NCBI GenBank assembly: GCA_022795855.1
Contig: JAAWHL010000015.1
Coordinates: 1 to 41,223 of the forward strand
Direction of reading: 5' to 3'
Origin: Lawsonibacter sp.
GTDB taxonomy: Bacteria; Bacillota; Clostridia; Oscillospirales; Oscillospiraceae
DNA length: 41,223 bases
Below, in pieces: positions 1 to 41,223 of the stretch (its first letter is position 1; the number at the start of each line of letters is the position of its first letter). A program made the position numbers and the translations under genes. Below the pieces are notes generated by a model. That model saw only the letters and a program-made list of their open reading frames with translations. It was not told where the DNA came from and ran no database searches.

Positions 1-99
1 TTTCTTGGAATCCACCAAGGATTCCTGCGAAAATACGCCTTGTCCGGCGGAAAAATTCCTCATCCAGGCGTCATTTTCGGTTATGAATACAGGTTCTTA
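1..99 (-). repeat. 3'-end repeat, copy 1 (cut by window edge)
   Basis: Read on the minus strand from base 99, this stretch aligns with the copies at 25472-25633 and 5625-5790. It shares the blocks CCGGAC.AGGC, TTTTCGCAGGAAT and the CCTGT end motif. The permease stop codon (97-99, TAA) is the first triplet of the repeat end: TAAGAACCTGT here against TAGGCCCTGTTTGAA elsewhere. The far end lies outside the window. Confidence 0.6.
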
Positions 100-873
100 A
101 TCAAGATTCAGCTTGTGCTCCAGGATCCAGGCGGCCCCCCACAGGAACAGGGCGGAGGGAATCAGGAGCACCAGCGCGGCGAAGGGCAGCCGGAAAAAGC
201 CAGGCATTATGTCAATCCAGCCGAACAGGCCGACCCGGTGGGCGGCCCGCGCCGCCGCCGGCAGGATCAGGGTGACAATGGCGAAATAGGCCGCCGTGCT
301 CATGAAGACCCGTCGGCGGGGGAACAGATGTCCCACCGTGATGGAAAAATAGACCTGGGAGATGCAGAACACCAGGGCGGAGACCAGCACCAGCAGGAGC
401 TCCAGCAGGAACTCCAGCAGCTGGATCACCCCGTCCAGATGGCGGAACGCGACGGAGGACAGCTCCCACCACACCTGGAACTGGAAGAGCTCCGACCATT
501 TGACGGGCACCATCACCAGCAGGGTGAGCACCGCCACGGCCCCGCTGATGCAGGCGGCCGCCACCCCGGACAGCAGCTTGGAGAGCACCAGCTCCCAGGC
601 GTGTACAGGCAGGGTGTGCATCAGATAGCCCTCTCTGGTCAGCAGGCCCCGGTAAAACCGCTGGATGACAAAAACCATGACCAGCACAAACATGGCAATC
701 AGCATCGCAACCAGGGAGGACATGGCAATCGTCTGAATCAGGCCGCTGATGTGTTGGGTGTTCCAAGGAATGGTGAACCGGTTGACCGACCCCAGCACCA
801 GGGCACCCACCCAGATAAGCGCAAACTGGTGCCACATGGCCCGGACGTCGTACTTCAGCAGTTTCAGCAGCAT
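97..873 (-). CDS. ABC transporter permease subunit (YtrC/ABC-2 like)
   Basis: Integral membrane protein of 258 residues with about six hydrophobic segments (roughly residues 17-35, 48-72, 100-125, 155-175, 190-210 and 230-250) and no recognisable catalytic motif. It is the natural membrane partner of the ATPase encoded just upstream. Its ATG overlaps the ATPase stop codon (TGATG at 871-875), so the two are translationally coupled. An in-frame extension upstream would run antiparallel to nothing useful and lies inside the ATPase gene, so the ATG at 873 is chosen. GntR-ATPase-permease order matches the YtrA-regulated transporters of Firmicutes, whose induction is linked to cell-wall stress. The substrate cannot be read from the sequence. 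The stop codon coincides with the end of a dispersed repeat. Confidence 0.8.
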   Translation of the reverse strand: MLLKLLKYDVRAMWHQFALIWVGALVLGSVNRFTIPWNTQHISGLIQTIAMSSLVAMLIAMFVLVMVFVIQRFYRGLLTREGYLMHTLPVHAWELVLSKLLSGVAAACISGAVAVLTLLVMVPVKWSELFQFQVWWELSSVAFRHLDGVIQLLEFLLELLLVLVSALVFCISQVYFSITVGHLFPRRRVFMSTAAYFAIVTLILPAAARAAHRVGLFGWIDIMPGFFRLPFAALVLLIPSALFLWGAAWILEHKLNLD

Positions 874-1601
874 CAATACTCTTCTCCTCTCATCGGCTGG
901 GCCTGGAAGAGTTCCCGGAACAAGTCGTCCACGCTCCTGCCCTCGTTTTCCCGGATGCTGTCCACGCTGCGGTGGAGCATCACCCGGCCCTCCTTCAGCA
1001 GGACCACCTCGTCCAGCACCCGCTCCACGTCGGCAATCAGGTGGGTGGAAATCAGGATGGTCCCCTCCTCGTTGTAATTGGTGATGATGGTTTTCAGAAT
1101 GAAGTCCCGGGCGGCCGGGTCCACCCCCGCAATGGGTTCGTCCAGCAGGTAGAGCTTGGCCCGCCGCGCCATGGCCAGCACCAGCTGCACCTTCTCCTTG
1201 GTCCCCTTGGACAGGGACTTCAGCGGTTTCCTCATGTCCAGCTCCAGGCTCCGGCACATGGCCGCCGCCTTGCCGTAGTCAAAGTCGGCGTAAAAATCCC
1301 GGAACAGGTCAAACAGGTCCAGCGGCCGCATCCAGTCGGCGTAGTACATCCGGTCGGGAAGGTAACTGACGCAGGCCTTGGTCTCCACCCCTACCGGGCG
1401 GCCTGCCACCAGGATGCTCCCCTGGGTGGGCTGAATCAGCCCGCACAGCAGCTTGATCAGCGTGGTCTTGCCGCTGCCGTTGGGGCCCAGCAGGCCCACA
1501 ATCCGGCCCGGCCCCACGCTCAGGTCCACGTCCCGCAGGGCGGCGGTGAAGCTGTAGGACTTGCTCACCCCCTGGCACTGAATCAACGCTTCATCCCTCA
1601 T
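873..1601 (-). CDS. ABC transporter ATP-binding protein (YtrB-like)
   Basis: Nucleotide-binding subunit of 242 residues. It shows Walker A GPNGSGKTT near residue 40, an LSKGT-type signature about residue 135, Walker B LYLLDEP and the switch histidine in ISTHL. LSKGTKEK in place of the usual LSGGQ is common in ABC-2 type exporters of this class. I chose the ATG at 1601 over the GTG two codons upstream because AGGAGG is 9 bases from the ATG and only 3 from the GTG. It overlaps the end of the GntR gene by 11 bases and the permease start by 3, so the three genes form one operon. It should power the permease encoded next. Confidence 0.88.
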   Translation of the reverse strand: MRDEALIQCQGVSKSYSFTAALRDVDLSVGPGRIVGLLGPNGSGKTTLIKLLCGLIQPTQGSILVAGRPVGVETKACVSYLPDRMYYADWMRPLDLFDLFRDFYADFDYGKAAAMCRSLELDMRKPLKSLSKGTKEKVQLVLAMARRAKLYLLDEPIAGVDPAARDFILKTIITNYNEEGTILISTHLIADVERVLDEVVLLKEGRVMLHRSVDSIRENEGRSVDDLFRELFQAQPMRGEEY

Positions 1602-1959
1602 GCTCACATTCCTCCTTCAAAAGTTCGGACGCCTGCCGCCGGGAATAGCCAAGCGCGGTCATTTCCTCCAAATAGCCGGCCATGGCCAGCCGGGCCAGCC
1701 GGCGGCGCAGGTTCTCGATTACGTCGGGGTCGGCGGTGACGGTGCGCCCCGCCGTGCGGTTGGCTGCGGTCAGTCCGTCGCTCTCCAGCTGGGCCAGCGC
1801 CCGCTGCATGGTGTTGGGATTGACCCCCGCCTGGGCCGCCAGCTCCCGCACCGGGGGGAGGCGCCCGCCCGGCGGGTATGTCCCGACCAAAATCTGCCGC
1901 TCCAGCTGGCGGCACAGCTGCTGCCAGATAGGCTGACCCCCCTCCAGTGTCCAGCTCAT
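1591..1959 (-). CDS. GntR family regulator, YtrA subfamily
   Basis: DNA-binding repressor of 122 residues. An N-terminal winged helix-turn-helix spans roughly residues 10-75 (IWQQL, then GGRLPPVRELA, then VNPNTMQRAL). A short C-terminal helical tail of about 45 residues replaces the large effector domains of other GntR proteins, which is the YtrA hallmark. It is first in the operon with the ABC ATPase and permease. A perfect long palindrome overlies its promoter, so autorepression of the whole operon is the likely circuit. The start ATG at 1959 follows AGGAGGGG. The inducing ligand is unknown; in known YtrA systems cell-wall-active compounds induce the operon. Confidence 0.88.
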   Translation of the reverse strand: MSWTLEGGQPIWQQLCRQLERQILVGTYPPGGRLPPVRELAAQAGVNPNTMQRALAQLESDGLTAANRTAGRTVTADPDVIENLRRRLARLAMAGYLEEMTALGYSRRQASELLKEECEHEG

Positions 1960-1972
1960 GGGTTCCCCTCCT

Positions 1973-2010
1973 TTGTGTTATTGTATTAAGCAACTAATAC
2001 AATAACACAA
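1973..2010 (-). promoter_or_regulatory. Operator/promoter of the ytr-like operon
   Basis: A perfect inverted repeat has 16-base arms, TTGTGTTATTGTATTA and its complement, around the 6-base spacer at 1989-1994. On the minus strand it contains a -35 TTGTGT and a -10 TAATAC separated by 16 bases. A bound regulator would therefore block RNA polymerase. The core TGTATTA-N6-TAATACA resembles YtrA-type sites. It sits 14 bases upstream of the GntR start codon. Confidence 0.8.
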
Positions 2011-2080
2011 GCCGGGCGGCCTGTCAAGCCCGTTTCCCGCATGTCCCCGCTTTTTTTCTCATATAGTGGAAAAGAATGCA

Positions 2081-2112
2081 GGCCCGGATTCCCGCAGCTG
2101 GGAGTCCGGGCC
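2081..2112 (+). promoter_or_regulatory. Leader hairpin before the deacetylase gene
   Basis: GGCCCGGATTCCC pairs with GGGAGTCCGGGCC around a 6-base loop, with one G-T pair. It ends 20 bases before the ATG at 2133 and lies downstream of a possible -10 (TATAGT, 2062-2067), so it would form in the mRNA leader. No T-tract follows, so it is not a typical terminator. Confidence 0.45.
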
Positions 2113-2132
2113 CTGAAAGGGAGGGCTCTGCC

Positions 2133-2897
2133 ATGAAAGTAAAAGTATTTTTCCTCCGGCGCAGATTGTTCTCCGCCGCGGCGTGCCTGCTGGCGGCGAT
2201 GGGAATTTTCTATCTGGTCAACTTCCCTCCGGCGGTGGGGGCGGCGGCCGCCGCCCGTCAGCTGCCCATCTACTGCGTCCAGCGGGACCAGAAGCTGGTG
2301 TCCATCAGCTTTGACGCGGCCTGGGGCAACGAGGACACCCAGCAGCTGATTGACATTCTGGACCGGTACAAGGTGAAGGCCACCTTTTTCGTGGTGGGCG
2401 AGTGGGTTGACAAGTACCCGGAATCGGTGAAGGCCCTTTTCGACGCGGGGCACGAGGTGATGAACCACTCCAACACCCACGCCCACTACCCCCGGCTGTC
2501 CGCCGACCAGGTGGTCAGCGACCTGAACGCCTGCAACGACAAGATTGAGTCGGTCACCGGCGTGCGTCCTACGCTGGTGCGCCTGCCCTACGGGGACTAT
2601 GACGACAACTCCATCAGCGCCGCGCGCTCCATCGGGATGGAGCCGATTCAGTGGGATGTGGACAGCCTGGACTGGAAGGATCTGGAGGCGCCGGAAATTA
2701 TCAAGCGGGTGACCTCCAGGGTGGGGCCGGGGTCAATTGTGCTGTTCCACAACGCGGCGCTGCACACGCCGGAGGCCCTGCCCGCCATCATTGAGGCCCT
2801 GCTCCAGGAGGGGTACACCTTTGTCCCCATCTCCCAGATCATCCTCACGGGGGATTACACCATTGACCATACCGGCCGGCAGTGCCCGGCGGGGTAG
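2133..2897 (+). CDS. Polysaccharide deacetylase family protein (PdaB-like)
   Basis: Predicted exported NodB-fold protein of 254 residues. An N-terminal basic stretch and hydrophobic segment (residues about 8-30) act as a signal anchor. The catalytic domain begins at about residue 55. Motif 1 is SFDAAWGNEDT with Asp61; the second Asp of the usual TFDD is replaced by Ala, as is typical of the PdaB/YlxY branch. Motif 2 is HSNTH (His112, His116), motif 3 is RLPYG and the late motif is VLFHN. The family acts on peptidoglycan or spore cortex sugars. Since one metal ligand is substituted, the activity and substrate are uncertain. The ATG at 2133 is used because GGGAGG precedes it, rather than an upstream ATG inside the leader hairpin region. 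The gene ends four bases from the convergent permease gene. Confidence 0.85.
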   Translation: MKVKVFFLRRRLFSAAACLLAAMGIFYLVNFPPAVGAAAAARQLPIYCVQRDQKLVSISFDAAWGNEDTQQLIDILDRYKVKATFFVVGEWVDKYPESVKALFDAGHEVMNHSNTHAHYPRLSADQVVSDLNACNDKIESVTGVRPTLVRLPYGDYDDNSISAARSIGMEPIQWDVDSLDWKDLEAPEIIKRVTSRVGPGSIVLFHNAALHTPEALPAIIEALLQEGYTFVPISQIILTGDYTIDHTGRQCPAG

Positions 2898-2901
2898 CAG
2901 C

Positions 2902-4755
2902 CTATGCGTGTTTGGCCATCCGGCGGCAGGCCAGGGCGGTGGCCAGGAAGTACCCCCCGTAGACCAGCAGCAGGACCGCGGTGGTGACCAGGGTGCTGTG
3001 GGTGGTATCCACCCGGCCCACGGCGGAAATCAGGTCGTTGGCGGCCTTCATGCCCACGGCGGAGTGGACCAGGGCCAGCCCCAGCGGCAGGAGGAAGGCC
3101 AGCGCCACCTGGTAAGAGGCGGAGCGTGCCACCTGCTTTTCCTCCGCGCCCAGGCGGCGGAGGATGGCGTACCGGCCGGTGTTGTCGGCGGCCTGGCTGA
3201 GCTGCTGAAGGGCCAGGACGGCGGCGGCGGCCAGCAGGAAGGTGAAGCCCAGGTACAGCCCCAGGAACAGGGCCAGGATCTTATTGCCCATCAGCTCGGT
3301 ATAGATATTGATGCGGGACTCGGAATAGATCGACAGGTCCCGCTGGAGGGGGCGAATGAGCTGGAGCAGCAGGGCCTCCGTCTCCTCCTTGTCGCCGGCG
3401 TAGTCGGCCGACCAAATCTGCCGCCGGACCTCCAGCCGGGCGGCCATTTCGTCGGGGATGACGATGCACGTCAGGCTGAGGCTGCCGGTGGAGAGGAAAT
3501 CCTCCGCCCCCTCCAGCAGGGCGGGCAGCGCGCCGGTATAGGGGGCGCGGCCCTGGCGCTCCATCAGGGCGTTGTAGTCGGACACCCGGATGGCGCCGCC
3601 CCCGCCGGTGAACCGGTCGATGCCGGTGACCTCGGGGTCGTTGTAGTAGAACAGGGTATCCTGCTGCCACACCAGCCGGGCCACCGGGTCAAAGCCCCCG
3701 TCCCGCAGCAGGGCGGCGAAGTCCACCAGCTCGGTGTCTCCGGACTGGTTCTGGACGGAGATGTCAAAGGGGGCCTCCCGGTCGCTCATGGCGGACATGG
3801 TGGTGTTCAGGCCCACGGAGCTGGCGGTGATGCCGATGGCCAGCAGCAGGAGGATGCACACCACCGTCTGGGCCAGATAGGTGGTGTGGACCTTGCTGAT
3901 CCACTGGCGCAGGGTGAAGAGGTTCAGGTTTTTGAAGTAAAACCCGGGGCGGCCCTGGGCGAATTTCAGGACAAAGCCGGACAGGGAGCGGAAAATCAGC
4001 AGGGTGCCCACGCTGCCCAGAGTGAGCATCGCCGCGCACAGCGGCAGGACGGCCACGGCCAGCGCCATGCCGAAGGTGAGCAGGATGGCGTAGGCGGCCA
4101 GCAGGCACAGGACGCCGGCAATCAGCTGGAGGACCGCGATTTTCAGGGGGCGGGCCTTCAGCTCCTCGTTTTTCCGCTCGCCGTGAATCAGGTCAATCAG
4201 CCGGGCCCGGGAGACCTGGAGCCCGCTGAAAACCATGACCAGCAGGAAGATCAGGCCGAAATAGAGCACCGTTTTGGCCGCCGCCCTGGGGGAGAAGTTC
4301 AGGGCCAGCAGGGCGGACATATCCAGCTGGAACATGGACAGGGTCAGGGCGGACATGCCGAAGCTGGCGGCCGTGCCCAGGGCCAGCCCGGCGGCCAGGG
4401 AGAGAAGGCCGATGACCCCCGTCTCCAGGAACAGCAGGCGGGACACCTGCCCCTGGCTCAGGCCAAGGAGCAGATAGGTGCCCAGCTCCCGCTTGCGCCG
4501 GCGCAGGAGGAAGCGGTTGGCGTAGAGGATCAGGCAGGCCAGCACCACCGCCACAAAGACGGAGAACACGTCAATCAGGATCAGGATTGCCTCCACAATG
4601 GGGTTGCTGTTCTGGGAGAGGTAGGTCAGGGCCCCCTGGCCCTCGATGGAGTTGAAGGTATAGAACAGGCACACGCCGAAGGTCAGGGTCAGCAGGTAGA
4701 CCCCGTAGTCCCGGAAGGAGCGGCGCACATTGCGCAAAGCCAGCTTAGAGAACAT
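2902..4755 (-). CDS. FtsX-like ABC transporter permease (BceB-like)
   Basis: Membrane protein of 617 residues. The N-terminal hydrophobic segment (about residues 16-36) is followed by several more up to about residue 310, a large soluble extracytoplasmic region (about 315-480) and a final group of helices from about 500 to 610. This ten-helix plan with a large domain between helices VII and VIII is characteristic of BceB/MacB-related permeases that sense or remove antimicrobial peptides. It overlaps the ATPase gene by 11 bases and is preceded by GGAGAG. No BceR/BceS two-component pair adjoins it, so regulation must come from elsewhere. Confidence 0.85.
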   Translation of the reverse strand: MFSKLALRNVRRSFRDYGVYLLTLTFGVCLFYTFNSIEGQGALTYLSQNSNPIVEAILILIDVFSVFVAVVLACLILYANRFLLRRRKRELGTYLLLGLSQGQVSRLLFLETGVIGLLSLAAGLALGTAASFGMSALTLSMFQLDMSALLALNFSPRAAAKTVLYFGLIFLLVMVFSGLQVSRARLIDLIHGERKNEELKARPLKIAVLQLIAGVLCLLAAYAILLTFGMALAVAVLPLCAAMLTLGSVGTLLIFRSLSGFVLKFAQGRPGFYFKNLNLFTLRQWISKVHTTYLAQTVVCILLLLAIGITASSVGLNTTMSAMSDREAPFDISVQNQSGDTELVDFAALLRDGGFDPVARLVWQQDTLFYYNDPEVTGIDRFTGGGGAIRVSDYNALMERQGRAPYTGALPALLEGAEDFLSTGSLSLTCIVIPDEMAARLEVRRQIWSADYAGDKEETEALLLQLIRPLQRDLSIYSESRINIYTELMGNKILALFLGLYLGFTFLLAAAAVLALQQLSQAADNTGRYAILRRLGAEEKQVARSASYQVALAFLLPLGLALVHSAVGMKAANDLISAVGRVDTTHSTLVTTAVLLLVYGGYFLATALACRRMAKHA

Positions 4756-5512
4756 CTTCCATCTCTCCTCCCAGCTGGGTGACCACCCGGATAATCTGCT
4801 GGAAAAAGGCCCGGCGGTCCAGCGTATCCCGCCGCAGCTCCAGGAACAGCCTGCCGTCCCGGAGGAAGACCACCCGGCGGCAGCAGCTGGCGGTAAAGGC
4901 GTCGTGGGTGACCATCAGGATGGTGGCGCCCATCTCCCGGTTCAGCTCCTCCAGGCGGTCCAGCAGCATTTTGGAGGCCTTGGAGTCCAGCGCCCCGGTG
5001 GGCTCGTCGGCCAGCACCAGGGCGGGGCGGGTGACGATGGCCCGGGCGGCGGCGCAGCGCTGCTGCTGTCCGCCGGACATCTGATAGGGGTACTTGTTCA
5101 GGCAGTCGGAGATGCCCAGCAGCCGGGCCGTCTCCTCCACCCGGCGGCGCACCTGGCCTGCCGGGGCCCGGACGATGGACAGGGCCAGGGCGATGTTCTC
5201 AAAGGCGGTGAGGGTGTCCAGCAGGTTGCAGTCCTGAAAGATAAAGCCCAGCCGCTCCCGGCGGAACTTGGTCAGCGCCCGGCCCTTCAGCCGGGTCAGC
5301 TCCATGCCGTCGATGACGATGGAGCCGGAGGTGGGCGCGTCGATGGTGGACACGCAGTTGAGCAGGGTGGTCTTGCCCGAGCCGGAGGGGCCCATAACGC
5401 CCACGAACTCCCCGGCCTCCAGGGAGAGGCTGACCCCGTCCAGGGCGCGGGTGGCGGCCTCCCGGCGGCCATAGGTCCGGGTCAAATCGGTTATCTTCAA
5501 AATCTCTGCCAT
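4745..5512 (-). CDS. ABC transporter ATP-binding protein (BceA-like)
   Basis: Nucleotide-binding subunit of 255 residues with all motifs present: Walker A GPSGSGKTT at 41-49, Q-loop FQDCN at about 92, signature MSGGQQQR at 145-152, Walker B LVLADEPT at 166-173 and switch VTHD. The GQQQR signature and GALDS D-loop are typical of the MacB/LolD/BceA group. The ATG at 5512 is chosen because a GGAAAGGAAG ribosome binding site precedes it; the in-frame extension to 5590 would run through the leader hairpin. It forms an operon with the overlapping FtsX-type permease and would drive removal or sensing of membrane-active peptides. Confidence 0.9.
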   Translation of the reverse strand: MAEILKITDLTRTYGRREAATRALDGVSLSLEAGEFVGVMGPSGSGKTTLLNCVSTIDAPTSGSIVIDGMELTRLKGRALTKFRRERLGFIFQDCNLLDTLTAFENIALALSIVRAPAGQVRRRVEETARLLGISDCLNKYPYQMSGGQQQRCAAARAIVTRPALVLADEPTGALDSKASKMLLDRLEELNREMGATILMVTHDAFTASCCRRVVFLRDGRLFLELRRDTLDRRAFFQQIIRVVTQLGGEMEDVL

Positions 5513-5534
5513 ACCAGATGACTTCCTTTCCTGC

Positions 5535-5579
5535 GGGGCCTGCGGGCCCCAAACTGTACTAGAGGATATCATACAGTTT
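5535..5579 (-). promoter_or_regulatory. Inverted repeat and leader hairpin upstream of bceA-like gene
   Basis: AAACTGTA and TACAGTTT (5551-5558 and 5572-5579) form a perfect 8-base inverted repeat with 13 bases between, suitable as an operator. Directly beside it GGGGCC and GGCCCC (5535-5540 and 5545-5550) form a GC hairpin just upstream of the ribosome binding site. The same arrangement is seen before the P-type ATPase gene. Confidence 0.5.
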
Positions 5580-5624
5580 TGAAAAAGCATGGAAGAGAAG
5601 ATTATGATTTTCTTAAATCCTGGT

Positions 5625-5790
5625 TAGGCTTTCTTTGAAAAATGGAAACATGGCCTAACGCGGAGGATTTTGCTGCCAGGCGAGGCCGGCTTTTCGCAGG
5701 AATACTGGATGTCTTTCAAGAAAAATCGGGGAAGTATGGCGGCAAATTGCCCGCCGGTTGGGCGTATTGACAATGTTCAAACGGGCCCTA
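5625..5790 (-). repeat. 3'-end repeat, copy 2 (full length)
   Basis: 166-bp copy. The ends are TAGGCTTTCTTTGAA on the plus strand and TAGGGCCCGTTTGAA on the minus strand, an imperfect terminal inverted repeat. The interior matches the copy at 25472-25633 almost throughout, including TTGCCGCCATACTTCCCCG and TTCCTGCGAAAAG on the minus strand. This is the one copy that does not abut a stop codon; it lies in the 459-bp gap between the bceA-like gene and tadA. Confidence 0.8.
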
Positions 5791-5845
5791 ATGCCGGAGC
5801 AGGGGAGAAGAGCCCGCCCTGGCGCGGGCCGGGGGAAAAGGAGAA

Positions 5846-5871
5846 GGGGCCGGCGGTTTCCCGCCGGCCCC
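5846..5871 (-). terminator. Terminator of the cca-tadA operon
   Basis: GGGGCCGGCGG and CCGCCGGCCCC form an 11-bp perfect stem with a TTTC loop. On the minus strand it is followed by TTCTCCTTTT. It lies 100 bases after the tadA stop codon, so it most likely ends that operon. The rest of the gap (5872-5971) is AT-richer and shows nothing I can name. Confidence 0.7.
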
Positions 5872-5971
5872 TTCAAAAATTGGAGGATAGAATGAAAAGA
5901 TACTCTTGCCTTGCAAAAATAAGGATACCCGTTCTTTATTAAGAAAGTCACCCGGAATTGTTACAAAAGGA

Positions 5972-6436
5972 TTAAATCTCCTCCCGGCCGTCCTCCCGCA
6001 GCGGCCGGAAAAAATCCTGTAGAATCTGCCCGCACTCCCCGGCCAGGGGGCCCTGGTAGATGCGGGGCCGGTGGTTGAACCGCTCCTCAAACAGGTTGAG
6101 CACCGAGCCGCAGCAGCCCGCTTTCTCATCCCGCGCGCCGTAGCGCACCTCCTCCACCCGGGCGTTGACGATGCCCCCGGCGCACATGGGGCAGGGTTCC
6201 ATGGTCACGTACAGGGTGCAGCCGTGGAGCCGCCAGCTGCCCAGCCGGCGGCAGGCGTCCCGGATGGCCTCCAGCTCGGCGTGGGCGGTGGCGTCCCCGT
6301 CCTCCTCCCGGCGGTTGCGGCCCTCCCCCACAATCCGCCCGTCCTTGACAATGACGCACCCCACGGGCACGTCCCCCTGCCGGGCCGCCTGGGCGGCCAG
6401 CTCCAGGCAGCGGCGCATATAGTCCTGATGATTCAT
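5972..6436 (-). CDS. tadA: tRNA-specific adenosine-34 deaminase
   Basis: Deaminates adenosine to inosine at the wobble position of tRNA-Arg(ACG), allowing one tRNA to read three codons. The 154-residue length fits TadA. The zinc site is complete: HAE with His52 and catalytic Glu54, and PCPMC with Cys82 and Cys85. The C-terminal sequence with FFRPLRE resembles the TadA tail. The ATG at 6436 follows AGGAGAG. It begins 12 bases after the nucleotidyltransferase stop, so two tRNA maturation genes share a transcript. Confidence 0.92.
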   Translation of the reverse strand: MNHQDYMRRCLELAAQAARQGDVPVGCVIVKDGRIVGEGRNRREEDGDATAHAELEAIRDACRRLGSWRLHGCTLYVTMEPCPMCAGGIVNARVEEVRYGARDEKAGCCGSVLNLFEERFNHRPRIYQGPLAGECGQILQDFFRPLREDGREEI

Positions 6437-6448
6437 ATGAAAACTCTC

Positions 6449-7789
6449 CTAACCTTCGCGGGGGGAGGGCGCGCCGCGCCGCTCCAGCTCCCGCAGCAAA
6501 TCCTCCCTGCGGTTGGGCAGGCGGCCCTCCGCCGCCGCCTCCAGCAGGGCGTCCAGCGCCCGGCCTACGGCGGGGCCCTCCAGGCCGGCGGCCAGGGCGT
6601 CATGGCCGTCCACCGCCAGGTCCTTGAGCGTCAGGCAGGGCGACTGGGCCAGAATCTGCCGGGCCAGGGCGTCCAGCCGGGTCCAGTGCTCCGCAGGGGG
6701 CGCCGTCCCGGGGCGCTTGGCGGCGTTGTCCGCCCGGTCCAGCTCCGCCAGGTCAAAAAACAGCTCCGGCCCCAGCCGGAAGAGCTGCCGGCGCACCGCC
6801 CGCTCCTGAAGGGGCAGGCGCATCCCGTGGCGGGCAATCAGGGCGGCCGTCCGCTCCCGGGAGGCCCCGTCCAGGCGCAGGCGGCGCAGGGCGGCCCTGG
6901 CCAGCTCCGCCCCGGCCCTGGCGTGGCCGGGGAAGTGCCCCGCCCCTGCGGCGTCCGGGGCAAAGACGGCGGGCTTGCCTACGTCGTGGAGCAGGGCCGC
7001 CAGCCGGAGGGTCAGCCGGGGCGAGACCGCCCCCATGGCCCGGACGCAGTGGGTGTACACGTCAAAGCAGTGGCAGGGGGAGCGCTGGTCAAAGCCCACC
7101 GCCGGGGCCAGCTCGGGGAAGATCCGGACGGCGGCCTGGGGGAAGTCCAGCAGCACCCCCTGGGCCCCCGGGGCGCACACCAGCCGGGAGAGCTCCTGCA
7201 TCACCCGCTCCCGGGACACCCAGTCCAGCAGCGGGAGGCTGTCCCGCAGGGCGGCGGCGGTGTCCGGGTGGAGCTTGAATTCCAGCTGGGCGGCAAGGCG
7301 CAGGCCGCGGAGCAGGCGCAGCGCGTCCTCCTGAAAGCGCCGGGCGGGGCTGCCCACGCAGCGTATCACCCCCGCCGCCAGGTCCTCCCGGCCACCGAAC
7401 AGGTCGGTCAGCCCCCCGCGGCCCCAGGCCATGGCGTTGACGGTGAAGTCCCGCCGGCCAAGATCCTCCGCCAGGCTGCGGGTGAAGCGCACCCCGTCGG
7501 GGCGGCGGCGGTCGGAGTAGGGCCCCTCGGAGCGGAAGGAGGTCACCTCCACCCCCAGCCCGCCGGAGAAGACCGTCAGCGTGCCGTGGCGGAGGCCGGT
7601 GTCCGCCGTCTTCCAGCCCGCAAAGACTTGGCGCATCTCCTCCGGCCGGGCGGCGGTAGCCGCGTCATAGTCGTGGGGGGCCGCCCCCCGCAGGGCGTCC
7701 CGCACGCAGCCCCCCACCAGCACCGCCTGGAACCCCGCCCCCTCCAGCGCGTCCAGCACCGCCAGCGCCCGGGGATCCCAATCGGTCAC
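6449..7789 (-). CDS. cca: CCA tRNA nucleotidyltransferase with HD domain
   Basis: Class II nucleotidyltransferase of 446 residues that adds or repairs the 3' CCA of tRNA. The head domain has GGCVRD (26-31) and the catalytic DYD (Asp40, Asp42). RRDFTVNA (about 112) and the neck motif RFQEDALRLLRGLR follow. An HD phosphohydrolase motif, LLHDVGKP, appears near residue 270, as in bacterial enzymes that also trim phosphates. The start is a GTG at 7789 behind AAGGGGG. A split A-adding/CC-adding arrangement cannot be excluded because no other member is in the window. Confidence 0.88.
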   Translation of the reverse strand: MTDWDPRALAVLDALEGAGFQAVLVGGCVRDALRGAAPHDYDAATAARPEEMRQVFAGWKTADTGLRHGTLTVFSGGLGVEVTSFRSEGPYSDRRRPDGVRFTRSLAEDLGRRDFTVNAMAWGRGGLTDLFGGREDLAAGVIRCVGSPARRFQEDALRLLRGLRLAAQLEFKLHPDTAAALRDSLPLLDWVSRERVMQELSRLVCAPGAQGVLLDFPQAAVRIFPELAPAVGFDQRSPCHCFDVYTHCVRAMGAVSPRLTLRLAALLHDVGKPAVFAPDAAGAGHFPGHARAGAELARAALRRLRLDGASRERTAALIARHGMRLPLQERAVRRQLFRLGPELFFDLAELDRADNAAKRPGTAPPAEHWTRLDALARQILAQSPCLTLKDLAVDGHDALAAGLEGPAVGRALDALLEAAAEGRLPNRREDLLRELERRGAPSPREG

Positions 7790-7847
7790 CGCCCTCGCCC
7801 CCTTCCGTTTTCCCTATCATAGCAGATTTTCCCCGGTTAGACAAGAA

Positions 7848-7879
7848 GGGCCGCCGCCCGGCACGGCGGCGGCCCTTTT
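7848..7879. terminator. Bidirectional terminator hairpin
   Basis: GGGCCGCCGCC and GGCGGCGGCCC form an 11-bp perfect stem, followed by TTTT on the plus strand and by TTCTT on the minus strand. It lies after the stop of the 7904-8536 gene and so most likely ends the blaI-like operon, which reads leftward. Confidence 0.7.
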
Positions 7880-7903
7880 CGGGGGCGGCGCGGCTTTCTT
7901 TCC

Positions 7904-8536
7904 TCAGCCGGTCAGGGCGGCGAGGGCCTTGGACATGCGGAAGAGGACTGCCATGATAAAGAGGCAGAAGGCCAGGCAGGCCAGGAGCAGCAGGAAGGAC
8001 AATACCCCGGAGGCAGGGGAGAGGAAGGAGAAAACGCGTTCCCACGGGCCGCCGGAGGCGAGAGCGGTTTGGAGGGAGAGGCGGACGAAGACCAGCGTCG
8101 CGGTCTGGAGGAGGATGGACCAGGTGCGGGCCCGGAGCAGGCGGGCGGAGAAGGCCGGGCCGGCGGGGCCCAGGCGCTCCAGGGCCAGGAGGGAGAGCTG
8201 GGTGAGCAGGTGGAAGTGGAAGTACATGGAGGCCGTAGCGGCCAGCAGGTCCACGGGGGAGAGCAGGCCGGGGAAGTCCAGGCCGAACCCCTCCCAGGGC
8301 AGCCACTCCAGGGCGGACCAGAGGATGAGGCCGGCGGCAAAGCCCTCCAGCAGGGCAAGCTGGGGCCGCTCGGCCTTCAGCCCGTCCACTGCCTGGAGCA
8401 GCAGATACCACCCCGCGAAGGCGGGCAGAAGATTGAGGCTGAAGCTGTCGACGCTGAGGGTGAAGTTCAGGTAGAGGAAGAAGTAGCCCCAGGCGGCCAG
8501 GCGCACCGCCCGGCCGAGGGAAGCGGGAGAAGTCAT
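7904..8536 (-). CDS. Small polytopic membrane protein, unknown function
   Basis: 210 residues, with five or six hydrophobic stretches (for example residues about 15-32, 33-52, 75-95, 150-170 and 180-205). I see no motif that identifies a family. The ATG at 8536 overlaps the stop of the M56 protease gene (ATGA), so it is translationally coupled to it and is third in the blaI-like operon. It may be a partner or a target of the protease, but that is inference from position only. An in-frame extension to 8629 would lie wholly within the protease gene and has no reason to be used. Confidence 0.7.
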   Translation of the reverse strand: MTSPASLGRAVRLAAWGYFFLYLNFTLSVDSFSLNLLPAFAGWYLLLQAVDGLKAERPQLALLEGFAAGLILWSALEWLPWEGFGLDFPGLLSPVDLLAATASMYFHFHLLTQLSLLALERLGPAGPAFSARLLRARTWSILLQTATLVFVRLSLQTALASGGPWERVFSFLSPASGVLSFLLLLACLAFCLFIMAVLFRMSKALAALTG

Positions 8537-10587
8537 TGCAGATTCACCTCCCGCTGAAGGTCCAGCCAGAAGATTTCCCCCGTGTCCCGGTTCTGGTACT
8601 GCCCCTCCAGGACGGAGGCGGAGACGCACTGCTCCAGGGGGAGGCCGGCACGGCCACGGCCGTGTCCCTGGCCGCCGTAATAGAGGGGGATGCTCTGGCC
8701 GGGCCGGAGCTCCAGCTCCAGCCCCCCGATGTCATAGCCCCCCAGCAGGGCGGAGGAGCTGTGGGAGAAGAAGGGGTCGGAAAAGAAGGGGGAGCCGAAG
8801 CCGTCGTCGGAGTGAAAGACGGTCCCGTCCTCCCCGGCAAACTGCCGGGCCACCAGGGTGAAGCGCTTCACCTCGTCCGTGGTGTTGGTCAGCCGGCCGG
8901 ACATGGCCCCCGTACAGCTGACAAACTGGGCGTCCGGGTCGGGCCGTTCGGTGCGGACGCTGCGCCCGAAGGCGTTTAAGTCCAGGTCTGTCACCGCCGA
9001 ACCGTTGACATAGGCGTCCTGCACCCGCAGGTTGCTGTCGGGCCACAGCTCGATCTCCACCCCGTCCGCCTGGGCCGTCCAGGTGTAAATGGGCTTTTCC
9101 GGAATGGGCAGGGTGGTATCGCCGTAGTAGTTCTCCCGCCAGTCCTCCGGCAGGGCCCCCTGGGCGGAGGAGAGCTCCTCCGCCGTCCAGGTGCCGTCCG
9201 GCTGGGGCCGGAGGGAGAGGGTGCGCCGCTGCCAGAGGATATTGGACCGGGACTCCCCGTCCCGGAAGAAATACATCTGGGTCCAGTAGCCCCCGTCCCC
9301 GTCGCCGTACAGCCCCCGGAAGATGGGGCCGGTGCGGTAGGCCGCCTCGCAGGCGTCGATGCGGGAGAAGGGGTTTGACTCAAACTCCGCCCAGGTGCGC
9401 TCCAGCTTCTCCACCAGGGCGGGCAGCTCCTCCCAGGGGGTGACCGCAGCCACGCAGGTGAAAGCGCCGTTGGGGTCGTCGGTCCCCTTGTAGATCCCCT
9501 TGGAGAAGGCGTCCAGCGCCCCCGCCGGGGTGGTGGGCCGGTGGGTGACGGCGTAGGCCAGCTGCCCCCCGGCGCCCAGCTGGGTCACAAAGGCGGGCAC
9601 CGGGGCCTGGGCGGACACGGGGAAGGGGCAGGCCAGCTGGAGGATCAGCACCACGGTCATGCAGCCGGTGACCAGGCCCATCCCCTTGGGGAAGGTCTTG
9701 AACCGGGCGATGGCCTCAATGCGGGCCTTGATGTGGGCCCCGCCGTTGGCCATGGAGGTGGCCCCGGGTACCCGGAGTACCCCGTCCTCCGCCATGGACA
9801 GCAGCGTCCGGCCGTAGTCCCGGCGCTCCTCCCCCCGGAGGCGCTCCAGCACCTGCTGGTCGCAGCGCTGCTCCCGCTGGTTGTCGATGCGGTCAAAGAC
9901 CTTCCACAAAAGGGGGTTGCACCAGTGGACGCACCGGAAAAGGGCGGTGAGCCACCCGGCGGCCACGTCGCGGTTTTTCAGGTGGATCAGCTCATGGAGC
10001 ACCACCTGACCGTCAAACTCCCACCCCTGGGGGACCACCAGCACCGGGCGCAGAACCCCCATCAGGAAGGGGCCGGGCACAGGGCACTCCACCGCCCGGG
10101 CGGGGGCCTTCAGGCCCAGGGCGGCGGCATGGTCCCTGATTCGGGCCAGCCGCTCTTCGGCCAGGGGCCTGCCCCGGCGCACCGCCCCGCGCAGCCTGGC
10201 CCAGCCCAGCAGCAGCCAGGCGGCGCACACCACTGCCCCCGCCAAATAGAGGAGAAACAGCCAGTCGGTGGGGGAGCGGGGCGCTCCCCCCGCCGGAAGC
10301 AGGGGAACCCCGGCCCGGGGCGTAAGGAGCTGCCAGGGGCTGGACCAGGCGGAGGAGAGGGGGAGTTCCGCCAACAGCTGAAGGCAGGTGAACCAGACGG
10401 TCACGTCCAGAGGACTGCCTACGCTCCACCCGGCGGGAACCAGCAGACGGACCAGCAGCACCAGCCAGACGGCATACCGCCATTTGGGGGAGAGTTTGTC
10501 CCGGAACATCCGCTGCAAAATCAGCAGGAAGGCGGCGGTGAGGGAGCAGGCCGCCGTCTGCTGGAGGAAGGTCCAAAAATTGTCCAT
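8533..10587 (-). CDS. M56 family membrane metallopeptidase (BlaR1/MecR1-like)
   Basis: 684-residue membrane protein. Transmembrane helices are near residues 8-25, 36-55 and 108-130, the gluzincin zinc motif HELIH is at 198-202 (followed by KNRD), and another helix lies at about 310-328. This matches the BlaR1/MecR1 sensor half, which on signal cleaves a BlaI-type repressor. The outward C-terminal part (about 330-684) is not a penicillin-binding transpeptidase-like domain: I see no SxxK/KTG set. It looks like a beta-rich soluble domain of unknown ligand. It starts one base after the repressor gene ends. The signal is therefore probably not a beta-lactam. Confidence 0.85.
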   Translation of the reverse strand: MDNFWTFLQQTAACSLTAAFLLILQRMFRDKLSPKWRYAVWLVLLVRLLVPAGWSVGSPLDVTVWFTCLQLLAELPLSSAWSSPWQLLTPRAGVPLLPAGGAPRSPTDWLFLLYLAGAVVCAAWLLLGWARLRGAVRRGRPLAEERLARIRDHAAALGLKAPARAVECPVPGPFLMGVLRPVLVVPQGWEFDGQVVLHELIHLKNRDVAAGWLTALFRCVHWCNPLLWKVFDRIDNQREQRCDQQVLERLRGEERRDYGRTLLSMAEDGVLRVPGATSMANGGAHIKARIEAIARFKTFPKGMGLVTGCMTVVLILQLACPFPVSAQAPVPAFVTQLGAGGQLAYAVTHRPTTPAGALDAFSKGIYKGTDDPNGAFTCVAAVTPWEELPALVEKLERTWAEFESNPFSRIDACEAAYRTGPIFRGLYGDGDGGYWTQMYFFRDGESRSNILWQRRTLSLRPQPDGTWTAEELSSAQGALPEDWRENYYGDTTLPIPEKPIYTWTAQADGVEIELWPDSNLRVQDAYVNGSAVTDLDLNAFGRSVRTERPDPDAQFVSCTGAMSGRLTNTTDEVKRFTLVARQFAGEDGTVFHSDDGFGSPFFSDPFFSHSSSALLGGYDIGGLELELRPGQSIPLYYGGQGHGRGRAGLPLEQCVSASVLEGQYQNRDTGEIFWLDLQREVNLQ

Positions 10588-10947
10588 TTATACCTCCATC
10601 TCGTCCAGCAGGCGGCGCAGCTCGTCCCGCTCCTGGGCGGTCAGGCCGCCGTCGGCCACAAAGGCGGCCACCAGCTGGCCCGCCGCCCCCCGGTACACCC
10701 GCTCCAGCAGGTCCTGGCGCTGCCGGCGGGCGCACTCCTCCCGGGTCGCCGCCGCCCGGTAGCGCCGGGGCGAGCCCTCCGCCGTTACCAGCTCCTTGGC
10801 GGTCATCCGGGTCAGATAGGTGTGCAGGGTGGTGCGGCTCCACCCCGTCTCCGGGGCCAGGGCCTCCAGCAGGCTGCCCAGGGTCCGGCCCTCGCCGCTC
10901 CACAGGGCCTCCATCACCTTCCACTCGCTGTCAGTCAGACGGTTCAC
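10588..10947 (-). CDS. BlaI/MecI/CopY family transcriptional repressor
   Basis: Winged-helix repressor of 119 residues. The N-terminal domain has LTDSEWKVMEALW, then GWSRTTLHTYLTRMTAKELV (recognition helix and wing). The C-terminal dimerisation helices end in QERDELRRLLDEME. The GTG at 10947 is chosen because GGAGGG lies 5-6 bases upstream; the longer reading frame to 10977 would place codons on the operator. It is first in a three-gene operon with the M56 protease, and two matching operators overlie its promoter. By analogy with BlaI it represses its own operon until cleaved by the protease. Confidence 0.9.
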   Translation of the reverse strand: MNRLTDSEWKVMEALWSGEGRTLGSLLEALAPETGWSRTTLHTYLTRMTAKELVTAEGSPRRYRAAATREECARRQRQDLLERVYRGAAGQLVAAFVADGGLTAQERDELRRLLDEMEV

Positions 10948-10958
10948 AAAAATCCCTC

Positions 10959-11012
10959 CTACAGTTGTAGAATCCACAGGTTTATTCTACAGATGTAGGA
11001 GGGATTTGTCAA
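10959..11012 (-). promoter_or_regulatory. blaI-like promoter with two TACA-N2-TGTA operators
   Basis: The minus strand has -35 TTGACA (11012-11007), a 17-base spacer and -10 TAGAAT (10989-10984). Two palindromes of the BlaI/MecI type are present: CTACATCTGTAG over the -10 (10987-10998) and CTACAACTGTAG at the ribosome binding site (10959-10970). Their centres are 28 bases apart. Confidence 0.88.
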
Positions 11013-11105
11013 CGGGAAAATACGGTAATATATAGTTTTTAAACTATCTTTTCATCCGGAATAAGTATTTTACATTTATAGATTTTGCCGCTAAAATGAA
11101 ATCAC

Positions 11106-11990
11106 TCAGAAAGAATCCAGAGCGGCGGGGGCCAGCCCCGCCCGCACAAAGGCGAGGAAATCCCGGGCCGCCTCCGACAGGGGGGCCTCCGAGCGCCAGC
11201 AGAACCAGATGTCCGAGCTGTGCCCATAGCCCCGGATGGGCACGGCGGTCAGGCCGGGAAAGGCGTCATAGGCCCCCGGCCAGCCGCTGGGCACCAGACC
11301 GGCGGCCCTGCCGTAGGACAGATAGCGGAACTTGTAAAAGGGGTTGTTGGTGGTGAAGACGCACTTGGGGATAAAGCCGCTGTCGATGCAGAACTGATAG
11401 GCGGCCTCGAAGGATCCGTCCTCCTTCTGGAGAAAGCACAGCGGCTCTCCCTGAAGCTCCAGAATGCCCACGGACTCCCGCTCCGCCAGGGGGTGGCTCC
11501 TGGGCAGGACCACATAGTACCCCTGGGGCATTACCCGCAGCCGCTCCATGGGCTGTTTGAACTCCGTGTTGGAGTTGCACACCACAAAGTCGAAGGAGTG
11601 GAGGGAGACGGGGGAGGACATAACGCCCCCGTGGATGTCGAACTCCACCTCCGGCCGCAGGCCCTGGAAGGCGTGGACCAGGCGGAACACCTCCTCGTTG
11701 TAGATGTGGAAGGCCACGGAGACCCGCAGGGGCAGCTGCATCTCAAAGGAGAGCCGGCTGGCCTTGAGCAGGCGGAGAATCTCCCGGGTCACCGACAGAA
11801 AGTACTCCCCATAGCTGGTCAGAAGCATCCGCCGGTGGCTGCGCTCGAAGAGGGGGAGGCCCAGCTCCTTCTCCAGGCGGAGGATGGCCCCGCTCAAGGA
11901 GGGCTGGGAGATGCACAGCTCGGCGGCTGCCTTGGAGACGCTGCCGTAACGGGCCACCCTTTCAAAGTATTCCAGCTGGAGCAGTTCCAT
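11106..11990 (-). CDS. LysR family transcriptional regulator
   Basis: 294-residue LysR-type regulator. The N-terminal HTH spans residues 1-60 (YFERVARYGSVSKAAAEL, then ISQPSLSGAILRLEKELG), followed by the linker helix. The periplasmic-binding-like effector domain starts at about residue 88. The ATG at 11990 is preferred over a GTG three codons upstream because GGGAAG is 8 bases away. It is divergent from a MatC-like carrier and an alpha/beta hydrolase, which it presumably controls in response to their substrate. A short AT-rich inverted repeat (11032-11047, ATAGTTT/AAACTAT) lies past its 3' end, between it and the blaI-like promoter. Confidence 0.9.
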   Translation of the reverse strand: MELLQLEYFERVARYGSVSKAAAELCISQPSLSGAILRLEKELGLPLFERSHRRMLLTSYGEYFLSVTREILRLLKASRLSFEMQLPLRVSVAFHIYNEEVFRLVHAFQGLRPEVEFDIHGGVMSSPVSLHSFDFVVCNSNTEFKQPMERLRVMPQGYYVVLPRSHPLAERESVGILELQGEPLCFLQKEDGSFEAAYQFCIDSGFIPKCVFTTNNPFYKFRYLSYGRAAGLVPSGWPGAYDAFPGLTAVPIRGYGHSSDIWFCWRSEAPLSEAARDFLAFVRAGLAPAALDSF

Positions 11991-12001
11991 TTTTGCCACT
12001 T

Positions 12002-12018
12002 CCCATTATAAGGATGGG
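12002..12018. promoter_or_regulatory. Candidate LysR operator with a -10 for lysR
   Basis: CCCAT and ATGGG flank seven bases, a dyad of the size LysR regulators bind. The minus-strand TATAAT at 12010-12005 fits a -10 for lysR with a very short leader. No clear -35 is present, and no plus-strand promoter for the carrier gene stands out. Confidence 0.4.
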
Positions 12019-12125
12019 AAAAGCATAGCACAGATCCAATCCAAACGCAAGAAAGCGCCCGCGCGAAGGGAAGGGGGGAGAAAGCGGCCCCGGCAGACCC
12101 AAATAGAAAAAAGGAGGAATCATCC

Positions 12126-13412
12126 ATGTCCGCACCGTGTCTCATCTCTGTCATCGCGCTCATCGCAGTCGTCTTCATCGGCCAGAAATTCAAAATCAAT
12201 ATGGGCATTCTGGGGCTTGCGGCCGCCTACATCTGCGGGTCCCTCATCGGCGGCCTGCCCGCCGGTTCCATTCTGGGCCTGTGGCCGGTCTCCGTCATGA
12301 CCCAGGTGGCCACCATCATGCTGTTCTTCAGCGTGGCGCTGAACAACGGCACCTTCAAGAGCTTCGCCGAGAAGCTGATTTACACCGGCCGGAACCTCGC
12401 CCCTGTCATCCCCTTCCTGCTGTACCTGTCCATTTTTATCGTGGCGGCGCTGGGCGCCGGCTCCACCGCGGTGTACATTATGGCCCTGCCCATCTACATG
12501 GTGGCCAAGCAGATTAAAATGAAAATGGGGCTGTTTCCCATTATCGTCATCGCCGGCCTGAACGGCGGCGCATGGCAGGTCTTTGCCCGGGACGGGGCCA
12601 TGGCTGCGGGCATCATGGCCAACGCCGGCTTCTCTCAGGAGGAGGTCTCCTTTCTGGCGGGGAAGCTGGGCATTCACTATCTGATTTCCTCGCTGCTGCT
12701 GTTCGCGGCGGGCTATCTCATCTTCCAGGGCTGGAAGTGCCAGCCCCTGGTCACCGACGCCCCGCCTCCCTACACCCGGGAGCAGAGGACCACCCTGATT
12801 CTGGTGGGGCTGTTCGCCGTCATCTACATGGTGCCCACCATTCTGAATAACTTTATTTCCCACCCTGTCCTGGCCCTTCTCGCCAGCCGCGTGGACCTGT
12901 TCATGCTCTCCTGCGTGTTTGCCGTCATCTGCCTGGTGCTGAAGCTGAGCAGCGCCAAGGTGATGATTGACACCGTGCCCTGGATGGCGCTGATTACCGT
13001 GGGCGGCATGGGCACCTTTGTCAAGGTGTGCACCCAGCTGGGTATTGTGGACGTGCTGTCCTCCTTCATCTCCAACAACGTCAGCCCGGCCCTGGTCCCC
13101 AACCTGCTGGCCATCTGCGCGGGCTGCATGTCCCTGTTCAGCGCCACCATGGGAGTGGTTCTGCCCGCCTTCTATCCGCTGGCCCTGTCCCTGGGCGGGA
13201 CCATGGGCATCTCCATGCCCCTGATGGTCTCCGCCATCTCCATCGGCTCGGGCATGTCGGGCATCTCCCCCTTCTCCGCCATGGGCGCGGCGACCTACAG
13301 CGTGGTGGAGGAAGAGGACAACCAGACCGTCTTTAACAGCCAGATTTTCACCGTCGTCCTGGGCTACGCCGTCACCCAGGTGTGCATTATCGCCGGGCTG
13401 TACGCCATTTAA
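12126..13412 (+). CDS. MatC/SLC13-like carboxylate carrier
   Basis: 428-residue carrier with about 11 hydrophobic segments, reading from the first residues (ISVIALIAVVFIG). It resembles the MatC-N/dicarboxylate carrier branch of the ion transporter superfamily. Two related halves each carry a glycine-rich re-entrant-like stretch: NGGAWQVFARDGA around residue 140 and SGMSGISPFSAMGAA around residue 378. The family takes up malonate or other di- and monocarboxylates with Na+ or H+. The ATG at 12126 follows AAGGAGGAA. The hydrolase gene starts 15 bases after its stop, so uptake and hydrolysis are probably linked. The exact substrate cannot be told. Confidence 0.75.
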   Translation: MSAPCLISVIALIAVVFIGQKFKINMGILGLAAAYICGSLIGGLPAGSILGLWPVSVMTQVATIMLFFSVALNNGTFKSFAEKLIYTGRNLAPVIPFLLYLSIFIVAALGAGSTAVYIMALPIYMVAKQIKMKMGLFPIIVIAGLNGGAWQVFARDGAMAAGIMANAGFSQEEVSFLAGKLGIHYLISSLLLFAAGYLIFQGWKCQPLVTDAPPPYTREQRTTLILVGLFAVIYMVPTILNNFISHPVLALLASRVDLFMLSCVFAVICLVLKLSSAKVMIDTVPWMALITVGGMGTFVKVCTQLGIVDVLSSFISNNVSPALVPNLLAICAGCMSLFSATMGVVLPAFYPLALSLGGTMGISMPLMVSAISIGSGMSGISPFSAMGAATYSVVEEEDNQTVFNSQIFTVVLGYAVTQVCIIAGLYAI

Positions 13413-13427
13413 CGGGAGGAATCAGGA

Positions 13428-14570
13428 ATGGATCAAAAAAAATTCGAGGCGGTCAAGGCATATTATTTGAGCTGCCGCCACTACGCCGACGAAACCGCCG
13501 CCTACCCCAAGGAGGCCTGGGACCGGTTCGTCACCCGGCTCTATCAGACCTTTGAGGAGCTGTTCACACTGGACCGGGAGACCGGCGAGGTGCTGCCCAG
13601 CCCGGAGCTGACCGACCGGGACCTGGAGGGGATTGAGGCCCGCCTGCGGCAGGCGGAGAAGACCCTGGCCCCCCTCCACGACCCGGAGGAGGATAAGCTC
13701 TACCTCTGGGAGGGGGACAACATGCCCTGGCAGCTGCTGACCGCCCGGGAGTGGGCAAAAATCAGCTTTGACGCCCCGGGGTTCCGCCCCCACATCGTCA
13801 AGCACCTGGTGAAGGACGGGAAGAAGCACCCGGCGGTCTTCATCTCCGGGGGGCGCTACCGGGAGAACCTGCGGGGCGGCCGCCCGGCGGCCGAGATGAT
13901 GGCAGAGCACGGATATCACGCCTTCGTCCTCAACGACCGCCACGGCTGCGGGCTGGAGGTGCGCAAATCCATGGTGCGGGCCTTGGATCTGCAGCGGGCC
14001 ATCCGGCTGGTCCGGGCCAACGCCGACGAGCTGGGGGTGGATCCGGACCGCATTGTCACCTACGGCCTGTCCATGGGCAACCGGCCCACCATCGACCTGA
14101 TTAACAGCCTGGGCGTCGATACCAGGCCCCAGGAGATCGACAGCGCCTACCGCCCCGACGCCGTGGATGGGGAGAGCGCCCGGCTCAGCGCCTATATCTC
14201 CGAGTACCCGGCCACCTTCCCCTGGCAGGCCCCCAACCGGTATCAGGACTTCCCCCCCACCTTCGGGGTGATGGGCAACCGGGATTTTTCCATCTGGCGG
14301 GTCATGCCCTTCTTCAATGACCTGATTGTCAACAAGGTGGCCGTGGAGCTGCATATCTACGACGGAATCTCCCACGGCTTCGGCATCGGGGACTTCAAGT
14401 ACTACCGGGATGAGCCCTACGTCCGGCTGCAGAAGGGGCCCGCCCCCTACGTCCAGAGCGTGGAGGAGTGGACGCACCTGCTGTTCCTGTGGCTGGAGCG
14501 GGTCCTGGACAAGGATTACGGCTACACCTGGCCCATCGGCCAGTTTGACCCAGGCAAAACAACCGGATAA
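13428..14570 (+). CDS. Alpha/beta hydrolase family protein
   Basis: Probably cytoplasmic hydrolase of 380 residues, with no signal peptide. It has a nucleophile elbow YGLSMGN with Ser215, a plausible acid Asp286 in GNRDF and a C-terminal DGISHGFG with His316. An N-terminal helical extension of about 120 residues precedes the fold. Ester or amide hydrolysis is expected. The ATG at 13428 is preceded by GGGAGGAA. It is co-transcribed with the carboxylate carrier and probably under the divergent LysR regulator, so it may process the imported compound. No closer family name can be given with confidence. Confidence 0.72.
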   Translation: MDQKKFEAVKAYYLSCRHYADETAAYPKEAWDRFVTRLYQTFEELFTLDRETGEVLPSPELTDRDLEGIEARLRQAEKTLAPLHDPEEDKLYLWEGDNMPWQLLTAREWAKISFDAPGFRPHIVKHLVKDGKKHPAVFISGGRYRENLRGGRPAAEMMAEHGYHAFVLNDRHGCGLEVRKSMVRALDLQRAIRLVRANADELGVDPDRIVTYGLSMGNRPTIDLINSLGVDTRPQEIDSAYRPDAVDGESARLSAYISEYPATFPWQAPNRYQDFPPTFGVMGNRDFSIWRVMPFFNDLIVNKVAVELHIYDGISHGFGIGDFKYYRDEPYVRLQKGPAPYVQSVEEWTHLLFLWLERVLDKDYGYTWPIGQFDPGKTTG

Positions 14571-14583
14571 CCGGATCAAAGCC

Positions 14584-14619
14584 GGGAGCGGAGGGATGGA
14601 CTCTCTCCGCTCCCTTTTT
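14584..14619 (+). terminator. Rho-independent terminator after the hydrolase gene
   Basis: GGGAGCGGAG and CTCCGCTCCC form a 10-bp stem with an 11-base loop, followed by TTTTTA. It begins 14 bases after the stop codon. Confidence 0.88.
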
Positions 14620-14633
14620 ATATAAAGAGGCAG

Positions 14634-14667
14634 GGGCGCCGGACGTTTGTCCGGCAGGCGCCCTTTT
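14634..14667 (+). terminator. Second tandem terminator
   Basis: GGGCGCCGGAC pairs with GTCCGGCAGGCGCCC (one small bulge) around GTTT, followed by TTTT. It backs up the terminator just upstream. The remaining bases to the P-type ATPase promoter show no gene. Confidence 0.75.
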
Positions 14668-14804
14668 GATAAATCCGGGATAGCCCAAATCCCCCGGCGT
14701 TCAGCCCCCCGCAGCTCCGGACGGCGGCGCCCGAGGGCGGGGCGGGCCGCCCGGGAGTGGAAAAAAATGGATTCCGCCTCCTCCTTTCCCCAAAAAATGA
14801 AGGC

Positions 14805-14847
14805 GGGACAAGGTATACTTGTCCCACAAAGGGGCCCTGCGGGGCCC
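14805..14847 (+). promoter_or_regulatory. Operator, -10 and leader hairpin of the P-type ATPase gene
   Basis: GGGACAAG and CTTGTCCC (14805-14812 and 14818-14825) form a perfect dyad around GTATA, and the dyad contains the -10 TATACT at 14814-14819. No good -35 lies at the right distance, which suggests an activator or MerR-like control. Downstream, GGGCCC-TGCG-GGGCCC (14832-14847) makes a leader hairpin ending just before GGAAAGGAG, as upstream of the bceA-like gene. Confidence 0.6.
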
Positions 14848-14867
14848 GGGGAAAGGAGCGGACGGAT

Positions 14868-17540
14868 ATGGGCGATTGGCACAGCCAGAGCGTGGACGCC
14901 CTGATGAAAAGTTTACAGGCCGTGTCCGGCGGCCTGACGGAGGCCCAGGCGGTGCAGCGGCTGGAGCGCTATGGGCCCAACCAGCTCTTGCCGCCCCCCA
15001 AGCCGGGGCTGCCGGGGCGGATTCTGAGCCAGATGAAGGATCCCATGATTCTGGTGCTGCTGGGGGCGGCGGGGCTGTCCCTGGCGGCCAGCGGGGGCCG
15101 GGACTGGCTGGACGCGGCCATCATTCTGGTGATTGTGGTAGTGAACAACATCATCTCCATTTCCCAGGAGGACCACGCCCAACGGGCGTTGGAGGAGCTG
15201 CGCAGGCTGTCCACCCCCCAGGCCAAGGCGCTGCGGGACGGCCGCCAGGTGCGGCTGGAGGCGGCCCGGCTGGTGCCGGGGGACGTGATTGTGCTGGAGG
15301 CGGGGGACCAGGTGCCCGCCGACTGCCGGATTCTGGAGTGCGCCGGGCTGCGGTGCGACGAGAGCGCCATGACGGGGGAGTCGGTCCCGGTGGAGAAGGA
15401 GGCCCGGGGGGCGCTGCCCCGGGACGCCGCCCTGGGGGACTGGCGGAACATGGTGATTTCCGGGACGCTGGTGACCTCCGGGCGGTGCACCGCGCTGGTG
15501 TGCGCCACCGGGATGGACACCCAGATGGGCCGCATCGCCGGCCTGCTGCTGGAGGGGGAGGCCCAGCCCACTCCGCTCCAGCTCAAGATGGGGGAAATCT
15601 CCAAAACCCTGTCCTTCCTGTGCCTGTGCGTGTGCGCGGTGATGTTCGGGGTTGGGCTGCTCAGCGGCCGGGATCTGCTGGACATGCTGCTCACCGCCGT
15701 CTCCCTGGCGGTGGCCGCCATCCCCGAGGGCCTGCCCGCCATTGTGACCATTGTGCTGGCCCTGGGGGTGCAGCGCATGGCCGGCCGGGGGGCCATTGTG
15801 AAAAAGCTGCCCGCCGTGGAGACCCTGGGCAGCGCCGGGGTCATCTGCTCGGACAAGACGGGCACCCTGACCCAGAACAGGATGACCGTCCAGACCCTCT
15901 GGATTCCTCCGGGGGGGCACCGGCGGGACGCCCTGGTGTGCGGCTGCCTGTGCTCCGACGCCAAATTGGAGTGGCGGGCCGGGGCCCCTTACGCCGCGGG
16001 CGACCCCACCGAGGCCGCCCTGGTGCTCTGCGCCGCCCGGGAGGGGGTGGACCAGTGCCGGCTGTCCCAGCAGATGCCCCGGCGGGGGGAGGTGCCCTTT
16101 GACTCCCAGCGCAAGCTGATGACCACCGTACATCCCGCCCAGGGGGGCGGCTGCTGGGTGCTGGCAAAGGGGGCCCCGGACATGCTGCTGGAGCGGTGCC
16201 AGTCCGGCCCCCGGGGGCATCTGACGCCCGGGGACCGGGAGCGCATCCTGTCGGCCAACGAGGACATGGCCCGCCAGGCCATGCGGGTGCTGGCGGTGGC
16301 CCGGAAGAAGCTGGACCGCCTGCCCTCCCGGCTGGACAGCCAGAGCCTGGAGAGCGGGCTGACCTTCCTGGGCCTGTTCGGTATGACCGACCCGCCCCGG
16401 AAGGAGGTTTTCGCCGCGGTGGAGCGCTGCCACGCCGCCGGGGTGCGGCCGGTGATGATTACCGGGGACCACCGGGCCACCGCCGTGGCCATTGCCCGTC
16501 AGCTGGACATCTGCCGGGAGGGGGACCTGGCGGTCACCGGGGCGGAGCTGGACTTCATGCCCCAGGAGCTGCTGGAGGCGGACATTGAGCAGTTCTCCGT
16601 CTTCGCCCGGGTGTCCCCGGAGCACAAGATGCGCATTGTCCAGGCCTGGCAGAAGCGGGGGAAGGTGGTGGCCATGACCGGGGACGGGGTGAACGACGCC
16701 CCCGCCCTGAAGGCGGCCGACATCGGCTGCGCCATGGGCCTGTCGGGCACCGACGTGGCCAAGGGCGCGGCGGAGATGATTCTCACCGACGACAACTTCT
16801 CCACCATCGTGGAGGCGGTGGAGGAGGGGCGGGGGATTTATTCCAATATCCGCAAGGCCATTCACTACCTGCTCTCCTGCAACATCGGGGAGATCGTTAC
16901 CATTTTCACCGCCACCCTGCTGGAGCTGGGGCAGATGCCCCTGGCGCCGGTACAGCTGCTGTGGCTGAACCTGGTCACCGACTCCCTGCCCGCCCTGGCC
17001 CTGGGGGTGGAGCCGGTGGAGGAGGGGGTGATGTCCCGTCCCCCGCGGGAGGCCTCGGCGGGACTGTTTGACCGCGCCTTCTCCCTGCGGCTGGCCTGGC
17101 AGGGGCTGATGGTGGGGGGGCTGACCCTGGCGGCCTACTACCTGGGGCTGACCCGGCTGGGCCTCCCCGGGCTGGAGGGCGCGGCCGCCAATACCATGGC
17201 CTTCGCCACCCTGACCCTCAGCCAGCTGTTCCACGCCTTCAACGTGCGCAGCGAGGAGCAGTCCCTGTTTGCCCAGGGGGTGTTCTCCAACCCCGCCATG
17301 AACAAGGCGTTTCTCACCGGGCTGGCCCTCCAGCTGGCAGTGCTGCTGCTGCCCCCCCTCCAGGGGGTGTTCTCCGTGTGCCCCATGACGGCGGAGCAGT
17401 GGTGGGCCGTGCTGGCCCTGGCCGCCGCCCCGATCCCCCTCTGCGAGGCGGGGAAGGCCCTGCGCCGGGCCGGAGCCGCCCGGAGCCTCCCGCAGGAGCC
17501 CCAGGAGGAGAAGCGGTGGGAGACCGCCGGAATGAGATAG
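14868..17540 (+). CDS. Calcium-transporting type P-type ATPase
   Basis: 890-residue P2-type ATPase that would pump Ca2+ out of the cytoplasm. It has the actuator TGES at 169-172, M4 with PEGLP at 286-290 (the cation-site motif of Ca2+ pumps), the phosphorylated Asp329 in DKTGT, and the hinge TGDGVNDAPALK near residue 605. M6 has NLVTDSLPALALG, which keeps the Asn and Asp that ligate Ca2+ site II in SERCA. About ten transmembrane helices are expected. The ATG at 14868 follows GGAAAGGAG; an in-frame frame to 14757 would run through the operator and leader hairpin. It is monocistronic, with its own operator-like dyad and a terminator downstream. Mn2+ transport is an alternative. Confidence 0.9.
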   Translation: MGDWHSQSVDALMKSLQAVSGGLTEAQAVQRLERYGPNQLLPPPKPGLPGRILSQMKDPMILVLLGAAGLSLAASGGRDWLDAAIILVIVVVNNIISISQEDHAQRALEELRRLSTPQAKALRDGRQVRLEAARLVPGDVIVLEAGDQVPADCRILECAGLRCDESAMTGESVPVEKEARGALPRDAALGDWRNMVISGTLVTSGRCTALVCATGMDTQMGRIAGLLLEGEAQPTPLQLKMGEISKTLSFLCLCVCAVMFGVGLLSGRDLLDMLLTAVSLAVAAIPEGLPAIVTIVLALGVQRMAGRGAIVKKLPAVETLGSAGVICSDKTGTLTQNRMTVQTLWIPPGGHRRDALVCGCLCSDAKLEWRAGAPYAAGDPTEAALVLCAAREGVDQCRLSQQMPRRGEVPFDSQRKLMTTVHPAQGGGCWVLAKGAPDMLLERCQSGPRGHLTPGDRERILSANEDMARQAMRVLAVARKKLDRLPSRLDSQSLESGLTFLGLFGMTDPPRKEVFAAVERCHAAGVRPVMITGDHRATAVAIARQLDICREGDLAVTGAELDFMPQELLEADIEQFSVFARVSPEHKMRIVQAWQKRGKVVAMTGDGVNDAPALKAADIGCAMGLSGTDVAKGAAEMILTDDNFSTIVEAVEEGRGIYSNIRKAIHYLLSCNIGEIVTIFTATLLELGQMPLAPVQLLWLNLVTDSLPALALGVEPVEEGVMSRPPREASAGLFDRAFSLRLAWQGLMVGGLTLAAYYLGLTRLGLPGLEGAAANTMAFATLTLSQLFHAFNVRSEEQSLFAQGVFSNPAMNKAFLTGLALQLAVLLLPPLQGVFSVCPMTAEQWWAVLALAAAPIPLCEAGKALRRAGAARSLPQEPQEEKRWETAGMR

Positions 17541-17546
17541 GAAGGA

Positions 17547-17583
17547 GCCGCCGCCCGGATCTCTTTTAGATCCGGGCGGCGGC
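17547..17583. terminator. Long hairpin between convergent genes
   Basis: GCCGCCGCCCGGATCT and AGATCCGGGCGGCGGC form a perfect 16-bp stem with a five-base loop. It lies seven bases after the ATPase stop and just past the stop of the convergent small gene. There is no strong T-tract on either side, but its position between convergent genes supports termination of both. Confidence 0.7.
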
Positions 17584-17584
17584 G

Positions 17585-17866
17585 TTAGTCCATCTCCTGA
17601 TGGCGGCTGCTGCGCAGATGAATGGTACGGTAGTATTCGGACATGATATCCTCAATGCACTGTAGGCAAGAGGAATCGTTTCGTGTTTGGTCCTCCAAAA
17701 TGTGATAGATATGCTCTAACATTTGCACAGCAAGGTATTCTGTACTCTTGGAAAGCACTTCGGCATTCAAACCGCCAACATATTCGGCGGCCATTTTTCC
17801 TAATACAGTGTAGCAGAGCATAGCGGCAGTGGAATGTTCCTGATGATCTGGTGAACGAAAAAACAT
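17585..17866 (-). CDS. Hypothetical small protein, lower-GC island
   Basis: 93-residue, mostly helical soluble protein that I do not recognise. It contains an alternating hydrophobic helix (LSKSTEYLAVQMLEHIYHIL) and a CxxC (SSCLQC) near residue 70. The ATG at 17866 is chosen because GGAGGG lies five bases upstream; the upstream ATG at 17887 has no suitable site and falls in an inverted repeat. Base composition is clearly lower in GC than the neighbours, which suggests recent acquisition. It is divergent from an XRE regulator, and a convincing promoter lies between them. Confidence 0.65.
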   Translation of the reverse strand: MFFRSPDHQEHSTAAMLCYTVLGKMAAEYVGGLNAEVLSKSTEYLAVQMLEHIYHILEDQTRNDSSCLQCIEDIMSEYYRTIHLRSSRHQEMD

Positions 17867-17881
17867 AACGGCCCTCCATTT

Positions 17882-17941
17882 TGACATCTAGTGAATGTCA
17901 TTTCTTCCCCTAAGATACCATATCTTTTTCCTTGTGACAAG
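17882..17941. promoter_or_regulatory. Divergent control region of the XRE island
   Basis: The minus strand has -35 TTGTCA (17940-17935), a 17-base spacer and -10 TATCTT (17917-17912). Two dyads flank it: CTTGT-G-ACAAG (17931-17941), overlapping the -35, and TGACAT-N7-ATGTCA (17882-17900), downstream of the -10. They are natural candidates for binding the XRE protein. Confidence 0.6.
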
Positions 17942-17967
17942 CAGTAAATGCCAAGGATGGATCTGAA

Positions 17968-18222
17968 ATGTACAAAAACCGGGCCAAAAACGGGAAACTG
18001 AACCTCTGCGGCAAGCAAATCAGCCGGCTGCGGACCGCCCTCTCACCCAGCACCTCCCAGCGCGCCCTGGCCGACCAGCTCCAGCTGCGGGGCCTGGACC
18101 TGGACAAAAACGCGATTCAGAGAATTGAGACGGGAAAGCGCTTTGTAACCGACATCGAGCTGAGAGCTTTCGCGGCGTTTTTTGAAGTCTCCGTGGAGGA
18201 GCTTCTGAGAGAAGAGGAATAG
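17968..18222 (+). CDS. XRE-type helix-turn-helix regulator
   Basis: 84-residue protein consisting of a single lambda-repressor-like HTH domain. The helices run from QISRLRTAL through SQRALADQLQLRG and KNAIQRIETGKR to ELRAFAAFFEVSVEELL. No effector domain is present. The ATG at 17968 follows AAGGATGG. It is transcribed divergently from the small unknown gene and ends near a terminator shared with metY. The pair looks like a regulator with its single target. A toxin-antitoxin role is possible but nothing in the partner supports it directly. Confidence 0.85.
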   Translation: MYKNRAKNGKLNLCGKQISRLRTALSPSTSQRALADQLQLRGLDLDKNAIQRIETGKRFVTDIELRAFAAFFEVSVEELLREEE

Positions 18223-18226
18223 CGGA

Positions 18227-18260
18227 CCGCCCGGACCTGAAGAGGTCCGGGCGGCCTTTT
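18227..18260 (+). terminator. Terminator between XRE gene and metY
   Basis: CCGCCCGGACCT and AGGTCCGGGCGG form a perfect 12-bp stem with a GAAG loop, followed by CCTTTT. The genes on either side converge on it. Confidence 0.88.
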
Positions 18261-18263
18261 CGG

Positions 18264-19550
18264 TTATCCCCGCACCGCGGCAAAGGCCTGGTCCAGGTCC
18301 GCCAGCAGGTCGTCGATATGCTCCAGGCCCACCGACAGGCGGATGGTGTTGGGATAGATGTCCTGTTCGGCCAGCTCCTGGGGGGAGAGCTGGGAGTGGG
18401 TGGTGGTGGCGGGGTGGATGACCAGGGATTTCGCGTCGGCCACGTTGGCCAGGAGGGAGAAGAGCTTCAGGCTGTCGATGAATTTGTGGGCCTCGGCCTG
18501 TCCGCCCTTAATCCGGAAGGTGAAGATAGACGCGCCCCCGTTGGGGAAATACCTCTGGTACAGGGCGTGGTCGGGGTGATCGGGGAGGGAGGGGTGATTG
18601 ACCTTCTCCACCTGGGGGTGGCGGGAGAGGAACTCCACCACCTTTTTGGTGTTCTCGGCGTGGCGCTCCACCCGCAGGGACAGGGTCTCCACCCCCTGGA
18701 GCAGCAGGAAGGCGTTGAAGGGGGAGATGGCGGCGCCGGTATCCCGCAGGAGGATGGCCCGGATGTAGGTGACGAAGGCGGCGGGGCCGGCGGCGCCGGC
18801 GAAGGACACGCCGTGGTAACTGGGGTTGGGGTCGGCGATGGGGGCGTACCGGCCGCTCTTTGCCCAGTCGAAGGTTCCGCCGTCCACGATGACGCCGCCC
18901 AGGGTGGTGCCGTGCCCGCCGATGAATTTGGTGGCGGAGTGGACCACGATGTCCGCCCCGTGCTCGATGGGCCGGAGGAGGCAGGGGGTGGCGAAGGTAT
19001 TGTCGATGACCAGGGGCAGGCCGTGCCGGTGGGCGGCGGCCGCGATGGCGTCGATATCCGGGATGTCGCTGTTGGGGTTGCCCAGGGTCTCCAGATAGAC
19101 GGCCTTGGTGTTGGGGCGGATGGCCGCTTCCACCTCCTCGGGGCTGTGGACGTTCACAAAGGTGGTGTGGATGCCGTACTGGGGCAGGGTGTGGGCCAGC
19201 AGGTTATAACTGCCGCCGTAGATGGTCTTCTGCGCCACGATGTGGTCCCCAGCCTGGGCCAGGGCCTGGATGGTGTAGGAGATGGCCGCCGCGCCGGAGG
19301 CCACGGCCAGAGCCGCCGCGCCCCCCTCCAGGGCGGCCAGGCGGGTTTCCAGCACCTCCTGGGTGGAGTTGGTCAGCCGGCCGTAGATGTTGCCCGCGTC
19401 GGCCAGGCCGAACCGGGCGGCGGCGTGGGCGGAGTTTTGGAAGACATAGGCGGCGGTCTGATAGATGGGCACCGCCCGGGCGCCGGTGGCGGGGTCGGGC
19501 AGCTCCTGGCCCGCGTGGAGCTGGAGGGTTTCAATGTGATAAGCGCTCAT
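18264..19550 (-). CDS. metY: O-acetylhomoserine sulfhydrylase (PLP enzyme)
   Basis: 428-residue pyridoxal-phosphate enzyme that makes homocysteine from O-acetylhomoserine and sulfide. It belongs to the Cys/Met metabolism PLP family. Seen features are YGRLTNST near residue 56, the SGAAAISY cofactor loop, VIDNTFATP (181-189) and the Schiff-base lysine Lys208 in HSATKF. Length and the GGHGTTLGG stretch fit MetY better than CGS or CBL. The ATG at 19550 is preceded by AGAGAGG. It lies downstream of a 39-codon leader ORF that has a consensus promoter. It faces away from the methionine synthase operon, whose homocysteine substrate it would supply. Confidence 0.9.
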   Translation of the reverse strand: MSAYHIETLQLHAGQELPDPATGARAVPIYQTAAYVFQNSAHAAARFGLADAGNIYGRLTNSTQEVLETRLAALEGGAAALAVASGAAAISYTIQALAQAGDHIVAQKTIYGGSYNLLAHTLPQYGIHTTFVNVHSPEEVEAAIRPNTKAVYLETLGNPNSDIPDIDAIAAAAHRHGLPLVIDNTFATPCLLRPIEHGADIVVHSATKFIGGHGTTLGGVIVDGGTFDWAKSGRYAPIADPNPSYHGVSFAGAAGPAAFVTYIRAILLRDTGAAISPFNAFLLLQGVETLSLRVERHAENTKKVVEFLSRHPQVEKVNHPSLPDHPDHALYQRYFPNGGASIFTFRIKGGQAEAHKFIDSLKLFSLLANVADAKSLVIHPATTTHSQLSPQELAEQDIYPNTIRLSVGLEHIDDLLADLDQAFAAVRG

Positions 19551-19641
19551 TGGGATTACCTCTCTTTATTACCGGATTTCGGCGCAGGCGCCGGGGGCTT
19601 CGGGTCGGGCTCCCGGACAGGGCGGGCGGGCGCGGGCGCGG

Positions 19642-19761
19642 TCAGGCCGCGCCTCCCCGGCGGGGCGCGCCAGGCCCCCCGCTTCCGTCCCCGGTCCGGG
19701 AGCGGAGCATTCGCCCAAAGCGGAAATTGTCCCGCAGCAGCTGTTCCAGAATTGCGCCCAT
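19642..19761 (-). CDS. 39-codon leader ORF upstream of metY
   Basis: A small ORF starts at an ATG (19761) behind a good GAGAGGAGG site and ends with TGA at 19642. Its peptide begins MGAILEQLLRDNFRFGRMLR, then becomes Gly/Pro/Arg-rich. It is the first ORF after a strong promoter and precedes metY by 91 bases that contain GC-rich inverted repeats, one overlapping its stop codon. The first 20 residues look protein-like; the tail does not. It could be a regulatory leader peptide whose translation affects metY, or a small protein. It has only one Met after the start and no Cys run, so a simple methionine or cysteine attenuator is not supported. Confidence 0.55.
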   Translation of the reverse strand: MGAILEQLLRDNFRFGRMLRSRTGDGSGGPGAPRRGGAA

Positions 19762-19791
19762 GTTCCCGCCTCCTCTCAGGTAGATGACAGG

Positions 19792-19820
19792 AGTATACCG
19801 CATTAAACCTATCTTGTCAA
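19792..19820 (-). promoter_or_regulatory. Promoter of leader ORF-metY
   Basis: -35 TTGACA (19820-19815), a 17-base spacer and -10 TATACT (19797-19792) on the minus strand, near consensus. The start of transcription would fall about 25 bases before the leader ATG, too short for a SAM riboswitch or T-box ahead of the leader ORF. Confidence 0.88.
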
Positions 19821-19937
19821 TGGGTAAATAGGAAAATAGAGGGGCGGAGATTTGGGGGAATTTCTCCGAAATTGAGGCTGTACATTTCCCGGGGGAAATA
19901 GTATCATTATTTCACCACAAAAAAGGAGGGGGCGCCT

Positions 19938-20597
19938 GTGCGGGCGGATACCGATGAAATTCTGCGCTTCCTGGGGGTGGGGGAGCCCGTCCCGGAGCAG
20001 CTGCGGCGGCAGGCGGAGGAGGAGGCCGGGGCCCTGTCCGCCGCCGCGCCCCCCCGGTACGTCTACCGGGTGTACCCCCTGGAGCGGGAGGGGGAGGACT
20101 TCTGCCTGGCCGGGTCGGGGGTGACGCTGGGCGGCCGCACCGCCCGGCTGATGCTGTCCGGCTGCACCCGGGCGGCCCTGCTGTGCTGTACCCTGGGGGC
20201 GGGGTTCGAGGCCCTGCTCCGGGCCCGCCAGGTGCGGGACATGGCCCGGGCGGTGATTCTGGACGCGGCGGGCAGCGCCCTGGTAGAGGCGGGGTGCGAC
20301 GCCGCCCAGGAGGAGCTGGCCCGGCGGGCGGAGGGGCAGTACCTCACCGACCGGTTCAGCCCCGGCTACGGGGACCTGCCCCTGTCCCTCCAGCCGGCGG
20401 TGTGCGCCGCCCTGGACGCGGGGCGGCGGCTGGGGGTGCAGGTGACGGACAGCCTGCTGCTCAACCCCTCCAAGACCGTGACCGCGGTCATCGGCCTGTC
20501 CGCCCGGCCCCAGATGGCCCGGGTGCGGGGGTGTGATTTCTGCGCCCTGCGGGAGAGCTGCCAACTGAGAAAGGGAGGAAGACGCTGTGGACTTTGA
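19938..20597 (+). CDS. Methionine synthase reactivation (activation-domain) protein
   Basis: 219-residue free-standing version of the C-terminal activation domain of MetH. It binds S-adenosylmethionine and helps re-methylate the cobalamin when it has been oxidised. The signature RFSPGYGDLPLSLQ near residue 135 carries the Arg and Gly-Tyr that contact SAM, and LNPSKTVTAVIGLS follows near 175. The C-terminus has CDFCALRESC, a cysteine cluster common in the stand-alone proteins of clostridia. The start is a GTG at 19938 behind AAGGAGGGGG. It overlaps the MetH-like gene by 11 bases. In the leader, CGGAGA/TCTCCG can pair around 19854-19869, and an ATTTCCC-GG-GGGAAAT dyad lies at 19884-19899. No cobalamin or SAM riboswitch was recognised. 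Confidence 0.88.
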   Translation: MRADTDEILRFLGVGEPVPEQLRRQAEEEAGALSAAAPPRYVYRVYPLEREGEDFCLAGSGVTLGGRTARLMLSGCTRAALLCCTLGAGFEALLRARQVRDMARAVILDAAGSALVEAGCDAAQEELARRAEGQYLTDRFSPGYGDLPLSLQPAVCAALDAGRRLGVQVTDSLLLNPSKTVTAVIGLSARPQMARVRGCDFCALRESCQLRKGGRRCGL

Positions 20598-22947
20598 TTT
20601 TTTCCAGGACGGGATTCTGATTTTGGACGGGGCCATGGGCACCGAGCTGCAAAAGCGGGGCCTGCCCCCGGGGGGGCAGCCGGAGCTGCTGAACCTGACC
20701 GCCCCCGGGCTGGTGCAGGATGTCCACCGGGCCTACCTCCAGGCGGGCAGTCGGGTGGTGTATGCCAACACCTTCGGGGCTAACGCGCTGAAGCTGGCCC
20801 GCTCCGGCCACACGGTGGACGAGGCTGCCGGGGCGGCGGTGGCTCTGGCCCGGGAGGCCTGCGCCCCCTTTGGAGCCAAAACAGCCCTGGACATCGGCCC
20901 TCTGGGGGAGCTGCTGGAGCCCATGGGAACCCTGCGCTTTGAGCGGGCCTATGACCTGTTCCGGGAGCTGGCCCTGGCCGGAGCGCGGGCCGGGGCCGAT
21001 CTGGCGGTCATCGAGACCATGACCGACCTGTACGAGACCAAGGCCGCCCTGCTGGCAGTGAAGGAGAACACCTCCCTGCCCGTCTTCGTCACCATGTCCT
21101 TTGAGGAGAGCGGGCGCACCTTCACCGGCTGCACCCCCGCCTCCATGGCCCGCACCCTGGAGGGGCTGGGGGCGGACGCCGTGGGGGTGAACTGCTCCCT
21201 GGGGCCCGACCTGCTGCTGCCGGTGCTGCGGGAAATCTGCGAAAACACCCGCCTGCCCGTCATCGCCAAGCCCAACGCCGGCCTGCCCGACCCGGTGACC
21301 GGGCGGTATACCATGGGCCCGGAGGAGTTTGCCGCCGCCATGCTCCCCTGCCTGGAGGCGGGCGTGACCATTTTCGGCGGCTGCTGCGGCACCGCGCCGG
21401 AGTACATCGCCGCCCTGGCCCGGGCCCTGGAGGGGAAAATGCCCGCCCCCCGCGTCTATCTCAGCCGCTCCTTTGTGTGCACCCCTGTGACCCCCGTCCC
21501 CCTGACCGGGGTGCGGGTCATCGGCGAGCGCATCAACCCCACAGGGAAAAAGCGCATCCAGCAGGCCCTGCTGGAGGACGACCTGGACTACCTGCTGGAG
21601 CTGGCCGTGGAGCAGGAGGACGCGGGGGCGGACATCCTGGACGTGAACGTGGGCTATCCCGGGGTGGACGAGGCGACCATGCTCCCCCGGGTGGTGAAGA
21701 AGCTGCAAAGCGCCGTCTCCCTGCCCCTTCAGCTGGACTCCTCCAACCCCGCCGCCCTGGAGGCCGGCCTGCGGGTGTACAACGGCAAGGCGGCGGTGAA
21801 CTCGGTCAGCGGGGAGGAGCAGTCCCTGGCGCGGGTCCTGCCCATTGTGAAGAAGTACGGCGCCTGCGTGGTGGGCCTGACCCTGGACCAGGAGGGGATC
21901 CCCCAGACCGCCCAAAAGCGGGCGGACATTGCCCGGCGCATCCGGGACGCCGCCCTGGAGCGGGGCATCCCGGGGGAGGACGTGTGGATTGACTGCCTGA
22001 CCCTGACCGTCTCCGCCCAGCAGGACCAGGCGGAGGAGACCCTGAAGGCGGTGCGGACGGTGCGGGAGGAGCTGGGCCTTCAGACCGTGCTGGGGGTGTC
22101 CAACATCTCCTTTGGCCTGCCCAACCGGCCGCTGATTACCCAGACCTTCCTGGTCCGGGCCCTGGAGGCGGGGCTGACCCTGCCCATCATCAACCCCAAC
22201 CAAACCGAGATGATGGACGCGGTGCGGGCCTTCCGGGTGCTGTCCGGGGAGGACCGGGAGTGCCGGGCCTATGTGGAGCGGTTCGCCGCCGCCCCCGCCG
22301 CGCCGAAAAACGCCGCCGCCCCCGGGGAGCTGACCCTGGAGGACGCCATCGTCCGGGGGCTGCGGGCCGACGCGGGGCGGCTGGCCCGGCAGGCCCTGGA
22401 GGCGGAGGAGGAGCTGTCCCTGGTGGAAAACCGCCTGATTCCCGCCCTGGACCGGGTGGGGGCCGGTTATGAGGAGGGGACGGTGTTCCTGCCCCAGCTG
22501 CTCAGCGCGGCCCAGGCCGCCCAGGCGGTGTTCGAGCAGGTCCGGGCCTCCATCGCCCGGAAGGGGGGCGCGCCGGTGCGGAAGGGGAAGCTGATTGTGG
22601 CCACCGTCCGGGGGGACATCCACGACATCGGCAAGAACATTGTGAAAACCGTGCTGGAAAACTACGGGTACGAGGTGGACGACCTGGGCCGGGACGTGCC
22701 GCCGGAGACGGTGGCCCGGGCCGCCCGGGAGGGGGAGGTCCGGCTGGTGGGCCTGTCCGCCCTGATGACCACCACCCTGCCCGCCATGGAGGAGACCATC
22801 CGGCTGCTCAAGGGCCTGCCACGGCCCCCGGCGGTCTTTGTGGGGGGCGCGGTGGTCACCCCCGAGTACGCCGCGCGGATGGGGGCCGACTGGTACGCCC
22901 GGGACGCCCGGCAGTCGGTGGAAATTGCCAGAAAGGTGTTGGGATAA
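20587..22947 (+). CDS. metH: Cobalamin-dependent methionine synthase lacking the activation domain
   Basis: 786-residue enzyme transferring a methyl group from methyltetrahydrofolate through cobalamin to homocysteine. The homocysteine domain (1 to about 290) has zinc ligands Cys203 (VNCS), Cys266 and Cys267 (GGCCGT). The pterin-binding domain starts at VIGERINPTGKK (about 311). The cobalamin cap and Rossmann domain (about 585-786) contain DIHDIG at 677-682, whose His679 is the axial cobalt ligand. The activation domain is absent and is supplied by the overlapping upstream gene. The start is a GTG at 20587. The methyltransferase-reductase gene begins two bases after its stop, giving a tight methionine operon. 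Confidence 0.93.
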   Translation: MDFDFFQDGILILDGAMGTELQKRGLPPGGQPELLNLTAPGLVQDVHRAYLQAGSRVVYANTFGANALKLARSGHTVDEAAGAAVALAREACAPFGAKTALDIGPLGELLEPMGTLRFERAYDLFRELALAGARAGADLAVIETMTDLYETKAALLAVKENTSLPVFVTMSFEESGRTFTGCTPASMARTLEGLGADAVGVNCSLGPDLLLPVLREICENTRLPVIAKPNAGLPDPVTGRYTMGPEEFAAAMLPCLEAGVTIFGGCCGTAPEYIAALARALEGKMPAPRVYLSRSFVCTPVTPVPLTGVRVIGERINPTGKKRIQQALLEDDLDYLLELAVEQEDAGADILDVNVGYPGVDEATMLPRVVKKLQSAVSLPLQLDSSNPAALEAGLRVYNGKAAVNSVSGEEQSLARVLPIVKKYGACVVGLTLDQEGIPQTAQKRADIARRIRDAALERGIPGEDVWIDCLTLTVSAQQDQAEETLKAVRTVREELGLQTVLGVSNISFGLPNRPLITQTFLVRALEAGLTLPIINPNQTEMMDAVRAFRVLSGEDRECRAYVERFAAAPAAPKNAAAPGELTLEDAIVRGLRADAGRLARQALEAEEELSLVENRLIPALDRVGAGYEEGTVFLPQLLSAAQAAQAVFEQVRASIARKGGAPVRKGKLIVATVRGDIHDIGKNIVKTVLENYGYEVDDLGRDVPPETVARAAREGEVRLVGLSALMTTTLPAMEETIRLLKGLPRPPAVFVGGAVVTPEYAARMGADWYARDARQSVEIARKVLG

Positions 22948-22948
22948 A

Positions 22949-24709
22949 ATGGACATTCGTGAATTTCTGGCCCGGGGGGAGCCCCTGCTCTTCGACGGGG
23001 CTATGGGCACCTGCTTCGCCGCCCGCCCAGGGCGGGAGGGCCGGAGCTGCGAGCTGGCCAGCCTGGACAGCCCCCAGGAGATTCTGGACATCCACCGGGC
23101 CTACCTTCAGGCCGGATGCCGGGCCGTCAAGACCGACACCTTCGGGGTGAGCGCCCTGCTGGCCCAGGGGGAGGAGGACCTCGCCCGCCGTATTGTGGAG
23201 GCGGGGTTCCGCCTGGCCCGGGAGGCCGCCGCGCCCTTTGACGCCTGGGTCTTCGCCGACCTGGGCCCCGCCCCCCAGGGGAAGGGGGCCGCGCCGGGGG
23301 ACCTCTACTGCCGCCAGGCCGGCCTGTTCCTGGAGCAGGGGGCGGTCTGCTTCCTGGCCGAGACCCTCCCCTCGGACGAGGGGATCCCCCAGCTGGCCCG
23401 GTATCTGAAGGAGGCCTGCCCGGAGGCCTTTCTGATTGTGTCCTTCGCCGTGGACTTTGACGGCGTGACCCGGGAGGGCCGCCGGGGCAGCGAGCTGCTC
23501 CGCGCTGCCGCCGCCCTGCCCCAGGTGGACGGGGTGGGCTTCAACTGCGTGTCCGGCCCCCACCACCTGCTGGAGTACGTCCGGGGGCTGGACCTGCCGG
23601 ACAAGTACCTGTCGGTCATGCCCAACGCGGGCTACCCCACGGTCACGGGGCGGCGCACCTACTTCCAGGGCCGTCCGGACTACTTTGGGGAGAAAATGGC
23701 CCGGATGGTCCAGGCGGGGGCCTCCATCGTGGGGGGGTGCTGCGGCACCGGGCCGGAGCACATCGCCGCCCTGGCCCGGCAGCTGAGCCGCCCCCTGCCC
23801 AGAATCCTCCCCCGGGCCGCCGCCGCCCCGGAGCGCCCCGCCCCGCCCCCCAGCGACCCCTTTTGGGAGAAGCTGTGCGCCGGGGAGCGGGTGACCGCCG
23901 TGGAGCTGGACCCCCCGGCGGACGACGGCATCGGCTTTTTCCTGGAGGGGGCCCGCAGCCTGGTGAAGGCGGGGGCGGATATCGTCACCGTGGCCGACTG
24001 CCCCGTGGGCCGGCCCCGGGCGGACAGCTGCCTGCTGGCCTGCAAGCTGGGCCGGGAGCTGGGCATTCAGGCCCTGCCCCACATGACCTGCCGGGACCGG
24101 AACCTGAACGCCACCAAGGCCCTGCTGCTGGGCCTGTCCATCGAGGGGATTCACAACGTGCTGCTGGTCACCGGCGACCCCATCCCCTCCGAGGAGCGGG
24201 AGGAGGTCAAAAGCGTGTTCAACTTCAACTCCCGCAAGCTGGCCCGTTACGTCAGCGGGCTGGAGGGGCACGGCCTGTCCGCCCCCTTCCACATCTTCGC
24301 CGCCCTGAACCTGAACGCGCGGAATTTCCGGCACCAGCTGGCCATGGCCCGGGAGAAGGAGGACTGCGGCGTGTCCGGCTTTCTCACCCAGCCGGTCCAC
24401 TCCCTCCAGGCCCTGGAGAACCTGAAGCTGGCCCGGGAAGAGCTGAAGGGGAAAATCCTGGGGGGCATCTTCCCCATTGTCAGCCACCGGAACGCCTGCT
24501 TCCTCAACAACGAAATCGCCGGCATGAACGTGTGCGGCGAGATTGTGGAGCTCTACCGGGGCAAGGACAAGGAGCAGGCCGAGGAGCTGGCAGTGGCCGT
24601 CTCCGCCCGGATTGCCCGGGAAATCGCCCCCTATACCGACGGCTGCTACCTGATGACCCCCTTCCGCCGGGTGGGGCTGATGACCCGGATTTTAGCGGAA
24701 ATTACATAA
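22949..24709 (+). CDS. Homocysteine S-methyltransferase / methylenetetrahydrofolate reductase fusion
   Basis: 586-residue bifunctional protein of the YitJ type. The N-terminal homocysteine methyltransferase domain (1 to about 285) has zinc ligands Cys200 (FNC), Cys264 and Cys265 (GGCCGT). The C-terminal MTHFR domain (about 310-586) begins with TAVELDPP and includes NVLLVTGDP, FHIFAALNLNARN, and FLTQPVHSLQALE. The reductase would make methyl-THF for MetH. The homocysteine domain might use another methyl donor or bind homocysteine for regulation. The start ATG at 22949 lies one base after the metH stop. The MgtC-family gene follows after 15 bases. Confidence 0.92.
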   Translation: MDIREFLARGEPLLFDGAMGTCFAARPGREGRSCELASLDSPQEILDIHRAYLQAGCRAVKTDTFGVSALLAQGEEDLARRIVEAGFRLAREAAAPFDAWVFADLGPAPQGKGAAPGDLYCRQAGLFLEQGAVCFLAETLPSDEGIPQLARYLKEACPEAFLIVSFAVDFDGVTREGRRGSELLRAAAALPQVDGVGFNCVSGPHHLLEYVRGLDLPDKYLSVMPNAGYPTVTGRRTYFQGRPDYFGEKMARMVQAGASIVGGCCGTGPEHIAALARQLSRPLPRILPRAAAAPERPAPPPSDPFWEKLCAGERVTAVELDPPADDGIGFFLEGARSLVKAGADIVTVADCPVGRPRADSCLLACKLGRELGIQALPHMTCRDRNLNATKALLLGLSIEGIHNVLLVTGDPIPSEEREEVKSVFNFNSRKLARYVSGLEGHGLSAPFHIFAALNLNARNFRHQLAMAREKEDCGVSGFLTQPVHSLQALENLKLAREELKGKILGGIFPIVSHRNACFLNNEIAGMNVCGEIVELYRGKDKEQAEELAVAVSARIAREIAPYTDGCYLMTPFRRVGLMTRILAEIT

Positions 24710-24724
24710 GGAGGGCGAGCGGCT

Positions 24725-25414
24725 ATGCTCCCGGTTTCTCTGCAATTTGAATTCATTCTCCGCATCCTGCTCTCCTGCGTCTGCGGCGTCCTGGTGGGGC
24801 TGGAGCGCTCCAGGCGGCTGAAGGAGGCCGGCGTGCGCACCCACTGCGTGGTGGCCTGCGGCGCCGCCCTGCTGATGATTGTCTCAAAATACGGCTTTTC
24901 CGACCTGACCACCGACGGGGTAAACTGGCTGTACGGCACCAAAGGGGCGGACAGCGCCCGCATCGCTGCCCAGGTGGTCACCGGCGTGGGCTTTCTGGGG
25001 GCGGGCGTCATTGTCCGCACCGGCATGTCCATCAAGGGCCTGACCACCGCCGCCGGCGTCTGGACCACCGCTGCCCTGGGGCTGGCCCTGGGCTCGGGCA
25101 TGTACTTTATCGGTATCATGAGCACCGGCCTGATTATGGGCGCCCAGTACCTGATGCACCGGTTCAGCATCGGCAGCGACGCCTATACCATCCAGGAGAT
25201 CAAGGTGCGGTTTCACGACTGCCCCGCCATCCGGGACCGCCTGTTCCAGCTGCTGGAGGACCGGGGCGGGGTCATCGGCGGCTGCTCGGTCAATAAGTCG
25301 GACAACGGCGAGATTACTTACGACCTGGCGGTGCGCATCCGCAATCCCATCACCTCCCAGGAGCTCCAGCAGCTGATGGACGAGTATGAGCAGATTCATT
25401 CCTTCTCCGTATAG
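24725..25414 (+). CDS. MgtC/SapB family membrane protein
   Basis: 229-residue protein. The first about 140 residues are the MgtC domain with four or five transmembrane helices. Diagnostic stretches are GLERSRRLKEAGVRTH near residue 25 and GVGFLGAGVI near 88. A C-terminal soluble region (about 150-229) looks like an ACT-type regulatory domain. MgtC proteins are linked to magnesium limitation and modulation of the F-type ATPase; the role in commensal Firmicutes is not settled. The ATG at 24725 follows AAGGAGGG. It is last in the methionine operon by spacing, and a terminator follows, though the functional link is unclear. Confidence 0.88.
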   Translation: MLPVSLQFEFILRILLSCVCGVLVGLERSRRLKEAGVRTHCVVACGAALLMIVSKYGFSDLTTDGVNWLYGTKGADSARIAAQVVTGVGFLGAGVIVRTGMSIKGLTTAAGVWTTAALGLALGSGMYFIGIMSTGLIMGAQYLMHRFSIGSDAYTIQEIKVRFHDCPAIRDRLFQLLEDRGGVIGGCSVNKSDNGEITYDLAVRIRNPITSQELQQLMDEYEQIHSFSV

Positions 25415-25423
25415 CGCAAAAGG

Positions 25424-25453
25424 GAGCGGCCCCCGTTTGGGGGCCGCTCTTTC
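25424..25453 (+). terminator. Terminator of the methionine-mgtC operon
   Basis: GAGCGGCCCCC and GGGGGCCGCTC form a perfect 11-bp stem around GTTT and are followed by TTTCT, ten bases after the mgtC stop. Confidence 0.9.
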
Positions 25454-25471
25454 TGCGCGCCGGGCCGCGTG

Positions 25472-25633
25472 GAGCCTGTTTAACACCGCCCGGCCCGCCG
25501 GCGGCGGGCCTTTTGCCGCCATACTTCCCCGATTTTTCTGGAAAGGCATCCAGGATTCCTGCGAAAAGTCGGCCTCGTCCGGCAGCAAAATCCTCCGCAT
25601 TTAGTCATATTTCCATTTTTCAAACAGGGCCTA
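25472..25633 (+). repeat. 3'-end repeat, copy 3 (full length)
   Basis: About 162 bp between the mgtC terminator and the 3' end of aspS. The left end is GAGCCTGTTTAAC, and the right end is TTTTTCAAACAGGGCCTA. Interior blocks TTTGCCGCCATACTTCCCCG and TCCTGCGAAAAG are shared with copy 2. The right end stops six bases short of the aspS stop codon. CGGCCCGCCG and CGGCGGGCC near the left end form a local hairpin. Confidence 0.82.
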
Positions 25634-25639
25634 ATAGTA

Positions 25640-27421
25640 TTACGGTTCCTCTTCCTTTGCCGTGCAGGCAATATTCAGCTCGTCCAGCTGTGCCTGGGTC
25701 ACCTCGCCCGGCGCGCCCATCATCAGGTCCTGGGCGTTCTTGTTCATGGGGAAGGGAATAATCTCCCGGATGGAGTCCTCACCGGCCAGCAGCATGACCA
25801 TCCGGTCCACCCCGGGGGCGATGCCGGCGTGGGGGGGCGCTCCGTAGCAGAAGGCGTTGTACATGGCGGGGAATTTTTTCCGCACGTCCTCCTCCTCCAG
25901 GCCCACCATCCAAAAGACCTTGATCATGATCTCCGGGTCGTGGTTGCGCACCGCGCCGGAGGACAGCTCCACGCCGTTGCATACCAGGTCGTACTGGTCG
26001 GCGGTGATCGACAGCGGGTCGATTTCCCCCCGGATGGCCTTTTCCACGGTCTCCAGCCCGCCGGAGGGCATGGAGAAGGGGTTGTGGCAGAACTCCAGCT
26101 CTCCCGACTCCTCCCCGATCTCGTACATGGGGAAGTCCACAATCCAGCAGAACTCATACCGCTGGGTGTCCATGTGGGCGGGGCAGAAGGCGCCCAGCTT
26201 ATTCCGCAGCACGCCGGCGGTCTTCTGGGCGGCCAGGAGGTTCCCGGCGGCCAGGCCCACAAAGGACCCCTTCTCCAGCTTCAGCCCCTCCACCACCTGA
26301 TCCTTGATGGGCTGGATAAACTTGGCGATGCCGCCCACAAGCTCTCCGTTTTCGTCGCAGCGGAACCAGTAGGCCTTGTTCCCGGACTGCACCTCCACCT
26401 CGCTGCACAGGCTGTCGATCTGCTTGCGGGTGCCCTGGAAGCCGGACACAGCCACCGCCTTTACCGTCTGGTTCTCAAAGGGCCCGAAGCCGCAGGAGCC
26501 CAGCAGGGCGGTGGCGTCGGTCACCTCCAGGTCAATGCGCAGGTCGGGCTTGTCGGTGCCGTAGCGCTCCATGGCCTCCAGGTAGGGGATGCGCCGGAAG
26601 GGCGCCTCCGAGGCGGTGTGATACTTGCCGTACCGGGCGAAGATGGGGGGGAGGATCCGCTCCAGCACGGCGAACACGTCGTCCTGGCCGGCAAAGGCCA
26701 TCTCCATGTCCAGCTGGTAGAACTCCCCGGGGGAGCGGTCCCCCCGGGCGTCCTCGTCCCGGAAGCAGGGGGCAATCTGGAAGTAGCGGTCAAAGCCGGA
26801 GGCCATCAGCAGCTGCTTGAACTGCTGGGGCGCCTGGGGCAGGGCGTAGAATTTGCCGGGGTGCTTCCGGGAGGGCACCAGATAGTCCCGGGCCCCCTCG
26901 GGGGAGGAGGCGGTAAGAATGGGGGTGGTGATCTCCAAAAAGCCCTCCTCAATCATAGCCGCCCGCAGGGCGGCCACCACATTGCACCGCAGGACGATGT
27001 TGGCCTTGACCTCCGGGTTGCGCAGGTCCAGATAGCGGTACTTTAAGCGCTGGGTCTCGTCCGCCTCCCGGCTGCGGCTGATGGGGAAGGGGAGCTCGTT
27101 GTACCGGCAGCGGCCCAGTACCCGGATCCTGGAGGGGACCACCTCAATGTCGCCGGTGGGCAGCTTGGGGTTTTTGCTGTCCCGCTCCCGGACCACCCCT
27201 TCCACAGAGATGGTGGACTCCTTGTTCAGCTCCTTGACGAGGGACATCATCTCCTCCGTCTCAATGACCACCTGGGTGGTGCCGTAGAAGTCCCGGAGCA
27301 CCACAAAGGCCAGATTCTGCCCCACCTCCCGGACGTTCTCCATCCAGCCGGCCAGGGTGACTTGCTGGCCAATGTGCTCCATGCGCAGGTCGTTGCAGGT
27401 GTGGGTGCGGGATTGAACCAT
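25640..27421 (-). CDS. aspS: Aspartyl-tRNA synthetase
   Basis: 593-residue class IIb synthetase, the usual bacterial length. The N-terminal OB-fold anticodon domain begins with VTLAGWMENVREVGQNLAFVVLRD. The class II motif 2 is FRDEDARGDRSPGEFYQLDMEM, and the bacterial GAD insertion lies between about residues 285 and 410. Motif 3, GVDRMVMLLAGEDSIREIIPF, is near the C-terminus. The start ATG at 27421 follows TTGGAG at nine bases; a TTG upstream is part of that site. Whether it is AspRS specific for tRNA-Asp or also tRNA-Asn cannot be told. It is last in a leftward cluster with hisS. Confidence 0.95.
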   Translation of the reverse strand: MVQSRTHTCNDLRMEHIGQQVTLAGWMENVREVGQNLAFVVLRDFYGTTQVVIETEEMMSLVKELNKESTISVEGVVRERDSKNPKLPTGDIEVVPSRIRVLGRCRYNELPFPISRSREADETQRLKYRYLDLRNPEVKANIVLRCNVVAALRAAMIEEGFLEITTPILTASSPEGARDYLVPSRKHPGKFYALPQAPQQFKQLLMASGFDRYFQIAPCFRDEDARGDRSPGEFYQLDMEMAFAGQDDVFAVLERILPPIFARYGKYHTASEAPFRRIPYLEAMERYGTDKPDLRIDLEVTDATALLGSCGFGPFENQTVKAVAVSGFQGTRKQIDSLCSEVEVQSGNKAYWFRCDENGELVGGIAKFIQPIKDQVVEGLKLEKGSFVGLAAGNLLAAQKTAGVLRNKLGAFCPAHMDTQRYEFCWIVDFPMYEIGEESGELEFCHNPFSMPSGGLETVEKAIRGEIDPLSITADQYDLVCNGVELSSGAVRNHDPEIMIKVFWMVGLEEEDVRKKFPAMYNAFCYGAPPHAGIAPGVDRMVMLLAGEDSIREIIPFPMNKNAQDLMMGAPGEVTQAQLDELNIACTAKEEEP

Positions 27422-27471
27422 AATAATCAACTCCAATTTGTATCATCAATCTATAAAATGACTATTTGGAA

Positions 27472-27749
27472 TCATGCTTCCGGAGCGTTTTCCGTCAGCA
27501 GGCAGGATGCCTCCTGCTCCAGCCCTTCCAGGCCGGATACGCTGCACCGGAGGGAGAGCTCCCCTCTGCCGTCGGCATAGCTCAGGTCCAGCCGGCCGCT
27601 GAAGGTGCACAGCCGCAGGGAGAAGCCGCCGCCCGGTCCAGGCGGGGGCAGAGCCGGGAGAAGGTCAGGGGCCGGGTGTGCCACAGGCCTCCGGCGGTAA
27701 GCAGCAGGACGGCGGAGGCAGCGGCAGTCAGGACAGTTCGTTTGCGCAT
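27472..27749 (-). pseudogene. Small exported protein gene, apparently frameshifted
   Basis: An ATG at 27749 opens MRKRTVLTAAASAVLLLTAG, a convincing signal peptide, and continues to about residue 39. That frame then closes at a TGA. The next frame continues with a sensible beta-strand-like sequence (SLRLCTFSGRLDLSYADGRG) to a stop at 27472. Joining the two near the GC run 27631-27655 gives one small exported protein of about 90 residues. It may be a real frameshift, a programmed one or a sequencing error in the GC run. It sits between the small membrane-anchored protein gene and aspS in the same direction. Function unknown. Confidence 0.5.
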
Positions 27750-27774
27750 AACCGCATCCTATTTGTATTTATTC

Positions 27775-28251
27775 TCAAGAAGAATTACAGAGCGTATAGA
27801 ACTCTTCCCCAAATTTCGCGGGGGAGGAGGGAAGATACCCCTGCCACGCCAGACGCTCCCCCCGGAGGACAGGCAGCCAGAGCAGCAGCCCGTCCCAGTA
27901 GGCGGTGTACCGGGGAGAACAGCCGGACGTGGTGCTGGCCGCCACGCCCCCCGCCCGGGGCGGCAGCAGGAAAACGGAGGCGTAGGTGTGCCCCTCCAGC
28001 AGGCGGAAGAAGTCCCGGCCGGTTTTTCCCTCCTCCCAGGACACGGGCTGGTCGCTGAGGCCGGGCCAGGTCCCGGAGACGGCATAGCTGAGAATCTGAC
28101 CCGGCCTGGCCGGAGGCTCTGCGCCCCCCTCCGGGGCCCGGGCAATCTCCCGGAACAGCAGGCGGTTGAAGGCCAGATGCAGGCACGACATCAGGACCAG
28201 CGCCCCCAGCGCCGTCAGCAGGGGGAGCCGCAGCCGCTTCAGCCAAGCCAT
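27775..28251 (-). CDS. Membrane-anchored protein of unknown function
   Basis: 158-residue protein with one N-terminal hydrophobic segment (residues about 8-28) after a basic start (MAWLKRLRL), then an extracytoplasmic domain. The domain has WEEGKTGRDFFRLLEGHTYASVFLLPP and a tyrosine- and tryptophan-rich stretch (RYTAYWDGLLLWLP). I recognise no family. Its ATG follows the hisS stop directly (TAAATG) with GGGGGAG upstream, so it is coupled to hisS. The following gene also encodes a small exported product, which suggests a two-gene module inserted between hisS and aspS. Confidence 0.7.
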   Translation of the reverse strand: MAWLKRLRLPLLTALGALVLMSCLHLAFNRLLFREIARAPEGGAEPPARPGQILSYAVSGTWPGLSDQPVSWEEGKTGRDFFRLLEGHTYASVFLLPPRAGGVAASTTSGCSPRYTAYWDGLLLWLPVLRGERLAWQGYLPSSPAKFGEEFYTLCNSS

Positions 28252-29613
28252 TTACTCCCCCTTGTCCCGGATGGGGGTGTTTCCGGCGGCCCCTGCCGCC
28301 TGGGCAATCTGAAGCGCCGCGTTGTCCAGCGTGAGCAGCTCCTGCCGGCCGGTGTGCATATCCTTCAGGGATACCTTGCCCTGGCTGATTTCGTCCTCCC
28401 CCAGGAGCAGGACGAAGGGGATTTTCAGCTTGTCCGCGAAGCTGAGCTTCTGCTTGAATTTTTTCTGCTCGGCGTGGACCTGTACGCGGATGCCCCGCTG
28501 CCGCAGGGCGGTGGCGGCGGAGATGGCGGGGGAGAGGTCGCCGGTCATGGGCAGCACCAGCACGTCCGCCGGGGCGGTGGGCATGGCCTCGTTCAGATAG
28601 CCCTGCTCCGCCAGGACGAAGAAGAGGCGGGTCAGGCCGATGGAAATCCCCACTCCGGGAAGTTGTTTGTCGGTGTAATATTCCGCTAAGTTATCATAGC
28701 GGCCCCCGGAGCAGATGGATCCGATCTCCGGATGGTCCAGCATGGTGGTCTCGTACACCGTGCCGGTGTAGTAGTCCAGCCCCCGGGCAATCGCCAGGTC
28801 CACCGCGAAATGGCTCTCGGGCACGCCGAAGGCGGAGAGGTATTTTACAACCGTGTTCAGCTCGTCCAGGCCCTGGTCCAGCAGAGGGTTCCGGCCCCGG
28901 TATTCCTCCAGGCTGGCAAGGACTTCCTCATTACGGCCATTGATGGCCGTGAACCGGAGGATCTCCGCGGCCAGCTCCGGCGCAATCCCCAGCTCCCCGG
29001 TCAGAATGTCCGCCACCTTTTCCGACCCAATCTTGTCCAGCTTGTCCACCGTGCGCATGATGCCGGCGGACTGCCCCGTCAGCCCCAGGCTGGCGTAAAA
29101 GCCGCTGAGCACCTTCCGGTTGTTCACGCAGATCCGGAACCGCTTCAGCCCCAGCGCCGTGAAGGCGTGGTAGATGATGGAGGGGATCTCCGCCTCGCTG
29201 CTGATGTCCAGCTTGCCGTCCCCGATTACGTCGATATCCGCCTGATAGAATTCCCGGAAGCGGCCCCGCTGGGCCCGCTCCCCCCGGTAGACCTTGCCAA
29301 TCTGATACCGCCGGAAGGGGAAGGAAAGCTCCCCGTAGTGCAGCGCCACGTATTTGGCCAGCGGCACCGTCAGGTCAAAGCGCAGGGACAGGTCGGCGTC
29401 CCCCTTCTGAAAGCGGTAAATCTGCTTCTCCGTCTCGCCGCCTCCCTTGGCCAGCAGCACCTCCGACGCTTCAATCAGCGGCGTGTCCAGCGGCGTGAAC
29501 CCGTACCGGCCGTAAATCCCCCGGAGCACCTCCATCATCCGCTCCATCTGCATCTGCTGCGGCGGCAGGAGCTCCATGAACCCGGAAAGCGTCCGGGGCT
29601 GTACCTTGCTCAT
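28252..29613 (-). CDS. hisS: Histidyl-tRNA synthetase
   Basis: 453-residue class IIa synthetase that charges tRNA-His. It shows motif 2 RRYQIGKVYRGERAQRGRFREF near residue 100, the HisRS signatures LARGLDYYTGTVYE near 255 and GGRYDNL near 283, and a C-terminal anticodon-binding domain with MPTAPADVLVL. The family member HisZ can look similar, but the intact catalytic motifs and full C-terminal domain favour HisS. The ATG at 29613 follows AAAGGAG. It is first in a leftward group that includes two small genes and aspS. No T-box leader was found. Confidence 0.92.
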   Translation of the reverse strand: MSKVQPRTLSGFMELLPPQQMQMERMMEVLRGIYGRYGFTPLDTPLIEASEVLLAKGGGETEKQIYRFQKGDADLSLRFDLTVPLAKYVALHYGELSFPFRRYQIGKVYRGERAQRGRFREFYQADIDVIGDGKLDISSEAEIPSIIYHAFTALGLKRFRICVNNRKVLSGFYASLGLTGQSAGIMRTVDKLDKIGSEKVADILTGELGIAPELAAEILRFTAINGRNEEVLASLEEYRGRNPLLDQGLDELNTVVKYLSAFGVPESHFAVDLAIARGLDYYTGTVYETTMLDHPEIGSICSGGRYDNLAEYYTDKQLPGVGISIGLTRLFFVLAEQGYLNEAMPTAPADVLVLPMTGDLSPAISAATALRQRGIRVQVHAEQKKFKQKLSFADKLKIPFVLLLGEDEISQGKVSLKDMHTGRQELLTLDNAALQIAQAAGAAGNTPIRDKGE

Positions 29614-29640
29614 ACGTCTGTCTCCTTTGGTTGTTGTTCA

Positions 29641-29703
29641 TTCTTTTTTCTTGAAAGAAAAAAGAATCAAAAAAGAACTTTTTGCGCAAAACTCCGTTTT
29701 GCG
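29641..29703 (-). terminator. Terminator after XRE gene and adjoining A/T-rich palindrome
   Basis: On the minus strand CGCAAAAC-GGA-GTTTTGCG (29703-29685) is followed by CAAAAAGTTCTTTTTT, a plausible terminator six bases after the XRE stop. Next comes a perfect palindrome with 12-base arms TTCTTTTTTCTT around two bases (29641-29666), ending 27 bases before hisS. It may be a second terminator or a hisS leader structure. Confidence 0.6.
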
Positions 29704-29709
29704 TTGGGG

Positions 29710-29955
29710 TTATTCTTTTGCGGGCGGCCAGGGCGCACGGTTGACCTCGGGGTTGTCCGTGCGGCCCATCAGGTAGTCTATGGATACCTGGAAGTAGTCG
29801 GCCAGCGCGGCCAGCCCTTTTGCCTCAGGGTGGTTTTTCCCCTTTTCGTAAAGCAGGACCGCATATTTTGAGACGCCGATGACCTTTCCCAGCTCCTCCT
29901 GAGTCAGGCCGCGCTCTTTTCGCAGTTTTTTGATGCGTGCGGAAAAATCAGACAT
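29710..29955 (-). CDS. XRE-type helix-turn-helix regulator
   Basis: 81-residue protein with one HTH_3 domain: RIKKLRKERGLTQEELGKVIGVSKYAVLLYEKGKNHP, then LAALADYFQVSIDYLMGRTD. The DYLMGRTD ending is typical of short phage-like repressors of Firmicutes. The C-terminal tail of about 15 residues has no recognised role. The ATG at 29955 follows GGAGGAACC. It is divergent from a small unknown gene across a 75-base region with a consensus promoter and a dyad, to which it probably binds. Confidence 0.9.
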   Translation of the reverse strand: MSDFSARIKKLRKERGLTQEELGKVIGVSKYAVLLYEKGKNHPEAKGLAALADYFQVSIDYLMGRTDNPEVNRAPWPPAKE

Positions 29956-29970
29956 GGTTCCTCCAGATGG

Positions 29971-30015
29971 TTGACAATTGAGTTGTAATCTATTATAATT
30001 GATGATAAATCAATT
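29971..30015 (+). promoter_or_regulatory. Consensus promoter and operator of the divergent small gene
   Basis: TTGACA (29971-29976), a 17-base spacer and TATAAT (29994-29999): both hexamers are perfect. A dyad AATTGAT-N5-ATCAATT (29997-30015) overlaps the -10 and the start point, ideal for repression by the XRE protein. A minus-strand TATAAT (29997-29992) could be the -10 for the XRE gene. Confidence 0.9.
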
Positions 30016-30030
30016 TTGGAGGGATTTACC

Positions 30031-30369
30031 GTGAAAAGTGCCTTGCGTGATTTGTTTGACCTTTTAGATGATGGAGAGCGTACGCAGGAATATGATGCGG
30101 CCTGCCAAAAAGCAGAACCTTGGCTGGAAAAATTGGCCAGCCTGGGAATCAGCAGCGAGGAGCAGGAGGAGATTTTGACTGCGGCCATGCGAATTGGTGA
30201 ATCAGAATGCCATCTTTGGTTTGAAAGGGGTTTTTGCTGGGGAATGCGGTTGATGGAAGAAGCCCTCACACAGGGCAAACGCAAAAGCGGTATGCAGGTG
30301 CATCTGCCGCCCCAGACGAGAGAACGTAAGACGCAGGCGCAGCGGACAGCCAGCGCAGAGCCTTCATAA
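30031..30369 (+). CDS. Hypothetical small acidic protein under an XRE repressor
   Basis: 112-residue helical protein. The central part resembles short Oscillospirales proteins of the DUF6809 kind: LRDLFDLLDDGERTQEYDAA, then an E/Q-rich helix (SSEEQEEILTAAMRIGESEC) and FERGFCWGMRLMEEAL. That match is from memory and weak. The C-terminal 30 residues are basic and look disordered. The start is a GTG at 30031 behind GGAGGGATTTACC; the TTG five codons upstream is part of the ribosome binding site. It has one of the strongest promoters in the window, with a dyad at the start point. Function unknown. Confidence 0.75.
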   Translation: MKSALRDLFDLLDDGERTQEYDAACQKAEPWLEKLASLGISSEEQEEILTAAMRIGESECHLWFERGFCWGMRLMEEALTQGKRKSGMQVHLPPQTRERKTQAQRTASAEPS

Positions 30370-30560
30370 TCCACACCAATCAGCGGCAGCGGCGCAAAAG
30401 GAACAAACGGGTCGCAAAGACAGGCGCCGGATGGACCTCCGAGAGCCTCCGAAAGCACAGCCCCACCGTCCAAACGCAAACGGGGGACCGGGGGGCCGCG
30501 AATAGGAGTTAAGGCCCGCAGGGCCGTAAACTCCGCCAGCGGCCCTCCGGCGATCCTTTG

Positions 30561-30588
30561 GTGACTTTCCCATCGCTGGGAAAGTCAC
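30561..30588. repeat. Palindrome in non-coding repeat region
   Basis: GTGACTTTCCCA and TGGGAAAGTCAC form a perfect 12-bp stem with a TCGC loop. It lies in the 634-bp non-coding stretch 30370-31003. Upstream (30370-30560) is GC-rich sequence with imperfect hairpins (for example GGAGTTAAGGCCC/GGGCCGTAAACTCC at about 30505-30534) and no convincing gene. Confidence 0.7.
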
Positions 30589-30660
30589 ACGCCCCGCAGG
30601 GCGGAATCCCCTCCCGCACAGAGAGAACAACGAAACAACAGGACGGGGAGGAAATGAAAA

Positions 30661-30935
30661 CGGCGGGGCGGGACAGAGCCCGCCCCCTACATGGTGCGGC
30701 CATCACCGCGGGGCGATATCCTGGGGGCGCGCAATGTGCACCTCTGCGCCGGCGGACGAAACAAACAAGGAACCCGCCGGTGTGGAAAACAATACGGCGG
30801 GGCGGGACAGAGCCCGCCCCCTACCCGGTGCGGCCATCACCGCGGGGCGATATCCTGGGGGCGAACAGTGTGCGCCTCTACGCCGCCGGACGAAAAGGAA
30901 CGAAAGAACCCGCCGCTGGTGCGGGCAAAGCGGCA
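30661..30935. repeat. Tandem direct repeat, about 134-bp unit, two copies
   Basis: The units start at 30661 and 30795, each with CGGCGGGGCGGGACAGAGCC and then GTGCGGCCATCACCGCGGGG. The later half diverges slightly (CGCAATGTGCACC against AACAGTGTGCGCC). Each unit contains the hairpin GGGGCGGG-ACAGAG-CCCGCCCC. Frames are open across parts of it, but none has a ribosome binding site or keeps frame between units, so it is called non-coding. Confidence 0.85.
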
Positions 30936-30945
30936 AAACAGCAAA

Positions 30946-30978
30946 ACGCTCTCATCCCCAGAGCCGAGACGAGAGCGT
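30946..30978 (-). terminator. Terminator after mgsA
   Basis: On the minus strand ACGCTCTC and GAGAGCGT pair around a 17-base loop, followed by TTTGCTGTTTT. It starts 26 bases after the mgsA stop codon. The long loop makes the call moderate. Confidence 0.6.
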
Positions 30979-31003
30979 CTGAAATCCCTTCCGGGAAGGG
31001 GCG

Positions 31004-31420
31004 TTACACAGCGAAGGGCACCCGGTTGGGATTCATGGCCTCGCGCCAGTCCAGGTCGCCCCGGGCCAAGCCGTGGATCAGCAGCTCGGCGGTGGCCACG
31101 TTGCTGGCGAAGGGGACGGAGTGCTGGTCGCACAGGCGCATAATCTCCAGCGCCTCGGCGTTGAGCTCCTCGTCCAGGGGGTAGTTGAAGAACAGAACCA
31201 TGTCAATCTCATTGTAAGAGATGCGCTGGCCAATCTGCTCAATGCCGCCGTGCTCGTGGGAGAGGAACAGGTTCACCGGCAGGCCGGTGGCATCCGCCAC
31301 CATGCGCCCGGTGCTGTTGGTGGCGCAGACGGTGTGCTTGGAGAGCACGCCGCAGTAGGCAGTGCAGAATTGAACCATAAGCTCCTTTTTGCGGTCATGG
31401 CTCATCAGGGCGATATTCAT
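31004..31420 (-). CDS. mgsA: Methylglyoxal synthase
   Basis: 138-residue cytoplasmic enzyme that converts dihydroxyacetone phosphate to methylglyoxal and phosphate, a bypass of lower glycolysis. It starts MNIALMSHDRKKELMVQF, the family's typical SHD/K entry. ATNSTGRMV provides the phosphate-binding loop, and LSHEHGGIEQIGQRI and VLFFNYPLDE follow at the expected places. The glycine-aspartate pair of the E. coli GGDQQ motif reads GGIEQ here, a substitution worth noting for activity. The ATG at 31420 follows AAGGAGG. It is 24 bases downstream of the MinD-like gene and ends the leftward run. Confidence 0.88.
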   Translation of the reverse strand: MNIALMSHDRKKELMVQFCTAYCGVLSKHTVCATNSTGRMVADATGLPVNLFLSHEHGGIEQIGQRISYNEIDMVLFFNYPLDEELNAEALEIMRLCDQHSVPFASNVATAELLIHGLARGDLDWREAMNPNRVPFAV

Positions 31421-31444
31421 GGTGTCGAACCTCCTTGCTTGCTG

Positions 31445-32188
31445 TCAAAAAACTCGGCGGATGCGCATGACAGGGACATGCTGGCCGTCCAGGCGGCGGG
31501 CGATATTGCCGCAGGCGTCGGCGGCTCCCGGCCGTCCGCCGGGGAGCAGGGGCTGGCCCAGGTTGGCGTTGAGAATGACCCGGGGGTCCTCGGGCACCAC
31601 GCCGATGAGGGGCAGCCCGGCGGCGTCCATGGCGTCGTCAATGGTGGTCCGCAGGCGGCGGAGCAGCCTGGGCTGGACGCGGTTCATGACCAGATGAATC
31701 TGGCGCAGCCCCTCCAGCTCCTCCACGGTCCGCTGGGCGTCCCGCAGGGCGGAGGCGTCGCTTGTGGAGACCACCAGCGCCCGGTCGGCCCCGGCCGCGG
31801 CCAGACGGAACCCCGCCCCCAGCCCGGCGGGGGAGTCTATCAGCACATAGTCATAATAGGAGCGGGCGGTGTCCATCAGGGCGCACACCTGGTCCTGTGT
31901 GAGGTCGGGCGGGAGGGTCATCGGCGCGGTGAGCAGGGCCAGGTTGGGGAGCAGCGGATGGGCCACGGCCGCCCGGGACAGGGGGCAGCGCCCCTGTGCC
32001 GCGTCGGTGAAATCCATCAGCGCCCGGTCGCTGAGCCCCAGGGAGAGGTCCAGATTGCGCAGGCCGATGTCCATATCAATGCACAGCACCGTCCGGCCCA
32101 GCAGGGACAGGGCGGCGCCGACGCCCCCGGTGACGGAGGTCTTGCCTGTGCCCCCTTTGCCGGAGGTGACGGCAATGGTGATTCCCAT
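31445..32188 (-). CDS. MinD/ParA family ATPase
   Basis: 247-residue deviant Walker ATPase. The P-loop SGKGGTGKTS has Lys11 and Lys16, and CIDMDIGLRNLDLSLGL follows at 39-55, which is MinD-like. DYVLIDSPAGL is the Walker B region. The C-terminus lacks an obvious membrane-targeting amphipathic helix of the MinD type; it ends PVMRIRRVF, which is short but basic and hydrophobic. No MinC or MinE gene adjoins it, so a role in septum placement is not established; FlhG- or Soj-like functions are alternatives. The ATG at 32188 follows GGTGGGAATC. It has its own promoter and is co-transcribed with mgsA. Confidence 0.78.
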   Translation of the reverse strand: MGITIAVTSGKGGTGKTSVTGGVGAALSLLGRTVLCIDMDIGLRNLDLSLGLSDRALMDFTDAAQGRCPLSRAAVAHPLLPNLALLTAPMTLPPDLTQDQVCALMDTARSYYDYVLIDSPAGLGAGFRLAAAGADRALVVSTSDASALRDAQRTVEELEGLRQIHLVMNRVQPRLLRRLRTTIDDAMDAAGLPLIGVVPEDPRVILNANLGQPLLPGGRPGAADACGNIARRLDGQHVPVMRIRRVF

Positions 32189-32213
32189 TTTGATTCCCAC
32201 CTCACCAACTAAA

Positions 32214-32278
32214 AGTTTATCACAAATCCTGGTGCCGTCAATGGTTTTGTGAAATTTTCCGGGAAAAATTTTCACAAA
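32214..32278 (-). promoter_or_regulatory. Promoter and upstream dyad of the minD-like gene
   Basis: On the minus strand -35 TTGACG (32241-32236), 16 bases, -10 TAAACT (32219-32214). Just upstream of the -35 is a long near-perfect inverted repeat (32246-32278) with arms TTTGTGAAATTTTC and GAAAAATTTTCACAAA (one-base offsets). It might bind a regulator or end the rsmG transcript. Confidence 0.65.
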
Positions 32279-32299
32279 GCCCCTCAAAAGGAAAATATT

Positions 32300-33025
32300 T
32301 CAAGCTCTCTCCCACAGGGGCGCTTTCTGAATCCTGGCCCAGCGCCGGGGATAGCCCGGAGGGGTGGGGGAGACCTTGCGGATGACCACCAGCCGGTGGA
32401 CCACCTCCGTGCCCGGGATGGGGTAGTCCTCCTGCCGCTCCAGCTCCCCTCCCAGCAGGGCGGCGGCGTGCCGGGCCTCCTCGGCCTCCGGCCCGCTGTC
32501 CACGCTCTTCATGGCCAGGAAGGCCCCGCCCACCTTGACATAGGGCAGGCACAGCTCGCACAGCACCCCCAGCCGGGCCACCGCCCGGGCGGACGCAAAG
32601 TCGAAGGCCTCCCGGTACTCCGGATCCCGCCCCAGCTCCTCCGCCCGGGCGCGGACGGTGCGCACCCCCTTCAGGCCCAGCGCGCCGCCCGCCTCCTCCA
32701 GCCAGCCCAGCCGCTTCTCCAGGCTGTCCAGCAGGGTCACCTCCAGGGAGGACTCCAGTATCTTCAGGGCCATCCCCGGAAAGCCCGCCCCGGTGCCCAC
32801 GTCAATCAGGGTCCTGCCCCGGAAATCGCAGAAGCGCAGCAGCGCCGCGCAGTCCAGCATGTGCAGCCGGGCCGCGTCCTCCGGCTCCCGGATGGCGGTC
32901 AGGTTCATGACCCGGTTCTTCTCCAGCAGCAGGCGGCCGAACCGGGCCAGCTGCTCCGGGGCGTTCTCCGCGGCCCGCCCGGCCAGGCCCAGCTCCTCCA
33001 GCCCCTGGGAAATGATGGATTCCAT
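32300..33025 (-). CDS. rsmG: 16S rRNA (guanine-527-N7) methyltransferase
   Basis: 241-residue SAM-dependent enzyme methylating G527 of 16S rRNA (loss gives low-level streptomycin resistance in other bacteria). The SAM motif is LIDVGTGAGFPG near residue 75, preceded by MNLTAIREPEDAARLHMLDC, the standard GidB entry. VTLLDSLEKRLGWLE and FDFASARAVARL follow. The ATG at 33025 follows GGGAGGCGG. In Firmicutes rsmG usually sits beside noc and parAB near the origin. Here it lies in the same leftward run but is separated from noc by four genes. Confidence 0.93.
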   Translation of the reverse strand: MESIISQGLEELGLAGRAAENAPEQLARFGRLLLEKNRVMNLTAIREPEDAARLHMLDCAALLRFCDFRGRTLIDVGTGAGFPGMALKILESSLEVTLLDSLEKRLGWLEEAGGALGLKGVRTVRARAEELGRDPEYREAFDFASARAVARLGVLCELCLPYVKVGGAFLAMKSVDSGPEAEEARHAAALLGGELERQEDYPIPGTEVVHRLVVIRKVSPTPPGYPRRWARIQKAPLWERA

Positions 33026-33041
33026 ACCGTTCCGCCTCCCG

Positions 33042-33395
33042 TCAGCCGCCAAAGTTGGACAGCAGCCCCGCCACGCCGAGGGGCAGGCTGTACAGCGCCG
33101 CCCCCCAGCACAGCGCCGCCAGCAGAAGGGCCGCGCCCTTCCCGGGCCGGCCGGTGGTGCGCCAGCTGAGCAGGCTGACGGCCCCCAGCCCCGCCAGCCC
33201 GGGGACGGCCAGCAGGGGGGCCAGGTTGTACAGCCCGGTCCCGGTGAAGTAGAAGTAGGTGCTCAGCCCCACCAGGATGACCATGTATACCAGCCCGATC
33301 CAGGCCATGGCCCGTTTGACTGGGGTGGCGGGGGTGTAGGGCTCCGGGGCCTGGGGCGCTTCTTCCTCCCTGCGGAGGGGGTCTCTCTCAGACAT
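33042..33395 (-). CDS. Small membrane protein, unknown
   Basis: 117 residues. An acidic, proline-rich cytoplasmic N-terminus (about 1-28) precedes three hydrophobic segments (about 30-50, 55-75 and 88-110). No motif identifies a family. The ATG at 33395 follows AAAGGAG. An in-frame extension to 33533 would run through a dispersed repeat copy and is rejected. It ends 16 bases before rsmG, so both are probably read together. The repeat copy lies between it and mscL. Confidence 0.72.
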   Translation of the reverse strand: MSERDPLRREEEAPQAPEPYTPATPVKRAMAWIGLVYMVILVGLSTYFYFTGTGLYNLAPLLAVPGLAGLGAVSLLSWRTTGRPGKGAALLLAALCWGAALYSLPLGVAGLLSNFGG

Positions 33396-33416
33396 GGGAT
33401 TCTCCTTTTCTTTTCG

Positions 33417-33574
33417 GGGCCTGTTTAATCGCTCGGGGCGTGCCGGGCGGCAGGGGATTTTCTGCCGGGCAGGGCAGGCTCCCGCGGGGATCCCCGGCAG
33501 GTTCCGGGGAAATTCCGCGCGGCATGGCGGCAAAGGGCCCGCCGGTGGGATGGGAGCTGCCGGGCAGGCGCTCA
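33417..33574 (-). repeat. 3'-end repeat, copy 4 (diverged)
   Basis: The plus-strand left end is GGGGCCTGTTTAATCG. On the minus strand the other end reads TGAGCGCCTG and then CCGGCGGGCCCTTTGCCGCC, as in copy 2. It is more GC-rich and diverged than copies 2 and 3, but blocks and order agree. The mscL stop codon (33572-33574) is the first triplet of the repeat end. Confidence 0.6.
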
Positions 33575-33970
33575 GGGCCGGCCGCGCTCCTTTAGCAGAT
33601 CGCGGATCTCGGTGAGCAGCTTCTCCTCAGGGGAGGGCTCCGGGGGCGCGGCGGGGGCGGCGGGCCCCTCCTTTTTGCGGCGGAGCTTGTTGACGCCCTT
33701 CACCATGCAGAACACCACCAGCGCCATCACCAGGAAGTTCAAAACCGCCTGAATGAAGCTGCCGTAGGGAATCACCGCGCTCCCCAGCCGGAGGGTCAGG
33801 CTGGCAAAGGAGATGCTGCCGGTGAAAATCCCCAGCACGGGCATGATGATGTCGTTAATCAGGGAGGTGGTGATGGCGCCGAAGGCCCCGCCGATGATGA
33901 CCCCCACCGCCAGGTCCATCACATTGCCCCGCACGGCGAAATCCCGGAACTCCTGAAGGAATTTTTTCAT
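33572..33970 (-). CDS. mscL: Large-conductance mechanosensitive channel
   Basis: 132-residue inner-membrane channel that opens under osmotic downshock. The N-terminal helix and TM1 are [26 protein letters not shown], the strongest MscL signature. TM2 is at about residues 72-95 ([21 protein letters not shown]). A charged tail [16 protein letters not shown] forms the cytoplasmic helix bundle. Length is normal. The ATG at 33970 follows GGGGGCC, 11 bases after the serS stop, so it is read with serS. Its stop codon coincides with the end of a dispersed repeat. Confidence 0.93.
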
Positions 33971-33981
33971 GGCGGCCCCCG

Positions 33982-35283
33982 TTACTTCTTGGGGACCATG
34001 CGCTCCAGGCCGCCCATGTAGGGCCGGAGCACCGGGGGGATGACCACGCTGCCGTCGGCCTGGAGGTTGTTCTCCAGAAAGGCGATGAGCATCCGGGGCG
34101 GGGCCACCACGGTGTTGTTCAGGGTGTGGGGCAGATAGGTGCCCTTTTCCCCCTTTACCCGCATCTTCAGGCGGCGGGCCTGGGCGTCCCCCAGGTTGGA
34201 GCAGGAGCACACCTCGAAATACTTCTGCTGCCGGGGGGACCAGGCCTCAATGTCGCAGGACTTCACCTTCAGGTCGGCCAGGTCGCCGGAGCAGCACTCC
34301 AGCTGGCGCACCGGGATGTCCAGGGAGCGGAACAGCTCCACGCTGTAGCGCCACATCTTCTCGTACCACTCCATGGAGTCCTCGGGGCGGCAGACCACAA
34401 TCATCTCCTGCTTTTCAAACTGGTGAATGCGGTAGACCCCCCGCTCCTCAATGCCGTGGGCCCCCTTTTCCTTCCGGAAGCAGGGGGAATAGGAGGTCAG
34501 CGTCTGGGGCAGGCTGTCCTCGGGGATCATCTGGTCGATGAACTTGCCGATCATGGAGTGCTCGCTGGTGCCGATGAGGTACAGGTCCTCCCCCTCGATC
34601 TTGTACATCATGGCCTCCATGTCCGTCTGGGACATGACCCCCTCCACCACGTTGCCGTGGATCATGAAGGGGGGGATGCAGAAGGTGAAGCCCTTGCCGA
34701 TCATAAAGTCCCGGGCGTAGGCCAGCACCGCCTCGTGCAGGCGGGCCACGTCCCCCATCAGGTAGTAAAACCCGCTGCCCGACACCCGGCCGGCCGCGTC
34801 CATGTCCACCCCGCAGAAGCGCTCCATAATTTCGGTGTGGTAGGGGATTTCAAACCCGGGGGCCGCAGGCTCGCCGAACCGCTCCACCTCCACGTTGGCG
34901 CTGTCGTCGGGGCCGATGGGCACCGAGGGGTCGATGATGTTGGGAATGACCAGCATGATTTTCCGGATCTGCCCGGCCAGCTCCCCCTCCAGCGCCTCCA
35001 GCTCGGCCAGCCGGTCGGCGTTGGCCTTCACCCTGGCCTTGGCCTGCTCCGCCTCCGCCAGCTTGGAGGGATCCTTTTTGGCCTGGCCCATCAGGATACC
35101 CACCTGCTTGCTCAGGCTGTTCCGGGCGGCCCGGAGCTCGTTGGCCTCGGACACGGCGGCGCGGTTTTTCGCGTCCAGCTCCAGCACCTGGTCCACCAGG
35201 GGCAGCTTGGCCTCCTGGAACTTCTTTTTGATGTTCTCCTTGACCAGCTCGGGGTTCTCCCGAATCAATTTGATGTCGAGCAT
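33982..35283 (-). CDS. serS: Seryl-tRNA synthetase
   Basis: 433-residue class II synthetase. The N-terminal long coiled-coil arm (about 30-100) binds the tRNA-Ser variable loop. Class II motif 2 [26 protein letters not shown] is near residue 260, and motif 3 ends with [14 protein letters not shown]. It starts [20 protein letters not shown], the usual SerRS beginning, behind AAGGAGAG. No T-box leader was found in the 188 bases upstream; that gap instead contains a parS site and a deleted repeat copy. Confidence 0.96.
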
Positions 35284-35331
35284 ATTCTTTCTCTCCTTAA
35301 AATGTAGGTTGGGCGCGGTTGGGGCGGGGAA

Positions 35332-35347
35332 TGTTTCACGTGAAACG
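35332..35347. promoter_or_regulatory. parS site, one mismatch
   Basis: TGTTTCACGTGAAACG matches the 16-base parS consensus TGTTTCACGTGAAACA except at the last base. It lies between serS and the gene after parB. Confidence 0.9.
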
Positions 35348-35379
35348 CCGCCGGGGCCGCGCCGGAGCCCCCGGGGCCG

Positions 35380-35474
35380 GGGCCTGTTTGAACATTATCA
35401 ATCGAAAAACCGGCCTCGTCCGGCAGCAAAAGCCTCCGCGTTTGGTCCTATTTCCATTTTTCAAACAGGGCCTA
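35380..35474 (+). repeat. 3'-end repeat, copy 5 (internally deleted)
   Basis: 95 bp. The left end is GGGCCTGTTTGAAC, the right end TTTTTCAAACAGGGCCTA. These ends form a nearly perfect terminal inverted repeat. Compared with copy 2 about 70 interior bases are missing between ATTATCAAT and CGAAAA. The last three bases, read on the minus strand, are the TAG stop codon of the adjoining gene. Confidence 0.85.
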
Positions 35475-36050
35475 GTAGAGCCTGTCCCAAATCTCCCGAT
35501 ACCGGTCGTAGGGGGAGAACCGGTCGTTGTCCGTGGTGCTCTCCCGGGGGAGCGCGTCTCCCAGGCCCTGGCTCTGAAGGGACTCGATCAGCTGCCGGCA
35601 CAGGGCGTACCGCCCCCGGACAAAGGCCTCGTCAATCTGCCAGAACAGGTCCATGGCCCGGACGGTGCGGCCCAGCTCCTCCTGAAGCCGGGCGGCCTCC
35701 CGGGCCTGGCTGTCCGCCTGGGCCCGCAGGTCCTCCAGCTGGGCCTCCAGGCCGTCCACCCGGGCCAGCAGGTCGGTTTTGTCCTGGTAGAGCCGCTCCA
35801 CCGACTGCATGGCGGACACCGAGTCCCGCAGGCCGGTGATGGTCTGGGTCAGGTCGTTGATGCTCTCCTCGTTCTGCCGCCGCTCCATCAGAAGGGTGAG
35901 CAGCATCAGGGCGAGGGCGGCCAGGAACAGCATGAAAATATAAATCACCACGGACTGCCGCCGGCGGCGCTGCTGGCTGGCCCGGCGGCGCTCGCTCTCC
36001 CGGCTGGCGGGGGCGGGCTGGGCCTCGCGGCCCAGGGAGGGGTCATCCAT
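35472..36050 (-). CDS. Membrane-anchored coiled-coil protein after parB
   Basis: 192-residue protein. A basic cytoplasmic N-terminus (RRRASQQRRRRQ) precedes one transmembrane helix (about residues 34-56). A predicted coiled coil follows (about 60-130, with heptad-like LARVDGLEAQLEDLRAQ), then a short C-terminal domain ending YREIWDRLY. I recognise no family. Its ATG at 36050 overlaps the end of parB by eight bases, so it is coupled to the chromosome segregation operon and may act at the membrane with ParB or the division machinery (inference). Its TAG stop codon lies in the end of a repeat, so the C-terminus may have been altered by insertion. Confidence 0.75.
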   Translation of the reverse strand: MDDPSLGREAQPAPASRESERRRASQQRRRRQSVVIYIFMLFLAALALMLLTLLMERRQNEESINDLTQTITGLRDSVSAMQSVERLYQDKTDLLARVDGLEAQLEDLRAQADSQAREAARLQEELGRTVRAMDLFWQIDEAFVRGRYALCRQLIESLQSQGLGDALPRESTTDNDRFSPYDRYREIWDRLY

Positions 36051-36936
36051 GGCGGGGCGCACCCCCTCCGGTCAGCGTGTCCAGGGCGTCCAGCAGGCCC
36101 TCAAGGTCCTGGGCGCTGTAGTATTCCAGCTCGATACGGCCCTTCTCGCCCCGGTCCGCAATCTTCACCTTCCGGCCCAGGCGGCCGGAGAGCTTCTTCT
36201 CCGCCTCGCCCAGGTAGAAGGCCAGCTCGTCCCGCTGCTCCCTGGGCCGGGCCTTTTTCTCCCGCTGGAGGGCCTTGACCAGTGCCTCGGTCTGCCGGAC
36301 CGAGAGCTGCTGGGACACCACCTGCTTTGCCGCCTGGACCTGGAGCTGGGGGGAGGGGAGGGCCAGCAGGGCCCGGGCGTGGCCGGCGGAGAGGGTCCCT
36401 GCCTCCACCAGGGCCATCACCTCCTGGGGCAGGGCCAGCAGGCGCAGGGTGTTGGTGACGGCGGGGCGGGATTTCCCCATGCGCTCGGCCACCTGCTCCT
36501 GGGTCAGGCCGTACTCCTCCATCAGCACCCGGTAGCCCCGGGCCTCCTCGGCGGGGTTCAGGTCCTCCCGCTGGAGGTTCTCAATCAGGCCCAGCTCCAT
36601 AACCTTGCGGTCGTCGGCCTCGATGATGATGGCGGGCACCTCGTCCAGGCCGGCCAGCTTGGCGGCGCGCCAGCGCCGCTCCCCGGCAATAATCTGATAG
36701 TAGCCGCTGGGCAGGCGGCGCACCGTCAGCGGCTGGAGAATGCCGTGGAGGCGGATGGACTGGGCCAGATCCTCCAGGGCGGCGGGGTCAAAGCTCTTCC
36801 GGGGCTGGTTCAGGCCGGGCTCCACCTGGGAGACGGGCAGGGTCACCCCGCCGCTCTCCTGGGTCTGGATGCCCGGGTCGCCCAGCAGGGAGTTCAAGCC
36901 CCGTCCCAGGCCCAGTTCGGTTTTTCGTTTTGGCAT
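36043..36936 (-). CDS. parB: Chromosome partitioning protein ParB (Spo0J)
   Basis: 297-residue CTP-dependent DNA clamp that loads at parS. The N-terminus GLGRGLNSLLG is typical of chromosomal ParB and contacts ParA. The ParB/Srx CTPase domain includes NQPRKSF, LAQSIRLHGILQPL and the GERRWRAAKLAG motif. ENLQREDLNPAEEA and the HTH QEQVAERMGKSRPAVTNTLRL follow. The C-terminal domain dimerises. The ATG at 36936 follows GAGGTG. It lies eight bases after the parA stop. Two parS sites occur within 1.7 kb. Confidence 0.95.
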   Translation of the reverse strand: MPKRKTELGLGRGLNSLLGDPGIQTQESGGVTLPVSQVEPGLNQPRKSFDPAALEDLAQSIRLHGILQPLTVRRLPSGYYQIIAGERRWRAAKLAGLDEVPAIIIEADDRKVMELGLIENLQREDLNPAEEARGYRVLMEEYGLTQEQVAERMGKSRPAVTNTLRLLALPQEVMALVEAGTLSAGHARALLALPSPQLQVQAAKQVVSQQLSVRQTEALVKALQREKKARPREQRDELAFYLGEAEKKLSGRLGRKVKIADRGEKGRIELEYYSAQDLEGLLDALDTLTGGGAPRHG

Positions 36937-36944
36937 AATACACC

Positions 36945-37715
36945 TCAATTCACTGCGGAAGCGTGGGCGGCGTCCAGCTCGGCGGCCAAGGCGGCATAGG
37001 CCTCGGTCCCCCGGGAGAGGGGGTCGTAGGCCGAGACCGGCCTGCCGTGGCTGGGCGCCTCGGACAGCCGTACATTGCGGGGGATGACGGTGGCGTAGAC
37101 CTGGCCGGGGAAGTGGCGCTTGACCTCCTCCGCCACCTGGAGGGACAGGTTGGTGCGGCTGTCAAACATGGTCAGCAGCACCCCCTCCAGGGCCAGGGCG
37201 GGGTTCAGGGAGCGCTTCACCAGGCGCACCGTGGTCAGCAGGTCGCTCAGCCCCTCCAGGGCGTAGTACTCGCACTGCACCGGCACCAGCAGGGCGTCAG
37301 CGGCGCACAGGGCGTTTACCGTCAGCAGCTCCAGGGAGGGGGGGGAGTCGATAAAAATGTAGTCGTAGGCGGGGGAGAGGGCGGAGAGTACATTTTTCAG
37401 CAGATATTCCCGCTGGGGAAGGGCAATCATCTCCACCCCGGCGCCGGCCAGCGCCTTGTTGGAGGGGAGCACGTCCCCGTACCGGGTGGCCGCCACCGCC
37501 TTCAGGGGGTCCGCGCCGCTGACCAGGGCGTCGTACACGTTGGGCGAGGCGGCGTTTTTGTCCACTCCCATGCCCGAGGTGGCGTTGGCCTGGGGGTCGA
37601 AGTCGCACAGCAGCACCCGCTTCCCCAGGGCGGAGAGGGCGGCGGTGAGGTTGACGGCGGTGGTGGTTTTCCCAACCCCGCCCTTTTGGTTGACAACAGC
37701 GATGATCCGGGCCAT
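36945..37715 (-). CDS. parA: Chromosome partitioning ATPase ParA (Soj)
   Basis: 256-residue ParA-type ATPase. It has the deviant Walker A NQKGGVGKTTT (signature Lys11, catalytic Lys16), LCDFDPQANATSGMG (Walker A'), and YIFIDSPPSLELLT (Walker B). The C-terminal EAPSHGRPVSAYDPLSRG is the common Soj ending. Together with ParB it moves and segregates the origin region and influences DnaA. The ATG at 37715 follows AAGGGAGG, and a consensus promoter lies 50 bases upstream. It is transcribed with parB. Confidence 0.95.
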   Translation of the reverse strand: MARIIAVVNQKGGVGKTTTAVNLTAALSALGKRVLLCDFDPQANATSGMGVDKNAASPNVYDALVSGADPLKAVAATRYGDVLPSNKALAGAGVEMIALPQREYLLKNVLSALSPAYDYIFIDSPPSLELLTVNALCAADALLVPVQCEYYALEGLSDLLTTVRLVKRSLNPALALEGVLLTMFDSRTNLSLQVAEEVKRHFPGQVYATVIPRNVRLSEAPSHGRPVSAYDPLSRGTEAYAALAAELDAAHASAVN

Positions 37716-37764
37716 AGGGCGCCTCCCTTATGAGAATGGCAGAATCCAAGCTCTGCAAATACCC

Positions 37765-37793
37765 ATTATAGCAACCGCCTATCCGCTTTTCAA
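37765..37793 (-). promoter_or_regulatory. Promoter of the parAB operon
   Basis: -35 TTGAAA (37793-37788), 17 bases, -10 TATAAT (37770-37765) on the minus strand. Transcription would begin about 43 bases before the parA start. Confidence 0.9.
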
Positions 37794-37910
37794 CTATTTT
37801 TCCCGCTTTTCTCGGGAAGAAACCATTTTTGGCGGAAAAGCCAAAAAGGCCCCCGGCTTCCGCCGGGGGCGAGCGGGGGCAGCGGGGGACGGGCGGGGGG
37901 CTGGCGGCAG

Positions 37911-37926
37911 TGTTTCACGTGAAACA
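37911..37926. promoter_or_regulatory. parS site, perfect consensus
   Basis: TGTTTCACGTGAAACA, a perfect 16-base palindrome, in the 389-bp gap between parA and noc. The rest of the gap holds the parA promoter and a repeat copy. Confidence 0.96.
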
Positions 37927-37973
37927 TCTCCGGCGCGGGGAGAAGGCAAAGCGGCGAGGCAGGGGACGAAACC

Positions 37974-38102
37974 AAGGGCCGCCCCCCCGATGCCGCGTTC
38001 CGTTTTCCCGGAATACACAAAGCGCTCCTGCGAAAACCTGCCTGGCCCGGCGGGGAAATCCCCTGCCGCCCGATATGCTTCGGGATATCAAACAGGTTCC
38101 AA
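37974..38102 (+). repeat. 3'-end repeat, copy 6 (diverged)
   Basis: About 129 bp with the order of blocks found in the other copies: CCGCGTTCCGTTTTCCCGG, CTCCTGCGAAAA, GCCTGGCCCGGCGGGGAAAT and the end TATCAAACAGGTTCC. The right end finishes a few bases before the noc stop codon (38105-38107). The left limit is approximate. Confidence 0.65.
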
Positions 38103-38104
38103 AA

Positions 38105-38920
38105 TCACCCACGCCTGGGAATCCGGATGGTCAGCAGGATTTCCTCCTCCCGGTCCTCGCGGCTGCACCGGGCGTCCACCCCGGCGGACTGCATCAGGGA
38201 CAGCCCCCGGTCCACGGTGTTCAAAAACAGCCGCACATCCTTTACCACAAAGGTCCGCCGGGGGCGGCGCTTGGCCTCCGGGGCGGGGGGCGGGTTCAAA
38301 AGCTCCTCCACCAGCCGCTCGGTCCGGGCCACGGTCAGGCCCTCGGAGGCGGCCCGGGCGGCGGCCTGGCGCTGAAGCTCCGGGTCGGGCAGGGCCAGCA
38401 GCGCCCGGGCGTGGCGCTCGCCGCACCCGCCGCCGCGCAGGGTCTCCAGCACATCGGGGGGCAGGCGGAGCAGGCGCAGCTTGTTTGCCACGGCGGATGG
38501 GGACCGGCCCACCTGCCGGGCGGCCTCCTCCTGGGAGAGGTGATAGACGGAAATCAGCCGCTCCAGGGCCAGCGCCTCCTCCCAGAAATCCAGGTCCTGG
38601 CGCTGGATGTTCTCCACCAGGGCCAGGACGGAGGACTGCTGCGCGTCAATCTGGAGGGAGAGGCAGGGCACCTCCCGCAGGCCGGCCAGCCGGGCGGCCC
38701 GCAGGCGGCGCTCGCCGGCCACCAGCTCCCAGCGGTCCCCCCGGCGGCGCACGGAGAGGGGCTGGAGCAGGCCCACCGACTGGATGGACCGGGCCAAATC
38801 CTCCAGGGCCTGGGGGGCGAACTCCCTCCGGGGCTGGTCCGGGTTGGAGGCGATGTCGTCCACCGGCAGGAACATCACCTTGGGCGTGTCCCAGAAACCG
38901 CGTTTGCGCAGCAGCTGCAT
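38105..38920 (-). CDS. noc: ParB paralogue, Noc-type nucleoid occlusion protein
   Basis: 271-residue ParB-family protein. It has the ParB/Srx CTPase core (VDDIASNPDQPRREF, LARSIQSVGLLQPLSV, GERRLRAARLAG) and an HTH (SQEEAARQVGRSPSAVANKLRL). The C-terminus has FVVKDVRLFLNTVDRGLSLM, as in the Noc branch. Noc in bacilli binds its own sites and keeps division off the nucleoid. Assignment to Noc rather than a second Spo0J rests on this tail and the position upstream of parA. The N-terminal MQLLRKRGFWDTPKVMFLPV is short and basic-amphipathic, compatible with the membrane-binding helix of Noc. The ATG at 38920 follows GGGAGGG. The longer frame to 39103 is rejected since it crosses the divergent promoter. 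Confidence 0.85.
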   Translation of the reverse strand: MQLLRKRGFWDTPKVMFLPVDDIASNPDQPRREFAPQALEDLARSIQSVGLLQPLSVRRRGDRWELVAGERRLRAARLAGLREVPCLSLQIDAQQSSVLALVENIQRQDLDFWEEALALERLISVYHLSQEEAARQVGRSPSAVANKLRLLRLPPDVLETLRGGGCGERHARALLALPDPELQRQAAARAASEGLTVARTERLVEELLNPPPAPEAKRRPRRTFVVKDVRLFLNTVDRGLSLMQSAGVDARCSREDREEEILLTIRIPRRG

Positions 38921-39040
38921 TCCAATCCCTCCCTGGCCGAACGGCCTGTCCTGATATCCATATTTTACCACGTCCCCCGGAGAGAAACAGCGGAAACAGT
39001 CGAGGGAAGAAAAAAAGACGGCGGAAGGGAGAAAAAGTGA

Positions 39041-39069
39041 TTGGCGGGCAGGGCGGGGCCTGCTATAAT
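39041..39069 (+). promoter_or_regulatory. Promoter of the dehalogenase-like gene
   Basis: -35 TTGGCG (39041-39046), 17 bases, -10 TATAAT (39064-39069). The -10 is perfect. The leader before the ATG is about 27 bases. Confidence 0.88.
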
Positions 39070-39102
39070 AGAGGGAACCATAACACAAAGGAGGGACGCG
39101 CA

Positions 39103-39993
39103 ATGCTGAAAGACGTTACGCACCACAACATCCAGGTGGAGGAGGGGGTCTTCATCCACGCCGCGGCCATGGGGCAGGGGGAGCCTCTGCTGCTGCTCCA
39201 CGGCCACCCGGAGACCTGGCTGATGTGGCACAAGATGGCCCCTCAGCTGGCCAAGCGGTTCACGGTGGTGGCCTCCGACCTGCGGGGCTACGGGGACAGC
39301 AGCAAGCCGGAGTCCATACCGGGCCACGGCAACTACTCCAAGCGGGTGATGGCGGAGGACCAAATCAAGGTGATGAAGCACCTGGGGTTTGACCGTTTCC
39401 ACGTGATGGGCCACGACCGGGGGGCCCGGGTGGGCTACCGGATGGCGCTGGACCACCCGGAGGCGGTGGACAAGCTGGTGCTGCTGGACATCGTGTCCAC
39501 CTATGACATGTACGCCCTGTCCAGCCGGGAGTTCTCCAAGGCGCTGTTTCAGTGGTATTTCTTCACCCAGGCCGCGCCCCTCCCGGAGGACATGATCTGC
39601 GCCAGCCGGGACCAGTTCTTCCGCTACTCCCTGCATATCAGCCGCTACCACTCGGAGAACGACACCTCGGCCGAGCACTTCCCGCCGGAGGTGTACCAGG
39701 AGTATTTCCGCTGCTACACCCCCGAGACCATCCGCGCCATCTGCGAGGAGTACCGGGCAGGGGAGACCGTGGACCTGGCCCTGGACGAAGAGGACCTGAA
39801 AAACGGGAAAAAGATCCAGGCGGAGACCCTGGTGCTCTGGGGAGGCAGCGGCCTGGTGGAGCGGTTCTTCCGGCCGATGGAGTGCTGGGCCAAGTTCGGG
39901 GACCGTTTCCGGGGCCATCCGGTGCCCTGCGGCCACTTCATCCCGGAGGAGGCCCCCGAGGAGGCGCTGAAGGCGGTGGAGGCGTTCTTATAA
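39103..39993 (+). CDS. Alpha/beta hydrolase of the fluoroacetate dehalogenase type
   Basis: 296-residue cytoplasmic hydrolase. The fold entry is LLLLHGHPETWLMWHKMAPQ. The nucleophile motif is GHDRGAR with Asp105 rather than Ser, followed by Arg106 and Arg109, which bind the carboxylate in fluoroacetate dehalogenases. Asp129 (LLDI) and His278 (CGHF) complete the triad. Trp151 and Tyr217 (CEEYRAG) match two residues of the halide pocket; the third, His in characterised enzymes, is Gln150 here. The cap stretch FFTQAAPLPED also fits. It is expected to act on 2-haloacids, but the Gln may shift the substrate, and an epoxide hydrolase-like role is possible. The ATG at 39103 follows AAAGGAGGG. Confidence 0.78.
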   Translation: MLKDVTHHNIQVEEGVFIHAAAMGQGEPLLLLHGHPETWLMWHKMAPQLAKRFTVVASDLRGYGDSSKPESIPGHGNYSKRVMAEDQIKVMKHLGFDRFHVMGHDRGARVGYRMALDHPEAVDKLVLLDIVSTYDMYALSSREFSKALFQWYFFTQAAPLPEDMICASRDQFFRYSLHISRYHSENDTSAEHFPPEVYQEYFRCYTPETIRAICEEYRAGETVDLALDEEDLKNGKKIQAETLVLWGGSGLVERFFRPMECWAKFGDRFRGHPVPCGHFIPEEAPEEALKAVEAFL

Positions 39994-40147
39994 ATGAGCG
40001 TGTTCTCTGCGGCCGCGTCACCGTAGACGGGTATCTGGCGGACCGGAACCACGGCCTGGAGCAGCTGCATGAGAGCGGCGCGCCGGAGGAGCCTGGGAGG
40101 CTGGGCGGGGGAGGGCCGGCGGCCTGTGGATCCGGGCAGCCGGACGT

Positions 40148-40176
40148 TTGCCTTTCCGGGCGGAGTGTGCTATAAT
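40148..40176 (+). promoter_or_regulatory. Promoter of the TauE/SafE gene
   Basis: -35 TTGCCT (40148-40153), 17 bases, -10 TATAAT (40171-40176). The 226-bp gap before the permease gene otherwise shows no credible gene. Confidence 0.85.
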
Positions 40177-40219
40177 CAGGCCAAAACAGGACTCAGGCCC
40201 TGCGGGAGGGGGAAAGCCC

Positions 40220-41008
40220 ATGATTTGTCTGGTCTGCTACTGCGTCACCTTTTTTGCCTGCGCGCTGGGCACGGTTTGCGGGATGGGGGGCGGCATCCTG
40301 ATCAAGCCGGTGCTGGACGCCTTTGGGGTCATGCCGGTGTCCGCCATCACCTTCCTGTCCGGCTGTACGGTCATCGCCATGTCCTGCTGGAGCGTGGGCA
40401 GGGCGCTGGCGAAGGGGGATTCAGAGCTGGAGATGAAGACCACGCCCCTTCTGGCGGCGGGGGCGGCCCTGGGCGGCCTGGCGGGCAGGGAGCTGTTCAG
40501 CCGGGTGGCGGAGCTGTTCCCCGACCGGGACGCCGCCGGAGGGGTGCAGGCCTGCCTGCTGCTGGCGGCCACCTTTGCCACCCTGCTGTACACCCTGAAC
40601 AAGGACCGCGTCCGCTCCCGGCAGGTGCGCGCCCCCGGGGTGGCGGCAGCCATCGGCGTGGCGCTGGGGATGCTGGGGGCCTTCCTGGGGATCGGCGGCG
40701 GGCCGTTCAACGTGGCGGTGCTGTACTGCTTCTTCTCCATGCCCGCCAAGAAGGCCGCCCAGAACAGCCTGCTGATTGTGCTGCTCAGCCAGCTGGCCAG
40801 CACCCTGAAGACCGTCCTGGCTGACGGGGCGCCCGCCCTGGACCCGGCGATTCTGGCGGGCATGGTGGTGCTGGGCATCCTGGGCAGCGAGGCCGGGCGG
40901 CGGGTCAACCGGCGCATCGACAACGCCCAGGCCGCCCGGTGCCTGGAGGCGGTGATGGTGCTGATTATGGCCATCAACGTGTACAACATCTGGAAATTTA
41001 TGTACTAA
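40220..41008 (+). CDS. TauE/SafE family membrane permease
   Basis: 262-residue membrane protein with about eight hydrophobic segments. Two repeated halves each begin with a glycine-rich motif: GTVCGMGGGILIKPVL near residue 16 and GAFLGIGGGPFNVAVLYCF near 156. Those motifs define the family, which exports sulfite, sulfoacetate or other small organic anions. The ATG at 40220 follows GGGAGGGGG. It is transcribed from its own promoter in the same direction as the dehalogenase-like gene, and an anion-exporting link is conceivable but not shown. The stop codon is the first triplet of a repeat copy. Confidence 0.85.
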   Translation: MICLVCYCVTFFACALGTVCGMGGGILIKPVLDAFGVMPVSAITFLSGCTVIAMSCWSVGRALAKGDSELEMKTTPLLAAGAALGGLAGRELFSRVAELFPDRDAAGGVQACLLLAATFATLLYTLNKDRVRSRQVRAPGVAAAIGVALGMLGAFLGIGGGPFNVAVLYCFFSMPAKKAAQNSLLIVLLSQLASTLKTVLADGAPALDPAILAGMVVLGILGSEAGRRVNRRIDNAQAARCLEAVMVLIMAINVYNIWKFMY

Positions 41009-41112
41009 GAGCCTGTACCAATCGCCTCGGCACGCATCCTTCCGTCCCAAAGCGCCCCCCGGGGAAATGCGCCCGGCCCGGCGGAAAAATCCCTTGTCCG
41101 GGCGCCGCTTGT
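41006..41112 (+). repeat. 3'-end repeat, copy 7 (diverged)
   Basis: Starts TAAGAGCCTGTACC, where TAA is the permease stop codon, then follows the block order of copy 6: CGCATCCTTCCGTCCC, AAAGCGC, GCCCGGCCCGGCGGAAAAAT. The stop-proximal end is the opposite end from that in copies 1, 3, 5 and 6. The right limit is approximate. Confidence 0.5.
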
Positions 41113-41133
41113 GAATAAAGGGCCGAGTCAGGA

Positions 41134-41221
41134 CCACCCGTAAAACGGGTGGCCTGCACTCGCCCTATAAGGGCGTGATATTGGCCGCGCCTCAAGGCGC
41201 GGTGAAACGGTCTGCCGACCG
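41134..41221 (+). mobile_element. Array of four hairpins, possible IS200/IS605-type element end
   Basis: Four short stems lie in 88 bases: CCACCCGT-AAA-ACGGGTGG (41134-41152), CGCCC-TATAA-GGGCG (41161-41175), CCGCGCC-TCAA-GGCGCGG (41185-41202) and CGGTC-TGCC-GACCG (41208-41221). Serial subterminal hairpins are a mark of IS200/IS605 ends and of the RNA beside tnpB. The coding part, if any, is beyond the window. A structured RNA gene is the alternative. Confidence 0.4.
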
Positions 41222-41223
41222 CA

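Follow-up and report, generated by a model that had tools for sequence, protein, structure and literature searches.

A MITE superfamily with a conserved, covarying hairpin core and exchangeable ends in Oscillospirales genomes

In a Lawsonibacter sp. genome, a repeat of about 160 bp lies between an MgtC/SapB-like gene (24725-25414, plus strand) and aspS (25640-27436, minus strand). The window analyzed here is the entire 41,223-nucleotide contig C48 of this draft genome, which has 2,501,976 bases in 127 contigs. A sequence-only reading of the window had described the repeat as one of seven dispersed copies with inverted ends and without a transposase, as in a miniature inverted-repeat transposable element (MITE). 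What kind of element is it, what moves it, and why is its inner part so well kept? To score the copies we used R1, a model of the 79-nt repeat core built from 26 cores taken from several genomes and several end types. The seven copies were found at or near the positions first proposed, as listed here with their end types (A to D):

25472..25633, plus strand: hybrid copy whose left end is B-type (GAGCCTGTTTAAC...) and whose body and right end are A-type
25511..25590, plus strand: hairpin core of the hybrid copy, 74.3 bits with R1; the minus strand is the better folding one
5625..5790, minus strand: full-length A-type element, the range counting one TA per side; core at 5668-5747, 77.3 bits with R1
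1..96, plus strand: C-type element truncated by the contig start, only the right part present, ending in ...GGTTATGAATACAGGTTC and then TTA
33417..33575, minus strand: diverged B-type element; core at 33457-33535, 59.5 bits with R1; outer limits set by eye
35380..35474, plus strand: A-type element retaining both A ends, its core without the apical part owing to an internal deletion
37980..38101, plus strand: diverged copy with a B-like right end (ATCAAACAGGTTC) and an unrecognized left end; core at 37980-38058, 48.0 bits with R1
41009..41112, plus strand: probable decayed copy with a D-like left arm (GAGCCTGTACCAATCGCCTCGGCACGCATC) and a C-like right arm, most of the core lost

Five of the seven copies were detected clearly by R1, including the one at the contig start, whose core (1-55), cut by the contig edge, scores 62.5 bits. 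The copy at 35380-35474 lacks the middle of its core and is absent from the R1 matches; it was recognized by identity, 76 of its bases being 91% identical to the copy at 25472. The copy at 41009-41112 reaches 10.8 bits (E 0.79), under two chance-level matches of 12.0 and 11.8 bits, and is counted as an element, with doubt, on its arms alone, which were compared by eye with D and C copies. Ends of type TAGGCCCTGTTTGAA, first ascribed to the copies in general, proved to belong to the A subfamily (5625, 35380 and the right end of 25472) and are not found on the other copies.

Some further features of the window were noted. A stop-free frame of 53-54 codons spans the whole element in the four copies tested, including 25472-25633 and 5627-5788. 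A tandem pair of 134-nt copies, 85% identical, lies at 30626-30893, and a series of short hairpins (ACCACCCG...CGGGTGG and others), with no Rfam match above gathering, occupies the contig end (41113-41223) beside the probable decayed copy. A probable location near the replication origin is indicated by two parS-like sites (TGTTTCACGTGAAACR), at 35332 and 37911, next to ParA- and ParB/Noc-like genes; within 70 bases of each site a repeat copy begins.

The sequence-only reading had named a genome free of further copies as the outcome that would speak against a repeat family. Instead, a DNA search with the copy at 25472 gave 49 matches in the genome, and R1 gave 142 matches at E <=0.1 in the 2.5-Mb draft, contig-edge fragments included (150 of 1315 candidates were scored). 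A search with a second subfamily returned 67 rows, a number that counts some copies again in inverted orientation, and the end pattern GRGCCTGTTTRAHANT, allowing one mismatch, matched the genome 87 times as against once when read backwards. The elements measure about 160-166 bp with inverted terminal repeats, the size and ends of a MITE, and are too short for a transposase gene, as had been proposed; those of types A and B are imperfect palindromes over their full length. From the fetched loci of this genome we took 141 core segments, some expanded copies being counted twice, and sorted them by their ends:

B/B ends, 30 of 141 core segments: GAGCCTGTTTAAYATCTC
C/C ends, 21 of 141: GAACCTGTATTCAYAACC
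A/A ends, 20 of 141: GGGCCTGTTTGAAAAT and GGCCTTGTTTGAAAAAT
D/D ends, 14 of 141: GAAGCTGTACCAATCGCC
mixed ends, 12 of 141: the copy at 25472 (B left, A right) is of this type
one or both ends lost, unrecognized or at an edge, 44 of 141

Several subfamilies exist, as anticipated, but the fuller count is at least four end types in this genome and not two. Copies also occur side by side or one within another: a B, D, C chain is joined by TTA (L221) and an A element is nested within a C element (L010). Several contigs of the draft end at repeat copies. Beyond this genome, the exact B end GAGCCTGTTTAAYATC was present in 8 of 60 genomes, and the B end TNAGAGCCTGTTTAA in 9 of 250, both counts including the genome studied here, with 57, 45 and 17 matches in three genera and one or a few elsewhere. 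Genome G116 holds 57-bp elements with B ends and no core (L136:1455-1511 and L139:1418-1474), probably internal deletions. A possible gene-carrying form of the element is seen at another locus (L294:3837-4742), where a core and a 231-aa ORF, for which Pfam gave no match, lie between C-like ends bordered on each side by TAA. One B element had no match among phage records; another had a single match among plasmid records, in Subdoligranulum, in which roughly half of the element was aligned (query 41-120, corresponding to the core).

The flanks of the copies bear the marks of insertion. Exact 3-bp TNA duplications border 33 of 64 B, C and D copies, as against a mean of 13.2 and a maximum of 23 when right flanks were shuffled 2000 times. 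Taken by type, they were found in 17 of 30 B copies (2000 shuffles: mean 8.0, maximum 15) and in 10 of 13 D copies (2000 shuffles: mean 3.0, maximum 8); the signal is weak for C, with 6 of 21 (mean 2.6; 36 of 2000 shuffles as high). The target duplication of the A type is likewise weak and less certain than the TNA of the other types, TA flanking both ends in 6 of the 22 copies and others having CA (6 copies) or TG on the left. Joined flanks were prepared for eight insertions, and those of four were searched in 64 genomes of the genus, our own included. For a B-type copy on contig C90, 11 congeners match across the joined flanks and the element is absent in 10 of 10 aligned congeners, with 1-3 gap positions near the junction; this is the empty orthologous site that the sequence-only reading had proposed to look for. 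For a copy on contig C95, three genomes span the joined flanks with larger gaps at the junction, and the two other loci gave one-side matches only.

A transposase with matching ends had also been proposed as a check, and one was found for type A. A DUF4096 search identified insertion sequences of 842-847 bp (L101, L103, L106 and L124) in three genomes of the same genus and one of 832 bp (L121) in a fourth, the last below the cut-off and the rest above it. All have A-like ends with TA on both sides, and these ends are GGCCTTGTTTGAAAAAT, GGGCTTGTTTGAAAAAT or one-base variants. When the ORFs of L103 and L106 were scanned, both from L106 and one from L103 exceeded the NF033580 cut-off for IS5. Subgroups of IS5 with TA or TNA duplications are recorded in ISfinder. 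For B and D the correspondence is partial. A 1657-bp IS5 element of genome G081 (L119) has ends GAGCCTGTTCAA, near B and not identical to it, and a TAA duplication; its transposase was rejected as a general partner of B, a related protein occurring in 1 of 394 genomes of the order and over a 65-residue stretch only. The genome studied here has a decayed IS5-like copy (L098) that carries one D-type end and scores above the Pfam cut-off for DUF4096 and below that of NF033580. The searches turned up no autonomous element whose ends match B, C or D exactly, nor any partner for C. Most of the 30 DUF4096 loci of the genus that were scanned carried no repeat-type ends, and DDE_Tnp_1 was not found in three of six genomes searched, two of them (G025 and G135) rich in B ends, which is weak evidence because drafts often lose repeats. 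Two further observations were made by eye. Overlapping frames on contig C44 (L110) resemble XRE-type helix-turn-helix pieces and a DUF4096 piece, perhaps a decayed or domesticated part of an IS5, and in the genome studied here a CRISPR-like array with the repeat GTCGCCCCCCTCGCAGGGGGCGTGGATTGAAAT lies upstream of a DDE transposase gene (L095, about 150-680).

The copies are dispersed, have inverted ends and TNA duplications (B and D; C more weakly), leave empty sites in congeners, include chimeric forms and share their A ends with IS5 elements. The MITE-like nature first proposed for the repeat is well supported by these features, and the repeats form a MITE superfamily for which IS5-type transposases presumably act in trans. 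Stated in full, they are very probably non-autonomous MITEs of about 160 bp, mobilized in trans by IS5-family transposases acting at their terminal inverted repeats, with exchangeable ends around a conserved hairpin core.

The core is what the window alone could not reveal: a single covarying structure is common to the subfamilies and spread across the order. The 26 cores behind R1 fit 26 pairs, with 81.3% of cells paired and a covariation of 0.269 as against 0.118 when shuffled and at most 0.164 when slid. A search of this genome together with others, a check of the kind that the sequence-only reading had recommended, found R1 matches in 67 of 149 genomes, our own included (66 of the 148 others), and in 30 of 71 genera. 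Copy number by R1 swings widely among congeners, per-genome counts near 31 in this search being lower bounds. A pattern scan of named genomes gave at least 120 core stretches. Among the 80 listed, most are titled Oscillospiraceae, Clostridia or Clostridiales; named carriers include Oscillibacter, Lawsonibacter, Angelakisella, Colidextribacter, Gemmiger, Butyricicoccus and Ruminococcus. One is a Bacteroides and one a Roseburia by title, and these may be mislabelled. A less strict regular expression for the core gave too much noise to be used.

Conservation of this kind could in principle come from common descent in ordinary MITEs with a functionless core, the covariation and strand bias arising from a long palindrome and from composition. 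Foldback transcripts are, according to the available text of PMC2229807, general in bacterial MITEs. However, R1 applied to the 80 listed loci gave 94 cores, 91 of them distinct, and these covary far above both controls: 83.9% of cells are paired and covariation is 0.367 as against a shuffled mean of 0.089 and at most 0.115 when slid, in an alignment fitted to R1 whose apical part, unlike the lower stems, is partly fixed by the search pattern. A functionless core would also not be expected to keep its unpaired motifs while the stems change, as is observed here (the apical motif is partly fixed by the pattern, the lower loops are not).

The ends, by comparison, vary around a constant geometry. 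Enough flank for comparison was available for 76 of the 94 cores, and 45 of these have inverted repeats matching at 11 or more of 14 positions at 38-46 nt on both sides, with no motif bonus, as against a mean of 4.6 and a maximum of 10 of the 76 cores when right flanks were shuffled (50 shuffles); the remaining 31 have weaker or no ends at that distance. A, B and D types occur there, together with the further end sequences GGCACTGTCC, GAGCCTATCCC, GAGCATGTTCTCA, GTAACCGCTGAATAAATCG, GGCACCTCTAAAAA and AAGGCAACACCGC. An apical expansion of two extra hairpins was found at the identical site in elements with different ends:

A ends: L022, L024 and L025
B left and A right end: L027
C ends with TAA on both sides: L249

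This shared expansion, together with the 12 mixed copies, shows that cores and ends recombine.

The two strands of the core are not equivalent. Its orientation was set arbitrarily and both strands were folded, 68 of the 94 cores having sufficient flanks and length, with several per assembly. With RNA parameters the complement was the more stable strand in all 68 of these named-contig elements with full flanks, by a median of 20.9 kcal/mol. The same held in 38 of 38 representatives, a uniformity that argues against a functionless core, and in 115 of 133 copies of the genome studied here, as against 72 of 136 random windows. Composition accounts for about a third of the effect, dinucleotide shuffles retaining 3.5 of the 11.25 kcal/mol strand difference of the core; this part fits a functionless core, and 36 of the 38 representatives exceed their own shuffled mean. 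Mismatches on the better folding strand, counted at 15 pairs in 35 aligned representatives (the 38 minus three dropped beforehand), comprise 40 G-U and 24 G-A as against 2 A-C and 2 C-T, which again tells against it. Twenty-five of the 40 G-U fall at one position, an apical pair conserved as G-U in 25 of 35. An excess of A-C over G-U in other genomes (21 vs 4) is explained by its having been counted on the less well folding strand. In contrast, the inner stem of 35 cores of the genome studied here, read on the core strand, shows no bias (12 G-T vs 15 A-C), as a functionless core would predict. The complement was still preferred in 62 of 68 elements when G-U pairs were forbidden, so G-U is not the sole cause of the preference. 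With DNA energy parameters it was preferred in 67 of 68, so that RNA and single-stranded DNA are not distinguished. The core thus has both the covarying stems and the preferred strand of a structured RNA, the latter under DNA parameters too. Taken together, the folding data suggest selection on a single-stranded form, RNA or single-stranded DNA, and we regard the functionless core as a serious but somewhat doubtful alternative.

The position of the elements relative to genes bears both on that alternative and on a second one, in which the host uses the core as a structured RNA or as a regulatory element and MITE ends have spread it, as has been proposed for NEMIS transcripts, putative substrates of RNase III (PMC2229807, available text). 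We examined 52 elements with exact duplications, two rows of which repeat the same copies. In 35 of them the duplicated triplet is TAA or TGA, in the other 17 it is TTA or TCA (p 0.018); an open frame of 60 codons or more has its in-frame stop there in 17 vs 6 cases. These 23 of 52 would suit a host RNA, as do the covarying stems, the G-U and G-A pairs on one strand, the conserved apical G-U and the expansion of the apex by extra hairpins. However, any bias that does appear places the better folding strand more often antisense to the gene, and the nearest gene ends are oriented 14 vs 15. There is no firm rule of orientation relative to genes, which is also what a functionless core would show. 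The idea that the element is kept in 3' UTRs in the sense direction is unsupported by the stop-codon and nearest-gene-end counts. Across the window no Rfam family passes its gathering threshold, and in seven loci searched at E <=5 none aligns with the core; the large copy-number swings among congeners and the many decayed copies suggest a selfish element. A host RNA is thus an unlikely explanation. Mobilization of single-stranded DNA by an HUH- or tyrosine-type enzyme reading the hairpin, as with REP elements or attC sites, would agree with a strand-specific hairpin under DNA parameters too, but it is very improbable and was set aside, since a DDE transposase is what the inverted ends, the 3-bp TNA duplications and the A-type ends shared with IS5 elements indicate.

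Our preferred reading is of a MITE moved in trans by IS5-type transposases, an element with two layers. In the outer one, about 40 bases of each arm carry the ends, which differ between lineages; IS5-family transposases would recognize the terminal inverted repeats and move the elements in trans, and differing ends would let an element follow whichever IS5-type transposase is present. The inner layer is the 79-nt core, a single conserved hairpin with covarying stems and conserved unpaired motifs. Because the complement is by far the more stable strand and most of its mismatches are G-U or G-A, the core may be retained for its folding as a single strand, RNA or single-stranded DNA. This fold could aid persistence of the element, perhaps through a bound host factor or through shielding of the hairpin. 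That a strand-specific hairpin, as RNA or single-stranded DNA, is carried through the order by swapping its ends, one core riding many IS5-type transposases, is a tentative proposal to which we give a little less than an even chance. If it is true, bacterial MITEs are more than shrunken insertion sequences, with a folded core that outlives changes of transposase, and the role of the MITE body becomes testable. The element is also frequent, with more than 100 copies in the genome studied here, often directly at gene ends, and absent from Rfam.

The sequence-only reading knew of no described family with this sequence, and our searches agree: Rfam gave none, and the family is undescribed in the titles and abstracts of the open PMC papers listed and in the available text of two works on bacterial MITEs (PMC10969869, PMC2229807). 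With the IS5 family (NF033580) the repeats share terminal sequences and the form of the target duplication, but they have a conserved hairpin in place of a transposase gene. Like ERIC and CIR, they are intergenic repeats with a proposed RNA fold; these differ in sequence and hosts, and no common core with several end types is reported for them in the available text of PMC2229807. For the Correia/NEMIS elements of Neisseria, the same text describes two sizes of hairpin MITE, 107 and 155 bp, that have inverted ends, TA at the termini and a duplicated target. They resemble the present repeats in their hairpin, inverted ends and target duplication, whereas hosts and sequence are different and an order-wide covarying core with exchangeable ends is not reported there. 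Nearest in behaviour, as far as the available text of PMC2229807 describes it, is RUP of Streptococcus pneumoniae, a 107-bp element present in 108 intergenic copies, which inserts at TA, has ends resembling a resident IS and was proposed to be a MITE of IS630-Spn1. In these points it resembles the present repeats; it differs in its IS630 partner and in having, in that text, one end type, whereas the present repeats set at least four end types on one core and have IS5-type partners. We classify them as a MITE superfamily whose new feature is the combination of a conserved covarying core with exchangeable ends.
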